Source: Armatimonadota bacterium
GTDB lineage: Bacteria > Cloacimonadota > Cloacimonadia > Cloacimonadales > TCS61
Direction of reading: 5' to 3'
Length of the DNA stretch: 43,247 nt
NCBI GenBank assembly: GCA_013203665.1
Contig: JABMPU010000017.1
Coordinates: 1 to 43,247 of the forward strand
Part shown: positions 1-43,247 of the stretch, in pieces
How positions within the stretch are numbered: the stretch's first letter is position 1
Layout of the letters: every line of letters begins with the position of its first letter
Position numbers and translations under genes: made by a program
The notes under the pieces: generated by a model
Seen by the model: the letters and a program-made list of their open reading frames with translations, nothing else
Database searches by the model: none
Told to the model about the DNA's origin: nothing

Positions 1-26
1 AATATCCAATATCCAACACGGAATAT
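1..26. repeat. 26-bp dispersed repeat, left copy
   Basis: This AATATCC-rich sequence is the exact reverse complement of positions 9831-9856, so two perfect 26-bp copies lie in opposite orientation 9.8 kb apart. Similarity weakens beyond the 26 bp. It belongs to the dispersed intergenic repeats of this genome. No coding role is visible. Confidence 0.85.
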
Positions 27-180
27 CCAATGATGAAGGAAAAAAGGAAAAGGATAAACCTTGAAAACGGCTTCTACCAGAGGATTTCTTTAATCTTAGC
101 CTTTTCAATGGTTGAAGGCGGAATGGTTGACTGGAGAAAGGAACAATAGAAGGATTAAGAGATAATGAGGCTCTTACAGA

Positions 181-924
181 ATGCTCAAAAAAATAAAGGC
201 GGACTTACATATTCATACCTGTCTCTCCCCTTGTGGTGATATGGATATGACGCCCAAAATGATCGTAGAAAAAGCTAGATCAAAAGGATTGGATGTGATT
301 GGTATTTGTGACCATAATTCATCTGAAAATGTAGCTGCCATAAAGAAAGCCGGAAAAAAAAATAATTTGAAAGTTCTTGGCGGTATGGAAGTTACATCCA
401 AAGAAGAAGTGCATATTCTGGCTCTTTTTGATGAAGATAAAAAATTATCTGAACTCCAGAAAATCGTTTATGAAAATCTGGAAGGAGTTAACGATGAGGA
501 ATTTTTCGGATACCAACTAATAGTAGATGAGCAGGATGAGATCATTGATCTTAATAAAAAACTGTTAATTGGAGCAACCGACCTGACAGTCGATAGAATA
601 GTAGAACTTATACATTCTTTGAATGGACTTGCTATTGCCTCTCATGTTGACCGTGAAAGATTCAGCCTGATCGGTCAACTTGGTTTTGTTCCTGAAGGAT
701 TGGAACTGGATGGTTTGGAATTATCACCGAGATATATGTCCGAAAAGAAAAAACTGGATTTTCCGATGTCAGCAGGCTTTCCTCTCGTCACTTTTTCTGA
801 TGCTCATTTACCAGATGATATTGGTAAAACTTCAACCACTTTCCTGCTTGATGATATAACTGTGATAGAGTTGAAAAAAGCATTGAAGAACAAAGATGGA
901 AGATCTATCCTTACATATTCTTGA
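181..924 (+). CDS. PHP domain metal-dependent phosphoesterase
   Basis: This 247-aa protein starts with the PHP-family metal-binding signature DLHIHTCLSPCGD near residue 8, followed by a second metal motif, ICDHNSS, near residue 42. Further His and Asp residues lie in SHVDRERF and TFSDAHLPDDIG. PHP proteins are TIM-barrel-like hydrolases acting on phosphoester bonds; the family includes RNase AM/TrpH types and polymerase-associated forms. It is short for TrpH and the substrate cannot be told from sequence. It overlaps the next gene (HATPase) by 29 bp, so the two are almost certainly co-translated. PHP plus HATPase pairs are known next to electron-bifurcating NADH/hydrogenase or Hdr-type gene sets in anaerobes, which matches the large redox protein downstream. 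A regulatory or maturation role for that complex is inference. Confidence 0.85.
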   Translation: MLKKIKADLHIHTCLSPCGDMDMTPKMIVEKARSKGLDVIGICDHNSSENVAAIKKAGKKNNLKVLGGMEVTSKEEVHILALFDEDKKLSELQKIVYENLEGVNDEEFFGYQLIVDEQDEIIDLNKKLLIGATDLTVDRIVELIHSLNGLAIASHVDRERFSLIGQLGFVPEGLELDGLELSPRYMSEKKKLDFPMSAGFPLVTFSDAHLPDDIGKTSTTFLLDDITVIELKKALKNKDGRSILTYS

Positions 925-1357
925 TGTGGTCGAGAATTCGATAGAAGCAAATGCTTCAAAAATAGTAATAAAGATTACAGAGGAGAAAAGCAAAGATTTG
1001 CTCGTAATCGAGATAAAGGATAATGGAAGAGGAATGAACAGAGAAACCATTAACAAAGTGCTGGATCCGTTCTACACAACAAGAACAACACGAAAAGTGG
1101 GTATGGGACTTTCTCTTTTAGCACAAGCAGCGAGAGAGAGCAATGGGAATTTCGAGATAAATTCTAAGGTTGGTGAAGGCACAGAGGTTAAGGCTACTTT
1201 TCAATATAGTCATATCGATCGTAAACCCATTGGGAATATGAATGATACAATTGTGACCTTAATCATTTCTCATCCTGAAATAAATTTTATTTATGAATAT
1301 CAAAACGAAGAGGGAAATTATATTCTGGATTCAAAGGAAATTATGAAAGAAACGTAA
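896..1357 (+). CDS. HATPase_c (GHKL) ATP-binding protein
   Basis: A 153-aa stand-alone GHKL ATPase domain. The N box is DVVENSIEANASKIVI near residues 10-25, the G1 box is EIKDNGRGM near 40-48, and the G2 box is the glycine-rich KVGMGLSLLAQAA near 64-76. There is no dimerisation/phosphoacceptor domain, so it is not a complete histidine kinase; it resembles anti-sigma-factor or orphan kinase ATPase domains. The start ATG lies inside the end of the PHP gene. The C-terminal 45 residues outside the ATPase fold have no recognised motif. Comparable orphan ATPases occur in hydrogenase/NADH-oxidoreductase clusters of fermenting anaerobes, where their function is not well defined. Confidence is high for the fold and low for the role. 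Confidence 0.85.
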   Translation: MEDLSLHILDVVENSIEANASKIVIKITEEKSKDLLVIEIKDNGRGMNRETINKVLDPFYTTRTTRKVGMGLSLLAQAARESNGNFEINSKVGEGTEVKATFQYSHIDRKPIGNMNDTIVTLIISHPEINFIYEYQNEEGNYILDSKEIMKET

Positions 1358-1434
1358 ATAGATAGTATGTCATAATTTATGAAAGAGTATGAGAAAAAAG
1401 ATATGTTTTTCAAGGCACAAGATCAAAATGATTG

Positions 1435-1604
1435 GAACGGCGTGAACACCGTAAAAGTTTTGGTTGGTGATATTTTGTTCCCCTACTTGAAAGTAGGGGT
1501 TATTGATCAGGATGTTGAAAAAAATGATCAATCAATAACTCACTCCTTTAGGTGTGGGACACAAGATCATATAAAAAACATAAAACGCCGTTCACGGCGT
1601 TCTG
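1435..1604. repeat. Inverted pair of REP-like two-hairpin units (BIME-like)
   Basis: Two related units face each other in the gap between the HATPase and HdrA-like genes. The left unit (about 1435-1507) has an imperfect hairpin GGCGTGAACACC and then a perfect 9-bp hairpin with arms CCCCTACTT (1480-1488) and AAGTAGGGG (1491-1499), followed by TTATTGATCA. The right unit, read on the minus strand, has the same order: hairpin AACGCCGT/ACGGCGTT (1584-1591 and 1594-1601), then an imperfect hairpin at 1541-1558, then TTATTGATTGATCA. Order, spacing and tail are shared, so these are copies of one palindromic element in inverted orientation. The 117-codon open frame across 1379-1732 has no family features and I treat it as chance. 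Confidence 0.75.
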
Positions 1605-1735
1605 ACATAAAAATAAAAGGTAAATTTCCGAATCTTATTCGAGAGAATTTCTATGGTGGAAGCTTCGGAAAGGATGAGGATAGAGAATCTTGTTTAAGAG
1701 AAAAGAAGTTACACAATTATAGAAGGTTATAGGTT

Positions 1736-4700
1736 ATGAATATGGTTAATTTAATTATCAATGGAAAAGAGATAGAAGCTGAAGAAGGTTCTACTATTCT
1801 TCAAGCAGCAGAAAAAAATGGTATAAAGATTCCAACTTTATGTTATAATAAAGCATTACCAGCTTATGGAGCTTGCAGATTATGTATTGTTGAGGTAAGC
1901 CAGAAGGGTGGGAGACCATCTATTCAAGCATCCTGCACTTATCCAGTTCAAGATGGTCTTATTGTCCAAACCGATACGGAGCAAATAAGAAAAACTCGAA
2001 AGATCGTGGTTGAATTATTATTGGCAAAATGCCCTGATTCTGAAGTTATACAAGATCTTGCAAAAGAATTGGGAGCTGGAAAACCAAGGATTAAGCTAAA
2101 AAATGAGGACTGTATTCTTTGTGGATTATGTGTGCGAATGTGCAAAGACAGGATGAATAAAGGAGCAATCGGTTTTGCAAATAGAGGAAATAAACGTGTA
2201 GTTGTTCCTGCTTTTGACACCCAATCTGATGTGTGCCAGACTTGTGGAGCATGCGACAGTATTTGTCCAACCAAGACCGGAATTAAATTTGAAAAAATCA
2301 CTGAAAATGAACCTGTTCCAATTTTATCTGAATTTGATGAAGGATTGATAAAAAGATCTGCTATTTACATTCCATATGCTCAGGCTGTTCCTAATTATGC
2401 CAATATCGATCCGGATTATTGTGTGCAGCTAAATACCGGAGAATGTAAGATTTGTACTGAATACTGTGAAGCGGATGCAATCGATTTTGACCAAAAAGAA
2501 GAAATTCACAATCTGAATATTGGCTCGGTGATTATTGCAAACGGATCTGAGAAGTTCGATCCTACAGCCCTACATGAATATGGTTACGGCAGATATAAAA
2601 ATGTTCTTACAAGTATCCAGTTTGAAAGAGTATTAGCAGCTTCAGGTCCTTATGAAGGTCATTTGCAAAGACCTGATGACGGTAAAGTCCCAACCAAAAT
2701 TGCCTGGATACAGTGTGTAGGTTCAAGAAACGAGAATTCACATATGCCATATTGTTCTTCTGTTTGTTGTATGTACGCTCTCAAAGAAGCGATAATCGCT
2801 AAAGAGCATGTAAAAACAGTTGAACCGACAATTTTCTTTATGGATATTCGTGCTTACGGAAAAGACTTTGATAAATTCTATGATCAGGCAAAGAATGTTG
2901 GAGTCAGGTTTATTCGCTCACGAGTTGGAAAGATAAAAGAGATAAAAGAAACAGGAAACCTGGAATTATTTTATGTAAAAGAAAATGGTGAACTTGAAAT
3001 TGAAGAATTTGAAATGGTTGTGCTTTCTATCGGACTTACACCAACAAGAGATATGGTGGATGTAACTGATAAACTCGATGTTCGTCTTAATGAATTCAAT
3101 TTTATTGAAAACACAGGAATGTCATCCATCCAGACAACCAGACCCGGAATTTATGTTTGCGGTCCGGCAGCTTCACCAAAAGACATTCCTGAAACAGTTA
3201 TGCAGGCTTCCGGAGCAGTTGCTGGTTCTGCGGAAATACTTTCGGAAGTTCGTGGAACAGAAATAACTGAAAAAGTTTATCCTGAAGAAATCGATGTAAG
3301 TGGAAAGAAACCGAGGATCGGAGTTTTCGTGTGCCATTGTGGCATCAATATCGGAAGCGTGGTAAATGTTCCTGAAGTGGTTAAATTTGCCAAAACATTG
3401 CCAAATGTTGTTTATGCTGAGGATAATTTATTTACCTGTTCACAGGATACTCAGGAAAAAATAAAGGAAGTTATCGAAGAATATAAACTTAATCGAGTTG
3501 TTGTTTCATCTTGTTCACCAAGCACTCACGAGCCTTTGTTCCAGGAGACATTAAGAGAATCAGGATTGAATCCATATCTTTTCGATATGGCGAATATCAG
3601 AAATCAATGTAGTTGGGTTCATAAAGATGATAAAGAAGGTGCAACTGCAAAGGCAAAGATTCTTACAAAAATTGCAATTGGAAAAGTCAGACTTCTGGAA
3701 CAACTTCATTCGATTTCTCTTGATGTTACCCAAAAAGCACTCGTTATCGGTGGAGGACTTTCCGGTATGACAGCAGCTCTTTCTGTTGCAGAACAGGGTT
3801 TTGAAGTAGCACTCATCGAAAGAAAAGATAAATTGGGCGGAAATCTTCATCGGCTTGCTGAATCTGTTGATGGAAAGAAAATATCAGATTATCTCGCTGA
3901 ACTTAATGATGAAATTAACAAGCATCCGCACATAAAAGTTTTCACGAATTCAGCGGCTAAAGAAATTGATGGATATATCGGAAACTACCAAACGAAAATA
4001 TTTAATGAAAAAGAAAAAAAAGAAGTTGTTTTTGAACACGGAGTGATCATTATTACTATCGGTGCTAACGAATCTAAACCCGAGGAATATTTTTATGGGA
4101 AAAATAAAAATGTTATAACTCATCTCGATTTTGAAACAGATTTTGAAGAGAATAAAAAGGTTTATCAAAAACTCAAAAATATTGTAATGATCCAATGCGT
4201 TGGTTCTCGTGATGAAAAGCATCCTTACTGCTCGAGAGTTTGCTGCACTCAATCTATAAAGAATGCTATTCTTTTGAAAGAATTGAATCCGAAAATGAAT
4301 GTTTATATTCTTTACAGGGATATCAGAACTTATGGTTTTTATGAAAAATTCTATCAGAAAGCAAGAGAACTCGGTGTTATTTTCATCAGGTATGAAGAAG
4401 ATGCAAAACCAGTCGTAGAAATAGACGAAAACCGCATGGTTCTGAATGAAAAAGGATTAACACTTACAGTTGAGGATCATGTTTTGAATCAGGAAGTTGT
4501 GATCTATCCTGATAAATTGATCTTGGCTTCTGCAATGGTTCCCCAGGAAGATGCAGGAAAACTCTCTCAAATGCTGAAACTTCCGCTTAACGAAGACAAT
4601 TTCTTTATGGAAGCTCATGTTAAACTTCGTCCTGTAGATTTCGCCGCCGAAGGATTATTCTTAGCAGGTCTGGCTCATTCTCCCAAAGGAATCGAAGAGA

Positions 4701-5014
4701 CAATTTCACAGGCAAAAGCAGCAGCAGAAAGAGCGTGTTCCATTATCTGCTCAGATGAATATATGTCGGAAGCATATATTGCCAACGTTGATCTGGATAT
4801 GTGCGCAGGCTGCGGAATGTGTGTTGCTGTTTGTCCTTATGGAGCACCGGAGTTGTTATGGATGAATGGTAGGGAATATGTTCGCATAAATTCCGGACTC
4901 TGTAAAGGTTGTGGAAGTTGTGCGGCTGTTTGTCCTTCCGGAGCTATGCAGCAGCTTGGATATAAAGAAGAACAAACCCTGGCAATGCTGAATGAAGCAT
5001 TGGAAGGATGGTAA
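1736..5014 (+). CDS. Tandem HdrA-like iron-sulfur flavoprotein with N-terminal 2Fe-2S domain
   Basis: This 1092-aa protein has redox modules in series. Residues 1-80 form a NuoG/HydA-type 2Fe-2S domain (Cys36, 47, 50, 67). Residues 126-136 (CILCGLCVRMC) and 167-177 (CQTCGACDSIC) bind 4Fe-4S clusters. Two HdrA-like halves follow, each carrying an IQCVGSR motif with a YCS-VCC cysteine cluster. The second half also has the HdrA CHCG motif at residue 533 and an FAD Rossmann motif VIGGGLSG near 670. Two C-terminal ferredoxin motifs lie at C1023-C1033 and C1056-C1066. HdrA-type subunits carry out flavin-based electron bifurcation; a fusion with a NADH-dehydrogenase-like 2Fe-2S entry domain suggests electrons from NAD(P)H or a partner dehydrogenase. 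No HdrB/C, NuoF or hydrogenase gene lies alongside, so partners must be elsewhere. ATG 1736 or 1742 could be the start. Confidence 0.88.
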   Translation: MNMVNLIINGKEIEAEEGSTILQAAEKNGIKIPTLCYNKALPAYGACRLCIVEVSQKGGRPSIQASCTYPVQDGLIVQTDTEQIRKTRKIVVELLLAKCPDSEVIQDLAKELGAGKPRIKLKNEDCILCGLCVRMCKDRMNKGAIGFANRGNKRVVVPAFDTQSDVCQTCGACDSICPTKTGIKFEKITENEPVPILSEFDEGLIKRSAIYIPYAQAVPNYANIDPDYCVQLNTGECKICTEYCEADAIDFDQKEEIHNLNIGSVIIANGSEKFDPTALHEYGYGRYKNVLTSIQFERVLAASGPYEGHLQRPDDGKVPTKIAWIQCVGSRNENSHMPYCSSVCCMYALKEAIIAKEHVKTVEPTIFFMDIRAYGKDFDKFYDQAKNVGVRFIRSRVGKIKEIKETGNLELFYVKENGELEIEEFEMVVLSIGLTPTRDMVDVTDKLDVRLNEFNFIENTGMSSIQTTRPGIYVCGPAASPKDIPETVMQASGAVAGSAEILSEVRGTEITEKVYPEEIDVSGKKPRIGVFVCHCGINIGSVVNVPEVVKFAKTLPNVVYAEDNLFTCSQDTQEKIKEVIEEYKLNRVVVSSCSPSTHEPLFQETLRESGLNPYLFDMANIRNQCSWVHKDDKEGATAKAKILTKIAIGKVRLLEQLHSISLDVTQKALVIGGGLSGMTAALSVAEQGFEVALIERKDKLGGNLHRLAESVDGKKISDYLAELNDEINKHPHIKVFTNSAAKEIDGYIGNYQTKIFNEKEKKEVVFEHGVIIITIGANESKPEEYFYGKNKNVITHLDFETDFEENKKVYQKLKNIVMIQCVGSRDEKHPYCSRVCCTQSIKNAILLKELNPKMNVYILYRDIRTYGFYEKFYQKARELGVIFIRYEEDAKPVVEIDENRMVLNEKGLTLTVEDHVLNQEVVIYPDKLILASAMVPQEDAGKLSQMLKLPLNEDNFFMEAHVKLRPVDFAAEGLFLAGLAHSPKGIEETISQAKAAAERACSIICSDEYMSEAYIANVDLDMCAGCGMCVAVCPYGAPELLWMNGREYVRINSGLCKGCGSCAAVCPSGAMQQLGYKEEQTLAMLNEALEGW

Positions 5015-5085
5015 TAAAAAAAACTCGAATTCAGAGGATCCGGCAGCTGCTGGAAAAACTGGACTTGAATATTTTTTTGAACTGA
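5008..5085 (+). pseudogene. Possible truncated ORF, peptidase-N-terminus-like
   Basis: ATG 5008 overlaps the stop of the HdrA-like gene by 7 bp and opens a 25-codon frame that reads TRIQRIRQLLEKLDLN before stopping. The basic, Leu-rich RI-RLR-LLEKL pattern resembles the start of creatinase/Xaa-Pro peptidase N-terminal domains, but it is too short to prove. The tight overlap suggests translational coupling of what was once a longer downstream operon gene, cut off before the AT-rich DUF2971 gene. It could also be chance. Confidence 0.3.
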
Positions 5086-5217
5086 ACTTCGCTACGGATA
5101 CAAGGTTTTATAATTACAAATGTAAATGATGGTTATTGGATTTATGGTGATCATTATGGTAATTAATAATATAATCCAAAATACTAATAGAAATAATATA
5201 TTCTGGCTGGTTAAAAT

Positions 5218-6147
5218 ATGAACAATATCAATTTAAAATCAATAGACAATTTATTGAATGTAATCGATGAAAAATATACAAAGTCTTATCAAGGTAAACT
5301 AATATCCCATTATACAAATATAAATTCATTAATATCGATAATTTCTACAGGTCATTTTTGGGCATCAAATTCTATGTTTTTAAATGATAAATCTGAAATT
5401 ATTCATTTAAAAAATATTATTAAAAAAAATATTAAGAGATCTTTTCCTAAAGAAGATGCTGCTGAATTTAACACATGGGTTTTGAAATTATTTAATAGTG
5501 TCATAAATCAAATTTCAAAAAATACTTTCATTATTTCATTTAGTACAGAACACGATTATTTAACTCTTTGGTCGAATTATTCATTTAATTATGGATGTTC
5601 GATGAACTTATCGCGTAATGACATTATATCGAATATTGATATTAATACACCGTCAATATTATCAAACAATATTATTACTGATCATGGTTTAGTTATTTAT
5701 GATAACTCAATAAAATCAAAAATTGTTAATGAATACCTTGAAATTTTATATTCTCTTTGTAAAATAACTCCGTTGAGATCTAATGAAGAAATTGAATCAA
5801 ATAAATGGATACTTCCAATTATAAAACGTATTTTCACAAGATTGTTTATGACGGCATCATTAACTAAAGACAAATATTTTGAATCTGAAAAGGAATACAG
5901 ATTTGTTTGTAATGTTGATGTTAAATCTGATCCTTCATTATTACACTTCAGAGAATCTAATGGTTTAATAATTCCTTATGTAGAAGTGAAATCATTATTT
6001 AGAAATGATAAATTGCCAATAATATCTATTACTATTGGACCTCGAAATAGTGTAGAAAAAGCTAAAACCGGCTTAAGAGATTTTTTAAATTCAAAAGGCT
6101 ATACAAATGTTAAAATTTTAAAATCAAAAATCCCTTTGAGATACTAA
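5218..6147 (+). CDS. DUF2971 domain protein
   Basis: A 309-aa soluble protein. The N-terminal pattern SHYTNINSLISIISTGHFWASNS followed by FLNDKSEI (residues 30-60) fits DUF2971, whose members start with a 'YHYT...I...G.LW.......NDP.E' block. A later block, LTLWSNYSFNYGCSMNLSR near residues 116-134, and EKEYRFV near 222 also fit that family. DUF2971 proteins are often found in defence-associated or mobile contexts, but their biochemical activity is not established. The gene is visibly more AT-rich than the HdrA gene before it, has no strong ribosome binding site (only a weak GG-containing stretch before ATG 5218), and stands alone between the redox cluster and the marR gene. All this suggests a horizontally acquired accessory gene. 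The function is unknown. Confidence 0.7.
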   Translation: MNNINLKSIDNLLNVIDEKYTKSYQGKLISHYTNINSLISIISTGHFWASNSMFLNDKSEIIHLKNIIKKNIKRSFPKEDAAEFNTWVLKLFNSVINQISKNTFIISFSTEHDYLTLWSNYSFNYGCSMNLSRNDIISNIDINTPSILSNNIITDHGLVIYDNSIKSKIVNEYLEILYSLCKITPLRSNEEIESNKWILPIIKRIFTRLFMTASLTKDKYFESEKEYRFVCNVDVKSDPSLLHFRESNGLIIPYVEVKSLFRNDKLPIISITIGPRNSVEKAKTGLRDFLNSKGYTNVKILKSKIPLRY

Positions 6148-6342
6148 ATTTTAGTTTTAGTAATTGGATAATATGTCAAATTTTTAAAAAGACATAATCT
6201 GAGAATAATTTTGATTTTTTTATGCAATAGAGTGTAGAGTATTAGTTTATACTTGATATAACTTACCAGATTTAAGCAGAGCGTAAGTGAATCTGACGAA
6301 TTTTCTGACATAAAGTTCTACATTTTTAAAATAGGAAAACAA

Positions 6343-6810
6343 CTACACTTTTTTCAAATCAGAAATTTCCATTGATTTCTCAATAGTTTGTTCATAAGCA
6401 TCAATAAAAAGCTTCATATAATTATATGTTTTTTGAATATCATGTTCCGGGATTTTTTTGAGTACTGCTTTCTGCAATTGGTTTAGATTATATTGTGTGT
6501 CTTCAGCCATTTTTTTGCCTTCCTCGGTGATATTAGCAATGCAGCTTCTTCTATCGATTTGCGAAGGTTGCCTTTCTACAAATCCCATTCTTTCAAGATT
6601 ATCCAGAACACGCGTAACTTTGGAATTGGAAATATCATACATTTCCGCTATTTCCTTCATAGTAAGCGGTCTGTTGACTTTATGAATAAACCTGAGAAGT
6701 GCACATTCGATCTCACCAATTACAACACAGAGGGTATATGAATTATCTCTTTCCTGGAAAAGTTTTTGCAATCTATTTGTCAATTCAATGAATTCTTCCG
6801 AGCCAACCAT
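6343..6810 (-). CDS. MarR family transcriptional regulator
   Basis: A 155-aa protein with a winged helix-turn-helix. The recognition region reads LTMKEIAEMYDISNSKVTRVLDNLERMGFVERQPS (about residues 43-77), and the wing RRSCIANITEEGKKMAE follows. This layout and length are typical of MarR dimeric regulators that bind palindromes and respond to small phenolic or oxidative ligands. It stands alone, divergent from queH across 288 bp, with an AGAGG ribosome binding site just upstream. Its target is not evident; autoregulation and control of the divergent gene are the usual possibilities. Confidence 0.88.
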   Translation of the reverse strand: MVGSEEFIELTNRLQKLFQERDNSYTLCVVIGEIECALLRFIHKVNRPLTMKEIAEMYDISNSKVTRVLDNLERMGFVERQPSQIDRRSCIANITEEGKKMAEDTQYNLNQLQKAVLKKIPEHDIQKTYNYMKLFIDAYEQTIEKSMEISDLKKV

Positions 6811-7098
6811 AAGAACCTCTTTTGTTAAATTATTAAGGTTAGAATTTAAATCTGGTAATTATTAGTCAACTTTCTTTCCTGATTTATCATCTTACCCAAA
6901 GCAAAAATGCATTTTTATATCTTTTTATAATTGACCTTTTTAATATATTTCAATATATTGGATATGAAATCATTTTGTTCCATAAAAGGAGTCTTCTAAG
7001 AAATATTCTTTGGAGATGAATCCATAAAAAATGAGAAATAATAATACGACAAAAATGTCAGGAAAAGGGTTAATCTATATTAATCTACTATTAAAAAA

Positions 7099-7647
7099 AT
7101 GAATGCTAAAATTCTAATTCATCTCTGCTGTGCACCGTGTTTTGCAGCACCTCATTTTCATTTGAAGGATAAATTTAGAATATTTGGATTCTGGTTCAAT
7201 CCGAATATCCATCCATTTCTGGAATATCAAAAAAGACTTAAAACCGTGCAAGATTTCGCAGAAAAAGAAAATATTCAGATGATCTATAAAGATGAATACA
7301 ACCTTGAAGAATTTCTCAGAAAGGCTGCTTTCCGCGAAAAAAACAGGTGTCAAAGTTGTTATTATGACCGTTTGAAATATGCTGTCATTGTTGCTAAAAA
7401 AGGTAATTTTGATTTTTTTACAACCACTCTGCTCTACAGCAAATTTCAAAAACACGAGATGATAAAAGAAATCTGCGAATCTCTTGCCATAGAATATAAA
7501 GTAAATTTCTTATACCAGGATTTCAGGGAATTTTGGAAAGAAGGAATAAAGATTTCCAAAGAACGTGGAATGTATCGGCAACAATATTGCGGATGTATTT
7601 TCAGCGAGCGTGATAGATTCCAAAAAGACGATAAAGGGCGGCATTAA
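7099..7647 (+). CDS. queH: Epoxyqueuosine reductase QueH
   Basis: A 182-aa protein of the QueH (former DUF208) family, which reduces epoxyqueuosine to queuosine at tRNA position 34 using an iron-sulfur cluster. The conserved cysteines are visible: HLCCAPC at residues 8-14, CQSCYYDRL near 86-94, and CGCIFSERDRF near the C terminus. The phrase FGFWFNPNIHPFLEYQKRL is also characteristic. The length matches the family. It is followed after 5 bp by the DUF2905 gene and probably co-transcribed with it. No other queuosine gene is in the window. Confidence 0.93.
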   Translation: MNAKILIHLCCAPCFAAPHFHLKDKFRIFGFWFNPNIHPFLEYQKRLKTVQDFAEKENIQMIYKDEYNLEEFLRKAAFREKNRCQSCYYDRLKYAVIVAKKGNFDFFTTTLLYSKFQKHEMIKEICESLAIEYKVNFLYQDFREFWKEGIKISKERGMYRQQYCGCIFSERDRFQKDDKGRH

Positions 7648-7652
7648 TTCAA

Positions 7653-7865
7653 ATGAAAGAAATATCATCATTCCTGATTATCCTGGGTTTATTAATTATT
7701 ATTGCTGGTGTATTAATGCGATTCACTTCGGTATTTCATTATTTTGGAAAATTGCCCGGTGATATCAGGATTGTTAAAGGGAATTTCAGATTCTACTTCC
7801 CAATAACAACTATGATTATAATAAGTATCTTAATTAATTTGATAATCAGGTTTTTTAAGAAATAA
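7653..7865 (+). CDS. DUF2905 small membrane protein
   Basis: A 70-aa protein with two predicted transmembrane helices, near residues 5-22 and 50-66. Between them lies the DUF2905 signature GKLPGDIRIVKGNFRFYFP. This small membrane protein family is widespread and commonly found near queuosine or Holliday-junction genes; its function is not known. It starts 5 bp after queH, indicating an operon. Confidence 0.85.
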   Translation: MKEISSFLIILGLLIIIAGVLMRFTSVFHYFGKLPGDIRIVKGNFRFYFPITTMIIISILINLIIRFFKK

Positions 7866-7890
7866 TATTTCTATACGCTAAGAGATAAAA

Positions 7891-8886
7891 ATGAAAAAGA
7901 AATATTTTCTACTTCTGCCAATCATTCTTTCTCTTATATCTTGTGGATCAATATATGAACCGGAAGGCACATCGGAAGAATGGATTGCCATCATTGATAT
8001 TGATGGTTCAAATTTGGAATACATTTGTAAATCAGAGGGAGCTATACCATATTTTGTTCCTGATTTTGAAAATCCCAGTGAAGAAATAGTATTATTGGAT
8101 AGTCAAATAAAGATTGATCTGATGAATCAGGACGGTTCGAACCGTAGAACAATAATTGATAGTGTTGGGACAGTTTTCAATTTTTCCCATGACAAGACCA
8201 AAATGTTGCTAAACCGTGAAGGTGAGATCTATATTGCCAATGTAGATGGAACCGAATTTCAAAATTTAACAAATACTCCTGATACGTGTGAAAGCGATCC
8301 ATCATTTTCACCTGATGATCAACTTGTAATCTATTGTTATACAAACATAATCGATTCGGCAAGAGTTATAGCCTATCGACATCTTGAAACTAATCAAGTT
8401 ATAAAAATTATAGAGGAAGTTTATTCTGAGTGGATGAATTTTAAATCTCCTATTTTTGTTAATACTTCTTCAATTTATTTTGGTCAAAATGATCCTGATA
8501 CACTAAATTCAGATGGATTATATTATGCTTCATCAGATGGAACAAGTAAAACTTTAATTGAGAATGGTTATATACATTCGAGGATTAGTTTTTCAAGTTC
8601 CGGTAATAAAGTAGCATACAGAAACTCATATTTACTTAAAATTTATGACATTACTAATGATGAACTGATAGATTTAGCTGAACATGCTTGGAGTTCTAAA
8701 CCCATTTTTAATAATGATGGAAGTTTATTATCAATTGGTCCATTGATATATTTTACTGATACATATGAGAATTACAACATTTTACATAATTATAGCTTAG
8801 AAGAAGTTTGTTACACTTATCATTCTATAGATTTTAACTCATCTTCATCGAAAGTCATAATGAATGTTGATCGGAAATATCCATAA
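7891..8886 (+). CDS. Lipoprotein with TolB-like beta-propeller repeats
   Basis: This 331-aa protein has a lipoprotein signal: a basic start, a hydrophobic stretch and the lipobox LISC around residues 15-18. The mature part repeats short blocks such as ID-DGSNLEYI, MNQDGSNRRTI and ANVDGTEFQNLTN, then SFSPDDQLVIYCY. These are PD40/WD40-like (TolB-type) propeller blades that read out as 'value, DG, label'. It is therefore probably a periplasmic or surface-anchored propeller, with no enzyme motif visible. A good ribosome binding site (AAGAGA) precedes the ATG. It sits between DUF2905 and panB without an evident functional link. Confidence 0.72.
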   Translation: MKKKYFLLLPIILSLISCGSIYEPEGTSEEWIAIIDIDGSNLEYICKSEGAIPYFVPDFENPSEEIVLLDSQIKIDLMNQDGSNRRTIIDSVGTVFNFSHDKTKMLLNREGEIYIANVDGTEFQNLTNTPDTCESDPSFSPDDQLVIYCYTNIIDSARVIAYRHLETNQVIKIIEEVYSEWMNFKSPIFVNTSSIYFGQNDPDTLNSDGLYYASSDGTSKTLIENGYIHSRISFSSSGNKVAYRNSYLLKIYDITNDELIDLAEHAWSSKPIFNNDGSLLSIGPLIYFTDTYENYNILHNYSLEEVCYTYHSIDFNSSSSKVIMNVDRKYP

Positions 8887-8903
8887 ATCATAAGGAGGAA
8901 AAG

Positions 8904-9710
8904 ATGAATTCAATTAGAACTTTTAAAAAAATGAAACATAAAAACGAAAAAATTGTTATGCTGACTGCCTATGATTATCCTTCAGCAAAATACGTAGAAA
9001 TGGCAGGCATCGATCTCATACTGGTTGGTGACAGCCTGGGAATGGTTGTTCTTGGTTATGAGAACACTTTAAATGTTACAGTCTCTGATATGGTTCATCA
9101 TGCAAAAGCTGTTCGAAATGGAGCAAAAGAGAGCTTCATTGTTGTAGATATGCCATATATGAGCTATCATATTTCTAATGAAGAGACCAAAAGAAATGCT
9201 GCGAAACTAATTCTGGAAACAGGCGCAAATGCTGTAAAACTGGAAGGTGGTAAACCCTCACGTATAGAAGCTATCAAAGCAATTATAGATTGTGAAATTC
9301 CTGTAGTGGGACATCTGGGTTTAACACCGCAATCTATCTATCAATTTGGCGGTTATGTGGTTCAAGGGAAAAAAGAAGCAGATCAGGAAAAAATCCTCGA
9401 ACAGGCAAAAGCTATTGAACAAGCAGGTGCTTTTATGATCGTTCTGGAAGGTATACCTGAAAAATTGGGGGAAAAAATAACAGAAAATCTATCTATTCCA
9501 ACCATTGGCATTGGTGCTGGAAGATTCACAGATGGACAGGTTCTGGTTTATCATGATGTTTTGGGAATGGCAGATTTTGCACCAAAATTTGTGCGAAAAT
9601 ATATGAACCTTTCTGATAAGATTCCTGCTAATCTCAAAAAATTCATTAATGACGTAAAAGAAGGAGAATTCCCCAAAAAAGAACAAATTTATGCTCCAAT
9701 GGATAAATAG
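8904..9710 (+). CDS. panB: 3-methyl-2-oxobutanoate hydroxymethyltransferase
   Basis: A 268-aa enzyme of the PanB family. It makes ketopantoate from 2-oxoisovalerate and 5,10-methylenetetrahydrofolate, the first step of pantothenate/CoA synthesis. Diagnostic segments are MLTAYDYPSAKYVEMAGID, LVGDSLGMVVLGYENTL (metal-binding Asp), VKLEGG, GHLGLTPQS and IGIGAG near the C-terminal third. The length matches the usual 260-275 aa. A strong AAGGAGG site lies before ATG 8904. No panC or panD is adjacent. Confidence 0.96.
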   Translation: MNSIRTFKKMKHKNEKIVMLTAYDYPSAKYVEMAGIDLILVGDSLGMVVLGYENTLNVTVSDMVHHAKAVRNGAKESFIVVDMPYMSYHISNEETKRNAAKLILETGANAVKLEGGKPSRIEAIKAIIDCEIPVVGHLGLTPQSIYQFGGYVVQGKKEADQEKILEQAKAIEQAGAFMIVLEGIPEKLGEKITENLSIPTIGIGAGRFTDGQVLVYHDVLGMADFAPKFVRKYMNLSDKIPANLKKFINDVKEGEFPKKEQIYAPMDK

Positions 9711-9770
9711 GTTCAGGGTTCTGGATTCAGGGTTCAGGGTTCTGGATTCTGGGTTCAGGTTTCAGGATTG
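9711..9770. repeat. GGTTC-type degenerate tandem repeat
   Basis: Immediately after the panB stop codon, a roughly 20-bp unit (GGTTCAGGGTTCTGGATTCA) is repeated about twice and then decays. The same GGGTTC vocabulary recurs at 19918-20014 and 24281-24312, each time downstream of a gene. The strand is strongly G+T biased. Confidence 0.8.
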
Positions 9771-9830
9771 GGATGAAACTAAAACCTGAATGAAAAAGAA
9801 GCGATAGCGACAAAAATACTTGGATAGTAG

Positions 9831-9856
9831 ATATTCCGTGTTGGATATTGGATATT
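9831..9856. repeat. 26-bp dispersed repeat, right copy
   Basis: This is a perfect inverted copy of positions 1-26. It lies between the GGTTC repeat and the palindromic element at 9911-9991 in the panB-porX gap, which holds no gene. Confidence 0.85.
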
Positions 9857-9885
9857 CAGATATTTATTATGATAATAATAAACGA

Positions 9886-9991
9886 GGGTTCGCAAAATAG
9901 AGTGTTTTCTAACCTCACCTCAATCCTCTCCTGAAAGGAGAGGAAGTTTCTTAACACTCCTTCTCCTGCAGGAGAAGGCTGGGATGAGGTT
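9886..9991. repeat. MITE-like element with two perfect hairpins
   Basis: The segment begins GGGTTCGCAAAATAGAGTGT, closely similar to the end of the element at 41118. It then has outer arms AACCTCA (9911-9917) and TGAGGTT (9985-9991) enclosing two hairpins: CCTCTCCT/AGGAGAGG (9925-9943) and the perfect 20-bp palindrome CCTTCTCCTGCAGGAGAAGG (9959-9978). There is no ORF, and this is typical of non-autonomous intergenic elements. Confidence 0.75.
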
Positions 9992-10037
9992 GAAATATGA
10001 AGAAAGCTTCGATAAAAAATAAATTAAAGAGGTATTT

Positions 10038-11591
10038 GTGCAACAATTAAAAATTTTATGGATCGATGACGAAATAGAATTCTTACAGCCATTCGTGCTG
10101 TTTTTAACTGAAAGGGATTACAAAGTCGAAACTGTTTCCAATGGTTCGGATGCAATTGTGATGTTAGTAAATGAAAAATACGATCTGATCCTTCTGGATG
10201 AAATGATGCCCGGAATGGATGGTTTAACCACTCTTCGTGAGATCAGAAAGATCAATTCTTCCGTGCCTGTGATAATGGTTACAAAGAGCGAAGAAGAAGG
10301 TTTGATGGAAGATGCGATTGCCAGCCAGATTGCAGATTACCTGATAAAACCAATCAATCCCAATCAGATAATAATGGCAATAAAGAAGATTTTTCAGGCA
10401 GATGAAATACGCAAAAATAAAATTGGCGAAGAATATGCTCAGTTTTCATCAAAATTAAATCAGAAACTTTTTTCCGCTCCCACCTGGAAAGAATGGTTCG
10501 ATATTTATCAAGAGATTTGTAGATGGGAGCTTACACTCGATGAAATGAATGACCACACTTTATCTCAAATGCACTTTTTGGAAAAATGGAATACAAACAC
10601 TGAATTTTCAAATTACATCACAGAAAACTATGAAAACTGGATTAAATCCGATGACAGACCAAATATGTCTTTTGATATCATTTCAGAATTCGTTATTCCT
10701 CAATTGGGAAAAAAAAATCCGGTATATTTCATAGTTCTGGATTGTCTGAGATTAGACCAATATTATATGATCGAACCCTTCATCAAAGAATTGTTTGAGG
10801 TTGAGCTTAATTTGTATTATTCCATCATTCCCACTGCAACGCCTTATTCCAGGAATTCTATTTTCAGCGGTCTGCTTCCCTGTGATATTGCCAGAAATTT
10901 TCCTGAATACTGGACAGAGTCTTCAGATCTGGACAGCAGCCGTAATCGCAATGAACATCAACTATTGGAAGCTCACATAAAAGATCTGGGCTATAACCTG
11001 GAACAAAGCAGATATGTTAAGATTTTCAGTATTGAAGAAGGTAATTATGTCTTAAGAAAAATCGATACTTTCAGTCATGACAAATTGGTAATTTTGGTTT
11101 ATAATTTTTTAGACCTACTCACGCATCATCGCTCCAAAAGCCAAATCCTGAAAGAAACTATACCGGATGATTCTGCTTTAAGAGCTTTCACCAGGCACTG
11201 GTTTTTGCACTCAACTTTTTATGAAGCTCTCAAATTGATCATAAAGCAAAATGCAACTGTAATCCTTACTACAGATCACGGTTCAATAAAAGTTAATAGA
11301 GCAAGCAAAGTTATCGGTGATAAAGACACGACTACTACTGTGCGTTACAAACAGGGAAGAAATCTTTCTTGTAATGATAAACAGGCATTGCATTTGAAGA
11401 ACCCTGAAGATTTTGGTTTGCCTGCCCGTAACATCGTTGATAATTATGTATTTGCAAAAGATGATTATTATTTTGTTTATCCAAATTCTTTCCACCAATA
11501 TCAAAAACAGTATAATGGCACTTTTCAGCATGGTGGAATTTCCATGGAAGAAATGATACTTCCGATTGCAGTTTGTAAACCCAAAAAATAG
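10038..11591 (+). CDS. porX: PorX-type response regulator with PglZ phosphatase-like domain
   Basis: A 517-aa protein. Residues 1-125 form a CheY-like receiver with acidic pocket D10-D11, phospho-acceptor D54 in LILLDEMMPG, and the KP pair in YLIKPIN near residue 104. A helical linker leads to a PglZ/alkaline-phosphatase-superfamily domain with metal and nucleophile motifs VLDCLRLDQYY, TATPYSRNSIFSG, TTDHGS and FQHGGISMEEMI. This is the exact architecture of PorX, which in Porphyromonas and Flavobacterium acts with PorY and an ECF sigma factor to control the type IX secretion system. Start GTG 10038 follows AAAGAGG. porY is not adjacent. Two proteins in this window (13173-14765 and 20511-23841) end in the kind of domain that T9SS exports, so the regulon is plausibly local as well as global. 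Confidence 0.88.
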   Translation: MQQLKILWIDDEIEFLQPFVLFLTERDYKVETVSNGSDAIVMLVNEKYDLILLDEMMPGMDGLTTLREIRKINSSVPVIMVTKSEEEGLMEDAIASQIADYLIKPINPNQIIMAIKKIFQADEIRKNKIGEEYAQFSSKLNQKLFSAPTWKEWFDIYQEICRWELTLDEMNDHTLSQMHFLEKWNTNTEFSNYITENYENWIKSDDRPNMSFDIISEFVIPQLGKKNPVYFIVLDCLRLDQYYMIEPFIKELFEVELNLYYSIIPTATPYSRNSIFSGLLPCDIARNFPEYWTESSDLDSSRNRNEHQLLEAHIKDLGYNLEQSRYVKIFSIEEGNYVLRKIDTFSHDKLVILVYNFLDLLTHHRSKSQILKETIPDDSALRAFTRHWFLHSTFYEALKLIIKQNATVILTTDHGSIKVNRASKVIGDKDTTTTVRYKQGRNLSCNDKQALHLKNPEDFGLPARNIVDNYVFAKDDYYFVYPNSFHQYQKQYNGTFQHGGISMEEMILPIAVCKPKK

Positions 11592-11594
11592 TAA

Positions 11595-12014
11595 ATGAAT
11601 ACAATTATAGAATTACGAAAAGAAGATGATACAATAAATCTTGCTAAGAAATTAGCTCCTTCTTTAAAATGCGGGGATGTTATAGCTCTTTTTGGCGAGC
11701 TTGGTGTTGGTAAGACTTTTTTCACAAAACATCTTTGTAGATTTTTAGATGTAACAGAAAACGTGAGCAGTCCCAGCTATGTTTTAATGAATGAATATTC
11801 CGGTAAATTTCCGATTTTTCATTTTGATTTTTTCAGGTTGGATTCTAAAGATGAATTATTGGAACTCGGTTTATATGATATTTTTGATCAAGGAGTTACA
11901 ATTATTGAATGGCCCGAAATCGCAGATAATTTACTTCCAGAAAATACTATTCGTATCGAATTTTCGTTTGAGGATTCCTATCGAAAGGTGAGAATAGTAG
12001 AAAAACTAACCTAA
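11595..12014 (+). CDS. tsaE: tRNA threonylcarbamoyladenosine biosynthesis ATPase TsaE
   Basis: A 139-aa ATPase of the TsaE (YjeE) family, part of the TsaBCDE machinery that makes t6A37 in ANN-reading tRNAs. The Walker A motif is GELGVGKTFFTK near residues 37-48, followed by the family block SSPSYVLMNEY and HFDFFRLD. The late block IIEWPEIADNLLP is also diagnostic. It starts 3 bp after porX, so it is probably transcribed with it. Its 3' end overlaps the convergent small gene 12006-12302 by 9 bp. Confidence 0.94.
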   Translation: MNTIIELRKEDDTINLAKKLAPSLKCGDVIALFGELGVGKTFFTKHLCRFLDVTENVSSPSYVLMNEYSGKFPIFHFDFFRLDSKDELLELGLYDIFDQGVTIIEWPEIADNLLPENTIRIEFSFEDSYRKVRIVEKLT

Positions 12015-12302
12015 TTTTATGAGATGAAATAGATTTATTAGAATCAGAATAATGATAATGATATTTCCCCAGAGAATTCTATTTTTCAAATCTTCGATTT
12101 GATGACGATTCTCATCCATTCTTTTTTCCAGACGAATAAGCAGATGCTCCAATGTGGAAAACTTATCACTGAATTTATCAATTTTCTTCACCTTTCTCAT
12201 ATTCTCGAAATCTTTGACAAAGTGTTTCAGTATATCGAAAAAAGCGTTAATCAAACCGGTAACAATGGGATTAGATTTTGGTTTTCCGTTATTTTTCTTC
12301 AT
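12006..12302 (-). CDS. Small coiled-coil, C-terminally anchored membrane protein
   Basis: A 98-aa protein of unknown function. The middle (residues 35-75) is charged and heptad-like (LEHLLIRLEKRMDENRHQIEDLKNRI), suggesting a coiled coil. Residues 76-95 form one hydrophobic helix, so it looks tail-anchored with the coiled coil in the cytoplasm. The N terminus is basic. It is the last gene of the minus-strand block, 12 bp after the PorV-like gene, and overlaps the tsaE stop codon from the other strand. No family was recognised. Confidence 0.6.
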   Translation of the reverse strand: MKKNNGKPKSNPIVTGLINAFFDILKHFVKDFENMRKVKKIDKFSDKFSTLEHLLIRLEKRMDENRHQIEDLKNRILWGNIIIIILILINLFHLIKLG

Positions 12303-12314
12303 GGAATTCTCCTT

Positions 12315-13163
12315 CTAAAACTTATAGCCCACGCCAAAATGATGAGTTGCATCCAATACATGAGTATTATAAGCATAATCAATATAAACGTTAAATAATT
12401 CAAATTTCGCACCCATTGAATAACTGCTGGGTTTGTTTCGTACTCCGAATCTAAGAATAAGAGATTTGAAAACCTCGATCTCTGTTCCAGCATGAATTTC
12501 AGTTTCAGATTTTGTTCTATCGGAGAGTGTTTTTTTCAATTCGAGAGAAGTTGTGACTCCTTCATATGGAAGATAAGAAATTCCCATTCCGATTTTTCGC
12601 GGCAAACTATTATTATTATCTTCTCCAATTTTGGGATTATTCAGATTGCTCACAGAAAAACCCAACCTGGTTCTTTGATGAAGAATTGCTATTGCTCCCA
12701 GATTCAATCCGAACGCCGTCTGATCTCCAAATGAACTTATGGATAGATGATAAAAATTGGCAACATATCCAAAATAAATGGCAGAATGAACATCCTTCAG
12801 AAGTGTAAAAGAATGAGCCACAGCATAAATTTTTTCGCTCATCAGATTCACATTAAGATAATCAACATCCATCGAAAGTAAACCCAATCCGATAGTACCA
12901 AAATTCTTGGGTAAATCCATGGTAAATGCTACTGTATTCAAGACCTGAAAATCATTACCAAAGGGTTTTGTATAACCTACTATAAGATTACTTCCTGCTA
13001 AAGATAGTCCTGCCGGATTATAGAAAATACCGTTAGCATCATCTGAAGTAGAATAAAATGTTCCACCCATTGCCCGAGCTCTGGGAGATGGTTCATAATC
13101 ATCAAATACGCCAAACAAATTAAAAGAAATTAAAAGTAAGATAATAATTTGAAAAGTCTTCAT
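12315..13163 (-). CDS. PorV/PorQ-like outer-membrane beta-barrel protein
   Basis: A 282-aa exported protein with a signal peptide (MKTFQIIILLLISFNLFGVF). It then has the phrase SPRARAMGGTFYSTSDDANGIFYNPAGLS, a hallmark of PorV/PorQ and related FadL-superfamily barrels of the FCB group. The rest alternates short amphipathic strands with turns and ends in a terminal aromatic residue (GVGYKF), as outer-membrane barrels do. PorV carries T9SS substrates to the attachment complex; PorQ assists it. Here the barrel gene directly follows a T9SS-type secreted protein gene (10-bp spacing), which supports but does not prove a secretion role. Ordinary porin-like function remains possible. Confidence 0.7.
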   Translation of the reverse strand: MKTFQIIILLLISFNLFGVFDDYEPSPRARAMGGTFYSTSDDANGIFYNPAGLSLAGSNLIVGYTKPFGNDFQVLNTVAFTMDLPKNFGTIGLGLLSMDVDYLNVNLMSEKIYAVAHSFTLLKDVHSAIYFGYVANFYHLSISSFGDQTAFGLNLGAIAILHQRTRLGFSVSNLNNPKIGEDNNNSLPRKIGMGISYLPYEGVTTSLELKKTLSDRTKSETEIHAGTEIEVFKSLILRFGVRNKPSSYSMGAKFELFNVYIDYAYNTHVLDATHHFGVGYKF

Positions 13164-13172
13164 TCCATCCCC

Positions 13173-14765
13173 CTACTTCAAAGGAGCACCAATTACAATC
13201 GGTGCTTTAGCGGTTTTCTTGCTGCCAGTATCCGCATTGATAACTTCCAGGTAACAGATATATAATCCAATAGGAAGAAGATTCTGGTATTTATCCCGAC
13301 CATCCCATTCATACTGGTTTATTCCATTTGGATTTTCGATTATGATATTTTGAGGAGTGAACATCAATTTACCTTCAGCATTATAAATCCTGAGAATTGC
13401 TTTATCATCTTCCTTAGAATAAAAATCGATAATGATTTTCTCACCAGCATAAGGATCGAAAGGTTTGGGAGGTACTTTTAAAATTGCCTTATGCGTTTTC
13501 ACCGGAAAAGTATAGGATGCCAGGTCGTATTCAATGGTAACCCAAGATGAATCATCCATTGCATAAGCTCCGATATTTACAGTAACTCCGGCGGATTTAC
13601 CCGGGATCAATCCAAAATATAATGTAGAATCTGCCAAATCCTGCTCCAGGTCAGCATAATAAATTGTATCATAATAATTCAGTTTATACAATAATTGGGC
13701 TTCCACAATCTGACCGTCTGTATCTTCGATATTCACTGAAATCTGCAGACTATCATTTGGTTCGGGATAATTTATTATCTGCATATTAGATATAAGAGGA
13801 GCTCGTTCCGAAATCTCAATAAGCATTATTGCAGATGTAACAACATTTAGTGAATCGTCAGTTGCCCGGATTTGTATTAGAAAATTATCTTCTTCGGATG
13901 TAAAAGTATTTAAGGCAGGAATTGTTGTTTCATAATTATCGTTTCCTATGCTATTCATTTCGGTTTCCATGAAATCTTCATTACTTTCCAAACTGTAGAA
14001 TAGTAGTACTTCCATAATTGAACCATCATAATCAAAAACATTCGCAGTTACCGAAATTTCCTCATCAAAAAAAGGATTTTGTGGAGATATCGAAATATCC
14101 TCGATTATTGGCATAGTAATATCTATGTGGATATCTTCCTGGTATCCAGGTAGAATTTGGCTGTTATTATTGTATACACTAACAACTCCATTAGTAATAA
14201 TTGGAACTCCTTGTTCCAAATCACTAATGTCAATTCCTGTGGAATCCCAAACCCGTATAGTTAATGTTTCACCGTCTTCATCTTCAATATTAACATTATA
14301 ACCACCTCCGGCATAATAAGGATTTTCATATAAGGTGCCGGAAACACTTACCATTGTGCCTTCCCAATACGCATGATCTTGTGCTTCTGGAATAGTTAAT
14401 GGAATTATCGGAATTTGTAATCCTTGCTGTAAAACTGAGTAAGAAAAATCAGTGATTTCTGTTATTCCATTGTATTCTTCAACATCTCCTGTCAATTGAA
14501 TTTCATTTCCCCGAATCAAATCTTGTTGATACATGGAAGTTATACTGTAATCGAAAAGCATAATTCCTCTGCCCGATTCATCTTGAACAAATACGTTTAA
14601 CATAGTGCCATGAGTAATCCCAGCTCCGATTGTTACAATTCCTTTAATGGTTACACTCTGTCCATTATAAATGTTGATGCTATCCTGGATATTAGCTATC
14701 GGTGTAATAGTCTGAGCATACATTATAACTGGAAAGAGAAATATCAAAACAATGAATTTCTTCAT
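13173..14765 (-). CDS. Secreted OB-fold/Ig-like protein with FlgD-like C-terminal sorting domain
   Basis: A 530-aa exported protein with a signal peptide ending near AQT at residues 17-19. Residues 20-125 look like an OB-fold nucleic-acid-binding-like domain (QSVTIKGIVTIG, QDESGRGIMLFDY, LTGDVEEYNGITEI), and a second such block follows at about 126-210. Two Ig-like/bacterial 'DYDGSI'-type domains fill residues 215-410. The C terminus (430-525) carries a FlgD Ig-like domain with the signature LRIYNAEGKL, YEWDGRDKYQNLLPIGLYICYL, similar to T9SS type A sorting domains. It is likely a surface or extracellular protein. The gene overlaps lspA by 4 bp and is followed by the PorV-like barrel. The substrate is unknown. 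Confidence 0.72.
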   Translation of the reverse strand: MKKFIVLIFLFPVIMYAQTITPIANIQDSINIYNGQSVTIKGIVTIGAGITHGTMLNVFVQDESGRGIMLFDYSITSMYQQDLIRGNEIQLTGDVEEYNGITEITDFSYSVLQQGLQIPIIPLTIPEAQDHAYWEGTMVSVSGTLYENPYYAGGGYNVNIEDEDGETLTIRVWDSTGIDISDLEQGVPIITNGVVSVYNNNSQILPGYQEDIHIDITMPIIEDISISPQNPFFDEEISVTANVFDYDGSIMEVLLFYSLESNEDFMETEMNSIGNDNYETTIPALNTFTSEEDNFLIQIRATDDSLNVVTSAIMLIEISERAPLISNMQIINYPEPNDSLQISVNIEDTDGQIVEAQLLYKLNYYDTIYYADLEQDLADSTLYFGLIPGKSAGVTVNIGAYAMDDSSWVTIEYDLASYTFPVKTHKAILKVPPKPFDPYAGEKIIIDFYSKEDDKAILRIYNAEGKLMFTPQNIIIENPNGINQYEWDGRDKYQNLLPIGLYICYLEVINADTGSKKTAKAPIVIGAPLK

Positions 14766-15250
14766 TTTTTCTCCGAAGTTTTGTGCTGTAAAAATAACGA
14801 AAAAAATATCAATATCACAATTGCGATAACTATAGAACTGTCTGCAATATTAAAGATCGGCCAGCGATTCATAATGAAGTCCGGAAAATCGCAATCCAAA
14901 AAATCTGTAACCCGCCCATAAAGAATCCTGTCAATAAGATTACCGATTGCACCGCCTAAAATCAAGGCAAAAGCAAATTTCTCTGTTTTAGATTTTGAGC
15001 GAATATTAAGATAAATAAGAAGCAGGACAGCAACAACTGAAACGATGATGAACACCACCCTATTTATTAATAACGAACCAAAAGAAATACTGAAAGCAGC
15101 ACCTGAATTCTGAACATGAGTCAGCCAGAAAAATTTGGGAGTCACTTTTATCGCTTCCCCAACTTCAAGATAGTTTTTAATAACAAATTTCGAAACCTGG
15201 TCTAACAGAATTACAATTATCGAAATCCATAAATATGAGAGTTTTTTCAT
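14762..15250 (-). CDS. lspA: Lipoprotein signal peptidase (signal peptidase II)
   Basis: A 162-aa integral membrane aspartyl protease that cleaves prolipoprotein signal peptides after lipidation. Four transmembrane segments are visible. Conserved motifs are VQNSGAAFSI, GGAIGNLIDRILYGRVTDFLD (first catalytic Asp in the VTDF block) and FNIADSSIV (second catalytic Asp). The length matches the family. It starts at the stop of the TraR/DksA-type gene and overlaps the next gene by 4 bp, so translation is coupled through the block. Confidence 0.95.
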   Translation of the reverse strand: MKKLSYLWISIIVILLDQVSKFVIKNYLEVGEAIKVTPKFFWLTHVQNSGAAFSISFGSLLINRVVFIIVSVVAVLLLIYLNIRSKSKTEKFAFALILGGAIGNLIDRILYGRVTDFLDCDFPDFIMNRWPIFNIADSSIVIAIVILIFFSLFLQHKTSEKK

Positions 15251-15645
15251 TATCTTCTTCTATGATTTGCTTCCTCATTTGATTTACATTTTATGCAAAA
15301 CTTTGCGTAGGGAACTACTTTTAGTCGTTTCGTCTGAATCAGGCAACCGCAAATTTCACAGATTCCGTATGTTTTTTCGTAAATTCGTTTCAAAGCAAAA
15401 TTCAGTTCTTTCAATTTTTCCATTTCTTTATTCAGATGGTAAACGCGTTTTTCAGATTCATCAGTGTCTGTGCCCATATCTGCCTGATGAAGCGAATAAG
15501 ACGATAAATCACCACTACGATTCTTTGAGCCTTTTCTCTGAATTTCATCAATTCCATTAATAAGTTTCTGAGTTTCTTCTTTTTCTATTAAAAGAATTTT
15601 CTCATATTTCTTTAAAACTTTTTCTGCTAAAATTTCCTCAGACAT
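15250..15645 (-). CDS. TraR/DksA family zinc-finger protein
   Basis: A 131-aa protein with a helical N-terminal part (coiled coil about residues 1-90) and a C-terminal four-cysteine zinc finger, CEICGC...CIKCKS. This is the layout of DksA/TraR proteins, which enter the RNA polymerase secondary channel and tune transcription, often together with ppGpp. The coiled-coil tip lacks a clear DxxDxA motif, so true DksA function is uncertain. In FCB and Gram-positive genomes such a gene commonly precedes lspA, exactly as here (stop and start share a base). Confidence 0.88.
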   Translation of the reverse strand: MSEEILAEKVLKKYEKILLIEKEETQKLINGIDEIQRKGSKNRSGDLSSYSLHQADMGTDTDESEKRVYHLNKEMEKLKELNFALKRIYEKTYGICEICGCLIQTKRLKVVPYAKFCIKCKSNEEANHRRR

Positions 15646-15655
15646 GATTAATCCC

Positions 15656-16477
15656 TCATTTTATTATATTTATTAGATTCAAAATTAAAATTTCCAAATT
15701 AGCTTTTGCTGCTGCTGCACTTGCTGTAATATCATCCTGACTGTGAGGTTCTGTATGAAAAATATTTCCAAGATTCGTTACTACAGAGATTCCTAAGATT
15801 TTCATTCCGCAATGAATCCCAACAATAACTTCCGGCACAGTTGACATCCCCACCAGGTCTGCTCCCATTTTTGCCAACATTTTACACTCTGCACGGGTTT
15901 CTAAACTAGGACCGGAAACAGCAACATAAACTCCGCTTTTTACAATAAAATGATTTTCTTCAGCAACCTGATTTGCTAAGAGAATCATTTTGTTATCATA
16001 CGGCTCATTCATGCTGGGAAAACGATTTTCCAATGCATCGAAATTACTGCCAATTAAAGGATTGCTACCCATCAGATTTATATGATCGGAGATTAAAACT
16101 ATATCGCCTTTATCAAGATTTTTATTCAAGCTGCCTGCAGCGTTGGTTATTATCAGATGTGAAATTCCAAAAGCATTAAGAATTCTTACAGGAAAAGTAA
16201 TCTGCTCCATGGAATATCCCTCATAATAATGAAGACGACCCTGCAGTATTATCACTTTTTTATTACCGATATTGCCGGCAATCAGTTTCCCTTCATGAGA
16301 AGGAGCAGTAGATACGGACATTCCCGGAATCTCCCGGTAAGGGATGATAATCGCATTTTCCACCATTTCCGCAATCGAATTCAAACCGGTTCCCAAAATA
16401 ATTCCGTATTTCGGTTCAAAACCAATCTTGGATCTCAAAAAATCAGCAGTGGCAGAAATCTTCTTTAACATCTTCAA
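15656..16477 (-). CDS. punA: Purine-nucleoside phosphorylase (trimeric type)
   Basis: A 273-aa enzyme of the trimeric PNP/MTAP family that cleaves inosine/guanosine (or related nucleosides) with phosphate. Visible are the phosphate-binding GTGLNS near residue 30, ILQGRLHYYEGY, the ITNAAGSLN block, SGPSLETRAECKMLAKMGADLVGMSTVPE with the purine-site Glu and the family MS-T motif, and VTNLGNI. These favour true PNP over MTA phosphorylase. It overlaps yggT by 4 bp and is followed after 10 bp by the TraR/DksA-type gene. It pairs logically with thymidine kinase upstream as nucleoside salvage. Confidence 0.93.
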   Translation of the reverse strand: MKMLKKISATADFLRSKIGFEPKYGIILGTGLNSIAEMVENAIIIPYREIPGMSVSTAPSHEGKLIAGNIGNKKVIILQGRLHYYEGYSMEQITFPVRILNAFGISHLIITNAAGSLNKNLDKGDIVLISDHINLMGSNPLIGSNFDALENRFPSMNEPYDNKMILLANQVAEENHFIVKSGVYVAVSGPSLETRAECKMLAKMGADLVGMSTVPEVIVGIHCGMKILGISVVTNLGNIFHTEPHSQDDITASAAAAKANLEILILNLINIIK

Positions 16478-16731
16478 GCTCTCAATATGAAATTACGTAA
16501 AACATTTAACAAAATAATTATGATAAATGGAGAAAAATCGATCGCCATATTCGGAATCATCCTACTTAAAAATTCCCTAACACGACCCAAAACAGGTTCG
16601 GTAATCTGAATAATAAAAAGATAAATCCTGAAAAAACTACTATGTGGGTTAATTGGAAACCAGGATAAAACAGCTCGAATAATGATGATTATCATATAAA
16701 TATCTATGAGCTGAACCAATAAAAAACGCAT
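16474..16731 (-). CDS. YggT family membrane protein
   Basis: An 85-aa protein with two hydrophobic helices (residues 4-20 and 60-80). Between them is the YggT signature RAVLSWFPINPHSSFFRIYLFIIQITEPVLGRVR. YggT proteins are implicated in osmotic tolerance and, in Gram-positives, cell division (SepG/YlmG). It shares a base with the tdk stop and overlaps punA by 4 bp, so it is translated as part of the salvage operon. Confidence 0.88.
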   Translation of the reverse strand: MRFLLVQLIDIYMIIIIIRAVLSWFPINPHSSFFRIYLFIIQITEPVLGRVREFLSRMIPNMAIDFSPFIIIILLNVLRNFILRA

Positions 16732-17291
16732 TAAACCAAAACCTCATGACAATTTCGGCAGCGAGCTTCGTAAATTCCGGAAGCTCCTACAATAATTGTA
16801 TCTTTATCTTTAGTTAATCGTTGTGTTCGATTTGCAGGATTTCCACATTTCACACAAATAGCCAGAAACTTCTCTATATATTCAGCAATAGCAAGCAATT
16901 TCGGCACGGGACCAAAAGGTTTCCCTTGGTAATCCTGATCCAATCCAGCTACGATCACTCGCTTTCCCATATTTGCCAATTTATTACAAACATCTACTAT
17001 CTCATCTTCAAAGAACTGAACTTCATCGATGGCAACAACTTCTGTATCTTCTTCCACCAATTCCATGATCTCTTCAGCTTTCTGTACTAATTGGGATGGT
17101 GCTTTAGTTTTGTTGTGCGAAACAATATGATTATTATCATAGCGGTTATCGATCTGAGGTTTAAAAACCTGAGCTTTTTGCTTGGCATATTCTGTGCGGT
17201 GAATCCTGCGAATCAGTTCTTCAGTCTTGCCGCTGAACATACTTCCACAAATTACTTCTATCCATCCTGTCCGATTATTAATTATATTCAT
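16731..17291 (-). CDS. tdk: Thymidine kinase (type II)
   Basis: A 186-aa cytosolic enzyme that phosphorylates thymidine to dTMP. It has the P-loop [15 protein letters not shown] near residues 15-29, the Walker B-like [10 protein letters not shown] with the catalytic Glu, and the lasso-type zinc site [13 protein letters not shown]...CRNCHE. This is the standard type II TK layout and length. It heads the minus-strand block (yggT and punA follow with overlaps). Its promoter must lie between 17292 and the repeat-laden gap before the butyrate kinase gene. Confidence 0.96.
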
Positions 17292-17387
17292 ATCCTAACC
17301 TCAGCCGAACATTTATTTAAAGTATGTTTTTTTGTGTCAAATATTTTTATTCGTTTGTTTTGAGTGAAATTATAAAGATGATTTAAT

Positions 17388-17519
17388 CACTAATGAACGC
17401 TGATAAACACGAAAAAATAACTTAATACAACATTAATTCTGCTTGTTCCCACGCTCTTTCGTGTTGATTACATTCGTGCTTCTTAGTGTTCTTAGCCTGC
17501 CCCGTTGACTAACTGGGGC
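17388..17519. repeat. Imperfect inverted repeat plus GCCCC hairpin
   Basis: The tdk-buk gap holds no gene. At 17388 it reads CACTAATGAACGCTGATAAA-CACGAAA. An imperfect inverse of this (TTTCGTGTTGATTACATTCG...TTAGTG) closes at 17457-17488, about 100 bp away. Next to it is a hairpin, GCCCCGTT GACT AAC(T)GGGGC, at 17499-17519. A related CTTAGTG...TTCTTAGTGGCTAA string occurs at 24403-24429, before hisS. These are dispersed MITE-like repeats. Confidence 0.6.
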
Positions 17520-17612
17520 GGCTAAATAATTAGGTTGAAACCTCTTAAAAAAACAATTGACGTTAGAATTCGTATTCAACAATTTGCTATAAAAAAAATT
17601 CGGAGGAGTTTA

Positions 17613-18689
17613 ATGAAATATCGAGTTCTGGCAATAAATCCCGGTTCAACTTCTACAAAGATTGCTGTTTTTGATGATGAAAATCCTGTGTTCACAAAGG
17701 TGTTACGCCACAATGCAGAAGAAATGGCAAAATTCGGCGGAATCATCGAGCAATATGAATTCAGGAAAAAACTGGTTTTAGATGCGATGAAAGAAAACAA
17801 CATTCCCATCGATTCTCTTGATGCTGTTGTTGGCAGGGGAGGACTTGTTAAACCTGTTTCCGGTGGAACTTTTGAAGTCACTGAAAAGATGCTCGATGAC
17901 CTTCGAAACCCGCATCTCTGGGGAAGGATTCACGCTTCAAACCTGGGTGCTTTCATAGCAAAATCTATTGCTGATGAACTGAATATTCCATCATATATTG
18001 TGGATCCTGTTACGGTTAATGAATTTCCCGAAATTGCAAAAATTTCAGGAATTCCGGAAATTGAGAGAAAATCACTTTTTCATGCCTTGAACATCCGTTT
18101 CACGGCTCGTATTTTAGCAAAGAAATTAAATAAAAAATTTACCGAATGTAACTTCATAGCTGTTCATATGGGGGGTGGCATCAGTATTGCTGCTATCAAG
18201 AACGGCAAAATTGTTGATGTCAACAATGCACTTTTGGGAATGGGACCTTTTTCTCCTCAAAGAGCAGGTGCTCTTCCTATCGGTGATCTATTGGAAATAG
18301 CCTTCTCTGGAAAATACAAAAAAGAAGAACTTCTCTCCAAACTTGCAAAAAAAAGTGGTTGTATTGCTTACCTTGGAACAGACGATGGTATAGAAATCGA
18401 AAACAGGATATATGATGGTGATAAAAAAGCCGAACTTATTATGAACGCAATGTGTTACCAGATGAATAAAGAAATCGGAGCTTGTGCTGCAGTGCTGGAA
18501 GGAAAAGTCGATGCTATCTTTTTAACCGGTGGTTTAGCTTACAATCCTTTAGTAGTCAAAGAGGTAAAAAAAGGTGTTAACTTCATTGCTCCAATCCATA
18601 TTTTACCCGGTGAGAATGAAATGGAAGCGCTCAGTCAAGGTGCTATCAGAGTCCTTAAAGGAATTGAGCCAGCTCAATCTTATGAGTAA
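17613..18689 (+). CDS. buk: Butyrate kinase
   Basis: A 358-aa acetokinase-family enzyme that converts butyryl-phosphate and ADP to butyrate and ATP (or the reverse; branched-chain analogues are possible). ASKHA motifs are visible: AINPGSTSTKIAVF at the start, VVGRGGL, VDPVTVNEFPE, VHMGGGISIAA, GPFSPQRAGALP and LTGGLAYN. I chose ATG 17613, preceded by CGGAGGAG. A longer frame runs back to 17535, but its extra 26 residues are basic, unlike the family, and lack a binding site. No phosphotransbutyrylase is adjacent. It implies fermentative or amino-acid-degrading energy metabolism. Confidence 0.95.
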   Translation: MKYRVLAINPGSTSTKIAVFDDENPVFTKVLRHNAEEMAKFGGIIEQYEFRKKLVLDAMKENNIPIDSLDAVVGRGGLVKPVSGGTFEVTEKMLDDLRNPHLWGRIHASNLGAFIAKSIADELNIPSYIVDPVTVNEFPEIAKISGIPEIERKSLFHALNIRFTARILAKKLNKKFTECNFIAVHMGGGISIAAIKNGKIVDVNNALLGMGPFSPQRAGALPIGDLLEIAFSGKYKKEELLSKLAKKSGCIAYLGTDDGIEIENRIYDGDKKAELIMNAMCYQMNKEIGACAAVLEGKVDAIFLTGGLAYNPLVVKEVKKGVNFIAPIHILPGENEMEALSQGAIRVLKGIEPAQSYE

Positions 18690-18725
18690 ATCAATTTCTT
18701 GATTTACAAACCCTTTGAGTTTAAT

Positions 18726-19901
18726 ATGAGATCAATTATTCTTTCAGCCTTGTTTCTTGCACTACTAACCAGTTGCAGCAACAAAAAGCAAGAAGCTGAA
18801 TGGACAATTTTAGTTTATATGGCTGCAGACAATGGTTTGAATAATCACGCCATTGAAGATATGCAAGAAATGGAATCTGCCATGTTTTCAGATGAAATCA
18901 ATGTGATTGTACAGATCGATTATAGTGGATTAAATCCTGAATCGGGAGCTTTTCGATATCATATCTATCCGGAAGAAAAAAAGCTGATATCCTCGCTGGG
19001 TGAGATAGATAGCGGCGATCATGATGTTCTAACAGAATTTGCGAATTGGGGATTTAATAAATATCCATCCAAAAAAAAATCTCTCATAATCTGGTCGCAT
19101 GGAAACGGTTGGTATCCAATAAACAGGGATTTGCCGCCCTGTTTTTGTCCTGATGCTGAAAGCGAAAATTACATCAGTATTCCTGAAAAAGATTTTCAAA
19201 ATGCCATGAAAAATATTGATTCGCATCTGGATATTCTGATACTGGATGCCTGTAATATGCAGACCATAGAAGTTATCACGGAAATTTATGAGTACACAGA
19301 TTTCATAATTGCTGCCGAAGATGCTATCGATACAAAGGGATTTCCCTATCACAGCATTCTATCAAATTGGGAAAATTATTCATCAGTACAAAATTTAGCT
19401 ATGGAAATCGCCTATTATTTCCATGAATTCTATTGGTTGGAAGAGATCTTTCCCATATCCTGCTCGGTGGTTAAAACTTTACTTTTCCAAAATCTGCTGG
19501 CAGATGTTTCCTTCTTTACAGAAAATTGGTCTGAAAATGCATCTGATGATATCTTTCATTTGAGCAGGCAAGATTGTATAGAATTTAACGGCTCCTGGGA
19601 ATACTTGGCTCAGGATGTCGATATTAAAGAATTTTTCTTAAGTGTTCTGGAGCACCAACCTCCCGATTCTTTGGCTGAATTTTGCGACCGGATTGTTACC
19701 ACTATTGATAGTTGCTTCATCTTTCAAAAGACAGATGAATACCCCACAGGCTATACTACCGACAAGGTCGGAACCGGGATAATCTGGTTTCCTGATGAAC
19801 AAACTCAGGGCTATTTTATAAATCGTTTGGAAGAGTATAATCAGCTTGATTTTGCCAATACAAATTGGCAGATTTTTTTGGAAAATACATTTAGCCGTTA
19901 G
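18726..19901 (+). CDS. Clostripain-like (C11) cysteine peptidase lipoprotein
   Basis: A 391-aa protein with a lipoprotein signal peptide whose lipobox is LLTSC. The family C11 core follows: WTILVYMAADNGLNNHAIEDMQEME, the catalytic His in LIIWSHGNGW, and the catalytic Cys in LDILILDACNM. It is a probable surface- or periplasm-anchored protease cleaving after basic residues. ATG 18726 is chosen because the signal peptide starts there; an upstream TTG would add nine residues without purpose. It begins 36 bp after the butyrate kinase stop and may be read through from it. Confidence 0.9.
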   Translation: MRSIILSALFLALLTSCSNKKQEAEWTILVYMAADNGLNNHAIEDMQEMESAMFSDEINVIVQIDYSGLNPESGAFRYHIYPEEKKLISSLGEIDSGDHDVLTEFANWGFNKYPSKKKSLIIWSHGNGWYPINRDLPPCFCPDAESENYISIPEKDFQNAMKNIDSHLDILILDACNMQTIEVITEIYEYTDFIIAAEDAIDTKGFPYHSILSNWENYSSVQNLAMEIAYYFHEFYWLEEIFPISCSVVKTLLFQNLLADVSFFTENWSENASDDIFHLSRQDCIEFNGSWEYLAQDVDIKEFFLSVLEHQPPDSLAEFCDRIVTTIDSCFIFQKTDEYPTGYTTDKVGTGIIWFPDEQTQGYFINRLEEYNQLDFANTNWQIFLENTFSR

Positions 19902-19917
19902 AATAAACAACTCTTTC

Positions 19918-20014
19918 AAGGTTCAGGGTTCTGGGTTTGGATTCTGGGTTCAGGGTTCAAGGTTCAGGGTTCACGTGTTCACGTGTTCACGGGTTCACGG
20001 GTTCAAGATTCAGG
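19918..20014. repeat. GGGTTC/CACGGGTTC degenerate tandem repeat
   Basis: About 97 bp of repeated GGTTCA, GGGTTCT and CACGTGTTCA/CACGGGTTCA units, starting 17 bp after the peptidase stop. The last part is an 8-10 bp unit (GTTCACG) tandemly repeated. It shares its vocabulary with 9711-9770 and 24281-24312. Confidence 0.8.
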
Positions 20015-20510
20015 ATTTACCCACATCAATATCCTTAATAAATCATCATTCTTTATGATAAAAATAATTTACTTCTCTAACTGTAATTATTTGTTAAGAT
20101 AGCATCAAACAAGTTCGTGGATAACTTGTGATTAAATTGTGGATTTAATATAAGACCTTCTGTAACTTCCTGAAAAACAGCATGTTATGCGAAAACTCGA
20201 ATTTGTTATAATTGTGAATATCTGTAAAATTGCCAGTATTGAAAACCCGTTGAAACACTTCGAATAATATTATGAACCATCACAACTTTTCATGAATTAA
20301 ATCACTATTTCATAATGTTAAATTATTTTCTAGTTGACACATAGATTTAGTTTTACCAATTTCAGCTTTGTTAATTTTAAGGTTAAATTTGTATTCATCT
20401 TGAAAGAAAATATTTGGACTCGTACGAAATTGGAAATATCAGGTGAATAATATCTCGCTTTAAAAGTTCGGGGACATACTCATTAGCAGCAACTGAGTGA
20501 GGAGGAGAAA
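20015..20510. other. Intergenic region without recognised gene
   Basis: About 500 bp of AT-rich DNA upstream of the beta-helix gene. I see no ORF, tRNA or strong hairpin. A TTGACA hexamer at 20334-20339 has no convincing -10 at normal spacing. The only clear signal is the GAGGAGGAG ribosome binding site directly before ATG 20511. Confidence 0.5.
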
Positions 20511-23500
20511 ATGAGAATTATTATTTTTGTTTTATGTTTGGTTTTCGTTTTACCCATATTTGCAACAATTATAAATATCCCGGCAGACCAGCCGACAATA
20601 CAAAATGGAATTTATATTGCTGTAGAAGAAGATACAGTCTTGGTCCAACCTGGTACTTACATTGAAAACATTAATTTCAACGGAAAAAATATTATTGTTG
20701 CTTCTGTCTTTTTAACAACACAAGATACTAGCTATATCTCACAAACAATTATAGACGGGAATCAAGAAGATTGTGTTGTTAAATTTGAAAATGACGAAGA
20801 TTCGACAGCAGTTTTATGCGGTTTCACAATCCAAAATGGTTTAGGTGAAGAGTTAAATCAAGAAATAGGAGGTGGGATTAACTGCAATAATTCTCATCCC
20901 AAGATTTTATTTAACAGGATAATTAATAATGTCGGTGATCCTGGCGGAGGGATAGGTTGTTATCAATCTAATGCTGTTATTATTGGAAATCTCATAAGTA
21001 ATAATCTCGCATACAGTTCTTGGATGACAAATCGCGGTGGAGGTATTTCATGTATCTCATCCAATCCGATTATAAGAAATAATATAATTTCCAACAATTC
21101 ATTAAATTGGGGAAATGGGGGAGGAATTTTTTGTTCAAACTCCAATCCTCTAATAGAGGATTGTACAATTACAGGAAATGAAAATGACAGCTATCTTGCC
21201 GGTGCTGGAGTTTACTGTATTAATTCATCACCGATTATAAAAAATGTTTCCATCAATAATAATTCAGGCGAATTAGGAGGTGGTATATATTTTCATAACT
21301 CAGATACTATTTTAGAGAATGTAACTATCTCAAATAACTTTGGATTTCAAGGGGGAGGAATATATATTGAAGAAAATTCCAATCCTATGTTTGATGTTAA
21401 TAATCGATGTAATATTTATGGGAACCGTTCAGTTTATAACTTAGGAGTCGATTTGTATGTTAATAGTAATTTGATTACAAATGTTACTGTTGATATGTTT
21501 TCTGTACTATATCCTAATAATTATTATTTTTACTCAGAAGGAATAGTGAATTTTGATATTCAACATTGTTATACTGTTCAAATTGAAGATGATGTTTTTG
21601 TGTCTTCTCAAGGAAATAACAATAACAGCGGATTATCATGGAATGATCCGTTCAAAACACTAACATATGCTATTAGCAGAATTAGAGCTGACAGTCTGCA
21701 TCACTATTCGATATATCTGGCAGATGATACTTTTAGCAGCTCATCAAATGATGAGCAATTTCCAATATTCGAACTGAGTTACCTTGATATTGTAGGATCG
21801 GGTATTGAAACAACCGTTTTAGATGGAGAAAATGAACATACTATTCTGCAGTTTATTGATGTTACAAACTCTAACATCAGCAATTGTACGATTACAAACG
21901 GATATGCACACAATGGTAGTGGAGCAAAATTAGCAAGTTCAGAAGTGAATTTTGAGAATGTTAAATTTGCAAATAATAATTCCTATTCTAGGGGGGGGGA
22001 TATATGCAATTAGTTCAAATTCTTCAATCAATAATTCAATAATAGAATATAATACAGCTAATTATGGCGGTGGTATATATTTTTCTAATGGAAATCTTGA
22101 AATTTACAACACAAGTATTTATGAAAACTTCTCAGAAAAAGGAGCTGGATTATTATGCAATAATTCTAATATTGAATTAGAAGATGTTTATATCTGTAAT
22201 AATTCGGCATCTGATAGTGGCGGTGCAATATATTTGCAAAACTGTAACTCAAATTTTAATAATGTTTCGATTAATAATAATTCATCAAATCAATTTGGTG
22301 GAGGAATTTATTGTGTTGAATCTATTATTAATTTTGAAAATGAAAACAGATGCAGTATCTATGATAATGAAATTGACTTCAGAGGTTATGGAAAAGATAT
22401 CTTTGCTGTAGAATGTGAGTCAATGGATGTGATCTTAGACACATTCACAGTAACTACTCCAACTGACTATTTCGCATCTCCAATAAGTATATTCAATTTT
22501 GATATTCTAAATAGTACACAAGGAGCTTTGGTAAATTCAGACCTCTTTGTTTCGTTAATAGGAGATGACACAAACAGCGGAACTTCTGTAGAGGATCCAT
22601 TACAAACAATAAATTGTGCCCTGTCAAAAATCTATGCTGATAGCCTAAATCAAAATACCATACACTTATCATCAGGAATATTCAGCTACGAGAATACAGG
22701 TGAAATTTTCCCAATTGAATGGAGTGATTTTGTTAACTTAGAAGGTAGTGAAGAAGGTACTTCAGTTTTGCATGGAAATGAACAAGAAGGTGTTTTAGTA
22801 TTTAATGGTGTTAGCAACTCTGTGATTAACAATATTTCAATATCAAATAGTTATCCTGAATATGCTGTAGGAATATCTATGAATTATTCCAGCCCTGTTA
22901 TTTGCAATATCACTGTAACCGGTATTTCGCGTTATGGTATTTCGTGTCAGAATTCTTCCAATCCTATCTTATACAATGTTTCTATAGATGGTAATTTATA
23001 TGGATTTGGTTGCTCGTATTCTTCCAATCCAATCATAATAAATTCTTTAATTTCAAATAATAGTAGTATAGCATTTTATAGTGGATACGATTCCAATCCA
23101 ACTTTTATCAATACTACTATAGTCAATAATATTCTTCCTTCTTATATTCGTGAATCTAGCGCAAATTTGTTTAATTGTATTTTGTCTAACGAACACATTT
23201 ATGAGATTGATGTATTTCAAAACAGCTCTGTAACAATAGCATATTCGAACATTCAAGGTGGCATAGATGCAGTACATGCATGGGTAAATAGTATTGTATA
23301 TTGGGAAGAAGGCAATATTGATGAAGATCCGTTATTCGTTGGAGCCGGAGAGCATCCATTTGCTTTATCAGGATTATCTCCATGTATTGATACAGGGACT
23401 CCTGATACAACAGGTTTAAATCTCCCTCCGTGGGACATCATCAGCAACGAACGAATATGGGATGGTAACGAAGACGGAATTACAGTTATTGATATGGGCT

Positions 23501-23841
23501 GTTATGAATTCGGAGCTCCACCTTATGTTGATTTAGATGATAATGTAATTGTTCAGCTTCCTAAAGTCCTATTACGTCAAAACTACCCCAACCCATTCAA
23601 TCCTTCAACCACAATATCCTTCTTACTTCAAAATAATAGTAATGTGGAATTAACAATCTACAACATCAAAGGACAAAAAGTGAAACAGCTTGTCAGTGAT
23701 CTAAGAACAGCAGGTCAGCATTCGGTTATCTGGAACGGAAAAGATGATTCTGGTAAACCAGTTTCTTCCGGAGTTTATTTCTATAAATTGAATGTGAACA
23801 ATAACATTGAAGCCGTAAAGAAATGTTTATTATTGAAATAG
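20511..23841 (+). CDS. Giant beta-helix surface protein with T9SS-type C-terminal domain, split by a 9-G tract
   Basis: Two overlapping frames (20511-22013 and 21952-23841) make one protein of about 1110 aa. Frame one has a signal peptide (MRIIIFVLCLVFVLPIFAT), the Pfam-like NIPADQPTIQNGIYIAVEEDT start, and many right-handed parallel beta-helix turns of the form 'I.NN...GGGIY..NS.P.I'. The repeats continue seamlessly in frame two. It ends in a FlgD-like sorting domain: LLRQNYPNPFNPSTTISF, LTIYNIKGQKVK, SSGVYFYKL. The switch falls at nine consecutive G (21991-21999), where the repeat consensus expects RGG(G)IYAIS. With 8 or 11 G the frame would be restored; with 9, translation stops 14-17 bp later at TAG (22012). 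It is likely a secreted adhesin or polysaccharide-binding protein. Frame state may reflect phase variation or a sequencing error. Confidence 0.82.
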
Positions 23842-23898
23842 AAAGGAAGCTGCTAACAAAAACCTCCACCTTCAGATTGAGAGAAAAGCAAGTAGAAC

Positions 23899-23964
23899 GT
23901 GGCAGGCTCGAAACATTAATCAACATTCCGCTTCGCTCCATGTTGATTAACGGCGGCGTGCCAC
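23899..23964. other. Nested hairpin downstream of beta-helix gene
   Basis: An outer GTGGCA/TGCCAC pair (23899-23904 and 23959-23964) encloses a perfect 11-bp stem, TTAATCAACAT/ATGTTGATTAA (23916-23926 and 23940-23950). It lies between the beta-helix gene and the SRP RNA. There is no T tract, so intrinsic termination is doubtful. Outer arms plus strong inner stem suggest a structured repeat or RNA. Confidence 0.5.
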
Positions 23965-24007
23965 TCCGAACTTGACACAAAAACCCTCTGAAAAAAACTA
24001 TGCTTTC

Positions 24008-24270
24008 GTGTGCTAGGTGGGGAGTCAGCGGTGCCCTGTAACCCGCAATCCGCTATAGCGGGGCTGAATTCCTGCAGGAGAATGCTGATTTCCGGATGGG
24101 GAATAATAAGCGGTGTTGAGAATCAAGCCCAACGCAATTGTGAACTGTGAACTTTGTCAGGTCCGGAAGGGAGCAGCAATAAGCAGAGCTTACGATGTGC
24201 CGTTGGTCAACTTGGTTTGAGCTGGCTGTTATTTTTCTTTTCGGAATAGGTATCGAATGCAGGTGCACAC
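24008..24270 (+). ncRNA. ffs: Signal recognition particle RNA, large (Alu-containing) type
   Basis: The 5' end GTGCTAGGTGGGGAGTCAGC and the following GCGGTGCCCTGTAACCCGCA match the Alu domain of Bacillus-type SRP RNA. The S-domain core GTCAGGTCCGGAAGGGAGCA, with its GGAA tetraloop and asymmetric loop for Ffh binding, is at about 24157-24176. The 3' part GATGTGCCG...GGTGCACAC closes the long helix; GTGTGC (24008-24013) pairs with GCACAC (24265-24270) and is followed by six T, which can serve as terminator. The length of about 263 nt is the large form with Alu domain, not the short 4.5S type of proteobacteria. The 5' end is set by pairing and may be a few bases off. Confidence 0.93.
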
Positions 24271-24280
24271 TTTTTTAAAG

Positions 24281-24429
24281 AGGTTCAGGGTTCAAGGTTT
24301 TGGGCTCAAGGTTAAAAGTAAAAGGGAATCCGCCTACGCAAAGAAAAGCAAGAAGAATATTGCTGCGGCGTGACAAGAAGTAAAAAGCAAAAAGAAGAAT
24401 CTTAGTGAACTTGGCGTTCTTAGTGGCTA
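24281..24429. repeat. Mixed dispersed repeats before hisS
   Basis: A short GGTTCAGGGTTCAAGG repeat (24281-24312) is followed by AATCCGCCTACGC and, about 35 bp on, GCTGCGGCGTGACAAG. These halves recur as TCCGCCTGCGT...CTACGGTGTGATAA at 27882-27910. The stretch ends with CTTAGTG...TTCTTAGTGGCTAA, akin to 17483-17525. There is no gene here. Confidence 0.55.
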
Positions 24430-24450
24430 AAAAAAAATTAGGGATTGATT

Positions 24451-25725
24451 ATGGCTGGTAAATATCAAATACCCAGGGGAACATTCGATATCCTTCCTGA
24501 AGATAGTTATAAATGGCAATATCTTAAAAACACATTTCGGGAAGTTACCAGAATGTTTAATTTTAAAGAGATTGTAACTCCTATTTTCGAGAAAAGCGAA
24601 TTGTTCGAACGAAGTGTTGGCGTCAGCTCGGATATCGTGCAAAAGGAAATGTATAAATTCAAAGATAAAAAGGGAAGAATCCTTGCTCTTCGCCCGGAAG
24701 GAACCGCCCCAATTGTTCGCTCTTATGTGGAAAATAATCTTGGTCGAGATGGTGACTTATCAAAACTGTTTTACATTGGACCGATGTTCCGGTATGAGCG
24801 ACCCCAAAAAGGACGATATCGTCAACACTTCCAATATGGCATTGAAAATATCGGAAGTGAAAATCCATATATCGATGCTGAAGTAATTGCAGTTGGTTTC
24901 AATTTCCTCAAAAAATTGGGATTGGATAACTTCGAATTGCAGATCAACAGCATTGGCTGTCCAAATTGCACATTGGATTATAATAAAGCATTAGTAAAAT
25001 ATTTCTCTTCTTATTATGATGAGCTTTGTTCCGACTGTAAAATTCGAATTAAAAAGAATCCCAAACGTCTTTTAGATTGTAAAGTTGAATCATGCAAAAA
25101 AATAGCACTAAATGCTCCTTCAATGTTAGATTATCTTGATGATGAGTGCGAGATTCATTTCAAAAAAGTTCAGGAAAATTTATCTAAAATCAATATTCCT
25201 TTTAAAATAAATCCTAGAATTGTGCGAGGATTAGATTATTACACAAAAACAGCTTTTGAATTTATAGATAACAATTTAGGTGCACAGAACACTTTAATTG
25301 GCGGTGGCAGGTATGATGGTCTGGTTAAACAACTCGGAGGAAATGATGTTCCTGGAATCGGTTTTGCAGGCGGATTTGAAAGACTTATTGTTTCTATGGA
25401 AAAAGAAGGATTACAATTCGGAAGAGAACAAAGTCCTGATGTTTTTTTGGTGACCTTAGGAGAGGAAGCAAAAGAATTTGGAATTTCGTTTCTTTCCAAA
25501 CTGCGAAATAATAGAATCTCTGCTGAGATTTCAATAGATAAAAATTCTTTAAAAGCTCAGATGAAAGCAGCAAATAAAAGCAAAGCACCATTCGCATTAA
25601 TCCTTGGTGATAATGAAATTAAGAAAGAAGAGATAACTTTGAAAAATATGGAAACCGGTTTTCAGGAATTAGTGAAACTGGCTGATATTGTAGAAAAGCT
25701 TTTGCAGATATTGAAAATCAAATAA
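24451..25725 (+). CDS. hisS: Histidine--tRNA ligase
   Basis: A 424-aa class II aminoacyl-tRNA synthetase. It has motif 1 near FKEIVTPIFEKSELFERS, motif 2 LRPEGTAPIVRSYVEN with FYIGPMFRYERPQKGRYRQHFQYGIENIG, the HisRS-specific RGLDYYTKTAFEF, and motif 3 GIGFAGGFERLI. The C-terminal anticodon-binding domain follows (VFLVTLGEEA, SIDKNSLKAQMKAANKSKAPFALILGDNE). ATG 24451 was chosen over an upstream TTG, because MAGKYQIPRGTFDI is the normal start of the family and AATTAGGGA lies before it. Confidence 0.96.
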   Translation: MAGKYQIPRGTFDILPEDSYKWQYLKNTFREVTRMFNFKEIVTPIFEKSELFERSVGVSSDIVQKEMYKFKDKKGRILALRPEGTAPIVRSYVENNLGRDGDLSKLFYIGPMFRYERPQKGRYRQHFQYGIENIGSENPYIDAEVIAVGFNFLKKLGLDNFELQINSIGCPNCTLDYNKALVKYFSSYYDELCSDCKIRIKKNPKRLLDCKVESCKKIALNAPSMLDYLDDECEIHFKKVQENLSKINIPFKINPRIVRGLDYYTKTAFEFIDNNLGAQNTLIGGGRYDGLVKQLGGNDVPGIGFAGGFERLIVSMEKEGLQFGREQSPDVFLVTLGEEAKEFGISFLSKLRNNRISAEISIDKNSLKAQMKAANKSKAPFALILGDNEIKKEEITLKNMETGFQELVKLADIVEKLLQILKIK

Positions 25726-25765
25726 ATTTAAATAAATTTTAACAAATTTTCCTTGACTCAAAAAG

Positions 25766-25792
25766 CTGGCACTCCAAAAAGGGGTTTGCTAA
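25766..25792 (+). promoter_or_regulatory. Degenerate CIRCE element upstream of groS
   Basis: CTGGCACTC, a 9-bp spacer and GTTTGCTAA match the CIRCE operator (TTAGCACTC-N9-GAGTGCTAA) at 14 of 18 arm positions with exactly the right spacing. It lies 54 bp before the groS start. TTGACT just upstream (25753-25758) could be a -35 box. This implies HrcA heat-shock control; hrcA is not in the window. Confidence 0.6.
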
Positions 25793-25845
25793 AAATGAAA
25801 TCTGGATTAAATTAATATAAGATAAAAAAATATAGGAGGTTTACA

Positions 25846-26115
25846 ATGAAGTTAAAACCACTTGATGATCGAGTTGTGATTGAAGTTAAAGAATTAGAAG
25901 AAAAAAATGTAGGTGGGATTATTATCCCGGATACAGCCAAAGAAAAACCCCAGATCGGAGTTATAATAGCTGTTGGTACAGAAGACGAATTAAAAAAACT
26001 AGTGAAAGTAGGAGATAAGATTCTTTATGCAAAATACGGTGGAACAGAAGTAGATATCGAAGAAAAAAAGTATATCATAATTTCCCGTTCCGATATTCTG
26101 GCTATCATAAAATAG
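25846..26115 (+). CDS. groS: Co-chaperonin GroES
   Basis: An 89-aa subunit of the heptameric GroEL lid. The start MKLKPLDDRVVIEV, the mobile loop region EEKNVGGIIIPDTAKEKPQIG and the closing YIIISRSDILAII are the family's key blocks. The length is slightly short of the usual 94-97. The gene is preceded by AGGAGG and the CIRCE-like site. groL does not follow; a thioredoxin gene does, after 11 bp. Confidence 0.95.
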   Translation: MKLKPLDDRVVIEVKELEEKNVGGIIIPDTAKEKPQIGVIIAVGTEDELKKLVKVGDKILYAKYGGTEVDIEEKKYIIISRSDILAIIK

Positions 26116-26126
26116 TCGGATGCATT

Positions 26127-26447
26127 ATGAGTTTAAAAGAAATAAATCAAGATAATTTTGAGGAAGAAGTTCTGCAATCCGAAATTCCGGTTCTAATCGA
26201 CCTCTGGGCACCATGGTGTGGTCCTTGTAGAGCCTTAAATCCCATAGTTGAAGATATTGCAGGCGAATACGAAGGTAAACTCAAAGTTGTAAAACTTAAT
26301 GTCGATGAAAGTCCTACAATCGCTGCAAACTACCAGGTTATGTCCATTCCTACTTTGTTAATATTTAAGAATGGACAGGTTGAAGCTCAGCTCATCGGAC
26401 TTGTTTCAAAGGACAAAATAATCAGCAAATTTGAATCTTTGCTCTAA
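26127..26447 (+). CDS. trxA: Thioredoxin
   Basis: A 106-aa thioredoxin with the redox site LWAPWCGPCRALNPIV (WCGPC near residues 30-34) and the cis-proline segment VMSIPTLLIFKNGQ. The length is standard for TrxA. It starts 11 bp after groS, sharing its transcript, and is followed by a strong terminator. Pairing with groS suggests joint induction on protein-folding stress. Confidence 0.96.
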   Translation: MSLKEINQDNFEEEVLQSEIPVLIDLWAPWCGPCRALNPIVEDIAGEYEGKLKVVKLNVDESPTIAANYQVMSIPTLLIFKNGQVEAQLIGLVSKDKIISKFESLL

Positions 26448-26474
26448 AATTTTATTTAAGAATCTAAAACTAAT

Positions 26475-26500
26475 AAACCTCTCGTTTGAGAGGTTTTTTT
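26475..26500 (+). terminator. Rho-independent terminator after groS-trxA
   Basis: A perfect 9-bp stem, AAACCTCTC / GAGAGGTTT (26475-26483 and 26488-26496), with GTTT loop, continues into a run of seven T. It lies 28 bp after the thioredoxin stop and ends the groS-trxA unit. Confidence 0.93.
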
Positions 26501-26503
26501 CAC

Positions 26504-26533
26504 TTTCGGACAAACTGTTCATTTTCGAACAAA
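26504..26533 (+). promoter_or_regulatory. Candidate enhancer (UAS) for a sigma-54 activator
   Basis: Two direct copies of TTCGRACAAA (TTCGGACAAA, TTCGAACAAA) overlap two imperfect dyads, GGACA-AAC-TGTTC and GTTC-ATTTTC-GAAC. They lie about 55-85 bp upstream of the GG-N10-GC promoter. The downstream sigma-54 regulator (35360-36721) is the natural candidate to bind here. This is inference. Confidence 0.45.
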
Positions 26534-26587
26534 TACAAACACATCACAAACACAGCTAATTCTTTTGAAAATAAGAAGATAACCTTT

Positions 26588-26603
26588 TGGTATAATAAAT
26601 GCA
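26588..26603 (+). promoter_or_regulatory. Candidate sigma-54 (-24/-12) promoter of the export operon
   Basis: TGGTATAATAAATGCA fits the sigma-54 consensus TGGYAYR-N4-YTGCW: GG at 26589-26590, ten bases, GC at 26601-26602. It is 33 bp before the adaptor gene start, so transcription would begin near 26614. An enhancer-like repeat lies upstream, and the locus encodes its own sigma-54 activator. Confidence 0.65.
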
Positions 26604-26635
26604 TTTTTATAAGAAAAAATTATTGAAGGTTTGAC

Positions 26636-27880
26636 ATGGATAAAGATTTATCAAGCGATTATATTAGAAAACGAAAAATAAAAAAAATTATAAGATATCT
26701 AATTGTTTTTGCCTTTTTTATAATACTCTTTCTTTCCTTCAGGGCTATAATAAATCCTAGTATAAAACGTTCAAGAATACGAACTGCTTTTGCGGAAATT
26801 GGCTCTATTGAAGGCTCGATAACAGCATCCGGAATTGTAGTTCCCGAATTTGAACAGGTTATCACAAGCCCTTTTACTTCAACAATTGACAGTGTTTTTC
26901 ACAAAGCCGGAGACAAAATTGAATTCGGTGAACCAATCTTAAAACTGAACAATGAATTCACAATGATTGCTTATAATAAACTTCAAGATGAATATGAAAT
27001 GAAGATTAACAAAAAGAACCAATTAAAATTAAATTTGGAAAGACTGTTGATTGATTTGAGAAGTGAATATGAAATCATGGGCTTAAGAATCGAATCATTG
27101 GAAGCAAAAGTCAAAGCTCAAGAACATATCTATGAATTTGGTGGTGGTGCAAAAGTAAATCTGGACCAAGCTATTTTACATCTTAAAATAGCAAAACTCG
27201 AGCAGCAACAGATGGGATTGAAAATAGAGAACCATGAGAAATCTCTCCAAGCTGACCTGAAGGAGCTGGATTTAAGCATAAAAATTCATGAGAATAATAT
27301 CTTTGAATTAGAAAAAAGACTGGAACTTGCAAAAGCCAAATCCGTTCGTAATGGTGTAATAACCTGGGTTAAAGACAACATCGGCGAAAATGTAAATCAA
27401 GGTGAAATCATTGCTCGAATTGCTGATCTGGACAAATTTAAAATTGAATCTAAAATTTCTGATATTCACGCAGCTAAACTGATCGTGGGAAATCCAATCA
27501 AAGCACGTGTAAATGATATTGATCTCTCAGGAAAAATATCCAGTATCGAACCTACAATCATTAATGGAATTATCACATTCTTCGTAGAATTAGAAGATAA
27601 AACCAATGAGATGCTTCGTTCCAATCTACGGGTGGATGTGTTTGTAATAACATCTTCCAAAGATAATGTCGTGAGGGTTAAGAACGGACCGTTCATAAAT
27701 GGCTCGGGCAAACAGGATATTTTTGTGATTCAAGGTAATAAAGCAATAAGAAGAACAGTAAATATCGGAGCAACAAACTTTGATTATGCAGAGATTGAAA
27801 ATGGAGTAAAAGAAGGTGAAGAGGTTATTATTTCGGATATGGAAGATTATATTCATTATAAAGAATTGAAAATAAAATGA
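26636..27880 (+). CDS. HlyD/MacA-type periplasmic adaptor subunit
   Basis: A 414-aa membrane fusion protein. The N terminus is basic with one transmembrane helix (residues 20-40), then the lipoyl half-motif IEGSITASGIVVPEFEQVITSPFTSTI and FHKAGDKIEFGEPILKLNNE. A long alpha-hairpin coiled coil follows (about 100-235, rich in Lys, Glu and Leu). Then come the second lipoyl half (VITWVKDNIGENVNQGEIIARIAD) and beta-barrel/proximal domains ending in IGATNFDYAEIENGVKEGEEVIISD. Such adaptors join inner-membrane transporters to an outer-membrane channel. It is the first gene behind the sigma-54-type promoter and heads the MacAB-like operon. No TolC-like channel gene is in the locus. Confidence 0.9.
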   Translation: MDKDLSSDYIRKRKIKKIIRYLIVFAFFIILFLSFRAIINPSIKRSRIRTAFAEIGSIEGSITASGIVVPEFEQVITSPFTSTIDSVFHKAGDKIEFGEPILKLNNEFTMIAYNKLQDEYEMKINKKNQLKLNLERLLIDLRSEYEIMGLRIESLEAKVKAQEHIYEFGGGAKVNLDQAILHLKIAKLEQQQMGLKIENHEKSLQADLKELDLSIKIHENNIFELEKRLELAKAKSVRNGVITWVKDNIGENVNQGEIIARIADLDKFKIESKISDIHAAKLIVGNPIKARVNDIDLSGKISSIEPTIINGIITFFVELEDKTNEMLRSNLRVDVFVITSSKDNVVRVKNGPFINGSGKQDIFVIQGNKAIRRTVNIGATNFDYAEIENGVKEGEEVIISDMEDYIHYKELKIK

Positions 27881-27881
27881 T

Positions 27882-27915
27882 CCGCCTGCGTTAAAACTAC
27901 GGTGTGATAAAAAGG
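27882..27915. repeat. CCGCCTGCG...CTACGGTGTGATAA repeat
   Basis: The 42-bp gap between adaptor and TPR genes carries TCCGCCTGCGTTAAAACTAC followed by GGTGTGATAA, a compact copy of the broken repeat at 24328-24376. The AAAAGGAG after it is the ribosome binding site of the next gene. Confidence 0.5.
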
Positions 27916-27922
27916 AGAAAAA

Positions 27923-28810
27923 ATGAGAGATAAACTTATTGTATTGATCATAATTGGACTTATCATGCTTTCAACAAACTTACATTCTCAAAATAGTCTG
28001 GAGAAAGCAAAAGAACTTATGAAAAATAATGAAAATGAACAAGCTGTTCAGATGCTGGAAGAATTAGTAAAGGAAGATGAAAATAATGTTGAATACTATA
28101 AATTACTCGCTACGACTTATTTGAAACTATCACAAAATCCTGAAAACGGAATGATGAAGGCTATGAAGTATTTTAAGAAGTGTAAGAAATCTTTTCTTAG
28201 AACTATTGAATTAGATCCGGACGATATTGAATCTAGAGTATTTTTGGTGGAAAGTTACTACTACCCACCCAAGATTGCAGGCGGTAATAAGAAAAAAGCA
28301 TTGGAACAACTGGAAGAAATTAAGATCAGGGATCCTCAGAAGGGAATGAAAATTTCAATTGAATTTCTTATGTTCGATGAAGATTACGAGCAGGCGATAC
28401 AGAAGTGTAATGAATATATAAACCGATATCCCGGAGATTTAAAGATATATCATTATTTGGGAATGACCTTTCAGCAGAAAGAGGATTTTCAGAAAGCATT
28501 TGAAGCATTTGAAACAGTAATTGCTGCAGATTCCACAGCTTTAAACTCCTTATATCAAATTGGCAGAACTGCAATTTTTTCCGAAGAAAATCTGGAGCGT
28601 GGTGTAGAATGTATGAAGCTGTATCTGCAAAACGATCCTGCTGAAGAAAGTCCTTCTTTGGATGCTGCCCACTGGCGGCTGGGAATGATTTATGAAAAAC
28701 AGGGGGAAATGAAACTTGCAAAAGCAGAATATGAAGAAGCAATCAAATTGAATCCCAAAGATAAAGATTATAAAAAGGCATTAAAGAAGGTTTTAAAGAA
28801 ATTAAAATAG
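27923..28810 (+). CDS. Exported TPR-repeat protein
   Basis: A 295-aa protein with an N-terminal signal peptide or anchor (IVLIIIGLIMLSTNLHSQ) followed by tetratricopeptide repeats. Repeat units are clear at AKELMKNNENEQAVQMLEELVKEDENNVEYYKLLATTYL, YIN-RYPGDLKIYHYLGMTFQQKEDFQKAFEAFETVIAADSTALNSLYQIGRTAIF and a final RLGMIYEKQGEMKLAKAEYEEAIKLNPKDKDYKKAL. It probably acts in the periplasm as a protein-interaction scaffold for the export complex, since it lies between adaptor and ATPase genes (9-bp spacing to the latter). A specific partner cannot be named. Confidence 0.82.
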   Translation: MRDKLIVLIIIGLIMLSTNLHSQNSLEKAKELMKNNENEQAVQMLEELVKEDENNVEYYKLLATTYLKLSQNPENGMMKAMKYFKKCKKSFLRTIELDPDDIESRVFLVESYYYPPKIAGGNKKKALEQLEEIKIRDPQKGMKISIEFLMFDEDYEQAIQKCNEYINRYPGDLKIYHYLGMTFQQKEDFQKAFEAFETVIAADSTALNSLYQIGRTAIFSEENLERGVECMKLYLQNDPAEESPSLDAAHWRLGMIYEKQGEMKLAKAEYEEAIKLNPKDKDYKKALKKVLKKLK

Positions 28811-28819
28811 GAGTAACAA

Positions 28820-29485
28820 ATGATTAAATTAGAAAAAATCGACAAGGTTTATAGAACGGAGACGATTGAAACAACAGCCCTGAAGCATGTTCACCTTCAC
28901 GTTGAAAAAGGAGAATTCCTGGCTGTGATGGGACCATCCGGTTGCGGCAAAAGTACCCTTCTAAATATTATGGGGCTTTTGGACAAACCAACCAAAGGTG
29001 AAGTTCTAATTGATGAACTGGAAGTTAATACTTTCGGAGATAGAAAACTTGCAAAACTCAGAAATCGGAAGATCGGTTTTGTGTTTCAGAGTTTCCATCT
29101 TATCAATGATCTGTCTGTGGTTGATAATGTGGAAATTCCTCTTTTATATAGAAGAATGTCAGGAAAAGAGCGTCGCAAAAAAGCTTTGGAAGTTTTGGAA
29201 AAAGTGGGGCTGAGTGCCAGAACAAAACATTTTCCGCGTCAGCTTTCAGGTGGACAGTGTCAACGGGTAGCAGTTGCCAGAGCTATTGTAGGTAATCCGG
29301 AAATAATCCTAGCAGACGAACCGACAGGAAACCTGGATAGTGTGATGGGTGCAGAAATTATGGATATTCTGATGCGACTGAATAAAGAAGAAAATACTAC
29401 AATCGTTATGGTTACACACGATGAACATCTGGCTGAGCAAGCCCATAGAATTATTCGGTTGTTTGATGGAAGTCAGGTGATGTAA
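28820..29485 (+). CDS. MacB/LolD-type ABC transporter ATPase
   Basis: A 221-aa ABC ATPase. Walker A is GPSGCGKSTLLN near residue 38, the Q-loop region is FVFQSFHLINDLSVVDNVE, the signature is LSGGQCQRVAVARAIV, Walker B is IILADEPTGNLD, and the switch His is in VMVTHDEHLAEQA. The phrase EFLAVMGPSGCGKSTLLNIMGLLDKPTKGEV puts it in the MacB/LolD/FtsE group that energises mechanotransmission permeases of the FtsX fold. It is the only ATPase for four permeases downstream. Confidence 0.95.
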   Translation: MIKLEKIDKVYRTETIETTALKHVHLHVEKGEFLAVMGPSGCGKSTLLNIMGLLDKPTKGEVLIDELEVNTFGDRKLAKLRNRKIGFVFQSFHLINDLSVVDNVEIPLLYRRMSGKERRKKALEVLEKVGLSARTKHFPRQLSGGQCQRVAVARAIVGNPEIILADEPTGNLDSVMGAEIMDILMRLNKEENTTIVMVTHDEHLAEQAHRIIRLFDGSQVM

Positions 29486-29525
29486 TGTAGAAAGGGAGAA
29501 ACGGAAGAAGGAAGAAAAAAAGAAA

Positions 29526-29627
29526 ATGAGTAAGAAAATTGAGAAATTTGAAGATTTGATAGTTTGGAAAGAATCTATGCGACTTGCTGTTGATATTTAC
29601 AAATCTCCGCAGGAGATTCTATGTTAA
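29526..29627 (+). pseudogene. 5' remnant of a four-helix-bundle (S23-type) protein gene
   Basis: ATG 29526 opens a 33-codon frame beginning MSKKIEKFEDLIVWKESMRL and continuing AVDIYK. This is the characteristic N terminus of the four-helix-bundle proteins (TIGR02436/23S rRNA-intervening-sequence type), normally about 115-125 aa. After Lys26 the similarity ends abruptly and the frame stops at 29625-29627, inside the start of the permease gene; its last bases supply the CAGGAGA ribosome binding site of that gene. It is thus a truncated remnant left at a recombination joint between ATPase and permease genes. Confidence 0.7.
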
Positions 29628-30853
29628 AAAATTATATTAAATTAGCATTCAAAGTCTTATTAAGGCACAAATTTTTTACCTTTGTCAGCTTATTCGGAAT
29701 CAGCTTCACATTGATGATCCTACTTATTACTGCAGCATTCTTCGATCATATTCTGGGACCTGCATATCCCGAATCGAACCAGAACAGATGCTTATACATT
29801 CTGGATATGGAACTTTCCGGTCCTGAAATAACAAAACGTGGTTCCATCAGTTACTACTTCCTTAATAAATACGTGAAATCACTTCAAACGCCGGAAGCAG
29901 TTTCCATTACCAGTTTCTTCCAGAAAACAGTGACCTATAATAAAGGAAAGAAATACAAAATAATAATGAAATACTGTGATTCGGAATTCTGGAAAATTAT
30001 GGATTTCGAATTTGTAGAAGGTAAGCCCTTCAGTAAAAGTGATGTAAATAATATTAACCAGGTTGCTGTGATCAATGAAGCTACCAGGGAAAAATATTTT
30101 GGCTCTGAATCTGCAATAGGCAAATATATCGAAGCTGACTGGAAAAAGTACAAAGTAATTGGAGTCGTGAAAGATGTTCCCATCATCAGGATTTTGGCTT
30201 ACGGCGATGTTTGGGTTCCTATCACAAATACAAAAGAAGATATCGTGTCCTATACTATGGATGGTGATTACCAGGCAATAATCTTGGCAAAATCCAGAAA
30301 AGATTTTCCTGCAATTAAAGCTGAATTTCAAAAGAACCTTCAACTTGTTGAATTTCGTGATGAACAATATGATTCTATAAAAGGGGGAGCCGATACAATA
30401 TTAGAATCAACATCTCGGGAAATGTTTGGTTTTGATGAGACAAGAGTTCACTTAATTTTTGCTATTTTGATAGGTTTAATGGTGCTTTTTATGATACTGC
30501 CGGTATTAAATCTGGTGAATATCAATATTAATCGGATTATGGAGCGTTATTCCGAAATTGGCATTAGAAAGTCGTTTGGAGCTTCCACCAAAACTCTGGT
30601 TGGTCAGTTTATTGTAGAAAATGTTATTCTTACTCTCATTGGTGGAATAATAGGTTTTATTTTAACAGGAATCGTTTTGGCTGTTTTCAATAGTACAGAG
30701 ATCATACCTTATTCAAATTTCACTTTAAATTTCAGAATATTTGTTTATGCTATTCTTATCACACTATTCTTTGGGTTATTTTCCGGTGTTTACCCAGCCT
30801 GGCGGATGTCACGGCTTAAACCTGTAGATGCACTTCAGGGAGGTCAGAAATGA
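29621..30853 (+). CDS. FtsX/MacB-type ABC permease, copy A1
   Basis: A 410-aa permease of the MacB_PCD plus FtsX layout. It has a first transmembrane helix at residues 18-42 (FFTFVSLFGISFTLMILLITAAFF) and a large periplasmic domain to about 275 with the MacB-type motif VAVINEATREKYFGSESAIGKYIEADWKKYKVIGVVKDVP. Three helices follow (about 280-302, 328-352, 370-393) with the FtsX segment YSEIGIRKSFGAS between them. The C terminus AWRMSRLKPVDALQGG is family-typical. It is clearly paralogous to 32743-33990. It overlaps the next permease by 4 bp, consistent with a heteromeric A-B pair. Confidence 0.92.
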   Translation: MLKNYIKLAFKVLLRHKFFTFVSLFGISFTLMILLITAAFFDHILGPAYPESNQNRCLYILDMELSGPEITKRGSISYYFLNKYVKSLQTPEAVSITSFFQKTVTYNKGKKYKIIMKYCDSEFWKIMDFEFVEGKPFSKSDVNNINQVAVINEATREKYFGSESAIGKYIEADWKKYKVIGVVKDVPIIRILAYGDVWVPITNTKEDIVSYTMDGDYQAIILAKSRKDFPAIKAEFQKNLQLVEFRDEQYDSIKGGADTILESTSREMFGFDETRVHLIFAILIGLMVLFMILPVLNLVNININRIMERYSEIGIRKSFGASTKTLVGQFIVENVILTLIGGIIGFILTGIVLAVFNSTEIIPYSNFTLNFRIFVYAILITLFFGLFSGVYPAWRMSRLKPVDALQGGQK

Positions 30854-32028
30854 TAGCAACCAAACATCTTTTTCGATTAATGTGGAATCGACGTAAAATG
30901 AATTTTTTGATGATTGCAGAAATTTTTATCTCATTTCTTGTTATTTTCGTTTTAGTTCAAAGTCTGGTGAAATTTGCTTTCTATTATAATGAACCGCTGG
31001 GTTTCAACTATAAAGATGTATGGAACCTGGAGATCAACATAAACAATCTGAATGATGAAGATACCAGGAGCGAGATGGAACTGATCAAAAATGAACTGCG
31101 AGCCTATCCGGAAATCATTAACTTCTCTGAAGCTTACAATATCCCATATACTTCAAGTGATATCCAAACAACACAGAAGTTGGAAAATAAGACCCTTTCA
31201 GCCCATATGCTGCTGGGCGATGATAATTATGCTGATGTTCTGGAGATAGAAATGATCGAAGGCAGATGGTTTGATGAGCAGGATAATGCTTCCAATTATG
31301 AGCCTGTGATCATAAATAAGAAACTGAAAGAAGCCTTTTTTGGAAATGAGAAAGCAGTTGGACAATTCCTGGAGCAAAAGGAAAGCAAACGTTTGGTAAT
31401 CGGAGTTATCGATCAGATCAAGAAAAGAGGCGAATTGAATGACTTCGGAAAAATTATCTTTAAGCGGATCAATCCAAACGATCCAGAGAGCTGGATAGGA
31501 CGCAATATCCTGATGAAAATAAAACCGGGAACCGGAATCGATTTCGAAGAAAAACTATTGCGGCATCTCACAAATGTATCCAAAAATTTTACGATAGAGA
31601 TTCGTCCCATGGAAAATATGCGAAAACGATCCTTTGCGAAGTATTCCAGTGTTGCTTATATTTTTGGATTCATCAGTTTGTTTCTGGTAATCAATGTGTC
31701 ACTTGGCTTGTTTGGAGTGCTATGGTATAATATCAATTTTCGCAAATCAGAAATTGGTATTCGCAGATCATTTGGTTCCACCTCCAAGAATATTTATTCT
31801 CAGATAATTGGAGAGACCCTGGTGCTCTCAACCTTCAGTTTGATTTTGGGAAGTTTCATAGTTTTACAACTGAAGATATTGATCACAAGCTGGCTGCGAA
31901 CAGATATCTTCTATGCTTCTTATTTTATCTCGGTTTTTGTGATCTACATTGTAACTGCAGTTTGTGCATTTTATCCCAGTAAATTAGCTGCTGAAATTGA
32001 ACCAGTTGAGGCTTTGCACGATGAATAA
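30850..32028 (+). CDS. FtsX/MacB-type ABC permease, copy B1
   Basis: A 392-aa permease with the same four-helix plan: one N-terminal helix near residues 18-40, a periplasmic domain (with VIINKKLKEAFFGNEKAVGQFLE and RLVIGVIDQIKKRGE), then three C-terminal helices and FRKSEIGIRRSFGSTSK between them. The end YPSKLAAEIEPVEALHDE is typical. The start MIATKHLFRLMWNRRKMNF resembles MIKHFFKLIWNKKRTNF of 33987-35186, so this is the B-type paralogue. It is coupled to A1 (ATGA overlap) and to the periplasmic protein after it (8-bp overlap). Confidence 0.92.
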   Translation: MIATKHLFRLMWNRRKMNFLMIAEIFISFLVIFVLVQSLVKFAFYYNEPLGFNYKDVWNLEININNLNDEDTRSEMELIKNELRAYPEIINFSEAYNIPYTSSDIQTTQKLENKTLSAHMLLGDDNYADVLEIEMIEGRWFDEQDNASNYEPVIINKKLKEAFFGNEKAVGQFLEQKESKRLVIGVIDQIKKRGELNDFGKIIFKRINPNDPESWIGRNILMKIKPGTGIDFEEKLLRHLTNVSKNFTIEIRPMENMRKRSFAKYSSVAYIFGFISLFLVINVSLGLFGVLWYNINFRKSEIGIRRSFGSTSKNIYSQIIGETLVLSTFSLILGSFIVLQLKILITSWLRTDIFYASYFISVFVIYIVTAVCAFYPSKLAAEIEPVEALHDE

Positions 32029-32728
32029 GAAAATATTCTTTATGCTGTTATTTTCCCCTGCCTTTCTGCTGATGCTGAACGCAGATAATCCTGCAGATAT
32101 TTTGTGGCAAAAAGCAGAAAAGATAGCCTTTGAAAACTGGAATTTGGTTCCCGGAAGAATTCATAAAGAAAAAAAAGTGTATAAGAAAAATGGTAAGCTC
32201 AAGTCCACAAAGGAAGTAATATTAGAAAGTAATTATGAAGATAATAAAATCTCATTGCATTTTGTGCAGGCAAGAACAGATAAGAAAGAATTAACTGAAG
32301 AAAATTCTTATGTTCTAGCTGAAATGAATAAGGATTATTATCCCCAGAACAATTCAATTTTTCATAATGCAGAAAAATTTAAGGTCAAATATTATAGAAC
32401 AAATGAAACTTTAATAATTCGTGGCAGGAAATGTGCGATCTATGATATTGAATTTCAACAAGTAGAAGATGGAAAAATCGTAGAATATTTGGGAAAAGTA
32501 TTCCTGGACGCAAAAAATGGTACTCCCTATAGATTGGAGAAAACTGCCAAGAAACTTCCTGCTATGATGAAATCATTTCTGGAAACAACAGAATACGAGA
32601 TAGATAATAATGGTAATTGGATAACGAAATCTGAATTGACTGCCACAAAAGCAAAACTGCTTCTTCTCACCATAACAATGCACTTAAAATATACATATTC
32701 CGATTATTGGAAATTTCCTGGAAAATAA
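32021..32728 (+). CDS. Exported LolA/outer-membrane-lipoprotein-sorting-like protein
   Basis: A 235-aa protein with a signal peptide (MNKKIFFMLLFSPAFLLMLN, cleavage about AD at 22). The mature part is beta-rich, ending LGKVFLDAKNGTPYRLEKT...LETTEYEIDNNGNWITKSELTATKAKLLLLTITMHLKYTYSDY. That 'cofactor-free, single-domain, beta-sheet' pattern resembles the LolA/LolB-like or outer-membrane lipoprotein-sorting family, though no motif is decisive. ATG 32021 lies in the end of permease B1, so it is coupled to it. Sitting between two permease pairs, it is probably a periplasmic partner of the system. A longer frame from 31997 would lack a signal peptide at its start. Confidence 0.62.
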   Translation: MNKKIFFMLLFSPAFLLMLNADNPADILWQKAEKIAFENWNLVPGRIHKEKKVYKKNGKLKSTKEVILESNYEDNKISLHFVQARTDKKELTEENSYVLAEMNKDYYPQNNSIFHNAEKFKVKYYRTNETLIIRGRKCAIYDIEFQQVEDGKIVEYLGKVFLDAKNGTPYRLEKTAKKLPAMMKSFLETTEYEIDNNGNWITKSELTATKAKLLLLTITMHLKYTYSDYWKFPGK

Positions 32729-32742
32729 TAAGGAGAAACACT

Positions 32743-33990
32743 ATGTTTAAAAACTATATCAAAATTGCTTTAAAAGTAATGATGCGAAACAAGCTGTTCA
32801 CCTTTATCAGTTTGTTCGGGATCAGCTTCACATTGCTCATAATAGTCTTATTTACTTCGGCACTGGATCATACATTCGGACCGCATTATCCCGAGAAAAA
32901 ACTGGGTAGAACCCTGTCGGTTACTATGGGAATGTTAAGATCAAAAAAAGGAGGAACAACTTCAGGACCTCTTTTCAGTCCCTATTTCCTGAATAAATAC
33001 GTGAAGTCATTGAAAACACCTGAAAAGATTTCTCTCTCTTCATTTCACAATCCCATTGTTGTTTATAAAGATAAAAAGAAACTGAAACTGGGGATCAAAT
33101 ACACTGACAATGAATTTTGGGATATCCTGGATTTCAATTTCTCGGAAGGTAAAGCTTTCAGTAGAGATGATGTGGATAATATAGCAAATGTTGCTGTAAT
33201 TAACGAAAAAACTAAAGATCAGTATTTTGACGGTGAACCTGCGGTTGGAAAGTATATCGAAGCAGATGGAAAGACCTACCGCGTTATAGGTGTTGTGGAA
33301 AATGTGTCTATCCTGCGGATTATGCCCTATTCCGATATCTGGGTACCAATGGGACATACCAAGGAAGACCTTAACAAAATTACCATAACTGGCAATTTTC
33401 CAGGCTGGTTTGCCATGGTTTTAGCTCACAGAAAGAAAGATTTTCCAAAGATCAAAGCTGAGTTTCAGAAGCATCTGGAGAAAATTGAGTTCCCGGAAGG
33501 TAGATTTGAATGGATCCTCACCAATACATCGAGTTATGGTGAAGCTTTTGCCAGGCAGATATTTCGCAGAGAGGAGGGAAACCTTGCACCTTTCATGACC
33601 ATCCTCTTCGTTCTGATGACCCTCTTTATGCTGCTGCCCACCATAAACCTGGTTAATATCAATGTAAGCAGGATCATCGAGCGCTCATCTGAAATCGGCA
33701 TTAGGAAATCATTTGGAGCATCTTCCCTGACACTGGTAGGGCAATTTATTATTGAAAATATAATAATTACTGTGATCGGAGGTCTTATCAGTCTGGTGAT
33801 GGCAGCAATAATCCTGGGGATTATCAATCAAAGCGGTATAATTCCGGATACACATCTGGGATTAAATTTCAGGATCTTTTTCTACAGTATGATATTCGCT
33901 GTTTTCTTTGGACTTCTTTCAGGAGTTTATCCTGCCTTTAAGATGTCTAAATTGCAGCCTGCAGAAGCTATTCATGGAGGTCAAAGATGA
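32743..33990 (+). CDS. FtsX/MacB-type ABC permease, copy A2
   Basis: A 415-aa paralogue of permease A1. The starts align as MFKNYIKIALKVMMRNKLFT against MLKNYIKLAFKVLLRHKFFT, and shared blocks include YFLNKYVKSLKTPE, VAVINEKTKDQYFDGEPAVGKYIEADGKTYRVIGVVENV, SSEIGIRKSFGASS and GVYPAFKMSKLQPAEAIHGG. The topology is one plus three helices around a large periplasmic domain. ATG 32743 was chosen for its AGGAG site (32731-32735); an upstream TTG start at 32707 would overlap the previous gene. It overlaps permease B2 by 4 bp. Confidence 0.92.
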   Translation: MFKNYIKIALKVMMRNKLFTFISLFGISFTLLIIVLFTSALDHTFGPHYPEKKLGRTLSVTMGMLRSKKGGTTSGPLFSPYFLNKYVKSLKTPEKISLSSFHNPIVVYKDKKKLKLGIKYTDNEFWDILDFNFSEGKAFSRDDVDNIANVAVINEKTKDQYFDGEPAVGKYIEADGKTYRVIGVVENVSILRIMPYSDIWVPMGHTKEDLNKITITGNFPGWFAMVLAHRKKDFPKIKAEFQKHLEKIEFPEGRFEWILTNTSSYGEAFARQIFRREEGNLAPFMTILFVLMTLFMLLPTINLVNINVSRIIERSSEIGIRKSFGASSLTLVGQFIIENIIITVIGGLISLVMAAIILGIINQSGIIPDTHLGLNFRIFFYSMIFAVFFGLLSGVYPAFKMSKLQPAEAIHGGQR

Positions 33991-35186
33991 TAAAGCATTT
34001 CTTTAAACTTATCTGGAATAAGAAACGTACAAATTTTATGACATCACTCGGTATCTTTGTTTCATTTATAGTTTTGTTCCTGGTATTGGTCGCTGTTATC
34101 TATAATATTAGTAACTATCTTAAACCGCTGGGTTTTTCCTATAAAGACGTCTGGTATATTACCATGGATTGGAAAGACAGCTCTCAAGAAGAGATAAAAG
34201 AAACATTGCTCCAGTTTGAAAATGCTTTTAGAAGTTTCCCGGAAATTGAGAATTTTGCTTATTCGGAATCATTTATATTTACACCTGCTGTCATGAATAT
34301 GACAAATTATGAATACAATGGTAGAGAGATAAGATGTAATATCAGGTATGCGAGTGATGATTTTACGAAGGTAATGGGAGTGGAAATTCTGGAAGGACGC
34401 TGGTTCAATGAATCTGACAATGCTTCCAGTAAAAATCCGCTGGTCATAAATAAATATGCAAAAGAAGAGATTTTTGGAAATGATATAGCATTAGGGAAAG
34501 TTCTACATAGAGATGAAACAGAATACATAATAATCGGAGTAATTGATGAATTCCGCAATGCAGGACAGTTTTCAGGTTCCAGCAGCATATCCTTCAGGAG
34601 AATTTCTTTAAATTTGGAACATGAACTATCCCGTTTTGGCAGTGAAGCAATGGGAAGCAGAATCCTTCTTAAAATGAAGCCAGGAACACCTTTTCAATTC
34701 GAAGAAACCCTTACCAAAAGTCTGTCCAATATAGCCAAGGACTGGCAGATAAAAATGAATACATTGGAATTGTTGAAAAAATCAGCTACTCTCCAAACGC
34801 TAATCTTTCCTGTGATTCTAATTGTGGTCTGCGGATTTCTGGTTATAAATGTAGCACTCGGGCTTTTTGGAGTTATCTGGTATAATACAAATCGACGGAA
34901 ATCTGAAATTGGACTGCGTAGAGCTTTGGGTTCTTCAGCTATGAAAATCTATAAGCAGATTATAGGGGAAGCTTTGGTTCTCTCCACTTTTGCCATGATC
35001 TTCGGCAGCTTCTTTGCGCTGCAGTTTCCTCTTCTGGGTATCTTTAGTTTCATTGATACAAAGATATACATTTTTGCCTATGTTTCAGCGATTATACTGA
35101 TCTATGTTATTACCGCATTATGCGCATTATATCCCAGTAAAATTGCATCCAACCTGGAACCAGCAGAAGCACTGCATTATGAATGA
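33987..35186 (+). CDS. FtsX/MacB-type ABC permease, copy B2
   Basis: A 399-aa paralogue of B1: near-identical plan, with KPLGFSYKDVWYITMDW (EPLGFNYKDVWNLEINI in B1), LEGRWFNESDNASSKNPLVINKYAKEEIFG, RRKSEIGLRRALGSS and YPSKIASNLEPAEALHYE. It has one N-terminal and three C-terminal transmembrane helices. It closes the transporter operon; the hairpin at 35222-35254 follows. No second ATPase accompanies the A2/B2 pair, so the ATPase at 28820 probably serves both pairs. Confidence 0.92.
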   Translation: MIKHFFKLIWNKKRTNFMTSLGIFVSFIVLFLVLVAVIYNISNYLKPLGFSYKDVWYITMDWKDSSQEEIKETLLQFENAFRSFPEIENFAYSESFIFTPAVMNMTNYEYNGREIRCNIRYASDDFTKVMGVEILEGRWFNESDNASSKNPLVINKYAKEEIFGNDIALGKVLHRDETEYIIIGVIDEFRNAGQFSGSSSISFRRISLNLEHELSRFGSEAMGSRILLKMKPGTPFQFEETLTKSLSNIAKDWQIKMNTLELLKKSATLQTLIFPVILIVVCGFLVINVALGLFGVIWYNTNRRKSEIGLRRALGSSAMKIYKQIIGEALVLSTFAMIFGSFFALQFPLLGIFSFIDTKIYIFAYVSAIILIYVITALCALYPSKIASNLEPAEALHYE

Positions 35187-35221
35187 CAGTGAAAGAGGAG
35201 AATCGGAGAACTTGAAAACAT

Positions 35222-35254
35222 AATCCCCTTTTATACCCCCTAATAAAGGGGGAT
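35222..35254. terminator. Stem-loop after the permease operon
   Basis: AATCCCCTTTTATA pairs with TAATAAAGGGGGATT around a C-rich loop, 36 bp after the last permease stop. It is followed by TTGTTT but no clean T run, so it may be a terminator, or another dispersed palindrome placed between the transporter and its regulators. Confidence 0.5.
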
Positions 35255-35359
35255 TTTGTTTGAACTTCCCTTTTAAAAGTGAGATTAAAAGTTGTTTAAA
35301 ATCTTCGAACACTTGACAAACCTTTGGGCTTTTTTAAATTAAAATTGCGGAGGATAAAT

Positions 35360-36721
35360 GTGCATAAGATCTTAATCATTGACGATGATTTTGCAGTACA
35401 AACATCTTTAAGCCTTCTCTTGAACCAGAATGATTATGAGACTGTTACTGCTTCCAATCCTGATGAAGCTCTGGAAGTGATAAAAGAAGTAAAACTGGAT
35501 CTGATAATTCTGGATATGAATTTCACAATGGAAACCACTGGTGAAGAAGGGCTTGCACTCTTAAAAGAAATCAAAAACCTATTACCAGCAATTCCTGTTA
35601 TTCTCATCACAGCCTGGGGTTCGATCTCGCTTGCTGTGGAAGGCATGAAAGCAGGAGCTGTAGATTTCATTACAAAACCCTGGAGCAATGAATTTTTCCT
35701 CCAATCTGTTCGAACTGCCTTGTGCCTTTCTAAGGATACTGAACAAAAACTTACCCGTAAACAGATTGACTCAAAATATAATTTCGAAAGTACCATTGGG
35801 AAAGATCCTGTCTTTGTAGCAGCACTGGAAACAGTTGGTCGTGTAAGCAAAACAGATGCTTCAGTATTGATACTGGGCGAAAGCGGAACAGGCAAAGAAC
35901 TTATCGCTGAAGCAATCCACAAAAATAGCTCACGTAAAAATCAACCTTTCGTAAAAGTAAATCTTGGTGGGATATCTTCTTCTTTGTTCGAAAGCGAAAT
36001 GTTCGGTCATATAAAAGGTTCATTCACCGACGCCAGATACGATCGCATCGGACGTTTTGAGATGGCGAACAAGGGTACGATATTTCTGGATGAGATCGGT
36101 GAACTGGATATCAATATGCAGGTGAAATTATTGAGAGTGCTTCAGGACAGGACTTTTGAAGTACTGGGATCCAGTAAACCCAGAACTGTAAACGTGAGGG
36201 TAATCTGTGCAACCAATAGAGACCTGGAGGAAATGGTAAATAATAACGAATTCAGAGAAGACCTTTATTACCGTATAAACCTGATATCTCTCAAACTTCC
36301 GGCATTGCGGGAACGAGCAGAGGATATTCCGCTTTTGGTAAATTATTTTATTAAAACGCTTCAAAACAAATACAAACGACCGGGACTACAAATTAATAAA
36401 CAGGCAATGAACTGGCTAAAAGGACTTTCCTGGTCTGGAAATATACGAGAATTAAAAAACCTGGTAGAAAGAGCAGTGGTGATCTCCAATAAAAACAACC
36501 TGGAATTAGACAATTTTACAAAGGAATTTATTATCGGACCTCAAAAAATAACTTCCAAAAAGCTCCCGGATGTTGGCTCTATGACACTTGAAGAAATAGA
36601 AAAAGCAATGATCTTAAAAGCTTTGAAAGAAAATAAAAATCTCAGCCGTGTTGCCAGGGCACTGGGAATCAGTAGAGCAGCACTTTATCGAAGAATGGAG
36701 AAATTCGGTATCTCTGTATGA
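35360..36721 (+). CDS. Sigma-54-dependent response regulator (NtrC/ZraR type)
   Basis: A 453-aa activator. The receiver domain has D8-D10 and phospho-acceptor D52 in LIILDMNF. The AAA+ domain has Walker A GESGTGKELIAEAIH, the sigma-54 contact loop GSFTDA (a variant of GAFTGA) and Walker B GTIFLDEIGEL. The C-terminal Fis-type helix-turn-helix is LSRVARALGISRAALYRRMEKFGI. Start GTG 35360 was chosen since the CGGAGG site is correctly spaced and the receiver begins there; the frame can be extended to 35324 only by unlikely residues. It overlaps the kinase gene by 4 bp. The sigma-54-type promoter at 26588 is its most likely local target. Confidence 0.93.
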   Translation: MHKILIIDDDFAVQTSLSLLLNQNDYETVTASNPDEALEVIKEVKLDLIILDMNFTMETTGEEGLALLKEIKNLLPAIPVILITAWGSISLAVEGMKAGAVDFITKPWSNEFFLQSVRTALCLSKDTEQKLTRKQIDSKYNFESTIGKDPVFVAALETVGRVSKTDASVLILGESGTGKELIAEAIHKNSSRKNQPFVKVNLGGISSSLFESEMFGHIKGSFTDARYDRIGRFEMANKGTIFLDEIGELDINMQVKLLRVLQDRTFEVLGSSKPRTVNVRVICATNRDLEEMVNNNEFREDLYYRINLISLKLPALRERAEDIPLLVNYFIKTLQNKYKRPGLQINKQAMNWLKGLSWSGNIRELKNLVERAVVISNKNNLELDNFTKEFIIGPQKITSKKLPDVGSMTLEEIEKAMILKALKENKNLSRVARALGISRAALYRRMEKFGISV

Positions 36722-38013
36722 AATTGAAAATCAAATATATCCTCTTTGTTTCCTTTATTCACATAATTCTCATTTTATTATCTCTGCGCATGTTCAAGGA
36801 AAATATCTATTATTTTATAGCTGCTGAATTCTTTATTATCTGCACAATTATCATAGCAATAATTTTATATAGACAGTTCATCCAACCTATAAACACTATC
36901 TCATCCGGGATTGAATCTCTGGAAGATAAAGATTTCAGCATGAAGTTCGTGAAGGTCGGTCACTTAGAGATGGATCAGCTAATTGGGGTTTACAACAGGA
37001 TGATAGACCAGCTTCGGGAAGAACGGATCAAACAGAGGGAACAGCATTTTTTCCTGCAACACCTGATAGAATCTTCACCATCAGGTATTATTATTCTAAA
37101 TTTTGATGAAATAATTACCCAGATCAATCCTGCAGCAGGATCCTTTCTGGGATTGAGTTCGGAAAAAATTATTGGGAAAACTTTCGATAAATTGCCGGGC
37201 AAATTGCCTATGGAATTGAATAAACTTCTGTCCGGAAACTCAGAAATTATTCCCATAAGCGGGATGAAAACATTCAAATGCCAAAAAGCAAGTTTTGTTG
37301 ATCGCGGTTTTAATCATCATTTTATTCTTATCGAGGAACTGACAGACGAACTCTTGAAGACCGAACGAAAAGCTTATGAGAAAGTTATACGAATGATGTC
37401 CCATGAATTGAATAATTCGCTGGGTGCGGTTAACTCTATACTGAATACTTGTTTGAATTTTAAAGACCAACTGCAAAAGAAAGATAAGAAAAGTTATGAA
37501 GAAGCACTCAATGTGGCAATTGAACGGAATACTCACCTGAACAGGTTTATGGAAAATTTCGCCAATGTTGTTCGCATCCCTTTACCCAAAAAGATAGAAA
37601 CCGACCTGCATGAACTTTTAAAAAACGTGGGCAAATTCATATTTACAGATATTGAAAAAAGAAATATCAAACTGAAATGGGAACTTGATTCGAAGCCATT
37701 GATGGTTAAGCTGGATAAGCAGCAGATGGAACAGGTGCTGGTAAATATTTTCAAGAATGCAATGGAAGCTATCGAAAAAAATGGTGAAATTACAATTATC
37801 ACAACTCCAAACAGGCAACTAATAATCCGGGATAATGGCAAAGGCATTCCTGAAGATATTCAGCAAAAATTATTCACTCCCTTTTTCAGTACAAAGAAGA
37901 ACGGACAGGGAATAGGGCTTACTGTAACGCGTGAGATATTATTGAATCACGGATTTAAATTTTCATTGGAAACAAATGAGAAAGAAGAGACCGAGTTTGT
38001 AGTGGAGTTTTAG
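36718..38013 (+). CDS. NtrY-like sensor histidine kinase (HAMP-PAS-HisKA-HATPase)
   Basis: A 431-aa kinase. Two transmembrane helices (about residues 5-23 and 29-52) have almost no periplasmic loop, so it probably senses within the membrane or cytoplasm. HAMP-like and PAS segments follow (LIESSPSGIIILNFDEIITQINPAAGSFLGLS). The phospho-acceptor is His229 in RMMSHELNNSLGAV. ATPase boxes are N (QVLVNIFKNAMEA), G1 (IRDNGKGIP) and G2 (TKKNGQGIGLTV). It is the partner of the regulator before it (4-bp overlap). Its final 41 codons have a diverged second copy at 38793-38915, beyond a TA module. Confidence 0.94.
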   Translation: MKLKIKYILFVSFIHIILILLSLRMFKENIYYFIAAEFFIICTIIIAIILYRQFIQPINTISSGIESLEDKDFSMKFVKVGHLEMDQLIGVYNRMIDQLREERIKQREQHFFLQHLIESSPSGIIILNFDEIITQINPAAGSFLGLSSEKIIGKTFDKLPGKLPMELNKLLSGNSEIIPISGMKTFKCQKASFVDRGFNHHFILIEELTDELLKTERKAYEKVIRMMSHELNNSLGAVNSILNTCLNFKDQLQKKDKKSYEEALNVAIERNTHLNRFMENFANVVRIPLPKKIETDLHELLKNVGKFIFTDIEKRNIKLKWELDSKPLMVKLDKQQMEQVLVNIFKNAMEAIEKNGEITIITTPNRQLIIRDNGKGIPEDIQQKLFTPFFSTKKNGQGIGLTVTREILLNHGFKFSLETNEKEETEFVVEF

Positions 38014-38031
38014 GAGAAATGGAGAAATGTA

Positions 38032-38053
38032 TCACAATCAATCCTGATTGTGA
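38032..38053. terminator. Hairpin between kinase and first TA module
   Basis: A perfect 9-bp stem, TCACAATCA/TGATTGTGA, with loop ATCC starts 19 bp after the kinase stop. A second pair, AACAAACAA/TTGTTTGTT (38060-38068 and 38102-38110), follows, its right arm touching the toxin stop. There are no long T tracts. The hairpins probably separate the two convergent units. Confidence 0.5.
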
Positions 38054-38110
38054 GAAAGTAACAAACAAGATAAGCTTGCGCAGGTCTCCACTTTGTTTCG
38101 GTTGTTTGTT

Positions 38111-38452
38111 TTACATCTTCATCGCTAAATCAAATAAACGATAACCGTGTAAAATTCTTAAAATATACACCACATTTTCAGAAATTCTGTAAATTATCCG
38201 ATAATTTTTATAGACAAGTTGACGATAATCAATCTTAAGAATTTCATATTCCGGGATCAAAGGATTTCGCTTGGGAAAACCCTCTAAAGAAAAAATTGCT
38301 CTTTCTATTTTATCGATAAATTCAGTTGCTATTTTAACGTTATCTAATGCAATGTATTGCCAGATTTCTTCGATATCATTTTGTGCAGATTTTGTGATAT
38401 TAACTTTATATATTTTTTTCACTTCTGAATCTCTGAAAAAATGTTTTTGCAT
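38111..38452 (-). CDS. RelE/ParE-superfamily toxin of TA module 1
   Basis: A 113-aa (or 103-aa) toxin. The core reads YKVNITKSAQNDIEEIWQYIALDNVKIATEFIDKIERAIFSLEGFPKRNPLIPEYEILKIDYRQLVYKNYRIIYRISENVVYILRILHGYRLF, the usual ParE/RelE pattern with a final R-IIYRI...V-ILRI-HG block. Members cleave mRNA at the ribosome or inhibit gyrase; which one cannot be told. The frame opens at 38452 inside the antitoxin, but GTG 38422 gives a more typical N terminus (KKIYKVNI) with a smaller overlap. It is encoded after the Phd-type antitoxin, the standard order. Confidence 0.88.
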   Translation of the reverse strand: MQKHFFRDSEVKKIYKVNITKSAQNDIEEIWQYIALDNVKIATEFIDKIERAIFSLEGFPKRNPLIPEYEILKIDYRQLVYKNYRIIYRISENVVYILRILHGYRLFDLAMKM

Positions 38453-38684
38453 CTTCTGTTCTATCCGATCTGATATCCATTTCAGCTTTAGCTAATTCTT
38501 GCATAATATAAAATGCTCCTGTCATTTTTTCATATTCGGAAGCGTCGAGAAGAACAGCTTCAGCTTTTCCATTTTTTGTGAGAACTACCGGTCTTTTTGT
38601 GTTATGAACCTGTTGTAAAACACCATTTGTATGTTTCTTTAGTTCTGTAATAGATATAATATCTTGAGTTATTTTAAATTGCAT
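38406..38684 (-). CDS. Phd/YefM-family antitoxin of TA module 1
   Basis: A 92-aa antitoxin with the N-terminal Phd/YefM DNA-binding fold: ISITELKKHTNGVLQQVHNTKRPVVLTKNGKAEAVLLDASEYEKM. The C-terminal part, rich in charged helical residues, would wrap around the toxin. ATG 38684 was chosen: GGAGG lies just upstream, and a longer start at 38696 (TTG) would use that site as coding sequence. Such antitoxins repress their own operon by binding palindromes, and one is present at 38717-38733. Confidence 0.9.
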   Translation of the reverse strand: MQFKITQDIISITELKKHTNGVLQQVHNTKRPVVLTKNGKAEAVLLDASEYEKMTGAFYIMQELAKAEMDIRSDRTEDAKTFFQRFRSEKNI

Positions 38685-38716
38685 TTCATCCTCCAATTTA
38701 ATTCTAATTTAATACT

Positions 38717-38733
38717 GAATTAAATTTTAATTC
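38717..38733 (-). promoter_or_regulatory. Candidate operator of TA module 1
   Basis: GAATTAAA-T-TTTAATTC, a perfect 8-bp dyad with a single central base, 33 bp upstream of the antitoxin start. Its position suits autorepression by the Phd/YefM protein. The AT-rich context makes chance palindromes possible. Confidence 0.45.
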
Positions 38734-38792
38734 GGAGCCAAATTTGACTCTTTTAATATTATTGGCAAGAAAAAAATGAGAAGAAGGGAAAC

Positions 38793-38915
38793 ACCAAGAA
38801 GAACGGACAGGGGATCGGGCTTACTGTAACGCGCGAGATATTATTGAATCACGGCTTTAAATTTTCATTGGAAACAAATGATAAAGAAGAGACTGAGTTT
38901 GGGATGGAAGTTTGA
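38793..38915 (+). pseudogene. Displaced second copy of the histidine kinase 3' end
   Basis: This 123-bp stretch matches 37891-38013 (last 41 codons of the kinase) with about 14 differences. Read in the same frame it gives TKKNGQGIGLTVTREILLNH and continues to its own stop, TGA. Most differences are third-position (for example ATA/ATC, CGT/CGC, ACC/ACT); replacement changes cluster at the last residues. There is no upstream part, so it is a fragment, lying beyond TA module 1 in direct orientation to the intact gene. Confidence 0.85.
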
Positions 38916-39005
38916 GAAAAAAATAAGTTTATTGTTTTTTATATTTCGATATGTTTACTAAGTCTCCAAAACAATAAATAGTATGATTTCTTATATTTAG
39001 ATAAA

Positions 39006-39629
39006 TTAAATTGTCTTTTGTAGAAAATCCTCTATTGCACTGATTATTTCAGGTTTTGTAATTAAAGTAGTTATTGTTTGTATCATTACATTGCCACCAA
39101 CTTTTTTCAGTTTTGATAAAGCTTTATTGAAAACTGATTTATCAATTTTATCTTTATTTAACTCGGAGTGAATTGTATTAATAGACAATCTAATATTATC
39201 AATTTGGTCAAGTTTAAAACCTTTGCTTAGAAGTTCTTTAATAAAATCTTCTTTAAAAGAATCAGTACTATTTTGATTGATTATTGGATTATTACTCCCA
39301 ATAATAACATTACTTTTTGTAGCAGAAATACTACCAATATTAAAAATCTGAAAATTAGTTATATTTACATCTTCTCTACCCTCGACTTCATCTTCAATAA
39401 AATCATCTAATTTTATTAGAAGCTCTCTGAAAGCGGGTTCAACAACGCTTGAATTGAAGATATAAATATTTTCGTCAAAGGTGTTTTGATTGAAATACGA
39501 TAATAAAAAATTGTTAATATCAAATTCATTTTTCTCTGTTTTGAAAAAAAGTTGTAAAACAAATGCTATATGTTCATTAATGTTCAGAGGAAGATGTAAA
39601 TCTCCCCATCCATTAGGATGTCTTTTCAA
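39006..39629 (-). CDS. Hypothetical protein with probable lost start codon
   Basis: The frame from TTG 39629 encodes 207 aa of unknown family: a helical N-terminal part (NEHIAFVLQLFFKTEKNEFDINNFLLSYFNQ), a middle IGSISATKSNVIIGSNNPIINQNST stretch, and a helical C terminus. Coding continues upstream in frame with no stop to 39842, adding NILSDIERANHQTYISLIGR and similar residues, but contains no ATG, GTG or TTG. A GGAGG site (39826-39830) is followed by AAG (39821-39819), which one substitution would turn into ATG, for a 271-aa protein. So the true start is rare or has been lost. It is flanked by displaced 3' ends of the kinase and of the 40708-41085 gene. Confidence 0.6.
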   Translation of the reverse strand: MKRHPNGWGDLHLPLNINEHIAFVLQLFFKTEKNEFDINNFLLSYFNQNTFDENIYIFNSSVVEPAFRELLIKLDDFIEDEVEGREDVNITNFQIFNIGSISATKSNVIIGSNNPIINQNSTDSFKEDFIKELLSKGFKLDQIDNIRLSINTIHSELNKDKIDKSVFNKALSKLKKVGGNVMIQTITTLITKPEIISAIEDFLQKTI

Positions 39630-39900
39630 AATATTTTCAAAATTTAACTTGAGATTAATTAATGGTTTTATAATTTCTTTTATAATTTCATTATTATTTG
39701 TGAAATCAATAAATCTACCAATTAAAGAAATATATGTTTGATGATTAGCTCTTTCAATATCTGAAAGGATATTTTCAAAATCACGAATTGACCGTTTAAT
39801 TTTTTTACTTGAGTATTTCTTATTTCCTCCAACTGAAATTCCTTATAAATATATTGCGAATAATTTTAAAATAATTTATTATAATTAAAACACTTATAGA

Positions 39901-40052
39901 AAACAAATTCACTTTTCAAATGTCAAATTAAAAAGTAGCAGCAAGAATCTTCTTTCTATTCAGCAACCCGTTTCCGGGATAAAAGCCAGTATAATATAAA
40001 CAGTATTCCGGGTGCAGCAAGTAATTCAAAAAATATACCAAAATCCGGTTTC
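39901..40052 (-). pseudogene. Displaced second copy of the DUF7670-like gene's 3' end
   Basis: This matches 40656-40803 in the same orientation. Read on the minus strand it gives KPDFGIFFELLAAPGILFIL and YWLLSRKRVAE before a TAG, against KPDFGIFFELLTAPGILFIL and YWILSRKRVVK in the intact gene. About 50 bp beyond the stop also match, including TGTCAAATTAAAAA. The N-terminal coding part is absent. It lies on the far side of the BrnTA module. Confidence 0.85.
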
Positions 40053-40074
40053 GTTACTTTCTCTTAACTTTTTT

Positions 40075-40275
40075 TTACTTAATTACTTCTGCCAGTTTCA
40101 TATCACTGTGAATCAAATCGTTTACTATAACAGAAACCTCGGTTTTTTTATTTTCTGCAATTTTTTTTACAAATGCCAAAGCTTCATCATCCAAATAAAC
40201 TGGAAGATTAAGTTTTATTTTGGAATGGTAGAACTTACCTCTCTCCGCTTTAGAAAAATTATATTCTTTCTTCAT
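40075..40275 (-). CDS. brnA: BrnA-like antitoxin of TA module 2
   Basis: A 66-aa ribbon-helix-helix-type antitoxin: KIKLNLPVYLDDEALAFVKKIAENKKTEVSVIVNDLIHSDMKLAEVI, the BrnA pattern of a beta strand then two helices. ATG 40275 is favoured because GGGGA lies at a good distance before it; ATG 40290 would add five residues and has no binding site. It follows the toxin gene with an overlap of about 17 bp, the toxin-first order that marks BrnT-BrnA. Confidence 0.8.
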   Translation of the reverse strand: MKKEYNFSKAERGKFYHSKIKLNLPVYLDDEALAFVKKIAENKKTEVSVIVNDLIHSDMKLAEVIK

Positions 40276-40570
40276 AACTTTTTTCCCCATAATTATTTGC
40301 TTCTCTCTTTGTCGCTTTGCGACTTGAGAATATTCTTATAATCGAATCTGTCTTATCAATTTCCTTGAAAGTATGGCAAACCACAAGTAACTTTCCTGAA
40401 AAAGCTAATCCTAAAGATATCCATCGTTCCTCATACTCACTATGCTGTTCATCAAATAAAGTTAACGCTTTTGGGTCTTTGAATATAGTACATGCATCCT
40501 CAAAGCTTACTCCATGTTTATCCTTGTTTGTCTTAGCTTTGTTTGGGTCCCATTCAAAATTATATTTCAT
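40259..40570 (-). CDS. brnT: BrnT-like ribonuclease toxin of TA module 2
   Basis: A 103-aa toxin: FEWDPNKAKTNKDKHGVSFEDACTIFKDPKALTLFDEQHSEYEERWISLGLAFSGKLLVVCHTFKE...SIIRIFSSRKATKREANNY. This matches BrnT (COG2929), a RelE-fold ribonuclease, including WD-xKA--N--KHG-SF near the start and RI-S-RKAT-RE near the end. It is the first gene of its operon. The palindrome at 40604-40616 lies just upstream. Confidence 0.93.
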   Translation of the reverse strand: MKYNFEWDPNKAKTNKDKHGVSFEDACTIFKDPKALTLFDEQHSEYEERWISLGLAFSGKLLVVCHTFKEIDKTDSIIRIFSSRKATKREANNYGEKSYEERI

Positions 40571-40603
40571 CTACAATTTCCAATCTTATTACAAAAATCC
40601 ACA

Positions 40604-40616
40604 TCAAATGATTTGA
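40604..40616 (-). promoter_or_regulatory. Candidate operator of the BrnTA module
   Basis: TCAAAT-G-ATTTGA, a perfect 6-bp dyad 33 bp upstream of the brnT start, where the BrnTA complex would be expected to repress. It is short, so the evidence is modest. Confidence 0.4.
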
Positions 40617-40707
40617 AGAAAACAATTTATTCACATAGCAAAATCTCATTTAAAAAACAAAATCACTTCCCGACTGTCAAATTAAAAAAATAGAAATAAA
40701 CTTCTTT

Positions 40708-41085
40708 CTATTTAACAACCCGTTTCCTTGATAGAATCCAGTATAAAATAAACAGTATTCCAGGTGCAGTGAGTAATTCAAAAAATATCCCAAAATCCGG
40801 TTTTCCATGAGTAACCAGCATTTGCAGGTGAAAACCGATAATACTGGCGATTGCAATTATGCCACCGAGTCCTTCCCTTTTCCAGGCGATAATCAATCCA
40901 ATGGTTAATCCAATGGGGAAAAATACAAATTGAAACACATCCTTAAAGGTAAATACTTCTTTTCCTCCTGAACTAAATATGTGTCCACCAAAAAATATTA
41001 AGAGAAAGGCTAAACTTAAGATACTCCATATTCTGGCGATCCATTTAATTGTGATTGCTGCTTTGTTTCTTTTTACATCATTCAT
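40708..41085 (-). CDS. Small four-helix membrane protein (likely DUF7670)
   Basis: A 125-aa protein with four hydrophobic helices: WSILSLAFLLIFFGGHIF, VFQFVFFPIGLTIGLIIAW, GGIIAIASIIGFHLQMLV and ELLTAPGILFILYWILS. The motif IAWKREGLGGIIAIASIIGFH fits what I recall of DUF7670, for which no activity is known. A possible GGAAG ribosome binding site precedes ATG 41085. Its last 32 codons and about 50 bp of trailer have a diverged copy at 39901-40052, with the BrnTA module between them. Confidence 0.72.
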   Translation of the reverse strand: MNDVKRNKAAITIKWIARIWSILSLAFLLIFFGGHIFSSGGKEVFTFKDVFQFVFFPIGLTIGLIIAWKREGLGGIIAIASIIGFHLQMLVTHGKPDFGIFFELLTAPGILFILYWILSRKRVVK

Positions 41086-41117
41086 TTGTTTACTTCCTTT
41101 GTTTTAAGCCGGAATGG

Positions 41118-41262
41118 GTTCTGCAAAATAGTGTGTTTTTGTCATCCTGACGAATCTTGCACGTTGTTCTCTGGAAGGATCTCCGCTTATAATGAGATTC
41201 TTCGTTAGAAATTACTTCGTAGATTTCCTCAGAAAGACAGCCTTTTTTCATTTTGCAGAACT
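41118..41262. mobile_element. MITE-like element with 12-bp terminal inverted repeats
   Basis: GTTCTGCAAAAT (41118-41129) and ATTTTGCAGAAC (41251-41262) are perfect inverted ends of a 145-bp element. Inside are a second inverted pair (TGTCATCCTGACGAA against TTTCCTCAGAAAGACA) and a third (AAGGATCTC, 41176-41184, against GAGATTCTT), so the whole folds as one long hairpin. There is no ORF. Its left end is shared with 9886-9910 and with the promoter of TA module 3. Confidence 0.75.
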
Positions 41263-41280
41263 CATTTAAACCGGATAATA

Positions 41281-41541
41281 CTAATAACTTTCACTTCTGT
41301 GTGCCTTTCGAATGATCAAAATAATGAGTTCTTTATCTTCTTTCTGAAAAATAATTCGATAACTTCCTACTCTTAATCTTAAAAATTTACTGTACTTTCC
41401 TTTGAGAGGTTTGATCCTGTTTTTCAATTGAGATGGGTCTTTTGCTAATTGAATTATTTTTTCTTTTATCCTGTTCTGCCAGATCGGATCGATAGCTTTT
41501 AGTTCGCTTGCCGCTTTTTTCAGGAACTTTACTTGATACAT
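41281..41541 (-). CDS. RelE/ParE-family toxin of TA module 3
   Basis: An 86-aa toxin: MYQVKFLKKAASELKAIDPI...RIKEKIIQLAKDPSQLKNRIKPLKGKYSKFLRLRVGSYRIIFQKEDKELIILIIRKAHRSESY. The RLRVGSYRIIF and I-I--KAHR-E blocks are typical of the RelE mRNA interferase group. ATG 41541 was chosen because it starts the family's usual N terminus and lies 2 bp after the antitoxin stop. A longer start at 41565 would run through the antitoxin gene. Confidence 0.92.
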   Translation of the reverse strand: MYQVKFLKKAASELKAIDPIWQNRIKEKIIQLAKDPSQLKNRIKPLKGKYSKFLRLRVGSYRIIFQKEDKELIILIIRKAHRSESY

Positions 41542-41543
41542 AA

Positions 41544-41777
41544 TTACAGACCAAGTTCTTTCCAAACTCTTTCTGCATCTACAAGTTCGGTATCACCTTG
41601 CTTTAATTCACTTAATCTTTTTTCAGCAATTTGCCCGTCTATCTCATCAAAATATAATTCCAATGCCTTTGCTATTATCCTGCTCTTTTTATCGTTAAGT
41701 TCATCTGCAATAAGAGTTAATTCCCGGGCAACTGATTCAGGTAAAGTTACATTCATCCTGACATGTTTTTCAATCAT
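41544..41777 (-). CDS. Ribbon-helix-helix antitoxin of TA module 3
   Basis: A 77-aa antitoxin: VRMNVTLPESVARELTLIADELNDKKSRIIAKALELYFDEIDG is a ribbon-helix-helix DNA-binding domain (residues 6-48), followed by a short helical toxin-binding tail ending VDAERVWKELGL. A strong GGAGGTGAG site precedes ATG 41777. It is first in the operon and would repress the promoter at 41804-41832. Confidence 0.92.
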   Translation of the reverse strand: MIEKHVRMNVTLPESVARELTLIADELNDKKSRIIAKALELYFDEIDGQIAEKRLSELKQGDTELVDAERVWKELGL

Positions 41778-41803
41778 TTCTCACCTCCATATACACGCGG
41801 ATT

Positions 41804-41832
41804 ATTATGCAAAATAGTGTGTATAATGTCAA
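41804..41832 (-). promoter_or_regulatory. Sigma-70-type promoter of TA module 3
   Basis: On the minus strand TTGACA (41827-41832) is followed by 17 bp and CATAAT (41804-41809), 27 bp upstream of the antitoxin start. The spacer and -10 lie in TGCAAAATAGTGTGT (41808-41822), which is also the end of the MITE-like element at 41122-41136. An inverted TATACAC/GTGTATA pair spans the region, as an operator for a ribbon-helix-helix repressor might. Confidence 0.7.
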
Positions 41833-41954
41833 GTATAAATTTGCGTGAAAAATGGATAACCTTGCGAAGAGTCAGTGACCTTCAAAACGGTTGAATGGAG
41901 AAATTGCTAAAGTTTTTTCCCAAAAAGTTAAATAATGTGTTAAAAGGTTATATT

Positions 41955-42971
41955 TTAAACAATAAACTCATTACCAACTTTACGTGCACGTTCCGGTTTA
42001 TCCAAGTTGATGTTCAAAGCCAACCCGATTTCCACCAATAAATTCCATCCTGCACTTAAATATACATAAGGATTCATATCACCAGCATCCGGAACACGTA
42101 TAGTAGTGAAAGGAGTATCTCTGTCTGCAATGGCTATTACTGTCAGTCCAACACCCTTAACCAGAACATCCTGAAATTTTTCAATTTCTTCATCTATAGG
42201 ATCAATTACAAAAACAATGTCGTTTTTATCCATTACTTCTTCAATGCCGTGAACAGCATAGGTGCCTTCCAGAAAGTCCGATTTTTTGCGAGTGATTTCA
42301 TTTGTTTTCAGGGTTAGCTCTTCTGCTACACCATCATTGTAACCTGCAAAATATATGGTTGAAGCTTTAGCTGCTGCTTCGATAATGCTTGATTCAATTG
42401 GTAATGTTAAAGCCTTTTCAATCTTTGGAGCCAACTCCGAACATATCACGGAAGAATTTTTATTATTTATATGCCAGAGGATCGATTCATAAAACAGAGC
42501 TTGCTCAATAACGCTCTTTGTTGCGGCCACAGCTTGTTCCCAGCCGCAGGTTAAAATAAATGTTTCGTTGCAGGCTTCTTCCAGAAGTGTTCCTTGATTT
42601 GCTGATAAACAAAAACGATTTTCATTACCTATTTCAGCCAGCATCTTCGCAAGCAACACGACCTCTTTGGTTCGTCCTGAATTTGAGGCGCAGAATACAG
42701 CAAATTCCGCAAGATCATATTGGGCAGATTGACGAGAACCGTCAGTAGAAATACCGAGATCCAGCCCCCAGGTAAGTGCTTTGCGAATAGCATTCTTAGC
42801 TGGAAAGATTCGGCTGGAACCTTCACCTGTCAGCAGAAGTTTACCTGTAGATTCAATTTTTTTCGCTATATCTTTTGTTTGTTTCGGATTAAAATTACTG
42901 ACGACATCAATAGTATCCATCATCTCCCGAACTAACGCAAATTTAGAGTATTTTTCTTCTTTTAGATTCAT
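41955..42971 (-). CDS. SIS-domain sugar isomerase-like protein
   Basis: A 338-aa protein with two SIS (sugar isomerase) domains, like the isomerase half of GlmS or AgaS/FrlB. The first has LLLTGEGSSRIFPAKNAIRKAL, CASNSGRTKEVVLLAKML and KSVIEQALFYESIL. The second has IYFAGYNDGVAEELTLKTNEITRKKSDFLEGTYAVHGIEEVM with the E-KN(E)-type catalytic region, then FVIDPIDEEIEKFQDVLV. There is no glutaminase domain, so it is probably a deglycase or phosphosugar isomerase/deaminase with an unknown substrate. A good GGAG site (AAGGAGTTAAGA) precedes its ATG 42971. It lies 23 bp after the partial gene at the window edge. Confidence 0.88.
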   Translation of the reverse strand: MNLKEEKYSKFALVREMMDTIDVVSNFNPKQTKDIAKKIESTGKLLLTGEGSSRIFPAKNAIRKALTWGLDLGISTDGSRQSAQYDLAEFAVFCASNSGRTKEVVLLAKMLAEIGNENRFCLSANQGTLLEEACNETFILTCGWEQAVAATKSVIEQALFYESILWHINNKNSSVICSELAPKIEKALTLPIESSIIEAAAKASTIYFAGYNDGVAEELTLKTNEITRKKSDFLEGTYAVHGIEEVMDKNDIVFVIDPIDEEIEKFQDVLVKGVGLTVIAIADRDTPFTTIRVPDAGDMNPYVYLSAGWNLLVEIGLALNINLDKPERARKVGNEFIV

Positions 42972-42994
42972 TTCTTAACTCCTTCAATTTTATT

Positions 42995-43247
42995 TCAATT
43001 TCTCTTTTTGATTTCTTCTATTAGCTTTTTAAAATCCTTTGTTTCATCTTGTACTTGTTTCACAAAACTATTATCTTCTATGGTTCCAATGGCAGCCGTC
43101 ATTTCAGCCATACTTCTGTAGGTTGCCTGTCGGAATGGATTTTCAAAATCTTTTTTCCTGGAAAGATAAACTTGGTCGCTGATGAAATTCTGAACCTCTT
43201 TTGCTTTGTTTAATGATGATATCCATTGTTCTTTTGTGAGGTTATCC
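42995..43247 (-). CDS. C-terminal part of an unidentified gene (runs off the window)
   Basis: An open frame enters from the right edge and ends at TGA 42995. It encodes at least 83 residues: WISSLNKAKEVQNFISDQVY, LSRKKDFENPFRQATYRSMA, then EDNSFVKQVQDETKDFKKLI and a Lys-rich end. It is helical, soluble and of no recognised family. Being 23 bp upstream of the SIS gene on the same strand, it is probably in the same operon. Confidence 0.65.
   Translation of the reverse strand, partial: DNLTKEQWISSLNKAKEVQNFISDQVYLSRKKDFENPFRQATYRSMAEMTAAIGTIEDNSFVKQVQDETKDFKKLIEEIKKRN

Follow-up and report, generated by a model that had tools for sequence, protein, structure and literature searches.

A predicted sigma-54 promoter and compound operator precede a MacB/FtsX-type exporter operon in Cloacimonadota, with a neighbouring response regulator as the likely activator

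Positions 26497-26603 of the window (the whole 43,247-nucleotide stretch of Cloacimonadota DNA analysed here) very probably form a control region in which a sigma-54 promoter is combined with a compound operator, and the activator would most likely be the response regulator encoded at 35360-36721. Sequence comparison among relatives defines the promoter type, the operator, the fixed spacing between them and the linkage of both to a transporter, a regulator and a kinase. In the model that we propose, the kinase (36718-38013) would phosphorylate the regulator, and the phosphorylated form would bind the compound operator, i.e. the core dyad at 26516-26531 and an upstream GGACA half-site, ~80-105 bp upstream of the expected start. 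Binding would lead to activation: the -24/-12 promoter would stay silent until melted by an AAA+ activator, and the regulator is expected to oligomerise, contact sigma-54 with its AAA+ ring via a GSFTDA loop, and remodel the holoenzyme at 26588-26603. Regulator, operator and target promoter would thus form a single unit open to testing, in a phylum for which hardly any regulatory data exist.

Relatives such as Candidatus Tenebribacter burtonii place the genome in the Cloacimonadota. The exporter operon is preceded by a 140-bp intergenic region that lies 3' of groES-trxA and their Rho-independent terminator (26475-26496, 9-bp stem and T tail); the features described here are on the + strand unless stated otherwise. 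The operon encodes a HlyD/MacA-type periplasmic adaptor or membrane fusion protein (26636-27880; PF13437, PF16576), weakly similar to the darobactin exporter adaptor DarC, followed by a TPR protein with a signal peptide-like N-terminus (27923-28810; TPR families) that is present in close relatives and absent from loci outside the phylum. Next come an ABC ATPase of the MacB/LolD/DarD type (28820-29485), matching PF00005, the DarD and LolD profiles and the MJ0796, MacB and LolD structures, and four MacB_PCD/FtsX permeases. Permease 1 (29621-30853) matches the N half and permease 2 (30850-32028) the C half of ADOP permeases, while permease 3 (32743-33990, start set at an internal ATG) and permease 4 (33987-35186), assigned by family match, are paralogs of permeases 1 and 2, respectively. 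The remaining reading frame within the operon (32021-32728) encodes a secreted/periplasmic-like protein of ~235 aa that matches nothing in Pfam, NCBIfam or the PDB sequences. The adaptor, the MacB/LolD-type ATPase and the MacB_PCD and FtsX permeases are the components of a MacB/FtsX-type (type VII) ABC exporter. The initial annotation had placed an ABC operon beside a sigma-54 regulator and kinase, and this holds, with the type of exporter now given by family matches and the GTG start of the activator at 35360, ~8.7 kb downstream of the promoter. The four permeases (29621-35186) appear as two half-ADOP pairs, P1/P2 and P3/P4, that look duplicated; one pair only is found in the same-genus relative L161 and in L042. 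Elsewhere in the window, 20511-23841 codes for a large, repeat-rich protein that looks secreted and carries a sorting-like domain (PNPFNPSTTI) at its C-terminus; its reading frame is divided between two ORFs that overlap near 21952-22013, perhaps because of a frameshift. Beyond the kinase gene, on the - strand (38111-38696), lies a small ORF pair that by eye resembles a RelE/ParE-type toxin and a Phd/YefM-type antitoxin.

The response regulator (35360-36721, GTG start after GGAGGA) consists of a receiver, an AAA+ sigma-54 interaction domain and a Fis-type HTH, with PF00072, PF00158, PF02954 and PF25601 all above cut-offs; none of the AtoC, ZraR and NtrC models reaches its cut-off on this protein. 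The loop predicted to contact sigma-54 reads GSFTDA; 79 of the 85 relatives have GAFTDA. According to PMC4641369, activation survives some substitutions in GAFTGA, GAFTDA and GSFTGA among them; GSFTDA, a double variant of GAFTGA, is not listed in that work. The sigma-54 activator domain has 11 strong matches in the genome, and the recognition helix R-x-x-LYRR occurs in only two of these activators: the window regulator (SRAALYRRM) and a regulator on another contig, C17 (TRTSLYRRL). These two adjoin the only two sites in the genome at which the operator was found together with a -24/-12 element. The histidine kinase (36718-38013) has two predicted transmembrane helices separated by a very short loop, followed by HAMP, PAS, HisKA and HATPase domains. 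A terminator-like hairpin (35222-35255, 13-pair stem and T-rich tail) marks the boundary between the transporter operon and the regulator genes, and no -24/-12 site lies directly upstream of the latter, so that regulator and kinase are probably expressed separately from the exporter. A TTGACA-N16-TAAATT match is present at 35313-35340, upstream of the regulator gene, such matches being about as common as chance predicts.

The initial annotation had pointed out two TTCGRACAAA repeats, and copies do lie where it placed them (TTCGGACAAA at 26505-26514 and TTCGAACAAA at 26524-26533, 55-83 bp upstream of the TGG); they are, however, not direct repeats but half-sites of inverted dyads within one compound operator. 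Searched genome-wide for an enhancer motif, as the annotation had advised, the 10-mer is not enriched (23 sites vs 28 for the reversed control) and was dropped as a motif, and the full compound element GGACA-N3-TGTTC-N6-GAACA at 26508-26531 gives a single zero-mismatch site in the 3.4 Mb genome. Conservation covers the unit GRACA-N3-TGTYC-R-N4-YGRACR. On its right, TGTYC-N6-GRACA forms a dyad of 16 bp (TGTTC-N6-GAACA at 26516-26531 in the window) with the TGT-N10-ACA spacing known for NifA and FhlA sites, and is predicted to be the main activator site. The GRACA on its left is the surviving half of another, degenerate dyad, TTTTC-N6-GGACA (26497-26512), which would form the left dimer site; the GGACA half at 26508-26512 is strongly conserved in orthologs, and the - strand gives a one-mismatch match at 26497-26520.

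The searched pattern, GRACA-N3-TGTYC-R-N5-GRAC-R, has no reversed-control matches in any of the 99 relative genomes, and the full operator occurs in those genomes with the orthologous operon (in G027 with one base changed) and, apart from these, as a handful of isolated matches. Operator-like matches in distant members of the order (G045, G057, G068 and G070) have no recognisable orthologous operon around them. The site in G068, which comprises several half-sites, was rejected as an ortholog, the regulator match in the surrounding 24 kb being just 36% identical, and a further operator-like match, in G074, lies in a locus that is cut short. The operator in G026 is uninformative, because the contig ends ~360 bp past the site and the stretch read contains no -24/-12 element. 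In all nine Cloacimonadota orthologs the distance from the end of the operator to the TGG is 55 or 56 bp (56 bp in the window), and the dyad is kept in each. A dyad that lies upstream of the promoter, is conserved and is linked to an adjacent regulator is what a predicted activator site should look like, and the enhancer-like site anticipated by the annotation is borne out by its conservation in orthologs and outside loci. The spacing to the promoter is fixed within each lineage, which is not what looped enhancers usually show and points to a defined geometry.

The recognition helix of the C17 regulator resembles that of the window regulator, and the question of which of the two binds the operator has to be weighed. 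A further exporter operon, paralogous to that of the window, lies on contig C17 (L160, G000:C17, 955-15198), with a divergent sigma-54 regulator of the GAFTDA type and a kinase. Its operator, GAATA-AAA-TGTTC-GCAGGC-GGACA at C17:12351-12374, has one mismatch, and a -24/-12 site (TGGCACATTTATTGCA, C17:12258-12273) lies between the adaptor and the divergent regulator gene; related adaptor genes of the family are likewise preceded by the same type of dyad, in some cases doubled 22 bp apart, and by canonical -24/-12 sites. Another -24/-12-like site, TGGCACAGAAATTGCA, is seen where the ABC ATPase ORF begins (C17:6606-6621). With a near-copy operator and a similar regulator on C17, cross-regulation is possible, and the window promoter could be sigma-54-dependent while its operator is bound mainly by the C17 regulator, or shared with it, in a small cross-talking regulon of two exporter operons. 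Judged from these sequences we consider this unlikely, since the window-type operon and its own regulator remain adjacent across genomes, and the left half-site, set off by 3 bp, is characteristic of the window type. Our preferred reading thus keeps the window regulator as the activator. In several phyla the operator keeps company with transporter, regulator and kinase, which makes the adjacent regulator and kinase the likely controllers of the exporter operon, in agreement with the annotation's view that the transporter answers to the two-component pair; its further suggestions, an envelope-response role and induction of the transporter, are hypotheses. The description of the system as self-contained goes too far, given the paralog on C17 with its one-mismatch operator, -24/-12 site and own related regulator and kinase: the exporter system is locally wired, yet not isolated.

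The promoter itself, TGGTATAATAAATGCA at 26588-26603, contains the GG-N10-GC core of sigma-54 sites. The claim that it matches sigma-54 at all conserved positions is right for the GG and the GC and otherwise too strong, the site reading TGGTATA-N5-TGCA, not TGGCACG-N4-TTGCA. The same letters hold a perfect sigma-70 extended -10 element, TGG-TATAAT (TGGTATAAT, 26588-26596), which the initial annotation did not mention, and the lone sequence is ambiguous because it fits both. Comparison of nine orthologous upstream regions from Cloacimonadota (adaptors 42-100% identical) separates the two: TGG-N9-TGC is invariant in all nine, whereas TATAAT is present in the window alone. The closest relative reads TGGCATAAT at this position, and the other orthologs have TATAGA, CATTTG, TACACA, CACAAT, TACGGC, CACGAA or CATAGA in place of TATAAT. 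The -12 element sits 26-40 bp before the ATG in the nine orthologs; in the window, the predicted start is near 26613. An unbiased search of all 3-mer pairs, with spacer lengths from 0 to 14, in seven diverged regions upstream of the orthologs found only ACA-N3-TGT and TGG-N9-TGC common to all seven (two found vs 0.01 expected in shuffles), also at consistent positions. Genome-wide, TGGYAY-N6-TGCW is five-fold enriched (56 sites vs 11 in the reversed control), and the genome encodes an intact RpoN, the presence of which the annotation had left to be checked (486 aa ORF, PF04552 E=2.5e-47, RpoN-box-like SRRVIAKYRKAKR).

It is accordingly very improbable that 26588-26596 serves as a sigma-70 extended -10 promoter and that the -24/-12 match is accidental. 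The perfect TGnTATAAT of the window and TGGCATAAT in its closest relative speak for such a promoter, but TATAAT is lost in all other orthologs, a consensus scan lists no -35/-10 promoter at the site, and near-canonical sigma-54 promoters occupy the same position in outside phyla. The extended -10 is thereby discounted, on grounds of conservation, as the main promoter, although sigma-70 could additionally use the perfect TGGTATAAT in the window species. That the element instead belongs to the upstream groES-trxA unit, or is a chance sequence directly past the trxA terminator, has next to no credibility, as the element is conserved despite differing upstream DNA (the stretches read of L013, L016 and L017 contain no trxA) and stands in front of the adaptor gene in outside loci. 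The conserved -24/-12 element and the unconserved -10 support, at the level of sequence, the assignment of 26588-26603 as a sigma-54 promoter, as the annotation had read it.

The same arrangement extends beyond the Cloacimonadota. Relatives of the regulator with 56-65% identity adjoin the same adaptor-ABC-permease-kinase set in Bacteroidota, the set of regulator and exporter is also found in loci assigned to Neomarinimicrobiota, Zixibacteria and Acidobacteria, and the gene order adaptor-ABC-permeases-regulator-kinase is conserved in the outside loci. A weight matrix built from the nine Cloacimonadota sites only was used to scan the 330 bp that precede the adaptor gene at 67 outside loci, mostly from Bacteroidota. 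It exceeded the 99th percentile of control windows in 62 of the 67 (median score 19.8 vs -5.8); the loci are not mutually independent, and it is the transfer of the matrix across phyla that constitutes an independent prediction. In nearly all of the 62 matching loci a TGGYAY-N5-TTG element lies 51-54 or 65 bp from the operator, a locus from Acidobacteria (L118) having none at these distances; since the TTG of the -12 element entered the scoring of outside loci, information there comes solely from the spacing and from the base that follows TTG. The transfer of the matrix, together with the conserved cluster, indicates that the operator travels with the regulator. In some Bacteroidota the right dyad is a perfect palindrome, TGTCCGATATCGGACA. 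The unit is also present in cultivable Bacteroidota (Pedobacter, Mucilaginibacter, Hymenobacter and Pontibacter), which allows direct testing.

Some further features were seen in the Bacteroidota. In the -12 element of L041-L119, TTG is followed mostly by G or A (28 G, 11 A, 17 C, 6 T), and the textbook GC is not kept, as exemplified by TGGCAC-N5-TTGGCT in Hymenobacter. Across four Bacteroidota genomes, TGGCAC-N5-TTGR has 106 sites vs 69 for the reversed control, unevenly distributed and below the control in one genome, and the TTGC version is unenriched (32 vs 39). Eight Hymenobacter loci (L050, L057, L062, L076, L084, L086, L087 and L105) have two operator/-24/-12 sites each, one before the adaptor gene and the second ~3-5 kb further, near the ABC ATPase gene, which suggests two sigma-54 transcription units per cluster.

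Kinases with an intact N-terminus, in the window and its relatives, have two predicted N-terminal transmembrane helices joined by a loop of at most 12 residues, which leaves no room for a periplasmic ligand-binding domain. From hydropathy, the kinase probably takes its signal from within the membrane or from the transporter, or else perceives it with its cytoplasmic PAS domain. A bolder extension, which we regard as conceivable though doubtful, is that the MacB/FtsX-type exporter is itself the sensor: its activity or occupancy would be read in the membrane by the kinase without a periplasmic domain, and the operon encoding the exporter would then be turned on by a sigma-54 activator of its own acting at TGTYC-N6-GRACA, in a Bce-like flux-sensing circuit shared by Cloacimonadota, Bacteroidota, Neomarinimicrobiota and Zixibacteria. 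If this were true, the exporter-as-sensor circuit would be a widespread and so far unnamed sensing module.

Control of sigma-54 promoters by an adjacent response regulator is textbook knowledge, and NtrC-type (group I) regulators with local target operons are known from ZraSR, AtoSC and GlrR. The window system resembles these in its receiver-AAA+-Fis HTH architecture, its adjacent kinase and its dyad ~100 bp before a -24/-12 promoter, and differs from them in its target, a MacB/FtsX-type exporter, in the core TGTYC-N6-GRACA and in the GSFTDA/GAFTDA loop. The exporter shares an adaptor, a MacB/LolD-type ATPase and MacB_PCD/FtsX permeases with MacAB, the darobactin exporter DarBCDE and ADOP; unlike these, it has a separate ATPase and paired half-ADOP permeases, and it scores below the NCBIfam equivalog cut-offs. 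Literature searches, most subscription literature lying outside their reach, covered the operator sequence, the GAFTDA loop, sigma-54 in Cloacimonadota and sigma-54 combined with intramembrane sensing, and did not find the operator or the pairing of regulator and exporter.

A closer parallel in kinase design is BceRS-BceAB, where a two-helix kinase with almost no extracytoplasmic domain has an FtsX-type ABC transporter as its neighbour and may regulate it (PMC3023708). The window kinase likewise has two transmembrane helices and no extracytoplasmic sensor domain. The window regulator is a sigma-54 AAA+ activator as opposed to the OmpR-type regulator of that system, no OmpR-type regulator or BceB-type single permease (~10 transmembrane helices) being found in the locus, and the transporter is MacA/MacB-like, with an adaptor and MacB-type paired permeases. 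On the promoter side, sigma-54 promoters have recently been predicted before FtsX-like/COG0577 ABC permeases of the antimicrobial-peptide type in Bacteroidia, gamma-Proteobacteria and Opitutia, in passages of PMC12316311 (2025) whose authors call the link a first. Those passages name neither an activator nor an operator for the permeases and do not mention Cloacimonadota; the system described here has candidates for both, and would supply a likely activator for this newly noted, unexplained link between sigma-54 and FtsX-type ABC exporters.
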